The notes under the pieces: model-generated
What the model was told of the DNA's origin: nothing
Seen by the model: only the letters and a program-made list of their open reading frames with translations
Database searches by the model: none
Part shown: one piece after another, positions 1 through 64,000 of the stretch
Layout: every line of letters starts with the position of its first letter
How positions within the stretch are numbered: position 1 is the first letter of the stretch
NCBI RefSeq assembly: GCF_900115745.1
Contig: NZ_FOXP01000011.1
Coordinates: 62,001 to 126,000 of the forward strand
From: Sphingomonas rubra
GTDB taxonomy: Bacteria > Pseudomonadota > Alphaproteobacteria > Sphingomonadales > Sphingomonadaceae
Reading direction: 5' to 3'
Length of the DNA stretch: 64,000 nucleotides
Translations under genes and position numbers: made by a program

Positions 1-293
1 TCGCCCAGGCCTGGCGCGTCGGATCGGATCGCGAGGGCAGCGACCTCAAGGGCTTGGCACTGCCGGTGGACCGCCCCATATTGTCGTTGGCGCTGGGCCG
101 CGAGAATGTGGTACACATCGCGCTGACCGACCGCGCTGCGGCCAAGCGGGTGAGCGATGCGCTCGACCGGTGGCTGCACTTCATCGGACCAGAATCTTCT
201 CCCGCACCTTGCGACACGGCCTCGCAAGGCGCATCGGCGCCCCGTTCCGGCGGGGAGCCCGAGGCCGTGACGACGCACGAGGAATTTGAGTGA
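1..293 (+). CDS. YlxR/DUF448-type RNA-binding protein, C-terminal part (5' end outside window)
   Basis: The reading frame is open from the window edge, so only the last 96 or so codons are present. The visible part runs through a [19 protein letters not shown] segment and an [16 protein letters not shown] helix, which resembles the L7Ae-like C-terminal half of the two-domain alphaproteobacterial DUF448 proteins. The stop codon overlaps the infB GTG start (GTGA), as expected for the nusA-ylxR-infB arrangement, so translational coupling is likely. A role in RNA or ribosome binding is inferred from the family. The N-terminal YlxR domain cannot be seen. Confidence 0.75.
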
Positions 294-3112
294 GCGACAC
301 CGACAACGACAAGCCGAAGCTGGGCACGCGCGCGCCATTGGGCCTGCGCCGCACGGTCGAGACGGGGCAGGTGAAGCAGAGCTTCAGCCATGGCCGCTCG
401 AACACGGTGATCGTCGAGACCAAGAAGGCGCGGACGTTCCGTCGCCCGGGCGATCCCGCGCCCGCTGCCGAGGCGCCCGCCGCCCCGGCGCCCGTGCCCG
501 CACCGGCGGCGCCCGCTCCGGCTGCTCCCGCCCCGCGCCCCGCGCCGTCGAACGAGACCCCGCAGGAGCGCCAGGCCCGCATGCTGCGCGAGGCCGAGGA
601 CCAGCGCATGCACGCGCTGGAAGATGCGCGTCGTCGCGAGGAGGCCGACCGCGCCCGTGCCGCCGAGGAGGAGCGTGCCCGCGCTGCCGAGCGCGCGCGG
701 ATCGCCGCCGCGCCGCCGCCCGCCCCGGAGCCCGAGCCTGCGCCGCCGCCGGTCGAGGCGGCACCCGAGCCGACGCCTGCTCCCACGATCACCGTGGCGA
801 CGCCCGCCGGTCGCGGCTTCCGCCCCGTCGCGCGCCCCGAGATCCCCGCCGCGCCCGAGCCGGTCGCCGAGGTACCCGCCCCGGAACCGACACCCGCACC
901 GGTCGCCGCCGCGCCGGCCCCTGCGCCGACGCCGACGCCCGCCCCCGTGCGCGCCGCACCGCCGGCGGCGCCGGCGCCTACGGTGGAACTCGCCCGCGAT
1001 CCGTCGATGCCGGCGCCGCGCCGCTTCTCGCCGGTCGCCCGGCCCGAGATCCCGAAGCCGCAGCCCAAGCCCGCGCCGGCGCCCGCCCCCGCGGCGGCCG
1101 CACCGACGCCTGCCGCCGCCGGCGGCGCCTCGTCCGCGCCGCGCAGCTTCACCTCCGGCTCGGCCACGCCGCGCAACGCGCCGCCCAGCCGTCCGCAGCA
1201 GCGCGACCGCAAGGGTGACGAGCGTCGCGGCGGCAAGCTGACGGTCAACCGCGCGCTCGACGACGGTGCCCGCTCGCGCAGCCTTGCGGCGCTGAAGCGT
1301 GCCCGCGAGAAGGAAAAGCGCGGCTTCGGCGGCCCGCGCGAGGCGCAGGCCAAGCAGGTCCGCGACGTGCAGGTGCCCGACGCGATCACCGTGCAGGAGC
1401 TCGCCAACCGCATGGCGGAGAAGGGCGCCGACTTGGTCAAGACGCTGTTCAAGATGGGCATGCCCGTCACCATGACGCAGACGATCGACCAGGACACGGC
1501 CGAGCTGCTGGTGACCGAGTTCGGCCACAACATTGTCCGCGTGTCCGACAGCGACATCGACCTGGCGCTCGACACCACCGAGGACGCGGTCGAATCGCTG
1601 AAGCCGCGCCCGCCGGTGGTGACGATCATGGGCCATGTCGACCACGGCAAGACCTCGCTGCTCGACGCGCTGCGCGGCACCGACGTGGTGCGCGGCGAGG
1701 CCGGCGGCATTACCCAGCACATCGGTGCCTATCAGGTGACGCTGAAGGACAAGTCGAAGGTCACCTTCCTCGACACGCCCGGCCACGAGGCGTTCACCCA
1801 GATGCGCGCGCGCGGCGCCGACATCACCGACATCGTCGTGCTGACGGTGGCGGCGGACGACGGGCTGATGCCGCAGACGATCGAGGCCATCAACCACACC
1901 AAAGCGGCCGGCGTGCCGATGATCGTGGCCATCAACAAGATGGACAAGCACGAGGCGAACGCCCAGCGCGTCCGCGAGCGCCTGCTCGAGCATGAGGTGA
2001 TCGTCGAGGAGATGGGCGGCGAGACGCAGGACGTCGAGGTGTCCGCGCTCAAGAAGACCGGCCTCGACACGCTGATCGAGAAGATCCAGCTCCAGGCCGA
2101 ACTGCTCGAACTGCGCGCCAATCCCGATCGCTCGGCCGAGTGCACGGTGATCGAGGCGAAGCTCGACAAGGGTCGCGGGCCCGTCGCCACGGTGCTCGTC
2201 AATCGTGGCACGCTCAAGGTCGGTGACATCTTCGTCGTCGGCGCGGAGAGCGGCAAGGTCCGCGCGCTGGTCGACGACAAGGGTCGCCAGTTGAAGGAAG
2301 CCGGTCCGTCGATGCCGGTCGAGGTGCTGGGCCTGTCGGGCGTTCCGCAGGCAGGCGATCCGCTCCAGGTGGTCGAGAGCGAGGCGCGTGCACGCGAGGT
2401 CGCCGAGTACCGCCAGGGCGTGCTGACGCAGAAGCGCACCACCTCGGCCCCGGCCAGCCTGGAGACGATGTTCTCCGCGCTGCGCTCGAACCAGGCCAAG
2501 GAATATCCGCTGGTCGTGAAGGCGGATACGCAAGGGACCGTCGAGGCGATCGTCGCGTCGATCAACAAGATCTCGACCGACCTGATCCGCGCGCGCATCC
2601 TGCACTCGGGCGTCGGCGGCATCACCGAATCCGACGTGACGCTCGCCGGGGCTTCCGGCGCGCCGATCATCGGCTTCAACGTGCGGCCCAACGCCAAGGC
2701 GCGCGAGATCGCCGATCGGCAGAAGGTGGCGTTCAAATATTACGACGTCATCTACGACCTGACCGACGAGATCCGCGCCGGCATGGCAGGCGAGCTCGGC
2801 CCTGAGGCGTTCGAGACGGTGGTCGGCCGCGCCGAGATCCGCGAGGTCTTCTCGGCCGGCAAGACGGGTCGCGCCGCCGGTCTGCTCGTCACCGAGGGCG
2901 TCATCCGCAAGTCGCTCAAGGCGCGCATCACGCGCAACGACGTCATCATCTACCAGGGCGAGATCGCCTCGCTCCGCCGGTTCAAGGACGACGTGCCCGA
3001 GGTCCGCGCCGGTCTGGAGTGCGGCGTGACGTTCACGCAGAACTTCACCGACATCAAGGCGGGCGACTATCTCGAAACCTTCGAGGTCGAACTGCGCGAG
3101 CGGACCCTGTAA
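290..3112 (+). CDS. infB: Translation initiation factor IF-2
   Basis: A 940-residue GTPase that places initiator tRNA on the 30S subunit and promotes subunit joining. Residues 1-50 hold the basic N-terminal region. Residues about 55-300 are a long Ala/Pro-rich linker with charged helical stretches, typical of alphaproteobacterial IF2. The G domain begins near residue 440 with GHVDHGKT (about 448-455), then DTPGHEAF and NKMDK, followed by the beta-barrel and C-terminal tRNA-binding domains. The GTG start overlaps the stop of the upstream gene by 4 nt. It is the first complete gene of the infB-rbfA-truB-rpsO-pnp translation and RNA-decay cluster. Confidence 0.98.
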
Positions 3113-3118
3113 CAACCC

Positions 3119-3206
3119 GTCATGCCAGCGCAGGCTGGCATCTCCCTCCCGGGAGTGACCTCACCGTCGCTCCCGGGCACGAGACCCCAGCCTCCGCTGG
3201 GGTGAC
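3119..3206. repeat. Palindromic intergenic repeat between infB and rbfA
   Basis: Two nested hairpins (CATGCCAGC/GCTGGCATC and CCCAGC/GCTGGGGTGAC) fill most of the 111-bp gap. The CGTCATGCC and GGGGTGACG edges match the ends of other repeats in this window. It may form transcript structure between the two genes but does not look like a T-tailed terminator. Confidence 0.7.
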
Positions 3207-3223
3207 GCAGCTGAGGCGGCGTC

Positions 3224-3610
3224 ATGAACAAAGAACCACAGGAAAAATCCGTCCGCACGCTGCGCGTCGGCGAGCAGGTCCGCCATGTCCTCTCGGAAAT
3301 TCTCCAGCGCGGCGACGTGCACGACGAGACGCTGGCCAGGCACATGGTCTCCATTACCGAAGTACGCATGTCTCCCGATCTGCGCCATGCCACCGTGTTC
3401 GTGAAGCCGCTGCTCGGCCGGGATGAGGCGGCGGTGCTGAAGGCGTTGCGCCAGAATACCGCCTACCTCCAGCGCGAGGTCGCGCACCGCGTGCAGAACA
3501 AATACGCCGCCAAGCTCAAGTTCCTGGCGGACGAGAGCTTCGACGAGGGCAGCCATATCGACAGCCTTCTCCGCAAGCCGGAGGTCGCCCGCGACCTTGA
3601 CGAGGCGTGA
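3224..3610 (+). CDS. rbfA: Ribosome-binding factor A
   Basis: A 128-residue protein of the usual RbfA size, needed for 30S maturation and 16S rRNA 5' end processing. The N-terminal [19 protein letters not shown] helix, the [17 protein letters not shown] strand region and the [17 protein letters not shown] segment (the KH-like core of the family) are all visible. It lies downstream of infB, its normal neighbour, separated only by a palindromic repeat. Confidence 0.97.
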
Positions 3611-3631
3611 AGTAAGACGCATCTTACCGCC

Positions 3632-3904
3632 ATGGGCATCGAAATCACCATGTCGTCCAAGGGGCAGATCGTCATCCCCAAGGACGTCCGCGACGCGCTC
3701 GGCCTAAAGCCCGGCGGACGGCTGAGCCTGGAACGGCTCGGCAACCGCATCGTCCTGCAAGCCCCGCAACCCCCGCGCGAGCGGATCAGCTACGAGGAAT
3801 TTCGCCGGCGCGTGCCCAAATACGAGGGGCCGCCCGTCGCGGTGGAGGACATGACGGTCGATTTCGCCGGGCTCGTCCGATGGCGTGAACAGAACGGCGG
3901 ATGA
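3632..3904 (+). CDS. vapB: AbrB/SpoVT-type antitoxin (VapB-like)
   Basis: A 90-residue protein with a swapped-hairpin AbrB DNA-binding domain in its first half (MSSKGQIVIPKDVRDALGLKPGG). The C-terminal tail, rich in Arg, Glu and aromatics, is the part expected to wrap the toxin. ATG 3632 is taken as the start, with ATG 3650 as an alternative that would begin directly at the AbrB fold. Its stop overlaps the vapC ATG by 4 nt (ATGA), the classic antitoxin-toxin coupling. Autoregulation by the VapBC complex is inferred. The pair sits between rbfA and tdk, inside what is normally an unbroken translation operon. Confidence 0.88.
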   Translation: MGIEITMSSKGQIVIPKDVRDALGLKPGGRLSLERLGNRIVLQAPQPPRERISYEEFRRRVPKYEGPPVAVEDMTVDFAGLVRWREQNGG

Positions 3905-4293
3905 TCGGGGCCGATACCAACATCGTGCTGCGGTTGGTGTTGGACGATGACGACCGACAAGTGGACGCCGCCCGGCGGATCATGGCCGAGAAGCGGCTCG
4001 TGGTGCCCACGACGGTCATGCTCGAAGTCGGTTGGGTTCTCGCCAGCCGCTATCAGATGCCGCGCGCGCTGCTCGCGGATACGCTCGAAACGCTGATGGC
4101 GCTCGACGGGCTGGAGATTGCCCGCACCGACCTCGTCGGATGGGCCATCGACCGTTTTCGCGAAGGTGCCGACTGGGCGGACATGATTCACCTGGTCGCC
4201 TCCAGCAAGTTCGATGGCTTCCTGACGTTCGACAAGCGACTCGTCCGTGACGCTGGATACAAGGCTCCGGTGCCGATCGAGACTCTTTCCTGA
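3901..4293 (+). CDS. vapC: PIN-domain ribonuclease toxin (VapC-like)
   Basis: A 130-residue single-domain PIN nuclease. The acidic residues expected to bind Mg2+ are present: D5 (GADTN), E42 (MLEVGW), D91/D94 (ADWADMIHL) and D111 (TFDKRL). VapC toxins usually cleave tRNA or rRNA; the actual target cannot be read from the sequence. It overlaps vapB upstream by 4 nt, and its TGA shares one base with the tdk ATG (TGATG), so the toxin, antitoxin and thymidine kinase genes are probably co-transcribed and coupled. Confidence 0.9.
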   Translation: MIGADTNIVLRLVLDDDDRQVDAARRIMAEKRLVVPTTVMLEVGWVLASRYQMPRALLADTLETLMALDGLEIARTDLVGWAIDRFREGADWADMIHLVASSKFDGFLTFDKRLVRDAGYKAPVPIETLS

Positions 4294-4868
4294 TGGCCAA
4301 GCTCTATTTCTACTACGCATCCATGAACGCCGGGAAGTCGACCAACCTGCTCCAGGCCGACTTCAACTATCGCGAGCGCGGCATGGCGACGATGTTGTTC
4401 ACCGCCGCGATCGACGATCGGTTCGAGCACGGCACGATCGCCTCGCGCATCGGCCTGTCCGCCCCCGCGACCGCGTTCGATGCGAGTACCGACCTGGCAG
4501 CCTGCACGCTCGACAGACAGGCGCGGGAGACATTGAGTTGCGTGCTGGTCGACGAGGCGCAGTTCCTCACGCCCGGACAGGTGGATCAGCTCGCCGCGAT
4601 CGCCGACGATCACGGCATCCCTGTCCTCGCCTACGGCCTGCGCACCGATTTCCAGGGAGAACTCTTCCCCGGCTCGGCGCGCCTGCTCGCGCTCGCCGAC
4701 GCGCTGATCGAGATCAAGTCGGTCTGCCAGTGCGGGCGCAAGGCGACGATGAACCTGCGCGTCGATTCGCAAGGTCGCGCCATCGCCGAGGGCCGCCAGA
4801 CCGAGATCGGCGGCAACGACCGCTACGTCGCGCTCTGCCGTCGCCACCACCGCGAAGCACTCGCCTGA
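4293..4868 (+). CDS. tdk: Thymidine kinase (type II)
   Basis: A 191-residue enzyme that phosphorylates thymidine to dTMP for salvage. Walker A is MNAGKST (residues 11-17), the catalytic/Walker B region is VLVDEAQFLT (about residues 84-93), and a zinc-binding element is suggested by CQCGRK near residue 146 and the late Cys in ALCRRHH. Length and motif order fit the TK1-like family. It is joined to vapC upstream and truB downstream by TGATG junctions. It is not part of the usual infB-truB cluster, so it probably arrived with, or next to, vapBC. Confidence 0.96.
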   Translation: MAKLYFYYASMNAGKSTNLLQADFNYRERGMATMLFTAAIDDRFEHGTIASRIGLSAPATAFDASTDLAACTLDRQARETLSCVLVDEAQFLTPGQVDQLAAIADDHGIPVLAYGLRTDFQGELFPGSARLLALADALIEIKSVCQCGRKATMNLRVDSQGRAIAEGRQTEIGGNDRYVALCRRHHREALA

Positions 4869-5887
4869 TGCACGGCTGGATCATCCTCGACAAACCGCTC
4901 GGCCTCGGCTCGACGCAAGGGGTGTCCGCCGTGAAGCGGGCGCTGCGCCAAGGCGGCTACGGCAAGGCCAAGGTCGGCCACGGCGGCACGCTCGACCCGC
5001 TCGCGACCGGCGTGCTGCCGATCGCGGTGGGCGAGGCGACGAAGCTCGCCGGGCGGCTGCTCGACGGCGACAAGGTGTACGCCTTCACGATCCGCTTCGG
5101 CGAGACGACCGCGACGCTTGACGCCGAAGGGTCGGTGATCGCGACCAGCGACGTGCGCCCGACAGGGGCCGCGCTGGAGGCGGTCCTTTCCCAGTTCACC
5201 GGCCCCATCGATCAGCTTCCCCCCGCCTATTCCGCGCTGAAGGTGGACGGCCAGCGCGCCTACGACCTCGCCCGCGCCGGCGAGGAGGTGGTGCTGGCGA
5301 CGCGGAAAGTGACGATCCACTCGCTCCGTACCTCCCCGGAACGGGGAGGGGAACCATCGGCGCGAGCCGATGGTGGAGGGGTAGTTCCAGGCGCGCCGCT
5401 CGTGGCTGCCCCTCCACCCCTTGCTGACGCGAGCGGTCCCCCTCCCCGTGCCGGGGAGGATCTAGAAGAAACCACCCTCGTCGCTCACGTGTCAAAGGGC
5501 ACCTATATTCGCAGCCTCGCGCGTGACATCGCCGCCGCGCTCGGCACGGTCGGTCACGTCACGATGCTGCGCCGTGTGAAAGCCGGTCCGTTCGACCTGA
5601 CGCGGGCGATATCGCTGGACAAACTGGCCGAACTCGGGCAGGCGCGCGCCCTTGAACAGGCACTCCTGCCACTGAGGGCGGGGCTGGACGACATCCCGGC
5701 TCTGATCCTCGACCCCGACCAGGCAGGGGCGCTCCGCCAGGGGCGCGTTCTGGCCGGGATCGCCAGCCCCGACGGGGCGGCCTTCGCGATGCTCGACGAC
5801 ACGCCCGTGGCGCTGGTCGACGTGCTCGGCGGAGAAGTCCGCGTGGTCCGGGGCTTCAACCTCCCGATGTCGAAGGAAGAATCATGA
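4868..5887 (+). CDS. truB: tRNA pseudouridine(55) synthase with repeat-derived insertion
   Basis: Makes pseudouridine 55 in the T-loop of tRNAs. The catalytic Asp is D43 in [12 protein letters not shown], and the [13 protein letters not shown] motif follows later. The start is ATG 4868, overlapping the tdk stop (TGATG); a longer in-frame extension upstream is a shadow of tdk. At 339 residues it is about 30-40 longer than usual. The excess is a Pro/Gly/Arg-rich stretch at about residues 155-198, encoded by a palindromic repeat (5331-5460) whose relative lies between genes at 32845-32964. The insertion falls between the VTIHSL strand and the [10 protein letters not shown] strand, probably a surface loop, and the frame stays open. 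The stop overlaps the rpsO start by 4 nt. Confidence 0.95.
5331..5460. repeat. Palindromic repeat element inside truB
   Basis: About 130 bp with terminal arms CCTCCCCGG...ACGGGGAGG and CCTCCCCG...CCGGGGAGG, and an inner pair TGGAGGGG/CCCCTCCA. The same outer and inner arms, in the same order, occur in the intergenic element at 32845-32964. Here it is translated in frame as part of TruB. Confidence 0.88.
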
Positions 5888-6153
5888 CGATCACTGCCGA
5901 GCGCAAGACCGAACTCGTCCGCGAACACGCCCGCCAGGAAGGCGACACCGGTTCTCCGGAAGTGCAGGTCGCGATCCTGACCGAGCGCATCCGCAACCTG
6001 ACCGAGCATTTCAAGGGTCACAAGAAGGACAACCACTCGCGTCGCGGCCTGCTGATGATGGTCAACAAGCGGCGCTCGCTGCTCGACTATCTCCGCAAGT
6101 CGGACGGCCAGCGTTATCTCGATCTGATCGCGAAGCTCGGCCTTCGCAAGTAA
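5884..6153 (+). CDS. rpsO: 30S ribosomal protein S15
   Basis: An 89-residue protein, the exact family length, binding the central domain of 16S rRNA. The [17 protein letters not shown] and [19 protein letters not shown] motifs are diagnostic. The ATG overlaps the truB stop (ATGA). A strong GC hairpin follows at 6158-6183, ahead of pnp. Confidence 0.99.
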
Positions 6154-6157
6154 CGGC

Positions 6158-6183
6158 AAGGGCGGCCCCGCGGGGTCGCCCTT
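6158..6183 (+). terminator. Hairpin after rpsO
   Basis: A near-perfect 13-bp stem (AAGGGCGGCCCCG against CGGGGTCGCCCTT) starts 4 nt after the rpsO stop. The 3' side runs into CTT then TCTCGC, so the T-tract is weak. It may act as an attenuating terminator or as an RNA-processing site between rpsO and pnp. Confidence 0.7.
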
Positions 6184-6307
6184 CTCGCATGTGCCGTCTC
6201 CGCAATCCGGCGGGGAAGGCTACGGGGCGACAACTCGCCCCACACCGCCGCGGACCGGCTAAGTCCGCACCATAGGTCCTCCTCGCATCCGGCGTGGAGG
6301 TGAAGGA

Positions 6308-8674
<2,367 letters not shown>

Positions 8675-8698
8675 TCTCCGGCCATCTCGGCCACGATC

Positions 8699-8727
8699 GG
8701 GGGCTCGGCAGCAATGCCGGCCCCCTT
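8699..8727 (+). terminator. Rho-independent-type terminator after pnp
   Basis: GGGGGCTCGGCA pairs with TGCCGGCCCCC around a GCAA tetraloop, with one bulged T, followed by TT. It lies 25 nt past the pnp stop and immediately before the first 13-bp repeat of the Fic cassette. Confidence 0.8.
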
Positions 8728-8734
8728 GTCACAT

Positions 8735-8797
8735 AATCGATTTGCCACCGAAGCCGCCGCTGGAAATCGATTTGCCACTTCGGTAATCGTTTCGCCA
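8735..8797 (+). repeat. Left array of three 13-bp repeats upstream of the Fic gene
   Basis: AATCGATTTGCCA occurs exactly at 8735-8747 and 8765-8777, and as AATCGTTTCGCCA at 8785-8797. Start-to-start spacings are 30 and 20 bp. The last A of the third copy is the A of the Fic ATG. The array is mirrored beyond the other end of the gene (10295-10357). Confidence 0.9.
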
Positions 8798-10290
8798 TGG
8801 CCGAGGCATTTTCCACACGTACGCCCATCGGCCATATGTGGCTGCGCGAGCATTTCTCGCTCGCCGGTCCACGCCCCTATACCGAAAGCTACGTAGTGCA
8901 GGGCGCGCGCCGCATCGAGGTGACTGGCGCCCGAACGGTTGAACTCTACCCGCTGCGATATGCGACCGGCGACGACATCGTGGCGAACCTGCGTTTCGCC
9001 CTTCGCTACGAACCGATCGATCTGGGCACCCTGGTCGACGCGCTCGAACGCTCTCCCGATGTGCTGGCGACATGGGTCCGTGCCGAACCGACCGGCAGCT
9101 ACGCGCGTCGCGCCTGGTTCTTCTACGAGCATTTCACCGGGAAACGGCTGGATTTGCCCGATGCACCCACCAGCAATTACGTCCAGGCACTCGATCCCCG
9201 CCGCCATTTCGTCGCCCCGCGCCGCAATGTTCCCCGTCAGCGCGTGATCGACAATCTGCTGGGCGACAGCGGCATGTGTCCCATGGTGCGTCGAACCGAT
9301 CGGCTCGAAGCGCAGATCGGCACCCATATCGATGCCGAGGCTCGGACGATCATCGAGCGCTACGATCCCGCCATTCTCGCGCGTGCTGTCCGCTACCTCT
9401 TTACCAAGGAGACGCGATCGTCGTTCGCGATCGAGGGAGAGAACCCGAGCCCCGACAAGACGGAGCGTTTCGTCTCCGCGCTACGGTCGGCCGCAACCTT
9501 TTCCCCCGGTCGCGATGCGCTTATCCGACTCCAGAATGCGATCGTCGACCCGCGCTACGCGGCCACCGGCTGGCGAGACTTCCAGAACTTCGTCGGTGAG
9601 ACGACGATAGATTTTCGGGAAGAAGTTCATTTCATCTGCCCGCGGCCGGACGACGTCGGGGATTTGATGAACGGCTGGATGCGAATGGCGCATCGACTGC
9701 TAGCGGGTGGGGTGGAGCCGGTGATCGCGGCCGCGATCACGGCATTCGCGTTCGTCTTCATCCACCCGTTCGAGGACGGCAACGGACGCATCCACCGCTT
9801 CCTGATCCATAACGTGCTGAGCCGTTTGGGCTTCAGCCCCGACAGCCTGATCTTGCCGGTGTCCGCCGCCATTGTCCGCGACCAACGCCGATACGACGAG
9901 GTACTCGAAAGCTTCTCGCAACCTCTGCTCGAAGCGATCGATTGGCGGTGGACGTCCGAACGGACGATTTCGGTAACGCCTCCGACAGCGCACTTCTATC
10001 GGTTCTTCGATGCCACATTGTTCGCGGAATATCTGTACGATCGCGTGGTCGATACGGTTCGGACCGATCTGGGCGAGGAACTGGGCTTCCTGGCCGCATT
10101 CGATCGAGCCTTCGACGGCGTACGCCGAATCGTCGACATGCCCGATCGTCGCGCCAGCCTGCTCGTCCGCCTGATATTCCAGAACGGCGGTCGCCTGTCA
10201 CAAGCGAAGCGAGATCGGTTCCAAGAGCTTTCAGATGCTGAAATCGCCCTGATGGAAGGCGTGGTCCAAACGGCGATGCGGAGCGAATGA
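8797..10290 (+). CDS. Fic-domain protein (putative AMP transferase) with inhibitory-helix motif
   Basis: A 497-residue Fic-family protein. The catalytic loop is HPFEDGNGRIHR (from H323), a full match to HPFx(D/E)GNGRxxR, so nucleotide transfer, most often AMPylation of a protein hydroxyl, is expected. S209-x3-E213-G214 (SFAIEGE) matches the (S/T)xxxE(G/N) inhibitory motif placed before the Fic core, meaning the enzyme probably restrains itself and needs no separate antitoxin. The first 190 residues and the last 100 are not assigned; the C-terminal part could be a winged-helix region. ATG 8797 overlaps the third upstream repeat and has no clear Shine-Dalgarno. Base composition is lower in GC than neighbouring genes. 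The target protein is unknown. Confidence 0.9.
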   Translation: MAEAFSTRTPIGHMWLREHFSLAGPRPYTESYVVQGARRIEVTGARTVELYPLRYATGDDIVANLRFALRYEPIDLGTLVDALERSPDVLATWVRAEPTGSYARRAWFFYEHFTGKRLDLPDAPTSNYVQALDPRRHFVAPRRNVPRQRVIDNLLGDSGMCPMVRRTDRLEAQIGTHIDAEARTIIERYDPAILARAVRYLFTKETRSSFAIEGENPSPDKTERFVSALRSAATFSPGRDALIRLQNAIVDPRYAATGWRDFQNFVGETTIDFREEVHFICPRPDDVGDLMNGWMRMAHRLLAGGVEPVIAAAITAFAFVFIHPFEDGNGRIHRFLIHNVLSRLGFSPDSLILPVSAAIVRDQRRYDEVLESFSQPLLEAIDWRWTSERTISVTPPTAHFYRFFDATLFAEYLYDRVVDTVRTDLGEELGFLAAFDRAFDGVRRIVDMPDRRASLLVRLIFQNGGRLSQAKRDRFQELSDAEIALMEGVVQTAMRSE

Positions 10291-10294
10291 TTGA

Positions 10295-10357
10295 TGGCAG
10301 ATCGATTTTGCACGTGGGAAATCGCTTTAGAAAGCGGCCTACGATGGCAAATCGATT
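10295..10357 (-). repeat. Right, inverted array of three 13-bp repeats downstream of the Fic gene
   Basis: TGGCAGATCGATT (10295-10307), TGGGAAATCGCTT (10315-10327) and TGGCAAATCGATT (10345-10357) are reverse complements of the upstream repeat with 1, 2 and 0 mismatches. Spacings are 20 then 30 bp, the exact mirror of the left array (30 then 20). The array starts 4 nt after the Fic stop. Confidence 0.9.
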
Positions 10358-10366
10358 TTGGATGGT

Positions 10367-10394
10367 GGGGAGCTTCTGTTGCCCGGTGCTCCCC
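10367..10394. other. Hairpin A with 14-nt loop shared with hairpin B
   Basis: A perfect 7-bp stem GGGGAGC/GCTCCCC encloses the loop TTCTGTTGCCCGGT (10374-10387). The same loop is carried by hairpin B on a different stem. On the minus strand it lies 3' of the ssrA coding piece; on the plus strand it lies 3' of the Fic cassette. Confidence 0.7.
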
Positions 10395-10402
10395 GTACCG
10401 CT

Positions 10403-10432
10403 GGAATCCCCTTCTGTTGCCCGGTGGGGTCC
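10403..10432. other. Hairpin B with 14-nt loop shared with hairpin A
   Basis: GGA(AT)CCCC pairs with GGGGTCC (7 bp with a 2-nt bulge) around the identical loop TTCTGTTGCCCGGT (10412-10425). The stem sequence differs from hairpin A while both strands still pair. Confidence 0.65.
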
Positions 10433-10444
10433 GACCGCGCTATT

Positions 10445-10715
10445 TTGGAGTAACCTTAGGCCGTGAGGCCCTCAGTTACGCCGCAATCGCGAGTGCTTCG
10501 TTATCGTTGGCACTTGTGTAATGGGCCGTTGCGGTGGTCCCATTCCGAGCGAAAACAGCGCTTTTCAACACACGTCGATCCTAGTTCGGCCCCGTCAGAA
10601 ACGGTGTCCAGAAACACCACCTTATGGTGGAGCCGCCGGGTACTGCCCCCGGGTCCGCTGCGCCTATTGTACGCCGCAGTTTATCGCCATAGCCGGGTAA
10701 AACCCGACATTGCCG
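10445..10715 (-). ncRNA. ssrA: Transfer-messenger RNA, permuted two-piece form
   Basis: Read on the minus strand. The acceptor piece comes first and ends in GGCTCCACCA (CCA end at 10625), after a pseudoknot-like GTCGGGTTTTACCCGGC and the T-arm. A roughly 31-nt intervening segment (about 10594-10624) follows, then the coding piece starting GGGGCCGAAC at 10593. The tag reading frame at 10511-10476 encodes ANDNEALAIAA followed by TAA. The 7-bp acceptor stem forms between GGGGCCG and CGGCTCC and includes a G3:U70 pair, the alanyl-tRNA synthetase identity element. A plausible promoter, TTGCGC-17 bp-TATATC, lies at about 10718-10746. The exact outer ends are estimates. This acceptor-first layout is the known alphaproteobacterial circular permutation; the RNA rescues stalled ribosomes. 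Confidence 0.93.
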
Positions 10716-10783
10716 ATATAGGTGGCGGCGGGGCGGAGCGCAAACGCCTTTCGCTTGCCACATTGCGGCGGCATAGGAGGGGC

Positions 10784-11215
10784 ATGCTTACCCAGCGGTC
10801 CCGCTACGCGATGCGCGCGATGCTGCTCCTCGCCAAGGCGCCGGTCGGCGGCGCGCCCGTGCCGATGACGCGGATCGCGGCGGAGGCGAACGTGCCGCGC
10901 AAGTTCTTGGAACTGATCCTCGCCGACCTGCGCGACGCCGGCCTACTCCACAGCCACCGGGGCAAACACGGCGGCTACCGGCTGGCGAAGCCGACCCACC
11001 TCGTCTCGCTCGGCGACGTGATCCGCGTGATCGAGGGGCCGCTCGCGCTCGTTCCCTGCGTCAGTCGCACCGCCTATCGCCGGTGCGAAGATTGCGTGAG
11101 CGAGGCCGACTGCGCGATCCGCCACGCGATGATGCGCGTGCGCGACGAGACCGCGCGCATCTTGGACGGGACGAGCCTAGCCGACGCCACGGCGGAGGAA
11201 CTCGCCGTCGCCTGA
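10784..11215 (+). CDS. Rrf2-family transcriptional regulator, probable Fe-S sensor
   Basis: A 143-residue regulator with the Rrf2 winged helix at the N terminus (SRYAMRAMLLLAK, IAAEANVPRKFLELIL, SHRGKHGGYRLAKP). A Cys cluster at C92, C101, C104 and C110 is close in position to the three cluster ligands of IscR and RirA, so binding of an Fe-S cluster is likely. ATG 10784 is chosen for the strong AGGAGGGG site 2 nt upstream of GCATG; the longer open frame runs back into ssrA. It is divergent from ssrA and shares its promoter region. Whether it senses iron, cluster status or nitric oxide cannot be told. Confidence 0.9.
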   Translation: MLTQRSRYAMRAMLLLAKAPVGGAPVPMTRIAAEANVPRKFLELILADLRDAGLLHSHRGKHGGYRLAKPTHLVSLGDVIRVIEGPLALVPCVSRTAYRRCEDCVSEADCAIRHAMMRVRDETARILDGTSLADATAEELAVA

Positions 11216-11376
11216 CCGATCGACCCGAATCGCTGTCCTACAAGCCGGCGTTGTGGGATAAAGGCGTCGAGCATTGCTGCTCACGCTCTTTGTCAGTGCT
11301 GCAATCGAAAACGATCGCCCCGGAATGTTTCGTTCCAGGGGTCAATCGAGTCAAGCAATCGTGAACTTCCGCCGGC

Positions 11377-11856
11377 TTACGCCGCGGGCCTCGCCTTCAA
11401 CTCGTTCCTGATCTCCCGCAGCAACGCGATCTCGACCGGCTCGGGCGGCGGCGGCGCGGCGGCTTCCTCGGCCGCCTGCTGGTGGCGCAGCCTGGCCGCC
11501 TCGCGCTCGGCCAGCGCCGCGAGCTTGTTGACGCTCCGCACCATGGTGAAGATGATGAACGCGACGATCACGAAATTGACCACCTGGGTGATGAACTCGC
11601 CGTAGCCGAGCAGCGGCACCCCCGCCTTCTTCAACGCGGCATAGTCGGTCGACCCGCGCAAGCCCGCGGGCACTTCGCCCAGCACCACGAAATAGCTGGA
11701 GAAATCCAGCCCGCCGAAGATCCTGCCGATCACCGGCATGATGATGTCGTCGGTCAGCGAGGTGACGATCTTGCTGAACGCGGCGCCGATGATGACCGCC
11801 ACCGCCAGGTCGAGCACGTTGCCGCGCATGATAAAGGCGCGAAATTCCTTGAGCAT
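11377..11856 (-). CDS. mscL: Large-conductance mechanosensitive channel MscL
   Basis: A 159-residue inner-membrane channel that opens under hypo-osmotic stress. The N-terminal FRAFIMRGNVLDLAVAVIIGAAF segment (amphipathic helix and TM1) is diagnostic, and TM2 is the QVVNFVIVAFIIFTMV region. The charged C-terminal helix carries an Ala/Pro/Glu-rich insert. It stands alone, with a weak hairpin (CCCCGGAA/TTCCAGGGG, 11318-11342) downstream on its strand. Confidence 0.97.
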   Translation of the reverse strand: MLKEFRAFIMRGNVLDLAVAVIIGAAFSKIVTSLTDDIIMPVIGRIFGGLDFSSYFVVLGEVPAGLRGSTDYAALKKAGVPLLGYGEFITQVVNFVIVAFIIFTMVRSVNKLAALAEREAARLRHQQAAEEAAAPPPPEPVEIALLREIRNELKARPAA

Positions 11857-11959
11857 CGCCGCTCCCCTCGTTGGAAACCGTGATGCTAGGCGCGGATGGG
11901 GGTTTCGCCAAGCCGGAGACGTGTCCTATATGAGTAGGACAGATCATCCAGGAGCATCC

Positions 11960-12541
11960 ATGTCGCGCCGTATCGCCGTCACGCTCGCCCTCACCGTCCC
12001 ACTCGCCGCGTGCGGGATCAACAGCGTCCCGACCGCCGAGGAGAATGCCAAGGCGCGCTGGGCCGACGTCCAGAACCAGTATCAGCGCCGCGCCGACCTG
12101 ATCCCCAATCTCGTCGCCACCGTGAAGGCCGCGGGCGCGCAGGAGAAGGACGTGCTGGTCCAGGTGACGCAGGCGCGCGCCGCCGCCAACACCGTGCGCG
12201 TGTCCGGTGACGACCTGTCCGATCCCGCCAAGGTCCAGCAGTTCGAGCGTACGCAGGGTGCGCTCGGCCTGTCGCTCCAGCGGTTGCAGGAAGCCTATCC
12301 GGAGCTGCGCAGCCAGGGCAACTACACCACGCTGATGAGCCAGCTTGAGGGTACGGAGAACCGTATCTCGGTCGCGCGCAACGATTACAACCAGGCGGTG
12401 CAGGCGTACAACACGCGTATCCGCACCTTCCCCGACGCGGTCGGTGCACGCATCTTCTACGGCGCCAAGCCGCTCGTCCCGTTCCAGGCGACGCCCGGTG
12501 CGGAGACCGCGCCGACGGTGAACTTCGGCAACGCGGGCTGA
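11960..12541 (+). CDS. LemA family lipoprotein
   Basis: A 193-residue protein. ATG 11960 follows CCAGGAGCATCC and gives a lipoprotein signal ending LAAC (C18). The mature part is the helical LemA domain (RWADVQNQYQRRADLIPNLVATVK, then NDYNQAVQAYNTRIRTFPD). LemA proteins are membrane-tethered helical-bundle proteins of poorly defined role, usually encoded with TPM-domain proteins, as here. It is the first gene of a tightly packed lemA-TPM-TPM-NUDIX set. Confidence 0.94.
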   Translation: MSRRIAVTLALTVPLAACGINSVPTAEENAKARWADVQNQYQRRADLIPNLVATVKAAGAQEKDVLVQVTQARAAANTVRVSGDDLSDPAKVQQFERTQGALGLSLQRLQEAYPELRSQGNYTTLMSQLEGTENRISVARNDYNQAVQAYNTRIRTFPDAVGARIFYGAKPLVPFQATPGAETAPTVNFGNAG

Positions 12542-12542
12542 G

Positions 12543-13415
12543 GTGATCGGCCGCCTCGCCTGCCTGCTGCTGCTCCTGTTCGCCGCGGTGGGGGTGCAGG
12601 CGCAGACCTTTCCCCCGTTCACCGGCCTCGTCGTCGACGACGCCGACGTGCTGCCTCCTCAAGTGGAGGCGGCGCTCACCGCCAAGCTGGAAGCGCTGCA
12701 GCGCGACACCAAGCGTCAGCTGGTCGTGGCGACGATCCGCGACACGCAGGGCTACCCGCTCGAGGAATATGGCTATCGGCTGGGTCGGGCCTGGGGCGTC
12801 GGTCTGGGCGACGTCGACAATGGCGCGATCCTGTTCGTCGCGCCGAACAATCCCGCCGGGCAGCGCGGCCCACGGCTGGAGGTCGGGCGCGGGCTGGAGC
12901 CGGTGCTGACCGACGCGTGGTCGAGCGTGATGATCCGCGAACGGATGATGCCCCCACTCCGCGCCGGCGACCTGCCGGGCGCGCTGACCGCGGGTGCCGA
13001 CGCAGTGATCGCGCAGCTTCGCGCCGCGCCGGACGAGATGCAGGCCCGCACCGACGCCGCGGCCGCCACGTTCGACCGCGAGCATCGTCGCACCCCGTCG
13101 GGCGACGATGGCGATGCCACGGCGCTGATCTTCTGGGCGGTCGTCATGGGCGGCGTGTTCGTCGCGATGGCGTTCGGACGGCGCGGCGGGCGGCGAGGCG
13201 GCCGGCGTTTCCGCGGCGGCGGTGTCGATCCGGCCCTGCCGATCGTGCTGTGGAGCATCGCCAACGAGATCGGCCGTGGGCGCGGTGGTGGCGGCGGCTG
13301 GGCCGGCGGATCGGGCGGTTCCGGCGGCGGCAGCGCGGGCGGCTGGACCGACGGCGGCTTCTCCGGCGGGGGTGGCGGCGACTTCGGTGGCGGCGGCGCG
13401 TCGGGGGATTGGTGA
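12543..13415 (+). CDS. TPM-domain (YgcG-type) secreted or membrane protein
   Basis: A 290-residue protein with a GTG start one base after the lemA stop. A signal peptide (about residues 1-20, ending VQAQ) precedes a TPM domain at about 22-165, with FTGLVVDDADVLPP, VVATIRDTQGYPLEEYGYRLGRAWGVG and NGAILFVAPNN. A membrane segment lies near residue 200, and the tail is almost pure Gly/Ser, ending GGGGASGDW. The same layout is seen in YgcG-like proteins that pair with LemA. A phosphatase or chaperone role has been suggested for TPM domains, but none can be assigned here. Confidence 0.92.
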   Translation: MIGRLACLLLLLFAAVGVQAQTFPPFTGLVVDDADVLPPQVEAALTAKLEALQRDTKRQLVVATIRDTQGYPLEEYGYRLGRAWGVGLGDVDNGAILFVAPNNPAGQRGPRLEVGRGLEPVLTDAWSSVMIRERMMPPLRAGDLPGALTAGADAVIAQLRAAPDEMQARTDAAAATFDREHRRTPSGDDGDATALIFWAVVMGGVFVAMAFGRRGGRRGGRRFRGGGVDPALPIVLWSIANEIGRGRGGGGGWAGGSGGSGGGSAGGWTDGGFSGGGGGDFGGGGASGDW

Positions 13416-14074
13416 TGCGCCTGACGGCCGAGGATCACACGCTCGTCACCGCCGCGGTCGCCGCCGCGGAACGAGGGACGAACGGCGAGATCGTGACGAT
13501 CGTATCGCGCTCGTCGGACGCGTATCACGACGCCGCCCTGCACTGGACGATCCTGGCGATGCTGCTGGTGCCGGCGCTGCTCGCCTTCTCCCCCGCCCTC
13601 GTCCACGTCGCCTTCGATGACGGAAAGATCGCGCCGTCGACGGCCGCGCTGCTGACGTCGATGCTGGTGATGCAGGGCGTCGCCTTCATCCTCGTCCGGG
13701 CGGCGCTGTCCTATCGCCCATGGCGGCTGGCTCTGACGCCTCGCGCCACCAAGGCGCGGCGGGTGCGCGCGCGGGCGCTCGCCCTGTTCGCCGCCGCCGC
13801 CGAGCACCGCACCGCTGGCCGCACCGGCGTGCTGCTCTACCTGTCGATGGAGGAGCGCCGGGCCGAGATCATCGCCGACGCCGCGATCCACGGCCGCGTC
13901 TCCGCGGACGTTTGGGGCGAGGCGATGGCGGCGATGATCCCCGAGCTGCGCGCCCGCCGCCCCGGCGCCGGCATGGCCGCGGCGGTGGCGAGGATCGGCG
14001 CGGTGCTGGCCGAGCATTTCCCCAGAACGGAGAACGACGTGAACGAACTTCCCGACCGGCTGATCGAGCTGTGA
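13415..14074 (+). CDS. Second TPM-domain membrane protein
   Basis: A 219-residue protein whose ATG overlaps the preceding stop (TGATG). The N-terminal LTAEDHTLVTAAVAAAERGTNGEIVTIV region begins the TPM fold. Two membrane segments follow (about 47-65 and 80-100), then the second half of the domain (RTGVLLYLSMEERRAEIIADAAIHGRV), ending in a short acidic tail. It lacks a signal peptide and the Gly-rich tail of its neighbour. The two TPM proteins probably work together with LemA at the inner membrane. Its stop overlaps the GTG of the NUDIX gene. Confidence 0.88.
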   Translation: MRLTAEDHTLVTAAVAAAERGTNGEIVTIVSRSSDAYHDAALHWTILAMLLVPALLAFSPALVHVAFDDGKIAPSTAALLTSMLVMQGVAFILVRAALSYRPWRLALTPRATKARRVRARALALFAAAAEHRTAGRTGVLLYLSMEERRAEIIADAAIHGRVSADVWGEAMAAMIPELRARRPGAGMAAAVARIGAVLAEHFPRTENDVNELPDRLIEL

Positions 14075-14565
14075 GTGCCGAGACCGTCTGGGAGGGCCGG
14101 TTCCTCTCCGTCGTCAAGGACGGCAGCTGGGAATATGCCGTCCGCCGGGGCGACATCGACGCGGCGGTGATCGTCGCGCTCGACGGCGAGGACGTGCTGC
14201 TGGTCGAGCAGCACCGCATCCCCGCCGGCCGCGTCTGCCTGGAACTGCCCGCCGGGCTGGTCGGCGACGAGGGCGAGGACGAGACGGTGGCCGACGCCGC
14301 CCGGCGCGAGCTGGAGGAGGAGACCGGCTACCGCGCCGACACCGTGGAGGAGCTGGGCGAGTTCTACTCGTCGCCGGGCATGACCTCCGAACGGTTCACC
14401 GCGGTGCGTGCGACCGGCCTGACCATGGTCGGCGAGGCGGAGGACGGCATCACCGTCCACCGCGTCGCGCGCGGCGAGGTCGCCGCTTTCGTCCGCCGGC
14501 GGCGCGCGGCGGGGATCGGAATGGACGCCAAGCTGCTGATCCTGCTCGGCCTCGGCGAGCTGTAG
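14071..14565 (+). CDS. NUDIX hydrolase, ADP-ribose pyrophosphatase-like
   Basis: A 164-residue protein with a complete NUDIX box from G65 to Y87 (GDEGEDE...RRELEEETGY), which binds Mg2+ and cleaves a nucleoside diphosphate linked to another group. The ELPAGLVG segment before the box and the SSPGMTSERF segment after it are typical of ADP-ribose or nucleotide-sugar pyrophosphatases. GTG 14071 overlaps the upstream stop (GTGA) and is favoured over the longer frame. The substrate is an inference from family resemblance. Confidence 0.9.
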   Translation: MSAETVWEGRFLSVVKDGSWEYAVRRGDIDAAVIVALDGEDVLLVEQHRIPAGRVCLELPAGLVGDEGEDETVADAARRELEEETGYRADTVEELGEFYSSPGMTSERFTAVRATGLTMVGEAEDGITVHRVARGEVAAFVRRRRAAGIGMDAKLLILLGLGEL

Positions 14566-14612
14566 CGGCCGAGGGCTTAGATTCTGATTCGCCCTATTTG
14601 GAACAGAACTGC

Positions 14613-14712
14613 CTCCCCGGCGCAGGCCGGGGTCCAGTCGGGAAGGTCGCGGTAACGAAGCGCAACGCTTTCCATTGCCGTTCCCCAGCTGGGCCCCGGC
14701 CTTCGCCGGGGA
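14613..14712. repeat. Palindromic GGCCGGGG-type repeat (family A)
   Basis: About 100 bp, with arms CCCCGGCGCAGGCCGGGGTCCAG and CTGGGCCCCGGCCTTCGCCGGGG facing each other. Similar elements occur at 17636-17725, 29491-29591 and 48276-48361. Confidence 0.85.
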
Positions 14713-14738
14713 AGCGCTTCAACCTGAATGGATCAAAT

Positions 14739-15020
14739 CTACCGGAAATTATCCGCGTAGGCCTGGAGCTTCAGCTTCTTCTCGGGCGCCGGCACCAGGT
14801 TATAGTCCCAGCCCTGCCGCTCGCAGTGCGCCACCGCCGCCTCCGCGGTCGGGAACAACAGGCGGATCTGGTCGCGCGTGTCGCCGCTGCCGGCCCAGCC
14901 GGTCAGGGGATCGGGCTGCTTGGCCTCGGCCGGCTCGAACTCGAGCTGCCACTGGTCGGTGCGGGCGCGGCCGGACTGCATCGAGTTCTTCGGGCGCTGG
15001 AAGATGCGGGCGATAGGCAT
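14739..15020 (-). CDS. ETC complex I subunit (NDUFS4-like accessory subunit)
   Basis: A 93-residue protein matching the alphaproteobacterial homologue of mitochondrial NDUFS4, the 18-kDa accessory subunit of NADH:ubiquinone oxidoreductase. The start MPIARIFQRPKNSMQSG, the W-x-LEFEP strand, the DPLTGWAGSGDT motif and the final YADNFR are characteristic. It lies 9 nt downstream of hrpB on the same strand and is probably co-transcribed, although far from any nuo operon in this window. Confidence 0.92.
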   Translation of the reverse strand: MPIARIFQRPKNSMQSGRARTDQWQLEFEPAEAKQPDPLTGWAGSGDTRDQIRLLFPTAEAAVAHCERQGWDYNLVPAPEKKLKLQAYADNFR

Positions 15021-15029
15021 GACCCTCCC

Positions 15030-17480
15030 TTAACGCGCGCCGCCGGCTTTCGCATCCGCCTTCTTCGTGCGTAGCGTCGCGGAGGCGGCGGCGGGATCGT
15101 CCGGCCAAGGATGGCGCGGGTAGCGGCCACGCATCTCCTTGGCGACCGCCGCCCAGCTGCCCGCCCAGAAGCCGGGCAGGTCGCGCGTCGTCTGAATCGG
15201 GCGTCCGGCGGGGCTGGTGAGCGACAGGACCAGCGGCACCCTGCCCTCCCCGACTACCGGATGCGTGGCGAGGCCGAACAGCGCCTGCGGGCGAAGCTCG
15301 ACGCGCGGGCCGCCCTCCGCGGCATAGTCGATGGCGTGGGTGGAGCCGGCGGGGCTGGTGAAGTGGGACGGCGCGACACGGTCGATCGTCGCGGTGCCCG
15401 CCCAGCCGATCAGCTGGCGCAGCGCATCGCCGAGTGCGCGCGGCGGGATAGCGTCGAGGCGGCGGCGGCCCTCGACCAACGGCGGCAGCCACTCGTCCAG
15501 CCGCTCGACCAGCGTCGCGTCGTCGAGCGGCACGCCGGCATAGGCGGCACGGGCCCGGTACGCGGCGGATGCCTCGTTCCAGGGGAGCAGGCCGAGGCCG
15601 TGGCGGCGGACCCCCGCCACCAGCGCGGCGGCGATCGCCACAGGGTCGGCGGTGGGGTCGGGACCGGAGGAGAGGCGTAGCGCGCCTAGTCGCCGCTCGC
15701 GCGTCGCGGCGACGCCGCCGGTCGCGGGGTCGAACACCACCTCGCACACCGTCTCGACGCGGTCGGCGAACAGCGACTCGATCGTGACGAGGTCGATCCT
15801 CGCCGCGGCGAGGATGCGCGCGCCCGACGCCGCCCCTTGCGTATCGGCGACGGCGAGCCACTCGGCCGCGGCGAGCGGCGATGCGGGGTCGAGCCGGAAG
15901 CCGCGACCGCCCGCGGAAGCCCACGCCTCGCCACTGCCGTTGCGGCGGCGCGCGACGCGATCGGGGAAGGCGAGCGCGACGCAGGTGGCGACTTCTTCTC
16001 CCCTCCCTGCAAGGGAGTGGACGGGAGAAAGATTTGCCCAGCGCTCCGCCAGTCCCCGCGCCGCCTTCGCCTTGATGCCGCGATCGCTCCGCCAGCGGGC
16101 GAGCCGCCCTTCCAGATCGACGTCGTTGCCGCCCAGCCCGCGCTCCTGCAGCAGCACCGCCACCTCGGCGGCCGTGCGCCCCAGCCCGCGCTCGCCTCCG
16201 CGGATCAGCATGTGCGCGAGCCTCGGCGGCATCGGCAGCGCGGCGATGCGGCGGCCGTGCGGCGTCGGGCGGTGATCCTCATCCAGCGCCTCGATCGACC
16301 GCAGGCGGGCGCGCGCCTCCTCCACCGCGGCGACCGGCGGCGGATCGAGCCAGGCGAGCGCGCGCGGATCGGGCGCGCCCCAGATCGCGGTGGCGAGGAC
16401 GAGGCCGGACAGGTCGGCCTCCACGATCTCGGGCGGGTCGAAGCGCGGCAGGCCGGCGAAGCCCGCCTCCTCCCACAGGCGATAGGCGACGCCCGGCCCC
16501 TGCCGCGCGGCGCGGCCGGCGCGCTGCGTCGCGGCCGCCTGGCTCGCGCGCTCGGTGACCAGGCGGGTCATCCCCGCCGCGCGATCGTAGCGGGGGCGGC
16601 GGGCGAGCCCCGAATCGACCACCACGCGGATACCGTCGAGCGTCAGGCTGGTCTCCGCGATCGAGGTGGCGAGCACCAGTTTCCGCGCGCCGTCAGGCTC
16701 GGCGCGGATCGCCGCGCGCTGGAGCGGCGGATCGACCTGGCCGTGGAGGTGGTGGAGCCGCACGTCCGCGGGCAGGCGATCAGCCAGCCGGTCGGCGACC
16801 CGCTCGATCTCGGCGACGCCGGGCAGGAAGGCGAGCACGCCGCCCTGCTCCTCGGCGAGCGCGCGGCGGATCGCGGCGGCGACCTCGTCCTCCACCTTCA
16901 GCGCACCGTTGCGGCCGAGATGGCGGAGCGTCAGCGGGTGGCTGCGGCCTTCGCTCTCGATCACCGGCGCCCCGCCCATCAGCGCGGCGAAGCGGGCACC
17001 GTCGAGCGTCGCCGACATCGCGACCAGCCGCAGGTCGGGCCGGAAGGCGGCTTGCGCGTCCAGCGCCATCGCCAGGCCGAAATCACCGTCGAGGCTGCGC
17101 TCGTGCACCTCGTCGAACAGCACCGCCGACACGCCCGCCAGTTCGGGATCGGCCTGGATGCGGGCGACGAAGATGCCCTCCGTCACCACGGTGACACGCG
17201 TCGCGGCGGAGCGGCGGCTGTCCATGCGGGTCGCGTAGCCGAAGGTGCGGCCGACCTCCTCCCCCGCCAGCGCCGCCATCCGCTCGGCCGCGGCGCGTGC
17301 GGCGAGGCGGCGGGGCGAGAGGAGCAGCACCTCGCCGATGCACCACGCCTCGGCGAGGAGCGCGGGGGCGACGGCGGTGGTCTTGCCGGCGCCGGGCGGG
17401 GCGACGAGCACGGCGTTGGGTCGCTCGCGGAGGGTGGCGAGAAGGTCGGGGAGGACCGCGTCGATGGGGAGCGGGGTCAT
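15030..17480 (-). CDS. hrpB: ATP-dependent RNA helicase HrpB
   Basis: About 816 residues of a DExH helicase. Walker A is PPGAGKTT near residue 25, followed by DEVHE, SATLDG and the QRAGRAARQGPG motif VI, then winged-helix and HA2 regions and the HrpB-specific C-terminal domain with a lysine-rich end. The start at 17480 (MTPLPIDAVLP) is preferred over an in-frame ATG at 17543, because the family normally begins just before this segment. A short insertion SPVHSLAGRGEE, encoded at 15992-16032, matches an arm of a palindromic repeat found between genes at 43047. The in vivo substrate of HrpB is not established. Confidence 0.95.
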   Translation of the reverse strand: MTPLPIDAVLPDLLATLRERPNAVLVAPPGAGKTTAVAPALLAEAWCIGEVLLLSPRRLAARAAAERMAALAGEEVGRTFGYATRMDSRRSAATRVTVVTEGIFVARIQADPELAGVSAVLFDEVHERSLDGDFGLAMALDAQAAFRPDLRLVAMSATLDGARFAALMGGAPVIESEGRSHPLTLRHLGRNGALKVEDEVAAAIRRALAEEQGGVLAFLPGVAEIERVADRLADRLPADVRLHHLHGQVDPPLQRAAIRAEPDGARKLVLATSIAETSLTLDGIRVVVDSGLARRPRYDRAAGMTRLVTERASQAAATQRAGRAARQGPGVAYRLWEEAGFAGLPRFDPPEIVEADLSGLVLATAIWGAPDPRALAWLDPPPVAAVEEARARLRSIEALDEDHRPTPHGRRIAALPMPPRLAHMLIRGGERGLGRTAAEVAVLLQERGLGGNDVDLEGRLARWRSDRGIKAKAARGLAERWANLSPVHSLAGRGEEVATCVALAFPDRVARRRNGSGEAWASAGGRGFRLDPASPLAAAEWLAVADTQGAASGARILAAARIDLVTIESLFADRVETVCEVVFDPATGGVAATRERRLGALRLSSGPDPTADPVAIAAALVAGVRRHGLGLLPWNEASAAYRARAAYAGVPLDDATLVERLDEWLPPLVEGRRRLDAIPPRALGDALRQLIGWAGTATIDRVAPSHFTSPAGSTHAIDYAAEGGPRVELRPQALFGLATHPVVGEGRVPLVLSLTSPAGRPIQTTRDLPGFWAGSWAAVAKEMRGRYPRHPWPDDPAAASATLRTKKADAKAGGAR
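15992..16032. repeat. Palindromic-repeat fragment inside hrpB
   Basis: TCTCCCCTCCCTGCAAGGGA is shared exactly with the left arm of the intergenic element at 43047. Here only about 40 bp remain, ending GGACGGGAGAAAG, which pairs with the CTTCTCCC start. It is translated within HrpB. Confidence 0.75.
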
Positions 17481-17880
17481 GCCCTGCTTTCCGGGGTGGG
17501 ATAACGGGGGAGGCGCCGGGTTGGTCACGCGGTCCTTTGCCATGGTTGGCGGTTTGTGGAACAGCGGGAAACGCAGGGCGTCCTTACTCGACCGCTGTTA
17601 TCCCGACAGAGTCGGCGCTTACCCAGCTTAGTAAGCACCCCGGCGAAGGCCGGGGCCCAGTTGGGCAAGGGTCGTATCAAGTTACGACGGCTATTCCACC
17701 TGGGCCCCGGCCTTCGCCGGGGTGCTGGGCTGCTTTAGGGCTGTCGGGGGCGATCGATTCCGGGCGACGGCAAAGCCGCCGCTGCGACGTCGAACGGGCT
17801 CGGCTGCGCCGACCCGTCGGCCGTGCCGGGCGCTGCTCGCGCTGCTCGCATCGGCGCGGACGTGGCCGCACCTGCGCCCG
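17481..17880. other. Intergenic stretch between hrpB and the prenyl synthase gene
   Basis: About 400 bp with no supportable gene. It holds the hrpB promoter region, the family A repeat at 17636-17725, and a GC-rich tail (17733-17880) lying downstream of the prenyl synthase stop, in which I see only small imperfect hairpins. Confidence 0.6.
17636..17725. repeat. Palindromic repeat (family A)
   Basis: Arms CACCCCGGCGAAGGCCGGGG and CCCCGGCCTTCGCCGGGGTG are perfect reverse complements, separated by about 50 bp. It is very similar to 48276-48361. Confidence 0.88.
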
Positions 17881-18891
17881 TCAGTACGCCCGCGCCACCG
17901 CGAACTCGACCGCCTCCACCATCGCGTCCTTGGCCTTGCCGCCCGCGAACCCGGCGATGGCGTCGATCGCGCGCTGGCCGTAGTGGCGGGCGCGGGCGAG
18001 CGTGTCGTCCACCGCTCGGCTGTCGCGGACCAGGGCGACGGCGTGGGCGAAATCATCGTCGGACGAGCGGCGACCCTCCACCGCGTCCTTCCAGAAGCGG
18101 CGCTCGTCCGGACCGCCACGCGCGTAGGCGAGGATGACGGGCAGCGTCATCTTGCCCTCGCGGAAATCGTCGCCCGCGTCCTTGCCCATCGTGCCCGCGT
18201 CGGACACGTAGTCGATCGCGTCGTCGACCAGCTGAAAGGCGATGCCGAGGTTGCGGCCATAGGCGTCGAGCGCGGCCTCCTCCTCCTCCGGCCGCTCGGC
18301 GACGACGGCGGCGATGCGGCAGGCGGCAGCGAACAGCGCGGCCGTTTTGGCACCGATGATGTCGAGGTAGCGATCCTCGCCCAGGTCGACGCGGCGGGCG
18401 GCGGTCAGCTGGTTGACCTCGCCCTCCGCGATCACGGCCGAGGCGTTGGAGAGGATCTTCAGCACCTTGTTGCTGCCGTCCTCCACCATCAGTTCGAAAC
18501 TGCGGGAGAACAGGAAATCGCCGACCAGCACGCTGGCGGGATTGCCCCAGATGATGTTGGCGGTGCGCTTGCCGCGGCGCAGGTCGCTGCCGTCGACCAC
18601 GTCGTCGTGGAGCAGCGTGGCGGTGTGGATGAACTCCACCGCCGCGGCCAGCCGGTGGTGGCGCGTGCCGGAATAGCCGATCAGCCGCGCGCTGGCGAGC
18701 GTCAGCATCGGCCGCATCCGCTTGCCGCCGCCCGCGATCAGGTGACCGGCGAGTTCCGGGATCAGCGGGATCTGCGACTGCATCCGGTCGAGGATCACCG
18801 CGTTGACGGCATTCATGTCGCTCGCCACCAGCGCCAGCATCGGCTCGAGCGAGGGGCTGCGGGGCGCCAGGCGGTGGACGGTCGCGGTCAT
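17881..18891 (-). CDS. ispB: Polyprenyl (octaprenyl/decaprenyl) diphosphate synthase
   Basis: A 336-residue trans-prenyltransferase that makes the ubiquinone side-chain precursor from FPP and IPP. The first Asp-rich motif is D96-D97-x2-D100 (LLHDDVVD), with GKR/RP ahead of it, and the second is D223-D224-x2-D227 (QLVDDAIDY). ATG 18891 is used; the open frame further upstream overlaps the divergent chorismate mutase gene. Chain length cannot be read from sequence, but UQ-10 is usual in this group, so a decaprenyl product is plausible. Confidence 0.94.
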   Translation of the reverse strand: MTATVHRLAPRSPSLEPMLALVASDMNAVNAVILDRMQSQIPLIPELAGHLIAGGGKRMRPMLTLASARLIGYSGTRHHRLAAAVEFIHTATLLHDDVVDGSDLRRGKRTANIIWGNPASVLVGDFLFSRSFELMVEDGSNKVLKILSNASAVIAEGEVNQLTAARRVDLGEDRYLDIIGAKTAALFAAACRIAAVVAERPEEEEAALDAYGRNLGIAFQLVDDAIDYVSDAGTMGKDAGDDFREGKMTLPVILAYARGGPDERRFWKDAVEGRRSSDDDFAHAVALVRDSRAVDDTLARARHYGQRAIDAIAGFAGGKAKDAMVEAVEFAVARAY

Positions 18892-18994
18892 CGGGCGTGC
18901 ACGTGGCGGAGCGGGCGGGCGAACGCAACCCCTGCACCGGTCTTGCTCCGTGGGCGCCGTACCCGCAAAGGACGATCGACCAAGGAGGCGAGCG

Positions 18995-19285
18995 ATGGGC
19001 GACGACGTGCTGCAAGGATATCGCCAGTCGATCGACAATATCGACGCGGCGCTGGTCCACCTGCTCGCCGAGCGGTTCAAGGTGACGCAGGCGGTCGGCC
19101 GGCACAAGGCGACGACCGGCCTGCCCGCCGCCGATCCAGGCCGTGAGGAACACCAGATCGCGCGGCTGCGCCGATTGGCGGAGGACGCGCAGCTCGATCC
19201 CGAATTCTCGGAGAAGTTCCTGCGTTTCATCATCGACGAGGTGATCCGCCACCATCAGCGCCAGCAGGGCGGGACGGCGGCGTGA
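18995..19285 (+). CDS. Chorismate mutase (AroQ class, monofunctional)
   Basis: A 96-residue all-helical AroQ domain converting chorismate to prephenate. Helix 1 (YRQSIDNIDAALVHLLAERFKVTQAVGRHK) carries the expected Arg and Lys ligands; the middle helix (PGREEHQIARLRRLAEDAQLDP) and the last helix complete the fold. ATG 18995 is preceded by a strong AAGGAGG. Prephenate would feed pheA at 33780. It overlaps the next gene by 4 nt (GTGA) and is divergent from ispB. Confidence 0.92.
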   Translation: MGDDVLQGYRQSIDNIDAALVHLLAERFKVTQAVGRHKATTGLPAADPGREEHQIARLRRLAEDAQLDPEFSEKFLRFIIDEVIRHHQRQQGGTAA

Positions 19286-19962
19286 CGTCGGCACGGGGAA
19301 TGCTGGTCGCGATCGAGGGCGGCGACGGGGCGGGCAAGGCGACCGCCGCGGCGGAGGTGGCCGCGCAGCTGGTCGCCGCGGGGCGCAGCGCCACCGTGCT
19401 GTCCTTCCCCCGCTACGCCGAGACGCTCGGCGGCCATGTGCTGGGCGAGTATCTCGGCGGGCGCCTGCCGCACATCGCCTCGCCCCGCGCCGCGGCGGTG
19501 CTCTACGCGCTCGACCGGATGGAGTCGGCGGGCGCCATCGCCAACGCGGCGGCGAACCACGACGTGGTGGTGTTCGACCGCTACATCGCCTCCAACATGG
19601 CCTATCAGGCGGCACAGGAGGACCCCGGCGGATCGGACGCGCTGATGCGCTGGATCGGCCGGCTGGAGATCGACCAGTTCGGCCTGCCGCTGCCTGACCT
19701 CAACGTTTATCTCGACACGCCGGCGGACATCGCGCGCGGGCTGATCCTGCGCAAACGCAAGCGCAGCTACACCGACGACCCGCTCGACGCCTACGAGGCC
19801 GATGACGGGCTGCAACGTCGCGTGCGCGAGCGATACGAGGCGATGGTGGCGGAAGGGCTGCTCGGCCACTGGGCGCGAGTACCGACCGTCGTCGACGGTG
19901 CGCTCCGCCCGCCGCGCGAGATCGCCGCGGCGATCGTTGGGGCGATCGACAGGGCGGCCTGA
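19282..19962 (+). CDS. tmk: dTMP kinase family protein
   Basis: A 226-residue thymidylate kinase-type enzyme (dTMP to dTDP). The P-loop is EGGDGAGKAT near residues 12-21; the Ser/Thr that usually follows the Lys is Ala (A20), with Thr next, reminiscent of the Mycobacterium enzyme, which has Arg there. The DRYIASNMAYQ motif, the LNVYLDTPADIA strand and the basic lid LRKRKRSYTDDPLDAYE are present. It starts with GTG overlapping the chorismate mutase stop. It is somewhat divergent, so a second canonical tmk elsewhere in the genome is possible. Confidence 0.82.
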   Translation: MTSARGMLVAIEGGDGAGKATAAAEVAAQLVAAGRSATVLSFPRYAETLGGHVLGEYLGGRLPHIASPRAAAVLYALDRMESAGAIANAAANHDVVVFDRYIASNMAYQAAQEDPGGSDALMRWIGRLEIDQFGLPLPDLNVYLDTPADIARGLILRKRKRSYTDDPLDAYEADDGLQRRVRERYEAMVAEGLLGHWARVPTVVDGALRPPREIAAAIVGAIDRAA

Positions 19963-20361
19963 ACGTCATCGCCTCAATTATCATCCGAAGCTTCTGCGAA
20001 CGTCGCGGTCGGCATCCATCATTCCCTCACCCCGGACCTGTTCCGGGGTCCACCGTGCCGCGAGTCAACGAGCGGCAGCATTAGAGCGGGATGACATCAA
20101 TCTCACCCGTTCGTGCTGAGCCCTTCGACAAGCTCAGGATAAACTTCGGCGCATGGCGCCGAAGTCGAAGCACGGGCCGCGAACGGTCCACTTGGGGCTT
20201 GCCCTTCGACTTCGCTCAGGGCGAACGGTGCTGGGTCAATCCGTCGCCATCATGCTCTAACGGCACGATGGGTGCCGGGACCAGCCCGGCATGACGGAGA
20301 CGAGACGGGGTCAGCTTGCAATGGCGGACGCGACGCTCGCCGGGATGATGATCCTGAGGCC
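19963..20361. other. Gene-free repeat-rich stretch
   Basis: About 400 bp between convergent genes. No credible coding frame is seen. It is largely made of the repeat fragments listed at 20026-20297. Confidence 0.7.
20026..20297. repeat. Composite of several intergenic repeats
   Basis: It contains CACCCCGGACCTGTTCCGGGG (as at 36655 and 41580), then an inverted set GTTCGTGCTGAGCCCTTCGA... with GCCCTTCGACTTCGCTCAGGGCGAACGG (as at 31024), and a GCCGGGACCAGCCCGGCATGACGG end (as at 41650 and 45100). At least two repeat families are nested here. Confidence 0.8.
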
Positions 20362-21165
20362 CTACCCCGCCATCGTCTGCACCGAGCCCGAGTCGACGCG
20401 CAGGTTGGCGCCGTTGACGAAGCTTGCCCGTTCCGAGCACAGGAAGACGATCGCCGCCGCCACCTCCTCGGCCCGGCCGCGGCGTTCCAGCACCATGCCG
20501 GGCCGCTCCTCGGCCAGGAAGCTGTCGATCGCCTGATCGACGCTCGTGTCCTGCTCGTCGGCGCGCTTCTCCATCATCTTGTCGGTCATCGGCGTCGCGA
20601 TAAAGGCCGGGCTGACGCTGTTCACCAGCACGTTGTCGGGTCCGTACGCCTTGGACAGGCCCTTGGCGAGATTGAGGAGGCCCGCCTTGGACGCGCAATA
20701 AGCGAGCTCGTCGACATAGGGCTGCACCGCATCCTCCGACGCGATCAGGACCACGCGGCCCCATTGTCGCTCCCGCATCGCCGGGATCGCCGCGCGGCAG
20801 ACGCGCACCGCCCCCATCAGGTTGATGTCGAGCGTGCGCTGCCAGCCCGCATCGTCGACCTCTAGGAAATCGCCGGTCGCGCCGGTGACGCCCGCGCAGT
20901 TGACCAGGATGTCGGCCGGGCCGAGCCGCTCCGCCGCCTCCGCCACCATCGCCTCCACCGCCGCCAGGTCGGTGACGTCGGCCTCGATCGCGATCACCTG
21001 TCCCAGCGAGGACAGTTCCTTCGCGCTCTGCTCGATCTGGCCACCCGGCCGGTCGCTGATCGCGACGACACAGCCCTCCTCCAGCAGCAGCCGCGCGGTG
21101 TGCTTGCCGATGCCCGAATCCGCGCCGGTGACCAGCGCGACCTTGCCCTTGATACCGAAATCCAT
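20362..21165 (-). CDS. SDR-family NAD(P)-dependent oxidoreductase
   Basis: A 267-residue classical short-chain dehydrogenase. The cofactor motif is TGADSGIG (13-20), with NCAG near 89-92, the catalytic S143, Y156 and K160 (YxxxK), and a C-terminal FVNGANLRVDSG. D38 after the second strand suggests a preference for NAD(H). It lies 11 nt downstream of the Gfo/Idh/MocA gene on the same strand, so the two probably act on related sugar or polyol substrates. The substrate is unknown. Confidence 0.9.
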   Translation of the reverse strand: MDFGIKGKVALVTGADSGIGKHTARLLLEEGCVVAISDRPGGQIEQSAKELSSLGQVIAIEADVTDLAAVEAMVAEAAERLGPADILVNCAGVTGATGDFLEVDDAGWQRTLDINLMGAVRVCRAAIPAMRERQWGRVVLIASEDAVQPYVDELAYCASKAGLLNLAKGLSKAYGPDNVLVNSVSPAFIATPMTDKMMEKRADEQDTSVDQAIDSFLAEERPGMVLERRGRAEEVAAAIVFLCSERASFVNGANLRVDSGSVQTMAG

Positions 21166-21176
21166 GGCGGGTCTCC

Positions 21177-22310
21177 TCAGCGGGTGGGGCTCGACGCGTT
21201 GACCTCGTTGCGGGGGGGGCGCTTGTACGACAGCGTCTGCACCTGCCCTTCCGGATCGATGCGGCGCGAGCGGGTGAAGGCCGGCAGCGTCACCGCCTTG
21301 CCCGTCTTCAGCGCCTCGACGATGCCCTCGATCACGCGCAGGTCGGCGATCCCTTCCTCGCCGTCCGGCTCGACCTCGCGGTCGTGGAGGATGCAGTCGG
21401 AGAAATACTTCATCTCGCCGCCGAACTGGTCGGTCGCCTTGAAGCTCTCGTGCGTCTTCTTGTCGCCCACCGTGCGGTTCTGCTCCAGCGGGTCGCCGAA
21501 GCCGTAGGCCGGGCTCATGTGGATCGAACCCTTGGCGCCGGCGATGATGAGGCTGTTCACGTTGTTGACGAAGTAGGAGATGGTGAACTGCGCCAGCCGG
21601 TTGCCCGGGAAGCGCAGCGTCACCGCGAACGTGTCGTCGACGTCCAGCCCCGAATCGGGCTGCCGCGTCGCGACCGCCGACACGACCCCCTCCGGCTCCG
21701 CGCCGAACAGGTAGCGGGTGGCGTTGATCGGATACGGCCCCATGTCGAACAGCGGCCCCGCCTCGATACCGTTCCTGGCGCGGTGGTTCGCCGGATCGAC
21801 CATCTGGCCGAAGCAGGAGGTGAAGGCGATCAGCTCGCCCAATTCCCCGTCGCGGATGCGGGTGATCGCGTCCAGCGTTGCCGGCTCGAAGTGGAGGCGG
21901 TACGCGACCATCAGCTTGGCGCCCGACTTCTTCGCGGCGGCGGCGATCGCCTCGCTCTTCTCGACCGAGATCTCCAGCGGCTTCTCGCACAGCACGTGGA
22001 TGCCCGCCTCCAGCGCAGGCACGGCGAATTCCGCGTGGCGCCAGTTGGGCGTGGCGAGATAGATCGCGTCCACCTTGCCCGATGCCAGCATCTCGCCGAA
22101 CCGCTCGTAGGAATAGGTGTCGGCGATGCCGTACTGCTTGCCGACCTTCTCCGCCTTTTCCGGATCGCCGGTGACGAGCGCGACCAGTTCCGAATTGCCG
22201 GTATGCGCGATGCCGGGCATCATCGACGCCTGGGCGATGTCGCCGAGCCCGACGACGGCGTAGCGGACCTTCCGGCTCTCGGTCAGTCCCAGGGCGGATG
22301 CGATGCTCAT
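21177..22310 (-). CDS. Gfo/Idh/MocA family oxidoreductase
   Basis: A 377-residue protein with an N-terminal Rossmann fold (YAVVGLGDIAQASMMPG) and the EKP motif (HVLCEKPLE) that places the catalytic Lys. The C-terminal beta-sheet domain carries FDMGPYPINATRYLFG. It resembles glucose-fructose oxidoreductases, but has no Tat or Sec signal, so it is probably cytoplasmic. ATG 22310 follows CAGGAGTACCCCC. It is divergent from the GH15 gene, with 92 bp between starts, consistent with a shared carbohydrate role and a shared regulatory region. Confidence 0.9.
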   Translation of the reverse strand: MSIASALGLTESRKVRYAVVGLGDIAQASMMPGIAHTGNSELVALVTGDPEKAEKVGKQYGIADTYSYERFGEMLASGKVDAIYLATPNWRHAEFAVPALEAGIHVLCEKPLEISVEKSEAIAAAAKKSGAKLMVAYRLHFEPATLDAITRIRDGELGELIAFTSCFGQMVDPANHRARNGIEAGPLFDMGPYPINATRYLFGAEPEGVVSAVATRQPDSGLDVDDTFAVTLRFPGNRLAQFTISYFVNNVNSLIIAGAKGSIHMSPAYGFGDPLEQNRTVGDKKTHESFKATDQFGGEMKYFSDCILHDREVEPDGEEGIADLRVIEGIVEALKTGKAVTLPAFTRSRRIDPEGQVQTLSYKRPPRNEVNASSPTR

Positions 22311-22402
22311 TGGGGGTACTCCTGCGGTTCGGGCGGGGAAACGCGCGTCGAACGCGATCTCTCCCGATGGCACCGTGCCTCGCCCGGCGAGTTTGTCCCC
22401 GC

Positions 22403-24214
22403 ATGACCACCTCCCCCGCCCAGACCTGTTCCGCCGCGCGCGACGCCGACGGGTATCTGCCGCTCGAACAATATGGCGCGCTGGGCGACGGCCGGGCGGT
22501 GGCGCTGAGCGGCGCGGACGGCTCGATCGACTGGTGGTGCGTGCCCAACATGGACTCCGCACCGTTGTTCGACCGGCTGCTGAGCGCGGACGAGGGCGGC
22601 CGCTTCGTCGTCGCGCCGACCGAGCCGTTCACGGTCGAGCGCCGCTACCGCGAGGCGTCCAACGTGCTGGAGACGGTGTTCACCACCGCGTCGGGCAAGG
22701 CGGTGCTGGTCGAGTCGCTCAACAGCAGTTCGGCCGGGCGGCTGCCCTGGGCCGAGCTCGCGCGGCGGGTGGAGGGGGTGGAGGGCAGCGTCACCTTCCG
22801 CATCGAGCTGCGGATCGGGCGCCGGGCCGACACGGTGAACCCTTATTGGACGCGGATGGGGCATCACGACATGTTCACCGTCGACCGCGTGTCGGGCCTG
22901 TTCCGCCGCAGCGACAATGTGCGGATCGAGCGGGCCGACGACCTCGCCACCGTCGCGACCGCCACCGTCGGCCCCGGCGAGCGCGCCACCGTGGCGATCG
23001 TCGCCGGCGAGGACGAACCGCTGGTGGTGCCGCCGATCGACGACATCGACGCGCGTATCGACCTGTCCGACGCGGAGTGGCGGCAATGGTCGGCGCAGCT
23101 GCACGGTGACGGCGCCCACCACGACCTGCTGGTCCGCAGCGCGCTGGCCCTAAAGCTGCTGCTCTACGCGCCCACCGGTGCGATCACCGCGGCGGCGACG
23201 ACGTCGCTGCCGGAGAAGATCGGCGGGCCCAAGAACTGGGATTATCGCTACGCCTGGATCCGCGACGCGGGCTATTCGATCAAGGCGTTCCTGCGCATCG
23301 GCGCCTTTGCCGAGGCCAAGGCCGGGCTGACCTGGCTGCTCCACCGGCTGGGTGACGGCACGCAGCCGCAGGTCTGCTACACGCTGAACGGCGATCCGGT
23401 GTCGCCGCCGCGCATCGTCGACGTACCCGGCTACAAACGGTCGCAGCCGGTGGTGATGGGCAATCTGGCCGGCGACCAGCACCAGCACGGCATCTACGGC
23501 GACATCTTCGAGACCGCGGGCCGCTTCGTCGCCTGCGGCAACGTGCTGGATGCGAGAAGTGCGGAGACGCTGTCGCACCTGGCCGACGAGTGCGCCGACC
23601 GATGGCGCCAGAAGGACGCCGGCATCTGGGAGCTGGAGGACCCGCAGCACTATACCATGTCCAAGATCAGCTGCTGGCAGGCGCTGCAACGCGCGGTGGA
23701 GCTGGTCGAGGCCGGGCAGATGCCCTCCACCTGCCGCGATCGCTGGGAGCGCGAGCGCGACCGCATCGCCGCCTGGATCGAGGAGCATTGCTGGTCGGAG
23801 AAGCGGGCCGCCTATCTGATGCATCCCGGCAGCGACCGGCTCGACGCGTCGCTCGCGCTGGCGGTGCGCTTCCGCTTCGACGGGCAGGATCGGCTGGCCT
23901 CGACCCTCGACGCGATCGACGCGGAGTTGGGGCGGAAAGGCTTCCACTACCGCTACTCGGGCGCGTCGAAGGAGGAAGGGTGTTTCCTCGCCTGCACCTT
24001 CTGGATGGTGGAGGCGCGCATGCTGCTCGGCCAGCGGGAGCGGGCGGAGGCGCAGTTCGCCGCGGCGATGGCGACGCTGGGCGCACGCGGCGTCGGCACC
24101 TATGCCGAGATGATCGACCCGGACAGCGGCGCGTACCTCGGCAACCTGCCGCAGGGCCTGACCCACCTGGCGGTGATCCAGGCGATCGCGACGCTGACCG
24201 GGCGGGAGTTGTAG
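22403..24214 (+). CDS. Glycoside hydrolase family 15 protein (glucoamylase/trehalase-like)
   Basis: A 603-residue protein with an N-terminal super-sandwich region (YGALGDGRAVALSGADGSIDWWCVPNMDSAPLF) and a C-terminal (alpha/alpha)6 barrel. The barrel shows KNWDYRYAWIRDAGYS, DAGIWELEDPQHYTMSKISCW (acid Glu region) and DPDSGAYLGNLPQGLTHLA (base region). No signal peptide is present, so it is probably intracellular, like bacterial GH15 enzymes acting on maltodextrins or trehalose. Which of these is the substrate cannot be decided here. Confidence 0.92.
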   Translation: MTTSPAQTCSAARDADGYLPLEQYGALGDGRAVALSGADGSIDWWCVPNMDSAPLFDRLLSADEGGRFVVAPTEPFTVERRYREASNVLETVFTTASGKAVLVESLNSSSAGRLPWAELARRVEGVEGSVTFRIELRIGRRADTVNPYWTRMGHHDMFTVDRVSGLFRRSDNVRIERADDLATVATATVGPGERATVAIVAGEDEPLVVPPIDDIDARIDLSDAEWRQWSAQLHGDGAHHDLLVRSALALKLLLYAPTGAITAAATTSLPEKIGGPKNWDYRYAWIRDAGYSIKAFLRIGAFAEAKAGLTWLLHRLGDGTQPQVCYTLNGDPVSPPRIVDVPGYKRSQPVVMGNLAGDQHQHGIYGDIFETAGRFVACGNVLDARSAETLSHLADECADRWRQKDAGIWELEDPQHYTMSKISCWQALQRAVELVEAGQMPSTCRDRWERERDRIAAWIEEHCWSEKRAAYLMHPGSDRLDASLALAVRFRFDGQDRLASTLDAIDAELGRKGFHYRYSGASKEEGCFLACTFWMVEARMLLGQRERAEAQFAAAMATLGARGVGTYAEMIDPDSGAYLGNLPQGLTHLAVIQAIATLTGREL

Positions 24215-24237
24215 CGGGCGGCCCGGGCCGATCGGAC

Positions 24238-26433
24238 CTACGCGGCGAGCCGGGCGGCGTTGCGGCCGGCGTTCTTGGCCTCGTACAGCGCGCGGTCGGC
24301 CTCGCCCAGCAGGCTCGCCGCCGATCCGCCGGGCACCAGCGTCGCGATGCCGATGCTGGCGGTGACCGGCGGCCCCGCCTCCACCCCGTCCGCCGACGCG
24401 GCGATCGCGCGGCGCAGCGCCTCCGCCACGGTCAGCGCCGTCGCCGCGTTGGCACCGGGCAGAACCACCACGAACTCCTCGCCCCCCAGCCGGCCGACCA
24501 AGTCGGTGGGGCGGACGGCATGGCTGGCGGCGCGGGCGACCCGCCGCAGCACCGCGTCGCCGGCGGGATGGCCGAACCGGTCGTTGACCGACTTGAAATG
24601 ATCGATGTCGAAGATCGCCAGCGCCAGCGGCTCGCCCCCCCTCGCCGCCGCCGCCACCGCCTCGTCGAGCTGCGCCAGCGAGCGGCGCCTGCTCGCCAGA
24701 CCGGTCAGCGCGTCGGTGTCGGCAAGCTGCATCGCGTGGGCCGCCGCCGCTTCGGCCGCGGCGCGCGCCGCTTCCAGCGCCTGTTCCGCCTCGATCCGCT
24801 GCGAGATGTTCTGGACGATGCCGAACATCGCGGTGGTGGTGCCGTCATAGGCGATCTCGGGCTGGCCGCGCGACAGGACGTGGCGCTGCTCGCCGTCCGT
24901 CCGCACGATCCGCGCCTCGAAGTCGAACGGTTCGCCCTTCTCGATCGCCTTGGCGACTATCGCCGCCACCCGCGCGCGATCGTCGGGATGGTAGAAGTCG
25001 ATCGCGCCGGCCAGGTCGGGGGTCGCGTCGACGGCGAGGCCGTGCATGCGGTGCACCTCGGGCGACCAGAAGAGCGTGGCGGTGGTCAGGTCGATCCGCC
25101 AGTGGCCGAGCTGCGCCGCCCGCTCCGCCATGCCGAGCAGGCGATTGGCCTCCCGCATCTGCCGCTCGGACGCCTGCACGGCCAGTTCGGCGGCGCGACG
25201 GTTGCTGATGTCGCGGGCGCGCGCGACCACCTCCTCGCCCATGTCGGTGGCGACGCGGCGATAGGCGACTTCCAGCCAGGCATGGCTGCCGTCGGCGCGC
25301 AGGTGACGAAAGGTCACCGTCTCCGGCGCAGGCGACGTAATGGCCCGCTGCCATGCCGCGTCGACCAGCGCGCGGTCGTCGGGATGCACCATCAGGATCG
25401 GCGTCTGGCCGACCGTCTGTTCCGGCGTGAAGCCGAGCACGGCGGTGACCGCGGGCGAGCAGTAGCGCGCCACCCCGTCCAGCGACAGGCGCAGGATCAC
25501 GTCGGTGCTGCTGTCGGCGAGCAACCGGTGCATGCGCTCGCTGTCCGCGCGGTCGGCGGCGAGGCGGCGCTGCTGCGCCAGCAGCGCGCCGAACGGCAGC
25601 GCGGTGGCGAACAGCGTCAACAGGTAGAATTGCAGAAAGAAGCTCTGCTCGACCGCGCTCTGCCGCGTCATCCACAGCGGCCCATGACCCATCACGGTCA
25701 TCACCGGCGCGATCACCGCGACGATGCCGACCCCCGCCACTGCGCCCAACGGCCCCAGCCGCCAGGTCGCCGCCAGGAGCGCGACGAGCGGCAGGAACAT
25801 GATCTGGAACCGCTGCTGCACGAACACGATCAACGTCACCGCCGCGACCATCAGCAGGTGCGTCATCACCGTCAGCCGCGCCGTGTCGTCGTGGATCGAC
25901 CGCGGACCCGGATCGGCGATCCTGATGCTCATCAGCACCAGCGGCGCGACGATGAACATGCCGAGCAACACCGTCGCGAACCAGTTGAGCGCGGCGAGCG
26001 CGCCGCCCCCGACGGCCACCGTCATCGCCCCGGTGCCGGCCAGCGCGGCGATCAGCACCGCACCGCAGAAGCGGGATACGTCGCGCGCGCGGCCGAAACG
26101 GGGACGCGCCACCCGCCAGCGCCGCAGCAGCGCGGCGCCGACCGCGGCCTCGACCATGTTGGCGACGGTGAAGCCGAGACTGACCGGCAGGGGCACCCCC
26201 GCCTGCAGGTTGACGGCGACGCTGGCCGCGGCGGCGAGCAGCAGGCAGATCAGCAGCCGGTACCCGGAAAGCTGCGCCAGGCCGGCGAGGAGGATGCCGC
26301 TCGCCGGCCACATGGCGACGATCCCGTCGGGCCCGCGCGTCAGCCACAGCGACAGCGCCGCCGTGACGCCGTAACCGACGGCGATGCCGGTCGGCGCGAT
26401 GACGGAACGGAAGATCGACACAGCGTTACCCAC
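24238..26433 (-). CDS. MASE1-PAS-PAS-GGDEF diguanylate cyclase
   Basis: A 731-residue protein with a GTG start. Residues about 12-290 form a MASE1-type multi-helix membrane sensor. Two PAS regions follow (about 310-430 and 445-560; DVILRLSLDGVARYCSPAVTAVLGF marks the first), then a short coiled linker. The C-terminal GGDEF domain is intact, with signature GGEEF and an RxxD inhibitory site (RPTD) five residues before it. It should make c-di-GMP with product feedback. No EAL domain is present. The gene is monocistronic. Confidence 0.94.
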   Translation of the reverse strand: MGNAVSIFRSVIAPTGIAVGYGVTAALSLWLTRGPDGIVAMWPASGILLAGLAQLSGYRLLICLLLAAAASVAVNLQAGVPLPVSLGFTVANMVEAAVGAALLRRWRVARPRFGRARDVSRFCGAVLIAALAGTGAMTVAVGGGALAALNWFATVLLGMFIVAPLVLMSIRIADPGPRSIHDDTARLTVMTHLLMVAAVTLIVFVQQRFQIMFLPLVALLAATWRLGPLGAVAGVGIVAVIAPVMTVMGHGPLWMTRQSAVEQSFFLQFYLLTLFATALPFGALLAQQRRLAADRADSERMHRLLADSSTDVILRLSLDGVARYCSPAVTAVLGFTPEQTVGQTPILMVHPDDRALVDAAWQRAITSPAPETVTFRHLRADGSHAWLEVAYRRVATDMGEEVVARARDISNRRAAELAVQASERQMREANRLLGMAERAAQLGHWRIDLTTATLFWSPEVHRMHGLAVDATPDLAGAIDFYHPDDRARVAAIVAKAIEKGEPFDFEARIVRTDGEQRHVLSRGQPEIAYDGTTTAMFGIVQNISQRIEAEQALEAARAAAEAAAAHAMQLADTDALTGLASRRRSLAQLDEAVAAAARGGEPLALAIFDIDHFKSVNDRFGHPAGDAVLRRVARAASHAVRPTDLVGRLGGEEFVVVLPGANAATALTVAEALRRAIAASADGVEAGPPVTASIGIATLVPGGSAASLLGEADRALYEAKNAGRNAARLAA

Positions 26434-26480
26434 GCCCTCGGGCTAGTCCGGCCGGGTTAAGGCGGGCTAAAGACCGGAGC

Positions 26481-27530
26481 CTATCGAACGACGTAGGGGA
26501 GTGAGATCGCGAAGGACGATCCCGCCGGCATCGTTCCGCGCGGGCGGAAGCGGACGGTGGTGACCGCCGCCTGGCTGGCCGCGTCGCCCGGCACCGGCAC
26601 GTAGGTCCAGGTGGCGCCGTTGTCCGCCGAGAAATCGATATCGTCGGTGGTGCTGGCGGGCGAGACGTAGCGGAGCGTCAACCCGGAGGCGCGGGCACCC
26701 TGCCGGCTTTCCACCGATCCGTTGGCAAGGGTGCCGTCCCCTTCCAGCGCGAGGCGGACGGTGGGCGGCGTCGCCAGTGTCACCGACACCGTGTCGGCGT
26801 CCAGGGCGACTGCGTCCGGATTGGTGATGGTGGCGGCGATCCGCACCTTGGCCCCGGGCACCGCCTTGGGATTGCTGGTGCTGGAGGTCGGGCTCCACGT
26901 GGTGGTGGTGGTGATCGTGACGGCGGCGGGCTTGGGTGTGACCACCAGGGTGATCGTGACGACGGCGTCGCGGCTGCCCCGGTCCGTCTTGCCGACCGCG
27001 CAGCCGCCGAGCAGGCCGAGCACGCCCAACTGCGTGCAGAAGGACCAGTCCCAGCGGACCGTGACCGTGCCGCTATAGGTGCCTGCCGGCAGGTCGCCCG
27101 TGCTTCGCGCGCGCACGAAGATGGCGGGCCGCATGTTGCTGTTGTCGAGCAGCGTCAGCAGCGCCCCGTCCTGATAGGCGACGGTCGCGCCCGGCGTCAG
27201 CGGCCGGGCCCCCGCCGCGTCGGCCGATAGCGCCACGGGCACGGTGCCGCCGGGGCCGCTCAGCACCAGCACGCTGTCGGCGGCGAGCGTCGCGCGCAGA
27301 TAGTCGCCGTTGAGCAGCGTCAAGAGCGACGCGGTGGTGCAGCCGAACGATCCGTCGGTGCGGACGGCGGCGGTGTACGCCTGCAACCCGGCCGAGGAGT
27401 AGCTGCCCGCCGACACGGTGGTCGGCGTGGTCACGTCGCAGGCAGCCATCGCCGGCGACGCAGTGCCCAGACCGACGACGAGCAGCAACCAGCGCGCGAC
27501 GCCGACGGCGGGAAAAGGCGGGCGGATCAT
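26481..27530 (-). CDS. Secreted protein of unknown function (spore coat U-like beta domain)
   Basis: A 349-residue protein. ATG 27530 gives a signal peptide ending ASPAMAA. The mature part has an N-terminal Cys-containing beta domain (ACDVTTPTTVSAGSYSS, repeated leucine strands, paired Cys), which loosely resembles SCPU-type pilin-like domains. It is followed by a Thr/Ser-rich linker and a C-terminal beta-sandwich resembling DUF11/CARDB adhesive repeats (DADTVSVTLATPPTVRLALEG). No partner chaperone-usher genes are nearby. Surface display is inferred only from the signal peptide. Confidence 0.72.
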   Translation of the reverse strand: MIRPPFPAVGVARWLLLVVGLGTASPAMAACDVTTPTTVSAGSYSSAGLQAYTAAVRTDGSFGCTTASLLTLLNGDYLRATLAADSVLVLSGPGGTVPVALSADAAGARPLTPGATVAYQDGALLTLLDNSNMRPAIFVRARSTGDLPAGTYSGTVTVRWDWSFCTQLGVLGLLGGCAVGKTDRGSRDAVVTITLVVTPKPAAVTITTTTTWSPTSSTSNPKAVPGAKVRIAATITNPDAVALDADTVSVTLATPPTVRLALEGDGTLANGSVESRQGARASGLTLRYVSPASTTDDIDFSADNGATWTYVPVPGDAASQAAVTTVRFRPRGTMPAGSSFAISLPYVVR

Positions 27531-27595
27531 CACGGCCGCCAGCGTGTCGCTCCCCCCGTTAAGAGAGTGTTTCCCACCCGGAACGGGTGCAATCC

Positions 27596-27904
27596 TCAGA
27601 TCACGCCCATCCTGGCGAGCGTGAACAGCACCACCGGCCACAGCACCGAATTGACGATGTCCTGCACCGTGTCGGCGATCCGCCACGATCCGACGCGGAG
27701 CCGGTCGAACACCTCGTTGACCAGCTCCGCCAGGGCGGCCAGCGCCAGCGGCCACGCCGCGCCGACGTCGCCCGCCACGGCGACGCCGGCGACCCAGATG
27801 ACCATGCCGACATGGACGTGCAGCGTGGCATGGTCGAGCCCGGAGGTGTTGGCGAGCCAGACCTTGGCGCGGTTATGCAGCGGCTCCTTGTCGCCGCCGC
27901 TCAG
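27596..27904 (-). CDS. Small membrane protein of unknown function, probable CTG start overlapping serA
   Basis: The open frame extends 33 codons upstream of its only ATG (27805). That extension (KVWLANTSGLDHATLHVHVG) looks protein-like and leads directly into the first membrane segment. The only start that includes it without running deep into serA is CTG at 27904, which overlaps the serA stop as CTGA, in the same manner as the ATGA and GTGA junctions elsewhere here. This gives 102 residues with two or three hydrophobic segments and a conserved-looking ELVNEVFDRLRVGSWR core. I do not recognise the family. If the CTG is wrong, the ORF is at least 69 codons. Confidence 0.6.
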   Translation of the reverse strand: MSGGDKEPLHNRAKVWLANTSGLDHATLHVHVGMVIWVAGVAVAGDVGAAWPLALAALAELVNEVFDRLRVGSWRIADTVQDIVNSVLWPVVLFTLARMGVI

Positions 27905-29478
27905 AACGACAGCCCCATCGCGGTGCGGACGCCGGCCAGCGCCTTGACCTTCGCGAGCAGCTCCGCCGTCACCGGCTCGTCGACCGACAGCAGCAGCACC
28001 GCCTCGCCGCCCGCCTGGCGACGACCGAGGTGGAAGGTGCCGATGTTCACCCCCGCCTCACCGAGCAGCGTGCCGAGGCGGCCGATGAAGCCGGGCGCGT
28101 CGTCGTTGACGACGTAGAGCATCGGGCCGGCGAGGTCGGCCTCCACCTTGATGCCGAACAGCTCGACGAGGCGCGGGGCCTGGTCGCCGAACAACGTACC
28201 CGCGACCGAGCGGTCGCCGTCGGCGGTGGCGACGGTGACGCGGACCAGCGTGTGGTAATCGCCCTCGTGGCTCGATCGCACCTCGCGCACGTCGAGGCCG
28301 CGTTCCTTGGCCAGGAACGGCGCATTGACCATGTTCACCGTGTCCGAATGGACGCGCATAAGCCCCGCCAGCACCGCGCCGGTCACCGGCTTCTGGTTGA
28401 GCGTCGCCGCCGCGCCCTCGACCTCGACGGCGATGCCGGTGAGCGCACCCGTGGCGAGCTGGCCGACGAGGCTGCCGAGCTTCTCCGCCAGCGCCATATA
28501 GGGCTTGAGCTTGGGCGCCTCCTCCGCGGACAGCGAGGGCATGTTGAGCGCGTTGGTGACGCCGCCCGAGACCAGGAAATCGGCCATCTGCTCGGCGACC
28601 TGGATGGCGACGTTGACCTGCGCCTCCGTCGTCGAGGCGCCGAGGTGCGGCGTGGAGATGAAGTTGGGCGTGCCGAACAGCGGCGATGCCTTGGCCGGCT
28701 CCTCGACGAACACGTCGAGCGCGGCGCCGCCGACCTGGCCCGAATCGAGCGCGTCCTTCAGCGCCGCCTCGTCGATCAGGCCGCCGCGCGCGCAGTTGAT
28801 GATCCGCACGCCGCGCTTGGTCTTGGCCAGCGCTTCCGCCGACAGGATGTTGCGCGTCGAATCGGTCAGCGGCGTGTGCAGCGTGATGAAGTCGGCGCGG
28901 GCGAGCAGTTCGTCGAGCGTGACCTTCTCGACGCCCATCTCCACCGCGCGCTCGGGCGTCAGGAAGGGATCGAAGGCGACGACCTTCATCTTGAGGCCGC
29001 GGGCGCGGTCGGCGACGATCGAGCCGATGTTGCCCGCGCCGATCAGGCCCAGCGTCTTGGACGTGAGTTCCACGCCCATGAAGCGGTTCTTCTCCCACTT
29101 GCCGGCCTGCGTGCTCGCATCCGCCTCGGGCAGCTGGCGGGCGAGCGCGAACATCAGCGCGACGGCGTGCTCGGCGGTGGTGATCGAGTTGCCGAACGGC
29201 GTGTTCATCACCACCACGCCCTTGGCCGAGGCGGCCGGGATGTCGACGTTGTCGACGCCGATGCCGGCGCGGCCGACGACCTTCAGGTTGGTGGCGGCGT
29301 CGAGGATCGCCTTGGTCACCTTGGTCGAGGAGCGGATGGCGAGGCCGTCGTACTCGCCGATCATCGCGGCGAGTTCCTGCGGCGTCTTGCCGGTGATCTC
29401 GTCCACCTCGACCCCGCGCTCGCGGAAGATCTGGGCGGCCTTGGGGTCCATCTTGTCGCTGATAAGGACTTTGGGCAT
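27901..29478 (-). CDS. serA: D-3-phosphoglycerate dehydrogenase
   Basis: A 525-residue first enzyme of serine biosynthesis (3-phosphoglycerate to 3-phosphohydroxypyruvate, NAD+). It has the substrate domain, then the Rossmann domain (LGLIGAGNIGSIVADRARG) with catalytic Arg in NCARGGLIDE and His in STPHLGAST. An intervening domain and a C-terminal ACT domain (MLYVVNDDAPGFIGRLGTLLGEAGVNI) follow: the long type-1 form with possible serine feedback. It lies downstream of serC on the same strand, with a repeat between them. Confidence 0.97.
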   Translation of the reverse strand: MPKVLISDKMDPKAAQIFRERGVEVDEITGKTPQELAAMIGEYDGLAIRSSTKVTKAILDAATNLKVVGRAGIGVDNVDIPAASAKGVVVMNTPFGNSITTAEHAVALMFALARQLPEADASTQAGKWEKNRFMGVELTSKTLGLIGAGNIGSIVADRARGLKMKVVAFDPFLTPERAVEMGVEKVTLDELLARADFITLHTPLTDSTRNILSAEALAKTKRGVRIINCARGGLIDEAALKDALDSGQVGGAALDVFVEEPAKASPLFGTPNFISTPHLGASTTEAQVNVAIQVAEQMADFLVSGGVTNALNMPSLSAEEAPKLKPYMALAEKLGSLVGQLATGALTGIAVEVEGAAATLNQKPVTGAVLAGLMRVHSDTVNMVNAPFLAKERGLDVREVRSSHEGDYHTLVRVTVATADGDRSVAGTLFGDQAPRLVELFGIKVEADLAGPMLYVVNDDAPGFIGRLGTLLGEAGVNIGTFHLGRRQAGGEAVLLLSVDEPVTAELLAKVKALAGVRTAMGLSF

Positions 29479-29490
29479 TGTTCTACTCCG

Positions 29491-29591
29491 TTCCCCGGTG
29501 GAGGCCGGGGCCCAGTTGGGAAGGTTGACGTAACAGCGCGCGGACGCTCGTCTCGATCGTTCCGCCGCTGGGCCCCGGCCTTCGCCGGGGT
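29491..29591. repeat. Palindromic repeat (family A) between serC and serA
   Basis: Arms TTCCCCGGTGGAGGCCGGGG and CCCCGGCCTTCGCCGGGG face each other across about 65 bp, filling most of the serC-serA gap. Confidence 0.85.
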
Positions 29592-29601
29592 ACGAGAAGG
29601 G

Positions 29602-30753
29602 TCAGGCGCGCGCCGTCGCGTAGGCCCAGTCGAGCCAGGGGCCGAGCGCCTCGATATCGGCGGTGTCGACGGTGGCGCCGCACCAGATGCGCAGGCCCGG
29701 CGGCGCGTCGCGGTAGCCGGCGACGTCGTAGGCCGCGCCTTCGGCTTCGAGGAGCGACGCCATCTTCTTGATGAGCGCCTCGTCCGCGCCCTCGACCGTC
29801 AGGCAGACGCTGGTCTTCGACCGGGTCGCCGGATCGGGGGCGAGGTGGCCGAGCCAGTCGCGCGCCTCCACGATGCGGTCGAGCGCGGCGGCGTTGGCGT
29901 CCGAGCGCGCGATCACGCCGTCGGGGCCGAGCCCCTTCATCCACTCCAGCGTCCAGATCGCGTCCTCGACCGCGAGCATCGAGGGGGTGTTGATCGTCTC
30001 GCCCTTGAAGATGCCCTCGCTGAGCTTCCCCTTGCTCGTCAGGCGGAACACCTTGGGGAGCGGCCAGGACGGCGTGTAGCTCTCCAGCCGCTCGACCGCG
30101 CGGGGACCGAGGATCAGGACGCCGTGCGCGCCCTCCCCGCCCATCACCTTCTGCCAGGAGAAGGTGGCGACATCGATCTTCGCCCAGTCGATCGGATAGG
30201 CGAACACGCCCGACGTGGCATCGGCGAAGCTCAACCCCCCGCGATCCGCCGGAATCCAGTCCGCGTCGGGAACGCGGACGCCCGACGTGGTGCCGTTCCA
30301 GGTGAACAGCACGTCGGTCGACCAGTCTACGACGCCAAGGTCGGGCAGCTGGCCGTAATCGGCGCGGATCACGGTGGGATCGAGTTGGAGCTGCTTGACC
30401 GCGTCGGTCACCCAGCCCTCGCCAAAGCTCTCCCACGCCAGCGTGGTGACGTCGCGCGCGCCCAGCATCGTCCACATCGCCATCTCGAACGCGCCGGTGT
30501 CGGAGCCGGGGACGATGCCGATGCGGTGGGTGTCGGGAAGCTTCAGGAGCTCGCGCATCAGGTCGATGCAATGTTGCAGCCGCTGCTTGCCGAGCTTCGA
30601 GCGGTGCGAGCGGCCGAGGCTGTCGGTGGCGAGCGCCGACGCGTCCCAGCCGGGCGGCTTGGCGCAGGGACCGGAGCTGAAGAAGGGGCGGGCCGGCGTC
30701 GTATCCGGCTTCGACGCGCCCGTGATGTGGGGCGCGGTGGCAGTGTCCGTCAA
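29602..30753 (-). CDS. serC: Phosphoserine aminotransferase
   Basis: A 383-residue PLP enzyme, the second step of serine synthesis. The family start FFSSGPCAKPPGWD, the FTWNGTTSGVRVP loop and the PLP-lysine region FSWQKVMGGEGAHG are all present; this is the alphaproteobacterial SerC type. TTG 30753 is chosen as the start because GAGGAGAG lies at the right distance upstream; the longer frame crosses that site. The ribosome site can pair in a small hairpin (30758-30773). Confidence 0.95.
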   Translation of the reverse strand: MTDTATAPHITGASKPDTTPARPFFSSGPCAKPPGWDASALATDSLGRSHRSKLGKQRLQHCIDLMRELLKLPDTHRIGIVPGSDTGAFEMAMWTMLGARDVTTLAWESFGEGWVTDAVKQLQLDPTVIRADYGQLPDLGVVDWSTDVLFTWNGTTSGVRVPDADWIPADRGGLSFADATSGVFAYPIDWAKIDVATFSWQKVMGGEGAHGVLILGPRAVERLESYTPSWPLPKVFRLTSKGKLSEGIFKGETINTPSMLAVEDAIWTLEWMKGLGPDGVIARSDANAAALDRIVEARDWLGHLAPDPATRSKTSVCLTVEGADEALIKKMASLLEAEGAAYDVAGYRDAPPGLRIWCGATVDTADIEALGPWLDWAYATARA

Positions 30754-31276
30754 TGTTCTCTCCTCACAGAGAGCGCGCGCCGCGTTGGGACGGCGTGGCC
30801 CGTCGACGGCCCTAGAGGAGACGAGCCGAACCGACAAGGAACTTGTTGCGAATCCGTGAGCGGCTTCATGATTTTATGACGCCACGGGCTGCGGAGACGA
30901 CATAAACCGATGGAAAGCCGGCAACTCCCGTACGAAACGTCCACGGTCCACGATCATGACCCTTCCGCCGCCGCGACGGATACGCCGCGCTGCTGCTAGA
31001 GCTGGCTTTACCAGCTTTCGTCACCGTTCGTGCTGAGCGCAGTGGAAGCACCTTGTGGGAGCGTGCCCTTCGACGTCGCTCGGGGCGAACGGAAGTGAAT
31101 ACAGCTGATCGACTTCGAGTTTAACCGATAGCTGCCCGACGATGGCGTACCGACCATCGAGGCGCATACCCTAGGCGGCGAGCGCGCCCGCGGACCGATG
31201 CGGACGGCCGTCCGGCGCGGGCGGTCGAGCCGATCGGGCTTGCCGCGACGCGCTCCTCCCGCAAGGAGTGGCGATC
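30754..31276. other. Intergenic stretch with serC leader and a repeat
   Basis: About 520 bp between divergent serC and the extensin-like gene, with no credible coding frame. The serC side holds a GC-rich leader with small hairpins, including CTCTC/GAGAG over the ribosome site; this may be a structured leader of the kind known upstream of alphaproteobacterial serC. The repeat at 31022-31092 occupies the middle. Confidence 0.55.
31022..31092. repeat. CCGTTCG...CGAACGG intergenic repeat (family D)
   Basis: CACCGTTCGTGCTGAGC at the left and GCCCTTCGACGTCGCTCGGGGCGAACGG at the right form an imperfect palindrome. A related copy is part of the composite at 20026-20297. Confidence 0.75.
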
Positions 31277-31924
31277 ATGCCGGCTCGCTCGCTCCTCCTC
31301 GTCCTGCTGCTGCTCGCGCTCGCCGCCTGCGGGCGGACGCCGCCGACGCGCGGGACACGCGCCGAACCGGCGCGCCCTCCCGCGCGCGAGACGGCCCAAT
31401 GCCATGCCGACCTGCGCGCCGAAGGGGTCGACTTCCGCGTGCTGCCAGACCGGGATTTCGGCAACGGCTGCGGCGTGTTCGGCGCGGTGCAGCTGACCGA
31501 CATCGGCGTGCCGGTGACCGGCATCACCGCCATGCGCTGCGGCACCGCCCGCGCCTTTGCCGGCTGGGTCCGCAACGCCGCGGTGCCCGGCGCGTACCAG
31601 ATGCTGGGATCGGAACTGGCGCGGATCGAGGGCATGGGCAGCTACGCCTGCCGCAACGTCGTCGGCTCGACCCGCAACGCCGGCCGGCGATCGGGCCATG
31701 CGCTCGCCAACGCGGTGGACGTCGGCGGCTTCGTGCTGAAGGACGGGCGGAGGGTGAGCGTGCTGGGCGACTGGAACGGCCCCGACGAGCGCGCCCGCGA
31801 GTTCCTGCGCACCATGCGCCGCTCGGCCTGCCGCCGCTTCGGCACGGTGCTGTCGCCCGACTACAACGCCGCGCACGCCAACCACCTGCACCTGGAGGAC
31901 GACGGCGCCCGGTTCTGCCGCTAG
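31277..31924 (+). CDS. Extensin-like lipoprotein (putative peptidoglycan carboxypeptidase fold)
   Basis: A 215-residue protein. ATG 31277 is preferred over GTG 31268 because the AAGGAG site overlaps the GTG and sits 8 nt ahead of the ATG. A lipoprotein signal ends LAAC. The mature domain is the extensin-like C-terminal family, with CHADL, GNGCGVFGAVQL, GSYACRNV, SGHALANAVDVGGF (metal-site-like His and Asp) and HANHLHLE. Its conserved His/Asp pattern resembles D-Ala-D-Ala carboxypeptidases of the VanY/MepA type, so a cell-wall role is plausible but unproven. Confidence 0.88.
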   Translation: MPARSLLLVLLLLALAACGRTPPTRGTRAEPARPPARETAQCHADLRAEGVDFRVLPDRDFGNGCGVFGAVQLTDIGVPVTGITAMRCGTARAFAGWVRNAAVPGAYQMLGSELARIEGMGSYACRNVVGSTRNAGRRSGHALANAVDVGGFVLKDGRRVSVLGDWNGPDERAREFLRTMRRSACRRFGTVLSPDYNAAHANHLHLEDDGARFCR

Positions 31925-31956
31925 CCAGCACGCCTGCTTTGCCGTACCAGCCTCGG

Positions 31957-32832
31957 ATGACCGATACCCGAGTACCCGCGCGCGTCTTCCCCAACGCCAG
32001 CCAGGACGCCGAGAGCGCCAAGACCGTCGTCTCGACGCCGCAGACCGAGAGTCCCGCCTACAAGCTCGCCTTCCAGGACATGGACTTCCTGCTGCGCGAG
32101 GATCTGCGCCCCGTGCGGTTCCAGCTGGAACTGCTCAAGGCACAGCTGACGCTGGACGAGGCCAATATCGCCTCCACCTTCGTGATGTACGGCTCCGCCC
32201 GCATCCCGGAGCCGGAAAAGGCGCACGCGCTGCTGGAGATGGCGGCCGACGACAAGAGCCGTCGCATCGCCGAGCGGCTGGTCGAGAAGAGCAAATATTA
32301 CGACGTGGCGCGCGACCTTGCCCGGCTGGTCAGCCGCATTCCGCGCGACGAGAACGGGCGGCGTCACTTCGTGGTCTGCTCGGGCGGCGGCCCGTCGATC
32401 ATGGAGGCGGCGAACCGCGGCGCGCACGACGTGGGCGCGGAATCGATCGGGCTCAACATCGTCCTGCCGCACGAGCAGGCGCCCAACCCCTACGTCACCC
32501 CGTCGCTCTCGCTCCAGTTCCACTATTTCGCGCTGCGCAAGATGCACTTCCTGCTCCACGCCCGCGCGCTGGCGGCCTTTCCGGGCGGCTTCGGGACGTT
32601 CGACGAGCTGTTCGAACTCCTTACGCTGATCCAGACGGGCAAGATCGAGCCGATCCCCGTGCTGCTGTTCGGCCGCGCCTTCTGGGAGCGGGTCGTCAAC
32701 TTCGACGCGCTGGTCGAGGAAGGCGTGGTGTCCGAGCGCGACCTCGGCATCTTCACCTATGTCGAGACCGCCGACGAGGCATGGGACGTGGTGCGCCGCT
32801 TCTACGAGGAGCGCGCGAAGAAGGAGGGGTGA
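31957..32832 (+). CDS. LOG-family (TIGR00730-type) Rossmann protein
   Basis: A 291-residue protein with an N-terminal extension of about 85 residues before a Rossmann-like core. The core carries SGGGPSIMEAANRGA and the PGGFGTFDELFE motif that defines the lysine decarboxylase-like/LOG family. Members hydrolyse nucleoside 5'-monophosphates to base and ribose phosphate (cytokinin-activating in plants). The bacterial role here is probably nucleotide catabolism. ATG 31957 is the start; the longer open frame overlaps the previous gene. Confidence 0.9.
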   Translation: MTDTRVPARVFPNASQDAESAKTVVSTPQTESPAYKLAFQDMDFLLREDLRPVRFQLELLKAQLTLDEANIASTFVMYGSARIPEPEKAHALLEMAADDKSRRIAERLVEKSKYYDVARDLARLVSRIPRDENGRRHFVVCSGGGPSIMEAANRGAHDVGAESIGLNIVLPHEQAPNPYVTPSLSLQFHYFALRKMHFLLHARALAAFPGGFGTFDELFELLTLIQTGKIEPIPVLLFGRAFWERVVNFDALVEEGVVSERDLGIFTYVETADEAWDVVRRFYEERAKKEG

Positions 32833-32844
32833 GGCCGTATTGTA

Positions 32845-32964
32845 CCTCCCCGGGACGGGGAGGGGGACCCCCGCGAAGCGGTGGAGGGGCAGTCGCGAGT
32901 GTCGCGCCTGGCAACTGCCCCTCCACCAGCCTGTGGCTGGTCCCCCTCCCCGTTCCGGGGAGGA
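32845..32964. repeat. Palindromic CCTCCCCGG repeat (family B), intergenic
   Basis: About 120 bp: CCTCCCCGGGACGGGGAGGG, an inner GGTGGAGGGG/CCCCTCCACC pair, and CCCTCCCCGTTCCGGGGAGG. The order and arms match the copy inside truB (5331-5460). It lies between convergent genes. Confidence 0.9.
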
Positions 32965-32973
32965 CCACAAGGT

Positions 32974-33681
32974 TCACTCCGTCCGCGCACCCTTGCGCGC
33001 GGCTTCCGGATCGATCGACGGGGCGCCGGAGGCGGGCGTGCCGGTGTTGGCGATGTCGCCCGTCTCGCCGCGGACGTCGGTGTCGACCGCGTTGGTCGCC
33101 TCCGCGGTGTTGCCGCCGGTATCGGCCGCCGCGTCCTTGTCGGCGGCATCCGCCTTGGGTGCGGGCAGCGCGATGTTGCTGCCCTGCTGGTTGATGTAGA
33201 CCATCACGTTGGCGCGGTCCTGCGGGTTGGACAGGCCGGCGAAGGTCATCTTGGTGCCGGGGGCGAACTTGCGCGGGCTAGTCAGCCACGCGTTCATGTT
33301 CTCGAAATTCCACGAGCCGCCGACCGATTTCAGCGCGTCGGAGAAGGCGAAGCCGCCCTTGCCCTGCGCGATCGCCTCGCCCATCGTGCCGTACAGGTTC
33401 GGGCCGACGCCGTTGGCGCCGCCCTGGTTGATCGTGTGGCAGGCGGCGCACTTCTTGAAGACCTCGGCGCCCTTGGCGGCGTCGGCGGTGGGCAGCAGCG
33501 TCGCGATGTCGACCTCGGCGGCACCGCCGCCGGCGCCCTCCTCCTCGACACCCTCGATCGCGTAGCCCATCTTCTCGGGCCGGTGGCTCTCGAAGATCAT
33601 GTTGCCGACGATCGCGGACCCCAGCGCGACGACGCCCGCGCCCAGCGCCCAGCCGGCGATCGTGTTGGTCTTCAGGTCCAT
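32974..33681 (-). CDS. Membrane-anchored cytochrome c
   Basis: A 235-residue protein. An uncleaved N-terminal membrane anchor (about 8-30) is followed by a class I cytochrome c domain with haem site C78-x2-C81-H82 (CAACH) and axial Met M145 (GTKMTF). A long Ala/Asp/Thr-rich tail follows from about residue 175. This layout resembles cytochrome c552/CycM, which carries electrons from the bc1 complex to the terminal oxidase. It is divergent from pheA. Confidence 0.92.
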   Translation of the reverse strand: MDLKTNTIAGWALGAGVVALGSAIVGNMIFESHRPEKMGYAIEGVEEEGAGGGAAEVDIATLLPTADAAKGAEVFKKCAACHTINQGGANGVGPNLYGTMGEAIAQGKGGFAFSDALKSVGGSWNFENMNAWLTSPRKFAPGTKMTFAGLSNPQDRANVMVYINQQGSNIALPAPKADAADKDAAADTGGNTAEATNAVDTDVRGETGDIANTGTPASGAPSIDPEAARKGARTE

Positions 33682-33779
33682 GCTTTGCCCCAGTATGAAT
33701 TGCCTCCGCTCTTAGGAAAGCCAAAGGGCGACCGCAAGCGGCGCTTGATCGTCGGCCATCGCGTGATAACCGGCCGGCC

Positions 33780-34670
33780 ATGCAGTCCTTTCCCGCCCCC
33801 GCCCAGGCGCTGGTCGCCGCGATGACCGCGGCGGCGAGCGCCGATCCCGCCCGCACCGTCGCCTTCCAGGGCGCGCCCGGCGCCAACAGCCACGTCGCGG
33901 CCGAGCAGGCGTTCCCCGACGGGCTGCCCCTGCCCTGCTTCGACTTCGCCGACGCGATCGATGCGGTAAAGGAAGGGCGTGCCGACTGCGCGGTGATCCC
34001 GATCGAGAATTCGCTGCACGGCCGCGTCGCCGACATGCATTTCCTGCTGCCCGAATCGGGGCTGGCGATCACCGGCGAGCATTTCCTCCCCATCCGTCAC
34101 GCGCTGATGGGCACGGGGCCAATCGACGGCGTGCGGCAGGCGATGAGCCACCCGCAGGCGCTGGGCCAATGCCGCCACTGGCTGCGCGCGCGCGGTATCC
34201 AGCCGGTCGCCTATCCCGACACGGCGGGCGCGGCGGCGGCGGCGGCGGAGCTGGCCGACCCTGCGGTGGCGGCGCTCGCCCCGCCGGGCGCCGCGGCGCT
34301 GTACGGGCTGGACCTGCTCGCCACCGACATCGCCGATGCGGAGCATAACACCACCCGCTTCGTCACGCTGGCACGCGGCAGCCGCCCGCCGGCGGGGGAC
34401 GGCCCGTGGATGACCACGCTGATCTTCGAGGTAAGGAACGTGCCCGCCGCGCTCTACAAGGCGATGGGCGGGTTCGCGACCAACGGCGTCAACATGACCA
34501 AGCTGGAGAGTTACCAGCGCGGCGGCAGCTTCGCGGCGAGCGAGTTCTACGCCGACATTGTCGGCAAGCCGGGGGAGACGGCGGTCGACCGCGCGCTGGA
34601 GGAACTGGGGTTCCACTCGAAATGGGTGCGGCTGCTGGGCACGTATCGCCAGGCGCGGGTGCGGGGGTAG
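33780..34670 (+). CDS. pheA: Prephenate dehydratase
   Basis: A 296-residue protein that converts prephenate to phenylpyruvate for phenylalanine synthesis. The catalytic domain has VAFQGAPGANSH, CAVIPIENSLHGRV and the NTTRFV motif with catalytic Thr. The ACT domain (NVPAALYKAMGGFATNGVNMTKLESY) should bind Phe for feedback. No mutase domain is fused; the separate chorismate mutase at 18995 would supply the previous step. Confidence 0.96.
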   Translation: MQSFPAPAQALVAAMTAAASADPARTVAFQGAPGANSHVAAEQAFPDGLPLPCFDFADAIDAVKEGRADCAVIPIENSLHGRVADMHFLLPESGLAITGEHFLPIRHALMGTGPIDGVRQAMSHPQALGQCRHWLRARGIQPVAYPDTAGAAAAAAELADPAVAALAPPGAAALYGLDLLATDIADAEHNTTRFVTLARGSRPPAGDGPWMTTLIFEVRNVPAALYKAMGGFATNGVNMTKLESYQRGGSFAASEFYADIVGKPGETAVDRALEELGFHSKWVRLLGTYRQARVRG

Positions 34671-34673
34671 CCG

Positions 34674-34785
34674 TCATGCCGGGCCCTTCGGCGAAGCTCA
34701 GGAGAGCCTCGTCCCGGCATCCAGAGCCACGAAGCATGACACTGCTTGGCTCTGGACGCCGGGACGAGCCCAACGTGACGGATCG
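34674..34785. repeat. CGTCATGCCGGG...GTGACGG intergenic repeat (family C)
   Basis: Paired arms CGTCATGCCGGGCCCTTCGG... and GACGCCGGGACGAGCCCAACGTGACGG, with an inner CCAGAGCCA/TGGCTCTGG pair. Related copies are at 41580-41671 and 45037-45122. Confidence 0.8.
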
Positions 34786-36603
34786 TCACACGCTCGCCAC
34801 CCACGTATCGCCGATCTGTCGCAGCACATCCAAGGGCACGCGACCGTAGCGCAGCACCGCGGCGTGATACCGCTTCAGGTCGAACGCCGCGCCCTGCTTG
34901 GCCTTGGCCTTGTCGCGGATGTCGACGAACACCGAATGGCCCAGCTTGTAGCTCGCCGCCTGCCCCGGATTGACGCAGTAACGCTCGATCTCGCGCGCGG
35001 CATCGCCTTCGGTGTCGCCTTGCGCGTCGACGAAATACCGCACCGCCTTCTCGCGGCTCCAGCGGTAATGGTGCAGTCCGGTGTCGACCACGCAGCGGTT
35101 GGCGCGGAACAGCTGAGCGACCAGATAGCCGCAACGCCCGACCGGATCGTCGTCGTACATGCCGATCTCGTCGGCGAGCTGCTCGGAATAGAGCGCCCAG
35201 CCCTCGCCGTAGCCGGAGAAGCCGCCAAGCTTGCGAATCAGCGGCAGGCCCGTGTTCGACAGCGCCAGGCCGCTCTCCATCTGATGGCCGGGCAGCCCCT
35301 CGTGATAGGTCGTCGTCGCCAGCGCGAATTTAGGCCAGTCGGCCGAATCCTTCAGGTTGAAATAGACCAGGCCCGGGCGCGATCCGTCGATCGCGGGCGC
35401 CTGCGCGAAGGCACCGGCCGATCCCGCCTCGGTCTGGACCGGCACGCGCCGCACCTCGAATGTGTAGGGCGGCATCCGCTCGAACACCGCGGGCAGCCTG
35501 GTGCGGATCGCCGCCAGCCGCTCGTTGCAATAGGCGATCGCCTGCCGCTTGCCCTCGTCGGTATTGGGATAGAGGTATTTCGCCTCGCGGCCGAGCGCGT
35601 CCATGCGCTGGCCGACGCCGCCCTTGGCATAACCGAGCTTCTTGAGCTCGGCATCGAGCCGGGCATTGAGGGCACGGGCCTGGTCCAGGCCGAAGCGGTG
35701 GACCTCCTCGGGGCTGAGGCTGGTGGTGGTCGTCGCCTGGAGCGCGGCGGGGTAGAAGTCCGCACCCTTGGGGATCTTCCACACGCCCGCGTCATGGCTG
35801 GCGGTGCGGCGCAGTTCGCGCGCGTAGGCCGCTTGCGCGGTGAGGGCGGGCAGCACCTCCGCGTCCCACAGCCGGCCCACGTCGCGACCGTAGCGCGGGT
35901 CGAGCCCCTTGGCCGCCGCGCGCGTCCTGAGCGAGGTGACGACCAGCGCGTCCGCCGACGGCGTCGCCGTCTTGTCCATCTGCGTCAGCGCGAGGTCGAG
36001 GATGAAGTCGGGCGGCACCACGCCGACGCCGGCGTCGTGGCGCATCCGCGCGGTCTGGTCGGCGACCTGGCGCGCGAAGGCGCGGACGCGCGACAGATAC
36101 GCTTCCGCGTCGGCGGCGGTGTCGATCTTGTGCTTGGTGTCGAGGAAGTCGGGCACCGACTGGTAGGCGCCCGACAGCTGCGACACGACATAGGGGCTGG
36201 GGCCGTAGGACGATCCGCCGAAATCGAACTGCCCGATCCGCGCCGCGGAGCGGCGCGTGTAGAGCACGCAGTCGAGATCGATCCGCTGGTCGGGCGTCAG
36301 CGACGCGCGCGGGACTGCCTCCAGCTCCCTCAGCTCGGCGAGGTTCTGCGCCTTGGCGGCGGCGATGCCGGCGAACGACTGGTCGGACAGCTTGGCGCGC
36401 AGGTCGGCATTGGCGCCCTTGTCGAGGCCCAGGCTGGTCGCCCCCTCCGGGCTGCGGCGCAGCTGCGCCTGCACGAGCCGGTCGAACAGGGGGTCGAGCG
36501 GACCGGGCGTCGGTGCGCCCTGCGCGACGACGCCGCGGGGCAGTCCCGCGAGCGCGGCGGCGGCGGCACCACCCAGGAGCAGGGTGCGGCGATCGGTGGT
36601 CAT
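34786..36603 (-). CDS. DUF885 family exported protein, metallopeptidase-like
   Basis: A 605-residue protein with a Tat-like or lipophilic signal (DRRTLLLGGAAAAALAG). The C-terminal half has HEGLPGH (a zinc HExxx-type motif followed by H) and GEGWALYSEQLADE downstream, the conserved pair of DUF885. These proteins look like periplasmic zinc peptidases of unknown substrate. A paralogue lies at 37121-38851 on the opposite strand. Confidence 0.9.
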   Translation of the reverse strand: MTTDRRTLLLGGAAAAALAGLPRGVVAQGAPTPGPLDPLFDRLVQAQLRRSPEGATSLGLDKGANADLRAKLSDQSFAGIAAAKAQNLAELRELEAVPRASLTPDQRIDLDCVLYTRRSAARIGQFDFGGSSYGPSPYVVSQLSGAYQSVPDFLDTKHKIDTAADAEAYLSRVRAFARQVADQTARMRHDAGVGVVPPDFILDLALTQMDKTATPSADALVVTSLRTRAAAKGLDPRYGRDVGRLWDAEVLPALTAQAAYARELRRTASHDAGVWKIPKGADFYPAALQATTTTSLSPEEVHRFGLDQARALNARLDAELKKLGYAKGGVGQRMDALGREAKYLYPNTDEGKRQAIAYCNERLAAIRTRLPAVFERMPPYTFEVRRVPVQTEAGSAGAFAQAPAIDGSRPGLVYFNLKDSADWPKFALATTTYHEGLPGHQMESGLALSNTGLPLIRKLGGFSGYGEGWALYSEQLADEIGMYDDDPVGRCGYLVAQLFRANRCVVDTGLHHYRWSREKAVRYFVDAQGDTEGDAAREIERYCVNPGQAASYKLGHSVFVDIRDKAKAKQGAAFDLKRYHAAVLRYGRVPLDVLRQIGDTWVASV

Positions 36604-36654
36604 CGGGGATTCTCCGCCGTGTTCATTGTTTCCGCACCGTCTTCACGCCCCCTC

Positions 36655-36683
36655 TCGTCACCCCGGACTTGATCCGGGGTGAC
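36655..36683. repeat. CGTCACCCCGGA hairpin repeat
   Basis: GTCACCCCGGACTTGATCCGGGGTGAC is one near-perfect hairpin. It is the same unit as at 20026 and 41580. It lies just upstream of a DUF885 gene. Confidence 0.8.
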
Positions 36684-36700
36684 GACGTTGATCGCTCGGC

Positions 36701-37000
36701 TTACGCCGTGCGCGTGCCCGACAGCGGGAAGCTGCCGAACGCCCCCGCGCCGACGCTGCCGGCCAGCGTGTCGCCGTTCACCGTCGCCTCGCAGTCCAGC
36801 GTCATCGGCATCGGCACGGTCATGCTCTGCTTCCAGGCGATGGTGTTGCCGTCGACCGAGCCCTGCACGTCCATCGATCCCATCGCGCCCGACACCGCGC
36901 CGGTGAAGTCGGTGCCGGTGCTGTTCACGGTCAGCGTCATCTTCTGGTCGCCCAGCGGCGACTTCACGGTGCAGTCGTAGGTTCCGTCCACGTCGGCCAT
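36701..37000 (-). CDS. Small conserved protein of unknown function, beta-rich
   Basis: A 99-residue protein starting MADVDGTYDCTVKSPLGDQ. It is composed of alternating short strands with Gly and Thr (GAVSGAMGSMDVQGSVDGNTI), suggesting a small lipocalin-like or beta-barrel fold. There is no signal peptide. CGAACTCTCCTTCGA upstream contains a GAAGGAGAG ribosome site on its strand. It lies between two DUF885 paralogues, but nothing ties it to them functionally. Confidence 0.78.
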   Translation of the reverse strand: MADVDGTYDCTVKSPLGDQKMTLTVNSTGTDFTGAVSGAMGSMDVQGSVDGNTIAWKQSMTVPMPMTLDCEATVNGDTLAGSVGAGAFGSFPLSGTRTA

Positions 37001-37120
37001 CTGAACTCTCCTTCGAACGGCCGGTTCGCCCGGCCGCGACGACGCTCCACCTCCACGGCCATCGCCCGCAAGTCAAGCAGGGCGCTTGCGAGGCGGCGCC
37101 CGATCGCACAGGCTATCCCC

Positions 37121-38851
37121 ATGATATTCCTCGCCCCGCTGATCGCCGTCGCGCAGATGGCCGCGCCCGCCCCCTCCACGGCCGACGCCGCCTTTACCCG
37201 CATCTGGCAGGCGGAATGGGCGTGGCGCACGGCCGAGCGGCTGGCCGACGACGATCCGCGCGCGGTGTCGCCCCACCTGCCCGACGTGTCCGCCGCCGCC
37301 CACGCGCGCCGCGCGGCCAAGTGGCGCGGCGTGATGGCGCAGCTCGACCGCCTCGACGCGACGGCGCTCTCGCCCGAGCAGCGGACCAATTACCAGGTCT
37401 ACCGCGCGCAGATCGCCGCCCTGCTCGACGACGAGCGGTTCCGCGAGTGGGAAAAGCCGCTGAACGGCGACAGCGCCTTCTGGGGCGATTTGCAATTCGC
37501 CGCGCGCGGCAACTTCGCCAACGGCGAGAAGGACTACCGCGCCTATCTGTCGCAGCTCGCCGACATCCCCCGTTACCTGGATCAGCAGACCGCCAACATG
37601 CGCGCCGGCCTGGCCCGCGGCTTCACGCCGCCCGCGGTGGTGATGCAGGGCCGCGACGCGCCGGTCGCCGCGATCGCCGAGGCCGCGAACCCCGAGGCGA
37701 CGGTCTATTACGAGCCGTTCGCGAAGATACCCGCCTCCGTGCCCGACCGCGCCGCTCTTCAGGCGGCCGCGCGCAAGGTCATCGCGGATGGCGTCATCCC
37801 CGCGCACCGGCAGCTCCTCGCCTTCCTGCGCACCACCTATTTCCCGGGCATGCGGCAGGAGCTGGGCGCGTCGAGCTACCCCGACGGCGCCGCTTATTAC
37901 CGCAGCCGCATCCGCGCCTTCACCACCCTCGACCTGTCGCCGGACCAGGTCCACGCGATCGGCCTCGCCGAGGTCGCCAAGATCCGCGCCGAGATGGAGC
38001 GCGCCAAGGCCGATGCGGGCTTCACCGGCGACCTGCCCGCGTTCCTGACGTTCCTGCGCACCGATCCGCGCTTCTACGCCAAGACGCCCGAGGCGCTGCT
38101 CCAGGAAGCGGCGTGGGAGGCGAAGCGGTTCGACGGCATGGCCGCCAAGTGGTTCGGCCGGCTGCCGCGCGCGCGGTTCGCGATCAAACCCGTGCCCGCC
38201 GCCATCGCCCCCTTCTACACCGCCGGCCGCGGTGGTCCCGGCGGCTACCTCGTCAACACCTACGACCTGCCGTCGCGGCCGCTGTTCCAGCTGCCGCCGC
38301 TGACGCTGCACGAGAGCGCGCCCGGCCACGCGATGCAGATCAGCCTGGCGAGCGAGAACAAGGACCTGCCCGTGTTCCGGCGGCAGAGCTACATCTCCGC
38401 CTATGGCGAGGGCTGGGCGCTCTACTGCGAGCGGCTGGGTGACGAGATGGGCTTCTACCAGACGCCCTACGAGCGGTTCGGGATGCTCAGCTATCAGATG
38501 TGGCGCGCGGTCAGGCTGGTGGTCGACACCGGCGTCCATGCGAAAGGCTGGACCCGGCCGCAGGCGCTCGCCTTTCTGCGCAACAACACCGCCCTATCGG
38601 AGCGGGAAGTGACGACCGAGGTCGACCGTTATATCGGCTGGCCGGGGCAGGCGCTCAGCTACTATCTCGGCCAGCTCGCCATCCAGCGCGCCCGCGCCAA
38701 GGCGGAGAAGGCGCTGGGGCCGAAGTTCGACATCCGCGCCTTCCACGACACGGTGCTGAGCCTCGGGTCGGTGCCGCTGCCGGTACTCGACGCGCGGATC
38801 GACCGGTTCGTGGCGGAAGGCGGGCCGAGCCCCTATCAGGAGGAGGACTGA
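37121..38851 (+). CDS. DUF885 family protein, second copy
   Basis: A 576-residue protein with a short hydrophobic N terminus (MIFLAPLIAVAQMAAPA) that is probably a signal peptide. HESAPGH corresponds to the HEGxPGH motif of the neighbouring paralogue, and ISAYGEGWALYCERLGDEMG follows. Overall architecture and spacing match 34786-36603, although the sequences are well diverged. It is probably a periplasmic zinc peptidase-like protein. Its stop overlaps the FRG gene ATG (TGATG). Confidence 0.9.
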   Translation: MIFLAPLIAVAQMAAPAPSTADAAFTRIWQAEWAWRTAERLADDDPRAVSPHLPDVSAAAHARRAAKWRGVMAQLDRLDATALSPEQRTNYQVYRAQIAALLDDERFREWEKPLNGDSAFWGDLQFAARGNFANGEKDYRAYLSQLADIPRYLDQQTANMRAGLARGFTPPAVVMQGRDAPVAAIAEAANPEATVYYEPFAKIPASVPDRAALQAAARKVIADGVIPAHRQLLAFLRTTYFPGMRQELGASSYPDGAAYYRSRIRAFTTLDLSPDQVHAIGLAEVAKIRAEMERAKADAGFTGDLPAFLTFLRTDPRFYAKTPEALLQEAAWEAKRFDGMAAKWFGRLPRARFAIKPVPAAIAPFYTAGRGGPGGYLVNTYDLPSRPLFQLPPLTLHESAPGHAMQISLASENKDLPVFRRQSYISAYGEGWALYCERLGDEMGFYQTPYERFGMLSYQMWRAVRLVVDTGVHAKGWTRPQALAFLRNNTALSEREVTTEVDRYIGWPGQALSYYLGQLAIQRARAKAEKALGPKFDIRAFHDTVLSLGSVPLPVLDARIDRFVAEGGPSPYQEED

Positions 38852-39609
38852 TGATCGATCGAACAAAGGATGAGCGCCGTCGTCGGCGATGGCAGGAGTT
38901 CATCGACTGGGTCGACGCCCATAGCACGTCTGCTTGGGTCTTTCGCGGTATGGGCGATGTCGCCTTTCTTTTGGTCCCGTCGATTGGCCGCATACCGAAA
39001 TACACGCTCGCGCGTGAACGATCGGTGCTCGCCGGGTTTCGCCGCGCGGTGCCGCTCCATCATCAGGACAGCGGCTTTCGCGAGTGGGAGTATCTGGCCT
39101 TAGCACAGCATCACGGCGTACCGACTCGATTGCTAGATTGGTCAACCAATCCGCTCGTCGCTGCTTATTTTGCTGCGGTCAGCCCCGCAGGCGCCGTATC
39201 GATCGACCTGAACGGAGCCAACGTGAAGGCGGTACCCGATCGGACGGCGATCGCCTGCAGGATCGTCGCCACGCGCGTGCGACAAGCGCAGATGCTCGAC
39301 ATCGAACAGCACGTGGATCCCTTTAATCAAGACGAGGTGCGATTCTTACAACCACGTGCGATATCAAGTCGCATCGGCTCGCAAGCCGGACTTTTCAGTC
39401 TACACCCGAAACCCGATCAGAGCTGGGATACGCCACTGCAGAAAGAGGAACACCTGTTTGACGTCGCCGGCGAATTTCGGGACTTCTTCCTCCGTCGCTT
39501 GTTCTACCTGGGTATCGACCCTCTTCATATCATGGGTGGATTGGACGGACTAGGCGCGCGGGCGGCATGGCAGGCATCCAAGGGCGTCCGCGTGGGAGTG
39601 ATATCATGA
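38851..39609 (+). CDS. FRG-domain protein
   Basis: A 252-residue protein. The N-terminal half is an FRG domain: WVFRGMGD, the REWEYLALAQHHGVPTRLLDWSTNPLVAAYFA block and later QAGLFSLHP, all diagnostic. The domain is found in phage, mobile-element and defence-associated proteins, and its biochemical activity is not settled. GC content is clearly lower and codon use different from flanking genes, suggesting recent acquisition. It begins at TGATG with the DUF885 gene and overlaps the next small gene by 4 nt (ATGA). Confidence 0.87.
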   Translation: MIDRTKDERRRRRWQEFIDWVDAHSTSAWVFRGMGDVAFLLVPSIGRIPKYTLARERSVLAGFRRAVPLHHQDSGFREWEYLALAQHHGVPTRLLDWSTNPLVAAYFAAVSPAGAVSIDLNGANVKAVPDRTAIACRIVATRVRQAQMLDIEQHVDPFNQDEVRFLQPRAISSRIGSQAGLFSLHPKPDQSWDTPLQKEEHLFDVAGEFRDFFLRRLFYLGIDPLHIMGGLDGLGARAAWQASKGVRVGVIS

Positions 39610-39959
39610 CGGCAGTGCAGACAACGTCCGGACGTCACCGACTGGCCAACGACGTGGTAGCGACCATTAACGAGTTTGACCAAAAACGACTGGACGAGAT
39701 GGGCGGCTGGCAGCCGTTGGCAGACCTGTCGGGGCGTACTCAGTTCGAGGCCATCGATGGTGACCCCGATAGCGTCGTATTCGTGGACGAAAACCGCTTT
39801 CAGGCGATCGCCACCGTGTACGTCATTCTGGTCTATGGCTCAGGCAACGACGAGGACACGATGAGCGACGAGTACGTCGCCACCATCCAGGGTCATCGTG
39901 ACGCCGGCGGCATTGTGATCGACTCAATCGAGGTCGATACGACGCCGTTCTACGAATAG
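39606..39959 (+). CDS. Small acidic protein coupled to the FRG gene
   Basis: A 117-residue protein of no recognised family. It is acidic (many Asp/Glu, for example YGSGNDEDTMSDEYVATI) and has no signal peptide or membrane segment. The ATG overlaps the FRG stop by 4 nt, which implies translational coupling, and it shares the lower GC of the FRG gene. Its size, acidity and position are those of a partner or antidote protein, but this is inference. Confidence 0.8.
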   Translation: MTAVQTTSGRHRLANDVVATINEFDQKRLDEMGGWQPLADLSGRTQFEAIDGDPDSVVFVDENRFQAIATVYVILVYGSGNDEDTMSDEYVATIQGHRDAGGIVIDSIEVDTTPFYE

Positions 39960-39962
39960 CGC

Positions 39963-41561
39963 CTACTCCGCCGCCTGCGCCTGCGGCTCGGCATCCTTCC
40001 ACACCAGCACCGGCTTCCTCGCCGCGCGCGTCTCGTCGAGGCGGGCGCGGGGGGCGAAGTGCGGCGCGGACTTGAGGCTCGCATCGCCCGCCTTGGCCCG
40101 CTCCGCCACCGAGCGCAGCGCGCCGATGAACTGGTCCAGCGCCGCCTTCGACTCGGTCTCGGTCGGCTCGACCAGCATCGCGCCGTGGACGACGAGCGGG
40201 AAATACACCGTCATCGGGTGGAAGCCCTCGTCGATCAGCCCCTTGGCCACGTCGAGCGTCGAGAAGCCCTCCGCCAGGTTGGAATCGGAGAACAGCGCCT
40301 CGTGCATGCACGGCCCCGCCGACCCGAACGGCGCGTCGAGCACGTCCTCCAGCGAGCGCAGCACGTAATTGGCGTTGAGCACCGCGTCCTCGGCGACCTG
40401 CTTCAGGCCGTCCGCGCCGTGGCTGAGGATATAGGTCAGCGCGCGGGTGAACATGCCCATCTGGCCGTGAAAGGCGGTCATCCGGCCGAAGCTGTCGAGC
40501 TTGCCGCCGAAATGCTCGTTCGAGAACTCCTCGGTTCGCTCCTCTTCGATCAGGTGGACGTGCCCGTCCGCCGTTCGTGCCGTGTAGGGCAACGGCGCGA
40601 ACGGGCTCAGCGCCTCCGACAGCACCACCGGCCCCGACCCCGGTCCGCCGCCGCCGTGCGGGGTGGAGAAGGTCTTGTGCAGGTTGATGTGCATCGCGTC
40701 GACGCCCAGGTCGCCGGGTCGCACGCGGCCGACGATGGCGTTGAAGTTGGCGCCGTCGCAGTAGACATAGGCGCCCGCCGCGTGGACCGCGTCGGAGATG
40801 TCCTTCAGGTCGCGCTCGAACAGTCCGCAGGTGTTGGGATTGGTAATCATCACCGCGGCGACGTCCGGCCCCAGCCGGGCCTTCAGCGCCGCGGTATCGA
40901 CGCGGCCATCGGCGGTGGCGGGAATGTCCTCCACCGTGAAGCCGGCGAAGGCGGCGGTGGCAGGGTTGGTGCCGTGCGCCGACTCGGGGACGAGGACGAC
41001 CTTGCGGTGCCCTTCGCCCCGGGCCTCCAGCGCCGCTTTGATGCACAGGATGCCGCACAGCTCGCCGTGCGCGCCCGCCTTGGGGCTCATCGCCACGCCG
41101 TGCATCCCGGTCAGCGTGATGAGCCAGTGCGCGAGTTCGTTGATGACGCCGAGCGCGCCCTGCACGGTATCGACCGGCTGCAAGGGGTGGACATCGGCGA
41201 AGCCGGGCAGTCGCGCCATCCGCTCGTTCAGCCGCGGATTGTGCTTCATGGTGCACGAGCCGAGCGGGAAGAGCCCCAGGTCGATGGCGTAGTTCTGGCG
41301 CGACAGCCGCGTATAGTGGCGCACCGTCTCCGGTTCGGACAGGCCCGGCAACCCGATCGGCGCCTTGCGCGTCAGGTCGCCGAGACGGTCATGCTTCACG
41401 TCGCCTTCCGCGAAGTCGACGCCGGTCGTCTCCGTCGATCCGATCTCGAAGATCAGCGGCTCTTCCAGCATCAACGCCTTGTTGCCGGTGAAGGTGGGGG
41501 CGGCGGCATCCGCGCCCTTGACGGCCATCTCGGGCTTCCAGCCGCTCTGGTTGATGGTCAT
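39963..41561 (-). CDS. gcvPB: Glycine dehydrogenase (decarboxylating) subunit 2
   Basis: A 532-residue PLP-binding half of the P protein in the glycine cleavage system. The cofactor Lys lies in NLHKTFSTPHGGGGPGSGP, and ALMLEEPLIFEIGS near the N terminus is typical. It works as a heterotetramer with GcvPA. It is the last gene of the gcvT-gcvH-gcvPA-gcvPB series. Confidence 0.97.
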   Translation of the reverse strand: MTINQSGWKPEMAVKGADAAAPTFTGNKALMLEEPLIFEIGSTETTGVDFAEGDVKHDRLGDLTRKAPIGLPGLSEPETVRHYTRLSRQNYAIDLGLFPLGSCTMKHNPRLNERMARLPGFADVHPLQPVDTVQGALGVINELAHWLITLTGMHGVAMSPKAGAHGELCGILCIKAALEARGEGHRKVVLVPESAHGTNPATAAFAGFTVEDIPATADGRVDTAALKARLGPDVAAVMITNPNTCGLFERDLKDISDAVHAAGAYVYCDGANFNAIVGRVRPGDLGVDAMHINLHKTFSTPHGGGGPGSGPVVLSEALSPFAPLPYTARTADGHVHLIEEERTEEFSNEHFGGKLDSFGRMTAFHGQMGMFTRALTYILSHGADGLKQVAEDAVLNANYVLRSLEDVLDAPFGSAGPCMHEALFSDSNLAEGFSTLDVAKGLIDEGFHPMTVYFPLVVHGAMLVEPTETESKAALDQFIGALRSVAERAKAGDASLKSAPHFAPRARLDETRAARKPVLVWKDAEPQAQAAE

Positions 41562-41579
41562 GCCGCGAACTCCACGAAA

Positions 41580-41671
41580 GCTACGTCACCCCGGACTTGT
41601 TCCGGGGTCCAGGACCAAGCAGCGCCACGCTCGTGGCCCTGGATGCCGGGACGGGCCCGGCATGACGGGGT
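41580..41671. repeat. Intergenic repeat (family C) between gcvPA and gcvPB
   Basis: CGTCACCCCGGACTTGTTCCGGGGTCCAGGACCAAGCAG... pairs with ...TGGATGCCGGGACGGGCCCGGCATGACGG at the other end. It is closely similar to 45037-45122. Confidence 0.82.
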
Positions 41672-41679
41672 GCGGATGG

Positions 41680-43038
41680 TCATGCCAGTACCTCCTCCAG
41701 CGCGGTCGCCAGCGCCTCGACATCCTCGGGCGTGGTGGTCTCGGTCACCGCGACGACCAAGCCGTTGGCAAGCGAATCCTCGCCCGGGTAGAGCCGGCCG
41801 AGCGACACGCCCGCCAGCACGCCGCGATCGGCGAGCGCGCGGACGACGGGCCGCGCTTCCTGGCCCAGATCAAGCGTGAATTCGTTGAAGAAGCGGGGCG
41901 TGACCAAGCGGACGCCCGGCACCTGCGCCAACCGGTCGGCCGCGTGGCACGCGCCGGCATGGTTGAGCCCTGCCAGCCGCCTGAGGCCCGCCTCGCCCAG
42001 CAGCGTCATGTGGATCGAGAAGGCGAGCGCGCAGAGCCCTGAATTGGTGCAGATGTTCGACGTCGCCTTCTCGCGCCGGATATGCTGCTCGCGGGTGGAG
42101 AGCGTCAGCACGAAGCCGCGGCGACCGTCGGCGTCCACTGTCTCGCCGCACAGGCGGCCGGGCATCTGGCGGACATATTTGTCCTTGCAGCCGAATAGGC
42201 CGACATAGGGCCCACCGAACTGGAGGCCGACGCCCAGCGACTGGCCCTCGCCCACGACGATGTCCGCATCCATCTCGCCGGGCGATTTCAGCGCGCCCAT
42301 TGCGACAGGCTCGGTGACGACGGCGATCAGCAGCGCCTTCTTCGCGTGGCACGCGTCAGCGAGCGGCTGGAGGTCGGCGATGCGGCCGAGGATGTCGGGA
42401 TACTGCACCACCACGCACGACGTGTCGTCGTCGATGGCGGCGATCAGCGCGTCGAGATCGGTGTCGGCGGACAGCGTCGGCGTGCCCGTCTCCAGCACGT
42501 CGCCGGTGTATTTCGCCATCGTCTTGGCGACGGAGACGTAGTGCGGGTGGAGGCCCGACGACAGGATCGCCTTGCCGCGCCGGGTGATCCGCCGCGCCAT
42601 GCCGATCGCCTCCCAGCAGGCGGTCGAGCCGTCGTACATCGACGCATTTGCCACGTCGGTGCCGAGCAGCCGCGCCACCTGCGTCTGGAACTCGAACAGC
42701 ATCTGCAGCGTGCCCTGCGCGATCTCCGGCTGATAAGGCGTGTAGGCGGTCAGGAACTCGCCGCGCTGGATCAGATGGTCGACGGAGGCGGGCACGTGGT
42801 GCCGGTACGCGCCGGCGCCGAGGAAGAACGGCACCTCGCCCGCCACGGTGTTCTGCCGGGCAAGCGCGGTCATGTGCCGCTCGACCGAGAGTTCGGTGGC
42901 GTGGTCCGGCAGGCCCTCGATCGTGCCCGACAGCCGTGCGGCCTCGGGCACGTCGTCGAACAGCGCGTCGATCGACTCGGCGCCGATCACGCGCAGCATC
43001 TCGGTCCGGTCGGCGGGGGTCAGCGGCAGGTAGCGCAT
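41680..43038 (-). CDS. gcvPA: Glycine dehydrogenase (decarboxylating) subunit 1
   Basis: A 452-residue partner subunit of the split P protein. It starts [15 protein letters not shown], followed by [34 protein letters not shown], a hallmark of GcvPA, and [27 protein letters not shown] 43038 is chosen; the frame upstream is read-through of a palindromic repeat. The P protein decarboxylates glycine and loads aminomethyl onto lipoyl-GcvH. Confidence 0.97.
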
Positions 43039-43046
43039 GGGGCAAC

Positions 43047-43179
43047 TCTCTCCCCTCCCTGCAAGGGAGGGGCTGGGGGTGGGTGCCGATGCGCCAGCAT
43101 CGGCTGCAACGCTTGAGGCGGGCGTCGGAACTCGTTCCGCTCGCACCCACCCCCGCCCCCTCCCTTGCGGGGAGGGGAG
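43047..43179. repeat. Palindromic repeat between gcvH and gcvPA
   Basis: CTCTCCCCTCCCTGCAAGGGAGGGGCTGGGGGTGGG faces CCCACCCCCGCCCCCTCCCTTGCGGGGAGGGGAG. It is the full-length form of the fragment found inside hrpB, and similar in design to the family B elements. Confidence 0.88.
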
Positions 43180-43183
43180 TTAC

Positions 43184-43552
43184 TTACAGCTTGGCGACGA
43201 ACGCCTCGTAGCCGGCTTCGTCCATCAGTTCGCCCAGTTCGTCCTCGTCGGACAAAGTGATGCGGAAGAACCAGCCCTCGCCTTCCGCATCCGAATTGAC
43301 CAGGTCGGGCGAGTCGGCGAGCGCGGAATTGCCCTCCAGCACGGTGCCCGACACCGGGCTGTACACGTCGGAGGCGGCCTTGACCGACTCGACCACCGCC
43401 GCCTCGTCGCCCTTGGCGAGGGTGCGCCCGTCGGCGGGCACGTCGACGAACACGATGTCGCCCAACTGGCCCTGCGCGTACTCGGTGATGCCGACGGTGC
43501 CGATCGCGCCGTCGATCTCGACCCACTCATGCTCTTCGGTGAAATAACGCAT
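43184..43552 (-). CDS. gcvH: Glycine cleavage system H protein
   Basis: A 122-residue lipoyl carrier. The lipoylated Lys is K58 in [13 protein letters not shown]. The start [13 protein letters not shown] and the length are standard. It overlaps the gcvT stop (TGATG). Confidence 0.98.
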
Positions 43553-44739
43553 CAGGCTGCCTTTCTGACGTAACGATGGGGAACGAACGGCATCGCCGCG
43601 ACGGTGGCGTCGTGCGTCTTGCCGCGCTGGACGAGGCGGACGGCGGTGCCCGGCGCGGCGAGCGCGGCGGGAACGTACGCCATCGCGATCGGGCTGCCGA
43701 GCGACGGCGCGAAGCCGCCGGAGGTGACGCGGCCGATCTCGGCACCGTCCGCGTCGACCACGGTCGCGCCCTCGCGCACCGGCTGGCGCCCGGCGACGAT
43801 CAGGCCGACGCGCTTGCTCGCGGGGCCGGCCTCGCGCTCGGCGAGGATGCGCTCCGCCCCCGCGAAATCGGCGGCCTCGCGGCGACGCTTCGACAGGGCG
43901 AAGCCGAGATCGGCCATCACCGGCGTCGTCTCGGGATCTAGGTCGTGGCCGTAGAGCGGCAGGCCCGCCTCCAGCCGCAGCGAGTCGCGCGCGCCGAGGC
44001 CGATCGGCTTCACCTCGGGCTGTTCCAGCAGCGCATCGGCGAAGGCGGCGGCGTGTTCGGCGGAGATCGACACCTCGAACCCGTCCTCGCCGGTATAGCC
44101 CGAGCGGCTGATCCACAGGTCGGCGCCGTTCCAGTCGAACGCGCCGGCGGTCATGAACACGAGGGCTTCAACACCCGGCACCAACCGCGCCAGCGCGTCG
44201 ACCGCCTTGGGCCCCTGCACCGCGAGCAGCGCCTGCTCCTCGCCCAGGTTCATCGTCACGTCGTCGGGCAGCGTGTCGAGCAGATAGCCGATGTCGTCAT
44301 ATTTGGTCGCGCCGTTGACGACCATGTAGAGCTCGTCGCCGCGCCTCGTCACCATCAGGTCGTCGAGCACGCCGCCGTCCTCGGCGAGCAGCAGCGAGTA
44401 GCGCATCCGCCCGTCGCCGAGGCCGGTCACGTCGCCGGGCAGCACCGCCTCCAGGGCCAGGGCGACCGCGTCCGCGCCGTCATCGCTCGTCAGGACGACC
44501 TGCCCCATATGGCTGACGTCGAACAGCCCGGCCGATTTGCGCACCCACAGATGCTCGGCCATGATGCCTTCATACTGGACGGGCATCTCGTAGCCGGCGA
44601 ACGGTACCATCCGGCCGCCGCGCGCGCGGTGCCAGGCGTCGAGCGGCAGCAGCTGCGGCGGCAGTTCTTCCGGCGCATCCTCGACGTTGAGGATCTCGGA
44701 CTGGCCGGTCTGCGGATCGGTGATGGCAAGGTCGCTCAA
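43552..44739 (-). CDS. gcvT: Aminomethyltransferase (glycine cleavage T protein)
   Basis: About 395 residues. It transfers the methylene group from lipoyl-H protein to tetrahydrofolate, releasing ammonia. The [25 protein letters not shown] start, [21 protein letters not shown] and SKRVGLIV segments are characteristic. TTG 44739 is preferred because GGAG lies 9 nt upstream and the open frame beyond it runs through the riboswitch. It is the first gene of the operon, controlled by the glycine riboswitch upstream. Confidence 0.95.
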
Positions 44740-44794
44740 GCAGGGGCACTCCGCACAAAGGGCGTCGGCGGCGGGCAAACACCCGCGTTCGACC

Positions 44795-44985
44795 GGACCC
44801 CCTCTGTCACGGAACCTGAGAGCTTTCACGCGGGGGAACCCCGCGCTTACCCCTTCGGTGGCTCGCCCTTTGCAAGACGAACGCTTTCCAGAGTGTCGTG
44901 CATCCCCGCGCGGTCCCTGGTGCCTGAGAGATTCCGGGGCGGTTGCTCCTTCGGCGGCTGCTGAAAGCAGCGCTCTCCCGCACGG
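44795..44985 (-). promoter_or_regulatory. Tandem glycine riboswitch
   Basis: On the minus strand, two aptamers follow each other. The first runs from GGGAGAGCGC, with CCGCCGAAGGAGCAA, to AATCTCTCAGGCACCAGGGACCG. The second has GCCACCGAAGGGGTAAG and GAAAGCTCTCAGGTTCCGTGACAGAGGGG. These are the conserved cores of the gcvT-type glycine riboswitch, lying 56 nt before the gcvT start; glycine binding is expected to turn expression on. Confidence 0.95.
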
Positions 44986-45036
44986 GGCATCGACAGGGGC
45001 GCTCTGGCCAACGGGCGGAGCGAAGTCAATCGCCTC

Positions 45037-45122
45037 TTCGTCGTGCCGGGCCTGTCCCGGCATCCAGGGTTACCAAGTGCGACGCTGCTTGGCTCTGGAT
45101 GCCGGGACGGGCCCGGCATGAC
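45037..45122. repeat. Intergenic repeat (family C)
   Basis: CGTCGTGCCGGGCCTGTCCCGGCATCCAGG pairs with TGGATGCCGGGACGGGCCCGGCATGACGGG. It lies between the riboswitch region and the next gene on the same strand. Confidence 0.85.
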
Positions 45123-45127
45123 GGGTG

Positions 45128-45763
45128 TCACCGCGTCGCGTTGTACCGCAGCTGCGCGTCGTTGAGCTGGAAGCCGACCAGCGCCTCGAAGCTCGCCTTG
45201 GCCACCGCCGCGCGGACCTCGGGCTGGCTCAGCGGGTCGACCGCGGCGTCCTCGTCGCCGGCCTTGCGGCGGCGGGTCAGGCGGTCGCGGATCTCCGGCG
45301 GCAGCGTCGCCTCGGCGCGCGACACGGTGGTCGTGGCGGTGGCGGTCGTCTGCGCGCGCGGTTGCCCCGCGTCGAAGTGGAGCGATACGGTGCCGACCTG
45401 CTTGGCGGCCACGGTGCTGCCGCCGCGGACCACCGCGATGAAATACGGCAACTGCACGTCGCGCGCCGCCTCGTAGCGGACCCGGCGCGCCTGCACGACG
45501 AAGGTGACGGTGGTGCCGATATCGGCGCCGGTGTCGTCGCAGGTGCCGCGCACCTGCGTCATGTTGGCGACCAGGTCGATCGCGGTCTCCGCCTGGCTGG
45601 TCGGCGGATCGAACAGCGTCATGTCGCCGGTACCCGCGGGCACGCCGACGATCGGGCAGGCGGAGCGGACCGCGCTGACGCCGCCGGTGGCGTCGAGTTC
45701 GCCGGTCTTCGCGCAGGCGGCGAGCGTCAGGGCGGCGGCGAGGAGGGGCAGAACAAGCTTCAC
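45128..45763 (-). CDS. Putative lipoprotein of unknown function
   Basis: About 211 residues. GTG 45763 (preceded by GAAGG) gives a compact lipoprotein signal ending LAAC. An ATG 10 codons upstream (45793) is a possible alternative but has a poorer ribosome site. The mature part is predicted to be a beta-rich domain (GTTVTFVVQARRVRYEAARDVQLPYFIAVV), followed by an Arg/Lys-rich helical region ending in a conserved-looking SFEALVGFQLNDAQLRYN. I do not recognise the family. It is divergent from ispH. Confidence 0.75.
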   Translation of the reverse strand: MKLVLPLLAAALTLAACAKTGELDATGGVSAVRSACPIVGVPAGTGDMTLFDPPTSQAETAIDLVANMTQVRGTCDDTGADIGTTVTFVVQARRVRYEAARDVQLPYFIAVVRGGSTVAAKQVGTVSLHFDAGQPRAQTTATATTTVSRAEATLPPEIRDRLTRRRKAGDEDAAVDPLSQPEVRAAVAKASFEALVGFQLNDAQLRYNATR

Positions 45764-45841
45764 GGGGCGGGGACCTTCGATCCGGGGACGCATTCGCCGC
45801 CATAGGAACCGGGTTGGAGCCGTGCAAGCAATCGCGTAGAG

Positions 45842-46822
45842 ATGCCGCCCATGTCCGCTTCCGCGTCCCCGTCTTCGGCGAAGCCGCCGCTCAACCTCCT
45901 GATCGCCGCGCCGCGCGGCTTCTGCGCGGGCGTCGACCGCGCCATCCGCATCGTCGAGCTGGCGATCGAGAAGCACGGCGCGCCCGTCTACGTCCGGCAC
46001 GAGATCGTCCACAACAAGTTCGTGGTCGACACGCTGAAGGCGCAGGGCGCGGTGTTCGTCGAGGAGCTGGACCAAGTGCCCGACGGCAAGCCGGTCGTCT
46101 TCTCCGCGCACGGCGTACCCAAGTCGGTGCCGGCCGCGGCGAGAGGTCGCGGGCTCGACTATCTCGACGCCACCTGTCCGCTCGTCTCCAAGGTCCACCG
46201 CCAGGCGGAACGGCTGGTGGCGGCGGGGCGGCACATCATCTTCGTCGGCCACGCCGGCCATCCGGAGGTGATCGGCACCTTTGGCCAGGTACCCGCGGGC
46301 GCGATGACGCTGATCGAGACGGAGGCGGACGCGGAAGTCTTCCAGCCCGCCGATCCCGCCAACCTCGCCTTCCTGACGCAGACGACGCTGTCGGTGGACG
46401 ACACCGCCGCGATCGTCGCGGTGTTGCAGCGCCGCTTCCCGCTGATGCAGGCGCCGCGCGGCGAGGACATCTGCTACGCCACCTCCAACCGACAGGCGGC
46501 GGTGAAGGCGATCGCCGCGCAATGCGACGCGATGCTGGTGATCGGCGCGCCCAACTCGTCCAATTCGGTCCGCCTGGTCGAGGTGGCCGAGCGCGAGGGC
46601 AGGCGCGCGATGCTGATCCAGCGCGCGGCCGACCTCGACTGGACGTTCCTCGACGGCGTGGCGACGCTGGGCATCACCGCCGGCGCCTCCGCGCCCGAGC
46701 TGCTGGTGCGCGAACTGGTCACCCTGCTCGCCACCCGCTTCGCCGTCACCGAGCGCGAGGAGGAGACCACGCGCGAGACGATCGCGTTCAAGCTGCCGCG
46801 CGGCCTCGACGCCGTCGCCTGA
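45842..46822 (+). CDS. ispH: 4-hydroxy-3-methylbut-2-enyl diphosphate reductase
   Basis: A 326-residue last enzyme of the MEP isoprenoid pathway, containing a [4Fe-4S] cluster. The three Cys ligands lie in RGFCAGV (C28), DATCPLV and [17 protein letters not shown] and FSAHGV are also present. An in-frame ATG three codons downstream (45851) is an alternative start. It supplies IPP and DMAPP for the ispB product chain, and is the first gene of an ispH-thrB-rnhA run. Confidence 0.97.
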
Positions 46823-46832
46823 GGCCGGGCCG

Positions 46833-47780
46833 ATGGCGGTCTACACCCACGTCTCGGCCGAGGCGCTCGCCGCCTTCCTGTTGCGCTTCGACGTCGGCGA
46901 GCTGGTGTCGGTCAAGGGCATCGCCGAGGGGGTCGAGAACTCCAACTATTTCGTCGAGACCACGGCCGCGCGCTTCGTGCTGACGCTGTACGAGAAGCGG
47001 GTGGCGGCGGGCGACCTGCCCTTCTTCCTCGACCTGCTCGACCATGTCGCCGCGCGCGGCGTGGCGGCGCCGCCGGCGGTGGCCGATCGCGAGGGCCGCG
47101 TGATCCACGAGCTGGAGGGCCGCCCCGCCTGCCTGATCCGCTTCCTGCCCGGCGTGTCGGTCAGCCACCCGACCCCTGCCCAGGCGCGCGCGGCCGGCGC
47201 GGCGCTGGGCGGGTTGCACCGCGCGCTCGCCGATTTCGCCGGCGCCCGGCCGAACGATCTTGGGCTGGACGCCTGGGCGCCGCTACTCGCCCGGTGCGGC
47301 GACGCGCTCGACGGGATCGAGCCGGGCCTGCACGCGGAACTCGGCCGCGCGCTGGCCGCGGTGACGGCGGCATGGCCGCAGGGCGGCGATCGCGGCGTGA
47401 TCCACGCGGACCTGTTCCCCGACAACGTGCTGATGCTCGGCGACCGGGTGACGGGGCTGATCGACTTCTACTTCGCCTGCACCGACCTGCGCCTGTACGA
47501 CCTGGCGGTCACCCACACCGCCTGGTGCTTCGACGCACATGGAGAGCGGTTCGACACGGGCGTCGGCGACGCGCTACTGGCCGGCTATGCCGAATCGTAC
47601 GGGCTCACCGACGACGACCGCGCCGCCCTGCCCGTGCTGGCGCGCGGCGCCTGCATCCGCTTCGCGCTGACCCGCGGCTGGGACTGGCTCAACACGCCCG
47701 CCGACGCGCTGGTGACGCGCAAGGACCCGCTCGCCTATGTCCGGCGGCTCCATCATTACGAACGCGAGAACCTGTTTTGA
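46833..47780 (+). CDS. thrB: Homoserine kinase (ThrB, choline kinase-like fold)
   Basis: A 315-residue protein of the alphaproteobacterial/pseudomonad ThrB type. It belongs to the aminoglycoside phosphotransferase superfamily, not the GHMP family. The N-terminal [16 protein letters not shown], the catalytic [10 protein letters not shown] and the metal-binding GLIDFYFA motifs are visible. It phosphorylates homoserine for threonine synthesis. The stop overlaps the rnhA TTG (TTGA). Confidence 0.95.
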
Positions 47781-48217
47781 ACACCGTTGAAATCGCCACC
47801 GACGGCGCGTGCAAGGGCAATCCGGGCCCCGGCGGATGGGGCGCGCTGATCCGCTTCGGCGAGGCGGAGAAGGAACTATCCGGCGGCGAGCGCCAGACCA
47901 CCAACAACCGCATGGAACTGACCGCCGCGATCGAGGCGCTGAACGCCCTCACCCGCCCCTGCGCGGTGACGCTGTCGACCGACAGCCGCTACGTGATGGA
48001 CGGCCTGACCAAGTGGATCCACGGCTGGCGCAAGAACGGCTGGAAGACCGCCGATCGCAAGCCCGTGAAGAACGCCGAACTGTGGCAGGCGCTGGTCGCC
48101 GCCGCCGACCGGCACCAGGTCCAGTGGAAATGGGTCAAGGGCCATGCCGGCCACCCCGACAACGAGCGCGCCGACAAACTGGCGAGCGACGCCGCGCTGG
48201 CGGCGGGGCGGGGGTAG
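47777..48217 (+). CDS. rnhA: Ribonuclease HI
   Basis: A 146-residue enzyme degrading RNA in RNA:DNA hybrids. The catalytic acids are D9 ([14 protein letters not shown]), E47 (NRMELTAA), D69 (LSTDSRYV) and the late Asp in [15 protein letters not shown] 47777 is used as the start, because it overlaps the thrB stop by 4 nt and places D9 at the normal distance. Confidence 0.97.
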
Positions 48218-48275
48218 CGACCTTCCGGTCCTTCCGTGCAAGGGGATGGAAGCAAAACCTTTGCTCCCGTCCAGC

Positions 48276-48361
48276 TCCCCGGCGAAGGCCGGGGCCCAGT
48301 TGGGCGACAATTTGGGCTAGTTGCGAACTTTCCCCACCTGGGCCCCGGCCTTCGCCGGGGA
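48276..48361. repeat. Palindromic repeat (family A)
   Basis: CTCCCCGGCGAAGGCCGGGG and CCCCGGCCTTCGCCGGGGA are perfect reverse complements, separated by about 50 bp. It lies between convergent rnhA and the YihY/BrkB gene. Confidence 0.88.
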
Positions 48362-48407
48362 AGGGGAAGGGAGTTTCGCAACGATCCCTCGCAGAGGTGG
48401 CCGAACG

Positions 48408-49484
48408 CTACCGCCGCCGTCCCCCCAGCCACGCCAGCGCCCCCGCCCCTGCCAGCAGCGCCACGCCCAACGGCGAGCGTCGGCGCAGCCGCGCGAGGCC
48501 GCTGCCGGCGAGTGCCGCGACGCCCCAGCCGACCGGTGCCCCGCCCAATCGCGCACCCGCCTTCACCGGCATCGCCGCCGCCATCGCGCCCGGATCGGCC
48601 GGCGGCGTGCCGGGCAGCGGCGCCGGCCCCCAGCTCGGCCGGCTCGGCAAGGTCAGGCAGGCATCCAGCTCGCCGCCCAGCAGGAACGCGTAGGCCGACA
48701 GCCACAGCCAGGTCAGCAGCACGATCACCGCGCTGAGTGCGCCATAGGTCGCGCCGTAGCTGCCGAAATTGCTGGCGTAGACGCCGAACCCCGCCGTGCC
48801 CCCCAGCCACAGGCTGCTCGCCAACACCGGCGCGGGCGCCAACCAGCGGAAGCGGTGCGCCTCCTGCGGCGGCGCGAAGCGGTAGAGCGCCGCCACCGCC
48901 GTCACCACCACCAGCCACAGCGCAGCGAAGCTGGCGACGCGGACCAGCGCCAGCACGGCGCCGGGCGCGCCGGCCAGCCATCGCTCCACCGTCGCGGTGG
49001 CGGTGACCACGCTGACCGCGGCGAACACCAGCACCACCGCCGCCGCGACCATCGCCAGCGACAGCAGCGTCAGCCGCACGAAACCGCGCTCCTCGCGCTG
49101 GCCGTAGGCGATGCCGAGGGCGGTCACCATCGCCCCCGCCCCCTTGGTCGCGCCGTACAGCGCAATGCCGATCGCCACCAGCAGGCCGACGCCCTTCTTG
49201 CCGTCGGAGGTGGAAACCACCGTCTCCAGCTGGTCGCCGACCGACGCCGCCGCGTCGGCGGGCAGCACCGCGAACAGCGCGCGGATGTTGGCGGTCACCG
49301 TTTCCGGCGTCGCGATCAGGCCGTACAGCAGCACCGTCGCCGCCAGCATCGGCACGATGGAGGCAAAGGCGTAGAAGGCGACGCCCGCCGCGACCAGGCC
49401 GACATTGTTGTCCCCCGCCGCCGCCCAGGTCCGCCGCAGCACCGCGACCCATTCCCGGCCGCTTCGCCGCCACTCGTCGAACAC
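48408..49484 (-). CDS. YihY/virulence factor BrkB family membrane protein
   Basis: A 358-residue polytopic inner-membrane protein. The conserved start NNVGLVAAGVAFYAFASIVPML, the KGAGAMVTALGIAYGQREERGFV loop and the FGSYGATYGALSAVIVLLTWLWLSAYAFLLGGELDA block define the family. The roughly 80-residue C-terminal extension is Ala/Gly/Pro-rich, with two further hydrophobic stretches. The family was once misnamed RNase BN; its transport or lipid-related role is not settled. Confidence 0.92.
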   Translation of the reverse strand: MFDEWRRSGREWVAVLRRTWAAAGDNNVGLVAAGVAFYAFASIVPMLAATVLLYGLIATPETVTANIRALFAVLPADAAASVGDQLETVVSTSDGKKGVGLLVAIGIALYGATKGAGAMVTALGIAYGQREERGFVRLTLLSLAMVAAAVVLVFAAVSVVTATATVERWLAGAPGAVLALVRVASFAALWLVVVTAVAALYRFAPPQEAHRFRWLAPAPVLASSLWLGGTAGFGVYASNFGSYGATYGALSAVIVLLTWLWLSAYAFLLGGELDACLTLPSRPSWGPAPLPGTPPADPGAMAAAMPVKAGARLGGAPVGWGVAALAGSGLARLRRRSPLGVALLAGAGALAWLGGRRR

Positions 49485-49557
49485 GCACTTCCCCTTTGTC
49501 GTCTCGCCCTCCCAAGCGGCGGCGGCGCGCGATGGTTCCGGCCCAACTTGCCCCCGA

Positions 49558-50622
49558 TCAGCGAAGTCGCGAGGCCGCGTACCGCGCCGGGTCGACGCCG
49601 GGCAGGTCGGGCATGCGGCCGAGCAGCAGCGCGGCGGCCAGCCTGGCGGCGGCGGGTGCGGTCTGGATGCCGAAGCCGCCCTGCCCCGCGCACCAGAAGA
49701 AACCGGGCGCGCCCCAGCCGTACACCGGCAGCCGGTCGGGCGCGAAGCTGCGCAGCCCCGCCCAGCGCCGCTCCACCGCCTCGACCCGCCAGTCGACCGC
49801 CTGCTCCAGCCGGTCGATCGCGACGGCGACGTCCAACTCCTCCGGCGCGGCGTCGCACGGATCGCTCGGCGTCTCGTCGTGCGGCGACAGCCACAGCCGC
49901 CCGCCCGCCTCCGGCTTACAATAGAAACGGCCGGCCAGGTCGATGACGTGCGGCAGGTCGGCGGGCACCGGCGGGTCGACGCGCAGCTGCACCACCGTGC
50001 GGCGATAGGGGCGGATGCCGACCCCCGAGACGCCGCACGCCCGCGCCACCTCGTCCGCCCAGGCGCCCGCCGCGTCGACGATCACCGCCGCCTCAACCGC
50101 CCCCGCGGGCGTATCGATCCGCCACCGCCCGTCCCGCCGCTCGGCTGCGCGCAGGCGCGCGTCGACGAGCAACACCGCCCCGCCCGCCCGTGCGCGCGCC
50201 AGCGCGTCGGCGTGGAGGCCGGCCACGTCGATATAGGCGCAGCTCGGCTCCATCACCCCGATCATCCAGTCGGGGCGCAGGCCGAGCACGATCGCCGCGG
50301 GATCGACCTCGCGCAGGTCGACCGGGCTGCCCGCGAACTCGGCTAGCAACGCGTCGGCGAGCGGCCGGTCGCCCGCACGGCCGATGTGCAGCGAGCCGAG
50401 CGGCTGCAACCAGGGCGCGAGGCCCGCGTGGGACGCGGTGGTGAGTGGCTGCACGCCGGGGCCACCATAGGTTTCCGACCAGAAGGCGGCGGAGCGGCCG
50501 GTGGCGTGGCGGCCGGGCGCGTCCTCCGCCTCCAGCAGCGCGACGCTGGCATGGGGAGCCAATTCGGCGGCGAGCATTGCTCCGGCGATGCCCGCGCCGA
50601 CGATGGCGACGTCCACCCTCAC
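49558..50622 (-). CDS. FAD-dependent oxidoreductase (DAO family)
   Basis: A 354-residue protein with the N-terminal FAD Rossmann motif VAIVGAGIAGAMLAAEL, the family ATGRSAAFWSETYGG region, and a C-terminal VYGWGAPGFFWCAGQGGFGIQTAPA that closes the flavin site. It resembles glycine/D-amino-acid oxidases or dehydrogenases. A GTG start is used. It lies 10 nt after the alpha/beta hydrolase gene on the same strand. The substrate is unknown. Confidence 0.9.
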   Translation of the reverse strand: MRVDVAIVGAGIAGAMLAAELAPHASVALLEAEDAPGRHATGRSAAFWSETYGGPGVQPLTTASHAGLAPWLQPLGSLHIGRAGDRPLADALLAEFAGSPVDLREVDPAAIVLGLRPDWMIGVMEPSCAYIDVAGLHADALARARAGGAVLLVDARLRAAERRDGRWRIDTPAGAVEAAVIVDAAGAWADEVARACGVSGVGIRPYRRTVVQLRVDPPVPADLPHVIDLAGRFYCKPEAGGRLWLSPHDETPSDPCDAAPEELDVAVAIDRLEQAVDWRVEAVERRWAGLRSFAPDRLPVYGWGAPGFFWCAGQGGFGIQTAPAAARLAAALLLGRMPDLPGVDPARYAASRLR

Positions 50623-50632
50623 GCCGCCACCC

Positions 50633-51547
50633 TCACGCCGGCGCGTGCCGGTCTAGGAACGCGTCGATCAGCGCCAGTGCGTGGTTCCGCACGGGGTCGG
50701 CTTCGCGCAGAATCTCGTGCGCGGTGTCGCGGCCGAATCGGTGCAGCTCGCCGTGCGGCAGCCGCGCCGCGACGGCGCGGGCGGCGCGCGAGTCGACCAA
50801 CCGGTCGTGGTCGGCGACCAGCAGCTGCACCGGCGTGGCGACGGCGGCGAGCCGCGGATCGGCGCGCAACGCCGCGGTGGCGGCGAACGCCTCGACGATC
50901 CACGCCCAGCTCGGCGGGCCGAGTCGCAGGGCCGAGCAGTGCTCGTACCACCAGCGCTCGTCGTCGAAGCGCGACGGGTCGTGGGTCAGGCGGCGCTGGC
51001 GGGCGCGCACCGCCCGCGCCACCGTCCGCTCCCGCCACGCCGCGCGGGCGAGGTCGCCGCGCCCGGCGATCAGCCGCGCGACGCCGCCGCCGATCCACGC
51101 GCCCAACGGGTTGCGCAGGCCCAGCATCGGCGCCACCAGCACCAGCGCGGCCGGGTCGATCGCTCCGCCGACGAGCGCCGCCAGCGCCAGATACCCGCCC
51201 GTCGAGTGCGCGACGACCACGCACGGCTCGCCGTCCCGCCGCCACTGCGCCCAGAAGGCGGCAAGGTCGCGGACCAGCACCGCGAAATCGTCGAGATGGC
51301 CGACATCGCCCGTCCCCGTCCGCCCCGATCCGCCCTGCCCGCGCCAGTCGAACGCCGCCACCGTCCAGCCGCGATCGTGCCATTCGTCCAGCGCCTCCAG
51401 ATATTTCTCGATCGAATCGGCGCGGCCACCCAGGAACAGCAGCCGCCCCCGCCCCGCACCGGCCCGCTCAAAGCGGCGATGCGCCCAGCCGTCGGGGGCG
51501 GTCCAGGTCGACAGGGCGGCATCGGCGGGAAAGGAACGGCGCGGCAC
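50633..51547 (-). CDS. Alpha/beta hydrolase (lysophospholipase-like)
   Basis: A 304-residue hydrolase. The nucleophile elbow is AHSTGG (GxSxG variant with Ala at the first position), preceded by FDWRGQGGSGR. A late Asp (LLVADHDRLVDS) and His (AHEIL) complete a plausible triad. The layout matches the monoglyceride lipase/lysophospholipase L2 family. It is divergent from cpaA, with only 37 bp between starts. Confidence 0.9.
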   Translation of the reverse strand: MPRRSFPADAALSTWTAPDGWAHRRFERAGAGRGRLLFLGGRADSIEKYLEALDEWHDRGWTVAAFDWRGQGGSGRTGTGDVGHLDDFAVLVRDLAAFWAQWRRDGEPCVVVAHSTGGYLALAALVGGAIDPAALVLVAPMLGLRNPLGAWIGGGVARLIAGRGDLARAAWRERTVARAVRARQRRLTHDPSRFDDERWWYEHCSALRLGPPSWAWIVEAFAATAALRADPRLAAVATPVQLLVADHDRLVDSRAARAVAARLPHGELHRFGRDTAHEILREADPVRNHALALIDAFLDRHAPA

Positions 51548-51584
51548 GCGCCCCGGTTACGGTTTCGAAAGCCTGTCCGTCTAC

Positions 51585-52064
51585 ATGCCGTTCACCATGG
51601 ACGGGGAAATCCTTCGCGCCGCACTGGCGCTCACGCTCGGCGGCCTTCTGGTCTCGGCAGGGATCGAGGACGCACGCACGCGCGAGATCGCCGACGGCAA
51701 GAGCATCGCCATCGCGCTCGCCGCGCCACTCTGGTGGTGGGCGAACGGGATCAGCTGGTGGCCGGGCGTGCCAGTGCAGCTGCTGATCGGCGCCGGCACC
51801 TTCGCGGTCTTCGCGCTCGCCTTTCACGTCGGGATGATGGGCGGCGGTGACGTCAAGCTGCTCGCCGCGCTGTCGCTGTGGCTGCCGCTGGGCGGCTGGG
51901 CGTCGATGCTGGTGGCGATGTCGCTGGCGGGCGGCGTGGTGACCGCGGCGATGCTGGTCGAGCGGCGCTGGAAGGGCGGCGAGGTGGAGGTGCCGTACGG
52001 CGTCGCCATCGCCATCGCGGGCCTGCTCGCCCTTCGCGAACCGGTTCTTAACCAATTTGCGTGA
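51585..52064 (+). CDS. cpaA: Prepilin peptidase (CpaA/TadV type)
   Basis: About 159 residues with four or so membrane segments, a short A24 peptidase. The first catalytic Asp lies in GIEDARTREI, and the second in MMGGGDVKLLAAL (GxGD). It cleaves the leader of Flp-type pilins. ATG 51597 is a possible alternative start. No pilin gene is found next to it in this window. Confidence 0.9.
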   Translation: MPFTMDGEILRAALALTLGGLLVSAGIEDARTREIADGKSIAIALAAPLWWWANGISWWPGVPVQLLIGAGTFAVFALAFHVGMMGGGDVKLLAALSLWLPLGGWASMLVAMSLAGGVVTAAMLVERRWKGGEVEVPYGVAIAIAGLLALREPVLNQFA

Positions 52065-52113
52065 TGATTAACGCCGGATCAACCCCGGCGGCCTCGAAAG
52101 GCACTGCAAGAAG

Positions 52114-53133
52114 ATGGACAGTCGCAAGCTCATTCTGCTGGTAGGGGCGCTGGTGGTAGCCGCCGTTACCGCCTTTTTCGCCCGCACGCTGGTCGCAGGC
52201 AGCGCCGCGCCCGAGGCGATGGCGGTGGCCGCGGCCCAGCCGGTAATCGACGGGCCCGAGGTGCTGGTCGCCACCCGCCCGCTGCCGGTCGGCACCATCC
52301 TCGACGCGTCGGCGCTGCGATTTCAGCCCTGGCCCAAGGAGCTGGTCGACGGCGCCTATTATCTGAAACAGTCGACCGACCTCCAGGCACTGCAGGGCAC
52401 GGTGGTGCGCAACGCGATCACCGCCGGCCAGCCGGTCACGCAGGGCGCGCTGGTGCGGCCGGGCGATCGCGGCTTCCTGGCGGCGGCGCTCGGCCCCGGC
52501 ATGCGCGCCGTCACCGTTCCGGTCACCGCGCAGGCGGCGGTCGGCGGCTTCGTGTTCCCGGGCGACCGCATCGACCTAGTGCTGACGCAGAGCATCGAGG
52601 GGGGCGAGGGCCCGCCGCTGCGCACGTCGGAAACGTTCCTGCGCAACGTCCGCGTGCTCGCCACCGACCAGCGCACCAACACCATGGACGGCGAGGACGG
52701 CAAGTCGGAGGTCAAGACCTTCTCCACCGTCACGTTGGAGGCAACGCCCAAGATGGCCGAGCAGATCGCCGTCGCGCAGACGGTGGGTACGCTGTCGCTG
52801 TCGCTCCGCTCCATCGCCGACAATGCCGGCGACCTGGAAGAGGCGATCGCGTCGGGCGCGATCAAGGTGCCGGGCGACGCCAAGGGCGAGCGCGAGATGC
52901 TGCTCCAGGTCGCCGGGCGACCGGTGGCGGGCGCTCCCACCTTCGTGACCGGGGCCGACGTGTCGCGCTTCCAGCGCCGCACCGTGCCGGTGACCCGCAC
53001 GGCGGCACCGGCGTCCAGCATCGGCAGCCCCATGGGACCGACCACCGGCGCGCCCGCGGCGGCGCCGCTCGGCCCGGTGGTCCGCGTCGCGCGGGGCAAC
53101 AACGTGACGGCCGTGCCCGTCGGGGGGAAGTAA
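52114..53133 (+). CDS. cpaB: Flp pilus assembly protein CpaB/RcpC
   Basis: A 339-residue periplasmic protein with an N-terminal membrane anchor (KLILLVGALVVAAVTAFFA). It has a SAF domain (VLVATRPLPVGTILDASALRF) and the RcpC family core (RAVTVPVTAQAAVGGFVFPGDRIDLVL). The Pro/Ala-rich tail is variable. It works with the CpaC secretin in the Tad apparatus. Confidence 0.95.
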   Translation: MDSRKLILLVGALVVAAVTAFFARTLVAGSAAPEAMAVAAAQPVIDGPEVLVATRPLPVGTILDASALRFQPWPKELVDGAYYLKQSTDLQALQGTVVRNAITAGQPVTQGALVRPGDRGFLAAALGPGMRAVTVPVTAQAAVGGFVFPGDRIDLVLTQSIEGGEGPPLRTSETFLRNVRVLATDQRTNTMDGEDGKSEVKTFSTVTLEATPKMAEQIAVAQTVGTLSLSLRSIADNAGDLEEAIASGAIKVPGDAKGEREMLLQVAGRPVAGAPTFVTGADVSRFQRRTVPVTRTAAPASSIGSPMGPTTGAPAAAPLGPVVRVARGNNVTAVPVGGK

Positions 53134-53134
53134 G

Positions 53135-54760
53135 ATGCGCATGTTCAGCCCGCTCGCCGCCACCGCCGGCCTCGCGCTGGCGCTGGCCGCCGCCGGTGCG
53201 ATGCCGGTGGCGCCCGCCACCGCCCAATCTTCCAGTCAGCCGGGTACGGGGGGATCGCTGGTCCAGATCAACACCGGTCGCGGCCGGCTGGTGACGCTGG
53301 CGCGGCCGATGAGCGACCTGTTCGTCGCCGACGATTCGATCGCCGACGTCCAGGTCCGCTCGCCCACCCAACTCTACATCTTCGGCAAGAAGGCGGGCGA
53401 GACGACGATCTCCGCCACCGCCAAGGGCGGCCAGGTGGTGTTCGCCTCCACCGTCCGGGTCGGCAACAACCTCGACTCGATCGGCGGCATGCTGGGCCTC
53501 GCCATGCCCGACGCGAAGATCGTCGCGACCCCGATGAACGGCTTCGTCCTGCTCACCGGCACCGTGGCGGCGCCGGCCGACGCGGCGGAGGCCGAGCGGC
53601 TGGTCCAGGCGTTCGTCGGCGAGAATACCAAGGTGCTGTCGCGTCTGCGCACCGCCACCCCGCTCCAGGTCAACCTCCAGGTCCGCATCGCCGAGGTCAG
53701 CCGCTCGTTCGTCAAGAACATCGGGGTGAACCTGACCACCCGCGACAATGGCAATTTTCTTTTCGGACTCTCGCAAGGTCGCCAGGGCTCCATCGCCAGG
53801 ACGCCGGGTACGCCGCCGGCGGGCTTCATCAACGGTGCTCCCGTCGACGCCAACGGCGCACCCATTGCGATTGGAGCCAACGGGCTCTTGCCCGGTCAGA
53901 CCGCCTTCCAATTTCCCGCTCAGAACAACGGTGCCACCCTGATCGGTGCAGCCGGGCGCCTGCTCGGCGTCGACCTGCTCGGCTCGCTCGACCTCGGCGA
54001 GACCATCGGCCAGGTGACGACGCTCGCCAATCCGAACCTCACCTCGTTGTCGGGCGAGACGGCGACCTTCCTGGCCGGCGGCGAGATCCCGATCCCGATC
54101 GCCCAGACGCTCGGCACCGTCACCATCGAGTACAAGCAGTACGGCGTCAGCCTCGCTTACACCCCCACGGTGCTGGCCGACGGGCGCATCTCGCTGCGCG
54201 TCCGGCCGGAGGTGTCTCAGCTCACCAGCGCCGGCGCGGTCACGCTCAACAACTTCCAGGTCCCCGCCTTCACCACCCGGCGCGCGGAGACCACGGTGGA
54301 GCTCGGCTCCGGGCAGAGCCTGATGATCGGCGGCCTGTTGTCGAACAACACGCAGAACCAGATCCAGAAGGCACCCGGCCTGGGCGACCTGCCCGTGCTC
54401 GGCTCGCTCTTCCGTTCCAACGGATGGCAGCGCAACGAGACCGAGCTGGTCATCGTCATCACCCCGTATCTGGTGAAGCCCGCCGACCGGCCGGACCAGA
54501 TCGCGCTGCCGACCGACGGCTATCAGAGCCCGACCGACATCGAGCGGGTGCTGCTCGGCAAGCTCTCCTCGGGCAACGCGGCCGAGCGGCGACCGGTGCC
54601 GACCATGGCACCGCCGACGACGCCACTCGCCCCCGTTCCCGCACACGGCCCAGGCACTCCGGCGGCGGCGCCCGCAGGCGCGTCCGCGCTGCGCCGCGAG
54701 CCGGCGATCGCACCGACCGGGGGTCGTCGGGGCGCCGCCGCGCCGGGCTTCTCCAACTGA
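53135..54760 (+). CDS. cpaC: Type II/IV secretin CpaC/RcpA
   Basis: A 541-residue outer-membrane secretin. A signal peptide (residues 1-31 or so) precedes the pilus-formation N-terminal domain (VTLARPMSDLFVADDSIADVQV), a BON-like region and the secretin core (GETATFLAGGEIPIPI and SLMIGGLLSNNTQNQIQKAPGLGDLPVLGSLFRS). The Pro/Ala-rich C terminus is typical of sphingomonads. It forms the outer-membrane channel for Flp pili. Confidence 0.96.
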   Translation: MRMFSPLAATAGLALALAAAGAMPVAPATAQSSSQPGTGGSLVQINTGRGRLVTLARPMSDLFVADDSIADVQVRSPTQLYIFGKKAGETTISATAKGGQVVFASTVRVGNNLDSIGGMLGLAMPDAKIVATPMNGFVLLTGTVAAPADAAEAERLVQAFVGENTKVLSRLRTATPLQVNLQVRIAEVSRSFVKNIGVNLTTRDNGNFLFGLSQGRQGSIARTPGTPPAGFINGAPVDANGAPIAIGANGLLPGQTAFQFPAQNNGATLIGAAGRLLGVDLLGSLDLGETIGQVTTLANPNLTSLSGETATFLAGGEIPIPIAQTLGTVTIEYKQYGVSLAYTPTVLADGRISLRVRPEVSQLTSAGAVTLNNFQVPAFTTRRAETTVELGSGQSLMIGGLLSNNTQNQIQKAPGLGDLPVLGSLFRSNGWQRNETELVIVITPYLVKPADRPDQIALPTDGYQSPTDIERVLLGKLSSGNAAERRPVPTMAPPTTPLAPVPAHGPGTPAAAPAGASALRREPAIAPTGGRRGAAAPGFSN

Positions 54761-54761
54761 C

Positions 54762-55445
54762 ATGACCCACGCAGACACGAAGGGGCGAGACACCATGACC
54801 AGAACCACGCGTCGCCGGGCGCTGCTGCCGATCGCCGCGATCGCGCCGGCGCTCGCCGCCGCCGGCTGCACCGGCGCCATCAATCGCGGGGTCGAGTCGG
54901 TTCACCAGCCCGTGGTCAGCCGCGCCGACTACACGATCGATCTCGCCACTGCCGGCGGCGACGTCGCCGCGGGCGAGCAGGCACGCCTGTCGGGCTGGCT
55001 CGACGGCCTGCGCCTTCGCTACGGCGATCGCATCTCGGTGGACGATCCCGCCCACGACGCGTCGGCGCAGAACCGCGTCGCGGCGATCGTCGCCGGTCGC
55101 GGGCTGCTGCTGGCGACAGCCGCGCCGGTCACGCCGGGCACCGTCGCGCCGGGCACGCTGCGCGTCGTGGTCAGCCGGATGAGCGCCTCGGTACCGGGCT
55201 GCCCGGACTGGTCGCGCGCCGCGGGCTCGTACGTCACCGCGGACGCGTCGTCCAACTACGGCTGCGCCACCAACACCAATCTCGCCGCGATGGTCGCCAA
55301 TCCGGGCGACCTGATCCAGGGCGCCGACGGCTACGGCAACGATGCCGCGACCTCGTTCAAGGCGATCGACCTGTATCGCAAAGCGGTGCCGAGCGGCCAG
55401 GGCGGCGCCATCACCAAAACCGAGTCAACGTCGGGAGGAAGGTAA
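54762..55445 (+). CDS. cpaD: Pilus assembly lipoprotein CpaD
   Basis: A 227-residue protein with a basic N terminus and a hydrophobic signal ending AAAGC, so it is probably a lipoprotein, although the lipobox is imperfect. The CpaD family core includes GCPDWSRAAG and SSNYGCATNTNLAAMVANPGDLIQG. It is thought to help the CpaC secretin reach or function in the outer membrane. It overlaps neither neighbour, but is spaced 1 nt from both. Confidence 0.93.
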   Translation: MTHADTKGRDTMTRTTRRRALLPIAAIAPALAAAGCTGAINRGVESVHQPVVSRADYTIDLATAGGDVAAGEQARLSGWLDGLRLRYGDRISVDDPAHDASAQNRVAAIVAGRGLLLATAAPVTPGTVAPGTLRVVVSRMSASVPGCPDWSRAAGSYVTADASSNYGCATNTNLAAMVANPGDLIQGADGYGNDAATSFKAIDLYRKAVPSGQGGAITKTESTSGGR

Positions 55446-55446
55446 G

Positions 55447-56715
55447 ATGAACGCTCCCTGGAAGCCCGGCGCCGCGCTGCGCGATCCGTTCGTCGCCTAT
55501 GTCTGCGACGAGACCACCGGCGACACGATCCGGCCGATCGCCGCCGAGCTCGGCTGGTCGACCGACAAGGTGCACAAGGGCGGTCTGCGCAACGCGATCC
55601 AGTCGCTGTCGATCGCGGCCAGCCCGCACATCCTGTTCGTCGACCTCGCCGAATCGGGCGACCCGCTCAATGACATCAACGCGCTGGCCGAGGTGTGCGA
55701 GCCCGGCACGGTGGTGATCGCCGCCGGGCAGGTCAACGACGTGCGCCTGTACCGCGACCTAGTCGCCAGCGGCATCCAGGATTACCTGCTCAAGCCCCTC
55801 CATCCCGACATGGTGCGCGAGGCGCTGGCCCATGCGCAGGCGATGCTGAACGCGCCCAAGCCCGTCGAGGCCGTGTCGGAGCGGCCGCACTGCGCGGTCG
55901 CGGTGATTGGCACGCGCGGCGGCGTCGGCGCGTCCACGGTCGCGACGTCGCTGTCGTGGCTGCTGGCGGCGCGCGAGGGCCGGTCCACCGCGCTCCTCGA
56001 CCTCGACGTGCATTTCGGCACCGGCGCCCTCGCGCTCGACCTGGAGCCGGGACGCGGCCTCACCGACGCGATCGAGAACCCCGGCCGCATCGACGGCCTG
56101 TTCATCGAGCGCGCGATGGTGAAGGCGTCGGAGAAGCTCGCCGTGCTGTCGGCGGAGGCCCCGATCAACCAGCCGCTGGTCACCGACGGTGCCGCCTTTC
56201 ACCAGTTGCAGGGCGAGATGCGCGCCGCGTTCGAGTGCACGGTGGTCGATCTGCCGCGCGGCATGCTGGTCCAGCACCCGCATCTGATGGGCGACGTGCA
56301 GGTGGCGGTGATCGTCACGCAGCTGACGCTGGCGGCGGCGCGCGACACCATCCGCCTGCTCTCCTGGATGAAGACCAACGCGCCGCAGACACAGCTGCTG
56401 GTGGTCGCCAACGGCGTCTACACCAGCGGCCAGCCGGAGATCAGCCGCAAGGATTTCGAAGGCTCGATCGAGCGCAGGATCGACCATCTGGTGCCGTTCG
56501 ACCAGAAACTCGCCGCCCAAGCCGCCAAGCTCGGCAAGCCGGTGGCGGAGGTCGGCAAGAACTCGAAGACGGTGACCCCGCTGGTCGACCTGCTGACCGC
56601 CGTCACCGGCGCGGCGGACGAGAGCGCGGGCGGCGACGCCGGCAAGACGGCGGGCAAGGCGTCGCTGATCGGCGGCCTGAAAGGGCTGATGACCAAGCGG
56701 CCGGCGAAGAAGTAG
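55447..56715 (+). CDS. cpaE: Pilus localization ATPase-like protein CpaE/TadZ
   Basis: A 422-residue protein. The N-terminal 130 residues form an atypical response-regulator fold (FVDLAESGDPLNDINALAEVCEPG, LKPLHPDMV). The C-terminal MinD/ParA-like ATPase has a deviant Walker A (GTRGGVGASTVATS) and LDLDVHFGTGALALD. TadZ/CpaE proteins localise the Tad machine to a pole. The start follows AAGGTAAG. Confidence 0.95.
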   Translation: MNAPWKPGAALRDPFVAYVCDETTGDTIRPIAAELGWSTDKVHKGGLRNAIQSLSIAASPHILFVDLAESGDPLNDINALAEVCEPGTVVIAAGQVNDVRLYRDLVASGIQDYLLKPLHPDMVREALAHAQAMLNAPKPVEAVSERPHCAVAVIGTRGGVGASTVATSLSWLLAAREGRSTALLDLDVHFGTGALALDLEPGRGLTDAIENPGRIDGLFIERAMVKASEKLAVLSAEAPINQPLVTDGAAFHQLQGEMRAAFECTVVDLPRGMLVQHPHLMGDVQVAVIVTQLTLAAARDTIRLLSWMKTNAPQTQLLVVANGVYTSGQPEISRKDFEGSIERRIDHLVPFDQKLAAQAAKLGKPVAEVGKNSKTVTPLVDLLTAVTGAADESAGGDAGKTAGKASLIGGLKGLMTKRPAKK

Positions 56716-56719
56716 CACC

Positions 56720-57685
56720 ATGCTGTCGATGCTCGTCCTGATGCTCGGCGCCGCGACCGTGCTGGCCATGGTCGTGCTCGCGCTGATGGGTCCGTCCGCC
56801 GAGCGCGCCGGCGCTCGCCGCGTCGCGGCGCTGCGCGATCGCCACGGTCCCGCCGACGTGATCGCCGACGCGCAGGCACGCCGCATCGCCGCGGTGCAGG
56901 CGACGCGCATGGACCTCGCCTTTGGCAAGGTGCTGCCCAATCGCGCGCAGCTCGCCAAGCGGCTGGCGATGACCGGCAAGAGCTGGACGGTCGGCAATTA
57001 CGGCCTCGCCTCCGCCGGGCTGGCGGTGGGCGTGGCGCTGCTGCTGATGCTGCGCGGCGCGCCGCTGCTGTTGACGCTGTTCCTGGCGCTGATCGCGGGG
57101 CTCGGCCTGCCGCACCTCTATGTCGGCCGGCTGATCGGCAAGCGCATCAACGCCTTCACCGTCCGTTTTCCGGAGGCGATCGAGCTGCTGGTCCGGGGCC
57201 TGCGCTCCGGCCTGCCGATCAGCGAGACGATGGGCGTGGTCGGCGCCGAGATGAACGGCCCGGTCGGCGAGGAATTCCGCGGCGTCGCCGACAAGATGAA
57301 GATTGGCCGCACCATGGACGCCGCGCTGCAGGAAACCGCCGACCGGCTGGGCACGCCCGAGTTCCAGTTCTTCGTCATCACCATCGCCATCCAGCGCGAG
57401 ACCGGCGGCAACCTGGCGGAAACGCTATCCAACCTGGCCGACGTGCTGCGCAAACGCGCGCAGATGAAGCTCAAGATCAAGGCCATGTCGTCGGAGGCCA
57501 AGGCATCCGCCTACATCCTGGGCGCGCTGCCCTTCGCGGTGACGATGCTGATCTACCTGACCGCGCCCGATTACGTCGGCAATTTCCTCACCGACCAGCG
57601 CCTGATGATCGCGGGGGGCGGCGGCCTGATCTGGATGTCGATCGGCGGCTTCGTAATGGCCAAGATGGTCAGCTTCGAGATCTAA
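56720..57685 (+). CDS. tadB: Tad secretion system inner-membrane protein TadB
   Basis: A 321-residue type II secretion F domain protein with N-terminal and C-terminal membrane segments. The T2SSF core (FPEAIELLVRGLRSGLPISETM, ETGGNLAETLSNLADVLRKR) is clear. It starts 4 nt after cpaE, leaving no room for cpaF, which normally sits between them. It forms the inner-membrane platform with TadC. Confidence 0.95.
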   Translation: MLSMLVLMLGAATVLAMVVLALMGPSAERAGARRVAALRDRHGPADVIADAQARRIAAVQATRMDLAFGKVLPNRAQLAKRLAMTGKSWTVGNYGLASAGLAVGVALLLMLRGAPLLLTLFLALIAGLGLPHLYVGRLIGKRINAFTVRFPEAIELLVRGLRSGLPISETMGVVGAEMNGPVGEEFRGVADKMKIGRTMDAALQETADRLGTPEFQFFVITIAIQRETGGNLAETLSNLADVLRKRAQMKLKIKAMSSEAKASAYILGALPFAVTMLIYLTAPDYVGNFLTDQRLMIAGGGGLIWMSIGGFVMAKMVSFEI

Positions 57686-57697
57686 AGGACCAACGGC

Positions 57698-58693
57698 ATG
57701 GCTCCCACCCCCGGACCGACGCTGATGGGCGTCGACGTGACCTGGGCCGCGACGATCCTGTCGGGCGTCGCCGCCTTCGCGGTGATGGTCGCGATCTACG
57801 CCGCGACCAGCGTCCGCGACCCCATGACCAAGCGCGTCAAGGCGCTCAACGACCGGCGTGAGCAGCTGAAGGCGGGCATCAGCGCGTCGACCAAGCGCCG
57901 TGCCAAGCTGGTCCAGCGCAGCGACGCGACCGACCGGATGCGCGACTTCCTGTCGTCGGCCAAGATGCTGCAGGACAGCCAGGTCAAGGCCGCGCAGGTC
58001 AAGCTGGCGCAGGCCGGCATCCGCTCCAAGGATTGGGCGGTGGCGGTGATCTTCGGCCGGCTGGTGCTGCCGATCGTGTTCGGCGGCATCGCGCTCTTCT
58101 ATGTCTACGGCACCGACGAGCTGGCCGACTGGTCGCCGCTCCAGCGCTACGCCGCCGTCGCGGCGACGTTCCTGCTGTCGTACAAGGCGCCAGACATCTT
58201 CCTGAAGAACAAGATCACCAAGCGCGCCGACGCGATCCGCAAGGGGCTGCCCGATGCCCTCGACCTGCTGGTGATCTGCGCGGAAGCCGGCCTCACCGTC
58301 GACGCCGCCTTCGGCCGCGTCGCGCGCGAGCTGGGCCGCGCCTATCCGGAGCTGGGCGAGGAGTTTTCGCTGACCGCGATCGAACTCGGCTTCCTTACCG
58401 ACCGACGCCACGCCTTCGACAACCTCGCCTCCCGCGTCGCCCTCGAAGCCGTCCGGGGCGTGGTCACCACCATGATCCAGACGGAGAAATACGGCACGCC
58501 GCTGGCATCGGCGCTGCGCGTGCTCTCCGCCGAGTTCCGCAACGAGCGGATGATGCGCGCCGAGGAGAAGGCGGCGCGGCTGCCGGCAATCATGACGGTG
58601 CCGCTGATCCTGTTCATCCTGCCGCCGCTGTTCGTCGTCATCCTGGGTCCCGCCGCCTGCTCGATCAAGGACACGATGATGTCGGGCAACTGA
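57698..58693 (+). CDS. tadC: Tad secretion system inner-membrane protein TadC
   Basis: A 331-residue second T2SSF platform protein. N-terminal membrane segment, the core IRKGLPDALDLLVICAEAGLTVDAAFGRVA and EKYGTPLASALRVLSAEFR, and a C-terminal membrane segment ending IKDTMMSGN. It is the last gene of the Tad cluster. Confidence 0.95.
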   Translation: MAPTPGPTLMGVDVTWAATILSGVAAFAVMVAIYAATSVRDPMTKRVKALNDRREQLKAGISASTKRRAKLVQRSDATDRMRDFLSSAKMLQDSQVKAAQVKLAQAGIRSKDWAVAVIFGRLVLPIVFGGIALFYVYGTDELADWSPLQRYAAVAATFLLSYKAPDIFLKNKITKRADAIRKGLPDALDLLVICAEAGLTVDAAFGRVARELGRAYPELGEEFSLTAIELGFLTDRRHAFDNLASRVALEAVRGVVTTMIQTEKYGTPLASALRVLSAEFRNERMMRAEEKAARLPAIMTVPLILFILPPLFVVILGPAACSIKDTMMSGN

Positions 58694-58779
58694 GAACGCC
58701 CCTCTCCGCCGCCTCGCGTCGGGTCGTCGCAACCAGGCTCGCCGCCCGTCGTTGAGCCCCCGTAACAGGAGGCAGGGAC

Positions 58780-59109
58780 ATGACGATCACTCTCGCGGCG
58801 GTGCTGATATTGGTGCTGATCGGCGGTTGGTTGCTGGGACTGGCCAGCAGTTCGGGCGGACGCAAGTGGAAGGAACGCTACGCCGCCGAGCGCGCGGCGC
58901 ATGCCACCTATCGCCGCGACGCCGACGCGCGGATCACCGCCGCCGATGCCCGCACCGCGGAGCTGGAGCGCGAGCACGCGCGCCTCGCCCAAGCGGCACC
59001 GGTGACCGCCTCCACCACCGCCCCACGCGCGACGGCCGCGGCCGCCGCGGCTCGCCCCGCCTACCCCGTCGGCGAGCGGCGCGGCTGGTTCGAGTTCAAC
59101 CGCCGCTGA
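58780..59109 (+). CDS. Small single-pass membrane protein of unknown function
   Basis: A 109-residue protein starting with one membrane helix (ITLAAVLILVLIGGWLLGLA). A charged, probably coiled-coil segment (WKERYAAERAAHATYRRDAD... to REHARLAQ) follows, then an Ala/Thr linker and a basic end RRGWFEFNRR. The ribosome site is CAGGAGGCAGGG. It is not part of the known Tad set; co-expression with it is only possible. Confidence 0.72.
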   Translation: MTITLAAVLILVLIGGWLLGLASSSGGRKWKERYAAERAAHATYRRDADARITAADARTAELEREHARLAQAAPVTASTTAPRATAAAAAARPAYPVGERRGWFEFNRR

Positions 59110-59151
59110 GACTCCTGCCGTTTACGGGGAGGCGGCAGCGCAAGAGCTTAC

Positions 59152-59198
59152 GGAAGGGGGCGTGGCGAAGCACAGTGCCAACGGAAAGCCCCCCTTCC
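59152..59198. terminator. Bidirectional terminator-like hairpin between convergent genes
   Basis: GGAAGGGGGC pairs with GCCCCCCTTCC (one bulge) over a 26-nt loop. It lies between the plus-strand small membrane gene and minus-strand ppdK, so it could serve both. T-tracts are poor. Confidence 0.55.
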
Positions 59199-59240
59199 TA
59201 CCCGTCGCAAGGTTTCCTTCCCTGAACGGGAAAGATCAGG

Positions 59241-61925
59241 TCAGCCGCGCAACGCCGCCTGCGCCGCAGCCAGCCGTGCGATCGGCACGCGGTACGGCGA
59301 CGCGCTGACGTAATCGAGCCCGATCCGCTCGCAGAACGCGATGGAGGCCGGGTCGCCGCCATGCTCGCCGCAGATGCCCAGCTTGATGTCGGGCCGCGTC
59401 GCGCGACCGCGCTCGGCCGCGATCTCGACCAGCTCGCCGACGCCCTCGATATCCAGGCTGACGAACGGGTCCTTGGAATAGACCCCCTGCTCCACATACG
59501 CACCCAGGAAGCGCGCCGCGTCGTCGCGGCTGACGCCCAGCGTCGTCTGCGTCAGGTCGTTGGTCCCGAAGGAGAAGAACTGCGCGCTTTCCGCGATCTC
59601 CCCCGCCTTCAGCGCCGCGCGCGGCAACTCGATCATCGTGCCGACCAGATACTCCACCTCGCGTCCACGCTCAGCGAACACCGCCTTTGCCGCGCGATCG
59701 ACCACCGCCTTCATCAGGTCCACCTCGCGCCGCGTCGCGACCAGGGGGATCATCACCTCGGGGATTGGCGCTGCCCCGGACTTCTCCGCCACGTCGATCG
59801 CCGCCTCGAAGATCGCGCGGGCCTGCATCTCGTAGATTTCGGGATATGTCACGCCGAGGCGGCAGCCGCGATGCCCCAGCATCGGGTTGAACTCGTGCAG
59901 TTCGGCCGCGCGGCGTTTCAGCACCTCGACCTCGACGCCCGCCGCGGTCGCGACCTCGGCAAACTCGGCCTCCTCGTGCGGCAGGAATTCATGGAGTGGC
60001 GGGTCAAGCAGCCGCACCGTCACCGGAAGCCCCGCCATCACCTCGAAGATCGCGGCAAAATCGGCGCGCTGCTCGGGCAGCAGCCGGTCGAGCGCGACGC
60101 GCCGCCCCGCCTCGTCGGACGCCAGGATCATCTGCCGCACCGCGGTAATGCGCGCGGCATCGAAGAACATGTGCTCGGTCCGGCACAGTCCCACGCCCTC
60201 CGCGCCGAACTCGCGCGCGGTGCGGCAGTCGGCGGGCGTCTCGGCATTGGCGCGCACCTTCATGCGCCGCGCCGCGTCCGCCCACTCCATCAGCGTGCCG
60301 AAGTCGCCGGACAGTTCGGGCTGCACGGTCGCGACTTCGCCCGCCATCACCTCGCCGGTGGCGCCGTCGAGCGTCAGCAGATCGCCCTCGCGCACCTCGC
60401 GCCCGCCGACGCGCATCACCTTGTCGCGCGCCGAGATGGAGAGGCCACCCGCCCCCGACACGCACGGCCGCCCCATGCCCCGTGCCACCACCGCCGCGTG
60501 GCTGGTCATGCCGCCGCGCGCGGTCAGGATGCCCTTGGCCGCGTGCATGCCGTGGATATCCTCCGGCGAGGTCTCGGTCCGCACCAGGATCACCGCCTCG
60601 CCGGCCGCCGCGCGCTTCTCGGCGGTGTCGGCGTCGAACACCGCCTTGCCGGACGCCGCGCCGGGCGAGGCGGGCAGCCCCTTGGCGATCACGTCGCGGG
60701 TCGCCTTCGGGTCGAGCGTCGGGTGGAGCAACTGATCGAGCGCGGCGGCGTCGACCCGGCACACCGCCTCGTCGCGGGTGATGAGCCCCTCTTCCGCCAT
60801 CTCCACCGCGATCTTCAGCGCCGCCTTGGCGGTCCGTTTCCCCGAGCGGGTCTGGAGCATCCAGAGCTTGGCTTGCTCGACCGTGAACTCGATGTCCTGC
60901 ATGTCGCGGTAATGGTTCTCGAGCGTGTCGAAGACCTTCGCCAGCTGCCCGTAGACTTCGGGCATCGCCTCTTCCATCGACAGCGGCTTGGCGCCCGCCT
61001 CCTCGCGCGCCGCGCGGGTCAGGTACTGCGGCGTGCGGATGCCCGCGACCACGTCCTCGCCCTGCGCGTTGATGAGGAACTCGCCGTAATAGGCGCGGTC
61101 GCCCTTGGCGGGATCGCGCGTGAAGGCGACGCCGGTGGCCGAGGTGTCGCCCATGTTGCCGAACACCATCGCCTGCACGTTGACCGCCGTGCCCCAGCTG
61201 GCGGGAATGTCGTTCAGCCGGCGATAGACCTTGGCCCGCTCCGACTGCCACGACCCGAACACCGCGCCCACCGCGCCCCACAACTGGTCGTGCACGTCCT
61301 GCGGGAACGGTTTGCCCCATTCCTTCTCGACCAGCGCCTTGTACTCGGCGACGAGCCCGCGCAGGTCGTCCGCCGACAGCTCCGTGTCGAGCGTGAACCC
61401 GCGATCCTCCTTGGCGATCTCCAGCGCTTCCTCGAACGCGTCGTGGTCAAGCTCCAGCACCACGTCGGCGTACATCTGGATGAAACGGCGATAGCTGTCC
61501 CAGGCGAAGCGATCGTCGCCCGCCGCGGTGGCCAGCCCCTCCACCGTCTCGTCGTTGAGGCCGAGGTTCAGCACCGTGTCCATCATCCCCGGCATCGACA
61601 CGCGTGCGCCGCTCCGGACGGAGACGAGAAGCGGATTGCCCGCGTCGCCGAACGCCTTGCCGGTGATCCCCTCGATATGCGCGATCCCCTCGGCCACCTC
61701 GGTGCGCAGCGAGTCGGGAAACGCCTCCCCCTCCTCGTAATAGCGCGTGCACATGGCGGTCGAGATGGTGAAGCCCGGCGGCACCGGCAGCCCGATCGAC
61801 GCCATCTCCGCCAGGTTCGCGCCCTTGCCGCCGAGCAGATTCTTGTCGCGCCCCGCGTCCGCGGTGCCGCCGCCGAACCGATACACGTATTGCTCGTCGC
61901 CCTGCTGCTTCACCGCGGTCACCAC
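59241..61925 (-). CDS. ppdK: Pyruvate, phosphate dikinase
   Basis: An 894-residue enzyme interconverting pyruvate, ATP and phosphate with PEP, AMP and pyrophosphate. The N-terminal ATP-grasp domain starts FGGGTADAGRDKNLLGGKGANLAEM. The phospho-His domain has GGMTSHAAVVARGMGRPCVSGAG, and the C-terminal PEP/pyruvate barrel has KLGICGEHGGDPASIAF with the catalytic Cys. The start is GTG 61925, after AGAGGATGATCCA. Confidence 0.97.
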   Translation of the reverse strand: MVTAVKQQGDEQYVYRFGGGTADAGRDKNLLGGKGANLAEMASIGLPVPPGFTISTAMCTRYYEEGEAFPDSLRTEVAEGIAHIEGITGKAFGDAGNPLLVSVRSGARVSMPGMMDTVLNLGLNDETVEGLATAAGDDRFAWDSYRRFIQMYADVVLELDHDAFEEALEIAKEDRGFTLDTELSADDLRGLVAEYKALVEKEWGKPFPQDVHDQLWGAVGAVFGSWQSERAKVYRRLNDIPASWGTAVNVQAMVFGNMGDTSATGVAFTRDPAKGDRAYYGEFLINAQGEDVVAGIRTPQYLTRAAREEAGAKPLSMEEAMPEVYGQLAKVFDTLENHYRDMQDIEFTVEQAKLWMLQTRSGKRTAKAALKIAVEMAEEGLITRDEAVCRVDAAALDQLLHPTLDPKATRDVIAKGLPASPGAASGKAVFDADTAEKRAAAGEAVILVRTETSPEDIHGMHAAKGILTARGGMTSHAAVVARGMGRPCVSGAGGLSISARDKVMRVGGREVREGDLLTLDGATGEVMAGEVATVQPELSGDFGTLMEWADAARRMKVRANAETPADCRTAREFGAEGVGLCRTEHMFFDAARITAVRQMILASDEAGRRVALDRLLPEQRADFAAIFEVMAGLPVTVRLLDPPLHEFLPHEEAEFAEVATAAGVEVEVLKRRAAELHEFNPMLGHRGCRLGVTYPEIYEMQARAIFEAAIDVAEKSGAAPIPEVMIPLVATRREVDLMKAVVDRAAKAVFAERGREVEYLVGTMIELPRAALKAGEIAESAQFFSFGTNDLTQTTLGVSRDDAARFLGAYVEQGVYSKDPFVSLDIEGVGELVEIAAERGRATRPDIKLGICGEHGGDPASIAFCERIGLDYVSASPYRVPIARLAAAQAALRG

Positions 61926-62013
61926 TGGATCATCCTCTCATATGCATTCGTATGTTGTGCGCTGCACAATGGGCGACTGCGAGCCGGGTTCCGCCGGCCG
62001 GCTCACCCGATCG

Positions 62014-64000
62014 TTAGCCCTCGATCCGCAAGAAGTCGGCCACTCGGTGCACCGCCGCGCGCACCCGGTCGAGCAGCGCCAGCCGCGCCGCCCGCTTGCC
62101 GGCGTCGGGATCGTTGACGGTCACGCCGTCGAAGAAGGCGTCGATCGGCGCCCTGAGCGACGCGAGCGCCGCCATCGCTCCCTCGAAATCCTCCGCCTCT
62201 ACCGCCGCCGCGGCCGCCGGCTCCGCCGCGTCGAGCGCCGCCTGCAACGCCGCCTCGGCGGGTTCCGCCGCGTAAGCCGGCGTCTTCCCGCCATCGTCCG
62301 CGCCGCCCAACGCAACGCCCTCCTTCTTCAGGATGTTCGCCGCCCGCTTGTACCCGGCGAGCAGGTTGGCCCCGTCCTCCGTCCCGACGAACGCCTGGAG
62401 CGCCCGGACCCGCGCGAGCAGCCGGACGAGATCGTCCTCGCCGCCCAGCGCGAACACCGCGTCGATCAGGTCGTGCCGCACCCCCGCCTCGCGCTGCTGC
62501 ACCTTGAGGCGATCGGCGAAGAAGGCCAGCAGCGCCGGCGTCGCCCGCTCGGACGTGTCGAGGAACGCGGCCACCGCCGGATTGCCCTGGTGTGCGCGCA
62601 GCCGCTCGTCCTGCAACAACCGGTGCAGGACCGATCGCGTCACGGGAACCTCGCCGCCGGCCTTGTCGAACGCCGCGAGCAGTTCGCCGCCGAAGCGCAT
62701 GGCGATCGCGTAGCCGAACGCCTGCGCGACCTCCCCCACCGCGAACTCGAACGCCTGCGTCAGACGCACGCGTAGGCCCGCACGCTCGATCAGCAGGATC
62801 ACGCCGAGCGCGGCCCGGCGCAACGCGAACGGGTCTTTCGAGCCGGTCGGCAGCTCGCCGATGGCGAAGAACGCCGCCAGTGTATCCAGCTTGTCCGCCA
62901 GCGACACCGCTACCGTCACCGCATCGGTCGGCACCTCGTCGCCCTGCCCGACCGGCTTGTAATGGTCGCGGATCGCGGCGGCGACCGCCGGGTGCTCGCC
63001 TTGGAGGGCGGCGTAGTAGCCGCCCATCAATCCCTGCAATTCCGGGAATTCGCCGACCATGCCGGTGACGAGATCCGCCTTGGCCAGCCGCGCCGCCCGC
63101 TCGGCAAGATCGGCCAGTTCCTCCCCACGCAGCGCGGACGATTTCACGATCCCTTCGTGCACCAGCCACCGCGCCAGCTTCGCCACGCGGTCGACCTTGT
63201 CCGCCACCGTGCCCAGCTTCTCGTGGAACACGATCTTGTCCAGCTTGCCCGCCTGGTCCGCCAGCGGCACCTTTAGGTCGGTGTCGTAGAAGAACCGCGC
63301 GTCCGCCAGCCGTGCCGCGAGCACCTTGCGATTCCCCTCGACGATCTTCGCGCCCCCGTCGACCGCGTCGATATTGGCGGTGCACACGAACGCGTTCGCC
63401 AGCGCACCATCAACGTCGCGACAGACGAAGTATTTCTGGTTCACCCGCGCGGTCAGCTGGATCACCTCGGGCGGTACCTGGAGAAAGCCCGCGTCGAAAC
63501 AGCCCAGCAACGGCACCGGCCACTCGGTCAGCCCGGCATTCTCGCCCACCAACCCCTCATCCTCGACCAGAGTCAGCCCCGCGTCGGCGGCGAGCGCGGT
63601 GGCGCGCGCCCGGATCAGCGCGCGCCGCTCGCCCTGGTCGACGATCACGTGGCACGCGGCGAGCTTCTCGGCGTAATCCGCCGCCGAGCCGATCGTGATC
63701 GCGCCGGGATGGTGGAAGCGATGGCCGTAGGTCGTCGCGCCGGACACCACGCCCGCGACCTCGCACGCGACGATGTCGGTCCCGAACAGCGCGACGATGC
63801 CGTGCAGCGGCCGCACCCAGCGGATCGACTCGGTGGACGCGGACGCCGCGCCCCAGCGCATCGACTTGGGCCAGGGGAATGCGCGCACGATCGCCGGTAT
63901 CGCCTCGGCCAGCACGTCGGCCGTGGCACGCCCGGGCCGCTCGGTCACCGCGAAGAACACGCCGTCCCGCTCGACCAGTTGCTCGCGCGTCAGCCCCGTC
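62014..64000 (-). CDS. glyS: Glycyl-tRNA synthetase beta subunit (5' end outside window)
   Basis: The frame is open to the window edge, so the first few dozen codons are missing; about 661 codons are present. [50 protein letters not shown] and the HD-like [30 protein letters not shown] block are diagnostic. The C-terminal DALR-like anticodon domain follows. The alpha subunit gene glyQ would be expected just upstream, outside this window. ppdK follows on the same strand after 88 bp. Confidence 0.96.

What the first reader, a model, noticed from the sequence alone, without database searches (positions are those of the whole stretch)
8735..10357. Fic gene bracketed by mirror-image triple repeats (30/20 bp left, 20/30 bp right)
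Six copies of AATCGATTTGCCA (0-2 mismatches) flank the Fic gene: three forward copies end at its start codon, and three reverse-complement copies begin 4 nt after its stop. Spacing is exactly mirrored: 17- and 7-bp gaps on the left, 7- and 17-bp gaps on the right. The spacer sequences match much less well than the 13-mers, so this is unlikely to be a simple duplication. Promoter operators would not need a mirrored set behind the gene. The pattern resembles transposon ends with several recombinase-binding sites, which would make this a roughly 1.6-kb single-gene cassette moved in trans. An alternative is a DNA-looping autoregulatory circuit bound at both ends, perhaps by the Fic protein itself. 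I saw no clear target-site duplication.
Basis: partly seen in the sequence, partly recalled or inferred. Interest (0 to 1): 0.82.

Follow-up and report, generated by a model that had tools for sequence, protein, structure and literature searches.

The report
Fic toxin-like gene bracketed by its operators
A lone Fic-type enzyme gene carries a three-part DNA pattern that its distant relatives also have in front of the gene, and here a second, mirror-image copy sits behind it, which fits self-control of the gene better than a jumping element.

Summary
In detail: six 13-mers, spaced 30/20 bp before and 20/30 bp after a 497-aa Fic gene. The cassette reading is not supported. A three-site unit with the same 29-30/20-bp spacing lies before the gene, often running into it, in most homologues tested: 47 of 57 at 1% or better against shuffles, 11 of 12 further plasmid loci and 3 of 4 at about 33% identity. 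Hosts include Proteobacteria and Bacteroidota. Two tandem upstream units are common (36 of 57, lenient score); the window lineage has one upstream and one inverted behind the stop. Of 52 homologues tested, only the window and two Xanthobacter relatives, at one shared locus, have the inverted unit; a fourth close relative lacks it. The protein matches PADLOC's phage-defence candidate PDC-S24 over its length; its predicted fold is nearest to CbFic2, a published DNA-binding Fic protein. Best reading: a self-contained, self-repressing Fic enzyme whose paired operators here bracket the gene. Binding by Fic itself is inferred, not shown. No target duplication over 3 bp and no second genomic copy was found.

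The parts
8735..8747 (+). left unit, site A
8765..8777 (+). left unit, site B (30 bp after A)
8785..8797 (+). left unit, site C (20 bp after B); last base is the A of the start codon
8797..10290 (+). Fic gene, 497 aa; full-length match to PADLOC PDC-S24
8821..9261 (+). N-terminal domain (residues 9-155), no Pfam match; weak resemblance to AbiEi-type antitoxins (Rv2827c Z 6.5, AbiEi Z 3.6)
9421..9441 (+). SFAIEGE (209-215), class II inhibitory motif [S/T]xxxE[G/N] (motif recalled)
   Evidence: columns 209-215 invariant in 12 of 12
9763..9798 (+). Fic catalytic motif HPFEDGNGRIHR (323-334)
10009..10287 (+). C-terminal region (405-497); in the model it is aligned to CbFic2, which ends in a winged helix
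10295..10307 (-). right unit, site C
10315..10327 (-). right unit, site B
10345..10357 (-). right unit, site A
10403..10747 (-). ssrA (alpha tmRNA), convergent neighbour; not part of the unit
   Evidence: by ARAGORN gives 10385-10720

Best explanation
The arrays are operators of a single-gene, self-regulating Fic enzyme of the PDC-S24 family. Each operator is one unit of three direct sites (A, 30 bp, B, 20 bp, C), so that the sites face about the same side of the DNA. The Fic protein (N-terminal domain, self-inhibited Fic domain, C-terminal winged helix) binds the units cooperatively and represses its own transcription; the left unit's site C lies on the start codon. Much of the family has two tandem units, one upstream and one over the first codons. 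In the window lineage the second unit stands just behind the stop in inverted orientation, so two bound units can be bridged across the gene, by a loop of about 1.5 kb or by pairing of arrays as in iteron handcuffing. Shown: sites, spacing, family-wide occurrence, and position. Inferred: that a protein binds them, that it is Fic, that the effect is repression, and the bridging.
For: Upstream self-similarity peaks at lags 20 (36 of 50 loci with at least 10/13 matches; 0 of 50 inside the gene), 29-30 (12 and 16; in-gene 0 and 6) and 49-50 (13 and 14; in-gene 0 and 1); no other lag from 14 to 59 exceeds 5 of 50. Upstream three-site unit: 47 of 57 homologues at 1% or better against 200 dinucleotide shuffles, 39 of them with none; 49 of 57 above all in-gene windows; 11 of 12 new plasmid loci and 3 of 4 at about 33% identity with at most 1 of 100 shuffles; 3 of 3 above 100 shuffles (L146-L148). 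Second upstream unit: 36 of 57, 10 of 12 new loci, against in-gene windows only. In 7 of the 12 new loci read for this, sites B and C of the unit over the start codon lie in different reading frames, so they are not a protein repeat. Inverted downstream unit in the window and both Xanthobacter loci (0 of 200 shuffles each), at p under 0.01 in none of the other 49. Site sequence changes with the Fic protein (Mantel r 0.44, p 0.0005, 45 genes). Fold: best match CbFic2, Z 24.7, rmsd 3.2, 294 aligned, model 24-497. Published Fic proteins with a C-terminal HTH repress their own promoter (CccR) or are stimulated by DNA binding (CbFic2). No shared neighbour gene seen by eye in 21 annotated loci.
Against: No binding data. 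Motif-protein covariation is expected for any linked cis DNA, and neither the N- nor the C-domain distance explains the motif beyond the Fic core (p 0.18 each). No consensus promoter was found at the left unit, and only 3 of 52 first units show a clear promoter around site B. 10 of 57 homologues miss the 1% level, among them L017, L012, L058, L062 and L080 clearly. The downstream unit rests on two independent lineages, since the two Xanthobacter loci are syntenic; a fourth close relative, L149 (68%, contig-edge fragment), lacks it. The Xanthobacter right units are not significant by self-similarity alone (11 and 44 of 200 shuffles reach them); they pass only against site profiles of their own or the clade's left sites (0 of 200; 0 of 300). 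The C-terminal region is covered by few of the structures compared.
Confidence: 0.6

Rival explanations
1. The arrays are the ends of a mobile single-gene cassette moved in trans by a recombinase.
For: Mirrored multi-site ends as in some transposons (recalled); gene is rare and patchy (4 of 298 genomes of the family, 32 of 385 of the class, own genome included) and poorer in GC (62% against 70% for the window); the right array ends next to the point, about 10360-10365, where DNA likeness to relatives' ssrA flanks stops.
Against: The same unit is on the 5' side without a significant inverted partner in 49 of 52 homologues. Fic is the only gene recognised between the arrays, no adjacent direct repeat over 3 bp, single copy. 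The paired-site pattern occurs exactly only in the own genome among 151 of the genus, with two 2-mismatch hits elsewhere. Two Xanthobacter species keep it at one syntenic place.
Confidence: 0.07
2. The units are operators bound by another, host-encoded regulator, not by Fic.
For: No binding evidence names the protein; many host regulators bind helically phased direct repeats (recalled).
Against: The site sequence follows the Fic sequence, though linked DNA would do so anyway; the pattern is found nowhere else in the own genome; the units go with the gene in hosts of more than one phylum. Two paralogues of one genome look to have different repeats, but the second set is by eye and its automatic score is not convincing (7 of 200 shuffles, at another place).
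Confidence: 0.22
3. The downstream unit acts on its own, as a roadblock against transcription from the convergent ssrA side or as an antisense operator, without contact to the left unit (compatible with the first part of the best explanation).
For: It points against the gene and lies between fic and the 3' end of ssrA.
Against: In Xanthobacter the neighbourhood differs (no DNA match to the window outside the gene), yet the inverted unit is present.
Confidence: 0.25
4. The repeats act in RNA, for example as an antitoxin RNA or a structured leader.
For: Type III toxin-antitoxin systems have repeats before the toxin gene (recalled).
Against: Spacing is close to whole DNA turns, sites occur in both orientations around the gene, and in the window the last left site ends on the start codon. 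Not tested by RNA folding here.
Confidence: 0.04

Closest known systems
CccR, Fic-HTH toxin and autorepressor (PMC9755527, passages read)
   Same: Fic domain plus C-terminal DNA-binding domain; represses its own promoter
   Different: Binds inverted repeats 26 bp apart near -35 and -10 as a dimer; here three direct sites at 30/20 bp, often two units, and a further N-terminal domain
CbFic2 (PMC10628234, passages read)
   Same: Nearest solved fold; class II Fic with C-terminal winged helix; activity stimulated by DNA
   Different: Has DUF4172 N-terminus; tested with random DNA, no specific site named in the passages; our family gives no DUF4172 match in 12 of 12
PADLOC PDC-S24, phage-defence candidate
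   Same: Full-length profile match (residues 8-495, E 1.3e-176)
   Different: The database entry carries no description, and no paper in the library holds the name
AbiEi antitoxin (PMC3985639, passages read)
   Same: Negative autoregulator of a phage-defence toxin operon; weak fold likeness to our N-terminal domain (Z 3.6; homologue Rv2827c Z 6.5)
   Different: Separate antitoxin gene, two 23-bp inverted repeats; likeness too weak for membership
Iteron arrays of plasmid replicons (recalled)
   Same: Direct, helically phased repeats bound on one face; arrays may pair
   Different: Replication control, different protein; analogy only

Membership tests
PDC-S24 (PADLOC) | full-length profile match | tested here: met
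   E 1.3e-176, profile 4-490 of 497
PDC-S24 (PADLOC) | stand-alone gene without conserved partner (reading of the S in the name as single-gene is recalled) | tested here: met
   window: pnp and ssrA neighbours; no shared neighbour by eye in 21 annotated loci; not a statistical test
PDC-S24 (PADLOC) | anti-phage activity | not testable with these tools
   candidate only; needs phage challenge
Class II Fic AMP-transferase | HPFx[D/E]GNGRxxR motif | tested here: met
   residues 323-334; Pfam Fic E 2.5e-13
Class II Fic AMP-transferase | inhibitory [S/T]xxxE[G/N] before the Fic core | tested here: met
   SFAIEG 209-214, invariant in 12 of 12; motif definition recalled
Fic-winged-helix autorepressors (CccR type) | C-terminal winged helix | tested here: inconclusive
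   predicted model aligns to CbFic2 over 24-497; no Pfam winged-helix hit in 12 of 12
Fic-winged-helix autorepressors (CccR type) | inverted-repeat operator bound by a dimer | tested here: not met
   each unit is three direct repeats; the inverted pair is two units about 1.5 kb apart
Fic-winged-helix autorepressors (CccR type) | DUF4172 N-terminal domain | tested here: not met
   0 of 12 members, Pfam
Fic-winged-helix autorepressors (CccR type) | protein binds and represses own promoter | not testable with these tools
   needs gel shift and reporter
Insertion sequence or cassette moved in trans | target-site duplication | tested here: not met
   longest adjacent match 3 bp
Insertion sequence or cassette moved in trans | copies at several places, with or without the gene | tested here: not met
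   one place in the own genome; 1 exact in 151 genomes of the genus, two more with 2 mismatches
Insertion sequence or cassette moved in trans | clean empty site in a close relative | tested here: inconclusive
   no relative read has flanks like the window's on both sides; three relatives with ssrA 0.8-1.3 kb after pnp hold no Fic there
Type II toxin-antitoxin (FicTA type) | adjacent small antitoxin gene | tested here: not met
   little room beside the arrays between pnp and ssrA; ORFs under 80 aa were not listed
AbiEi-like domain | fold match of the N-terminal domain | tested here: inconclusive
   Rv2827c Z 6.5, rmsd 5.2, 152 aligned; AbiEi Z 3.6; Foldseek E at best 0.13

The most novel reading that the evidence does not exclude
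The arrays are the off-switch of the enzyme itself: Fic is held inactive while docked on its two three-site units and is released, and starts to AMPylate, when the DNA around the gene is degraded, replicated or otherwise disturbed, for instance by a phage. The gene would then be a one-gene defence system with a DNA antitoxin, and in this lineage the two docking units clamp the gene from both sides.
Probability: 0.1. Interest if true: 0.85.

Novelty: new variant of a known kind. Interest (0 to 1): 0.55.

Why it matters
A widespread Fic family, known to the libraries used here only as a phage-defence candidate, turns out to carry a conserved and very regular array that can be read straight from DNA. 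That gives a direct handle on how a lone toxin-like enzyme without an antitoxin gene may keep itself in check, and the bracketed form offers a simple test of whether two operators talk to each other across a gene.

Tried and rejected
Transposon ends: rejected for the reasons in the rivals. Integration at the 3' end of ssrA: the right array stops 45 bp before the Rfam tmRNA end; no duplicated ssrA end was seen at the left edge, but one search compared short flanks only. Promoter built into the unit (-35, site B as spacer, -10 on site C): attractive by eye in a few loci, but only 3 of 52 pass, so dropped as a general claim. Downstream inverted units: L115, L070, L072 and L064 had z over 3 against in-gene windows but not p under 0.01 against shuffles, so judged composition effects; among 16 further loci the lowest are L129 (5 of 200 shuffles) and L141 (10 of 200), not convincing. 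Forward downstream units reached p under 0.01 in L001, L056 and L075; for L001 this comes from the palindromic core. Second upstream units were compared with in-gene windows only, which differ in composition, so 36 of 57 may be too high; another scoring finds two units in 31 of 52 genes. Paralogue test: L120's repeats were read by eye and its automatic score is not convincing. Domain-wise covariation did not single out a DNA-binding domain. Phage records: no match. N-terminal domain fold: no clear match. More relatives above 60%: the order and family searches gave one fragment, L149. Rows dropped: L007 and L077 (N-terminus missing or at a locus edge); two more genes (stop in the extrapolated frame) and five near-identical ones. 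The 57 include the window itself and near-duplicates (L010/L011/L014, L019/L023, L056/L057, L115/L116).

Full report
What is there. They bracket an open reading frame of 497 aa (8797-10290) with a Fic catalytic motif HPFEDGNGRIHR and the class II inhibitory motif SFAIEGE. The 13-mer with at most one mismatch occurs nowhere else in the 3.2-Mb genome. The gene has 62% GC against 70% for the window, so it looks acquired.

The left array is a family feature. Homologues were taken from genome searches, named contigs, plasmids and viral contigs. In 50 loci, self-similarity before the gene peaks at lags of 20, 29-30 and 49-50 bp: 36 of 50 loci have at least 10 of 13 matches at lag 20 (0 of 50 inside the gene, 1 of 50 behind it), 12 and 16 at lags 29 and 30 (0 and 6 inside), 13 and 14 at lags 49 and 50 (0 and 1 inside); no other lag between 14 and 59 exceeds 5 of 50. 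Scored as a unit of three sites (29 or 30, then 20 bp), 47 of 57 homologues reach 1% or better against 200 dinucleotide shuffles, 39 of them with no shuffle as good; 49 of 57 exceed every in-gene window. Twelve further plasmid loci all exceed the in-gene windows, two narrowly or weakly (L134 by one point, L123 with 3 of 100 shuffles), 11 of 12 with at most 1 of 100 shuffles. Of four loci at about 33% identity, those from Pseudomonas, Komagataeibacter and Polaromonas pass the shuffles and that from Pantoea does not (14 of 100). Three more at about 50% pass 100 shuffles. The hosts that pass include alpha-, beta- and gammaproteobacteria and Bacteroidota (L008, L132; L009 only at 8 of 200); of two Deinococcus loci one fails and one is marginal (3 of 200). 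The common site is close to TAATCGTTTTTCA (83 units in 52 genes); the window's AATCGATTTGCCA is its local form.

Two units are common. A second unit upstream has z over 3 in 36 of 57, and exceeds in-gene controls in 10 of 12 new plasmid loci; these controls are in-gene windows, not shuffles. In 8 of those 12 loci the two units start 106-122 bp before and 11-27 bp before the annotated start, so the second runs over the start codon into the gene. In seven of them that were read, sites B and C lie in different reading frames, as a 20-bp step must give, so they are kept as DNA, not as a protein repeat. The window and the two Xanthobacter relatives (69% identity) show no second unit upstream.

The right array is real but restricted. 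Against dinucleotide shuffles, an inverted unit behind the stop is found in the window, L005 and L006 (0 of 200 shuffles each) and at p under 0.01 in none of the other 49 of 52 genes tested, nor in 16 further loci (lowest 5 of 200). The two Xanthobacter loci are syntenic, so this is two independent lineages. Their right units pass only against left-site profiles (own; the clade's), not by self-similarity alone, and a further close relative, L149 (68%, cut by a contig end), has none. Searches of 397 genomes of the order of Xanthobacter and 246 of the window's order found no more close members at E 1e-140.

Mobile element or not. The longest adjacent direct repeat at the array edges is 3 bp. Fic is the only gene recognised between the arrays. 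Among 151 genomes of the genus the two-site pattern occurs exactly only here; two others match with 2 mismatches. DNA likeness to relatives' ssrA flanks stops at about 10360-10365, next to the right array. Beyond that point the 29 relatives read fall into several unlike sorts, some shared among them, none like the window (by eye). After pnp, the 29 relatives read mostly keep a terminator-like hairpin and then differ (by eye). In three relatives ssrA lies 0.8-1.3 kb after pnp, and no Fic is encoded in those stretches. No clean empty site could be read. The gene has probably travelled, but the arrays are better explained as its operators than as its ends.

The protein. It matches PADLOC PDC-S24 over residues 8-495 (E 1.3e-176); the library holds no description, and the name is in none of the papers searched. 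A confident model (pLDDT 87.7) is nearest to CbFic2, Z 24.7, rmsd 3.2, 294 residues aligned from 24 to 497, followed by other Fic structures including SoFic. CbFic2 ends in a winged helix, which suggests one here; few of the structures compared cover this region. The N-terminal domain folded alone has only weak matches, among them two AbiEi-type antitoxins (Rv2827c Z 6.5, AbiEi Z 3.6), within the range of chance.

Mechanism. CccR, a Fic protein with a C-terminal HTH, represses its own promoter through it (PMC9755527, passages), and CbFic2 is stimulated by DNA binding (PMC10628234, passages). A class II Fic system is reported as functional against coliphage T5 in a passage on SoFic systems (PMC11514479). 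With a lone gene, a probable built-in DNA-binding region, and sites that follow the gene family (Mantel r 0.44, p 0.0005 in 45 genes), self-binding is the simplest reading. The covariation is weak proof, since linked DNA drifts with its gene, and it did not point to a domain. Two paralogues in one genome look to have different repeats, but the second set is by eye and does not stand out in the automatic score. What the inverted right unit does is open: bridging with the left unit is favoured because two units are common in the family, but a stand-alone roadblock is possible.

Literature. Searches for Fic with operators, repeats, autoregulation, AbiEi, PDC names and own-promoter binding listed CccR and CbFic2 as the nearest cases; no listed title or abstract start mentions a three-site array or PDC-S24. 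The library lacks most subscription journals and preprints, and only passages of four papers were read.

Verdict.

Noticed in passing
L021 (Deinococcus psychrotolerans plasmid), 1-7452: The Fic gene sits between the S and R genes of a type I restriction system that also holds a MazF pair.
   Followed up: no
window 10373-10426: A 16-base direct repeat CTTCTGTTGCCCGGTG (10373 and 10411) at the 3' side of ssrA is kept, with small changes, in many relatives of the genus, so it is probably part of the permuted tmRNA region.
   Followed up: partly
   Followed up: partly
L124 (Phaeobacter plasmid), 1-13464: Fic gene next to TniQ, TniB and Mu-type transposase genes; an AbiEii-type toxin gene lies a few kb off.
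   Followed up: no
genus relatives, ssrA 3' flank (L084-L112): Beyond the conserved 3' flank of ssrA the 29 relatives read carry several unlike sequences, some shared by a few genomes, as at a variable spot (by eye).
   Followed up: no
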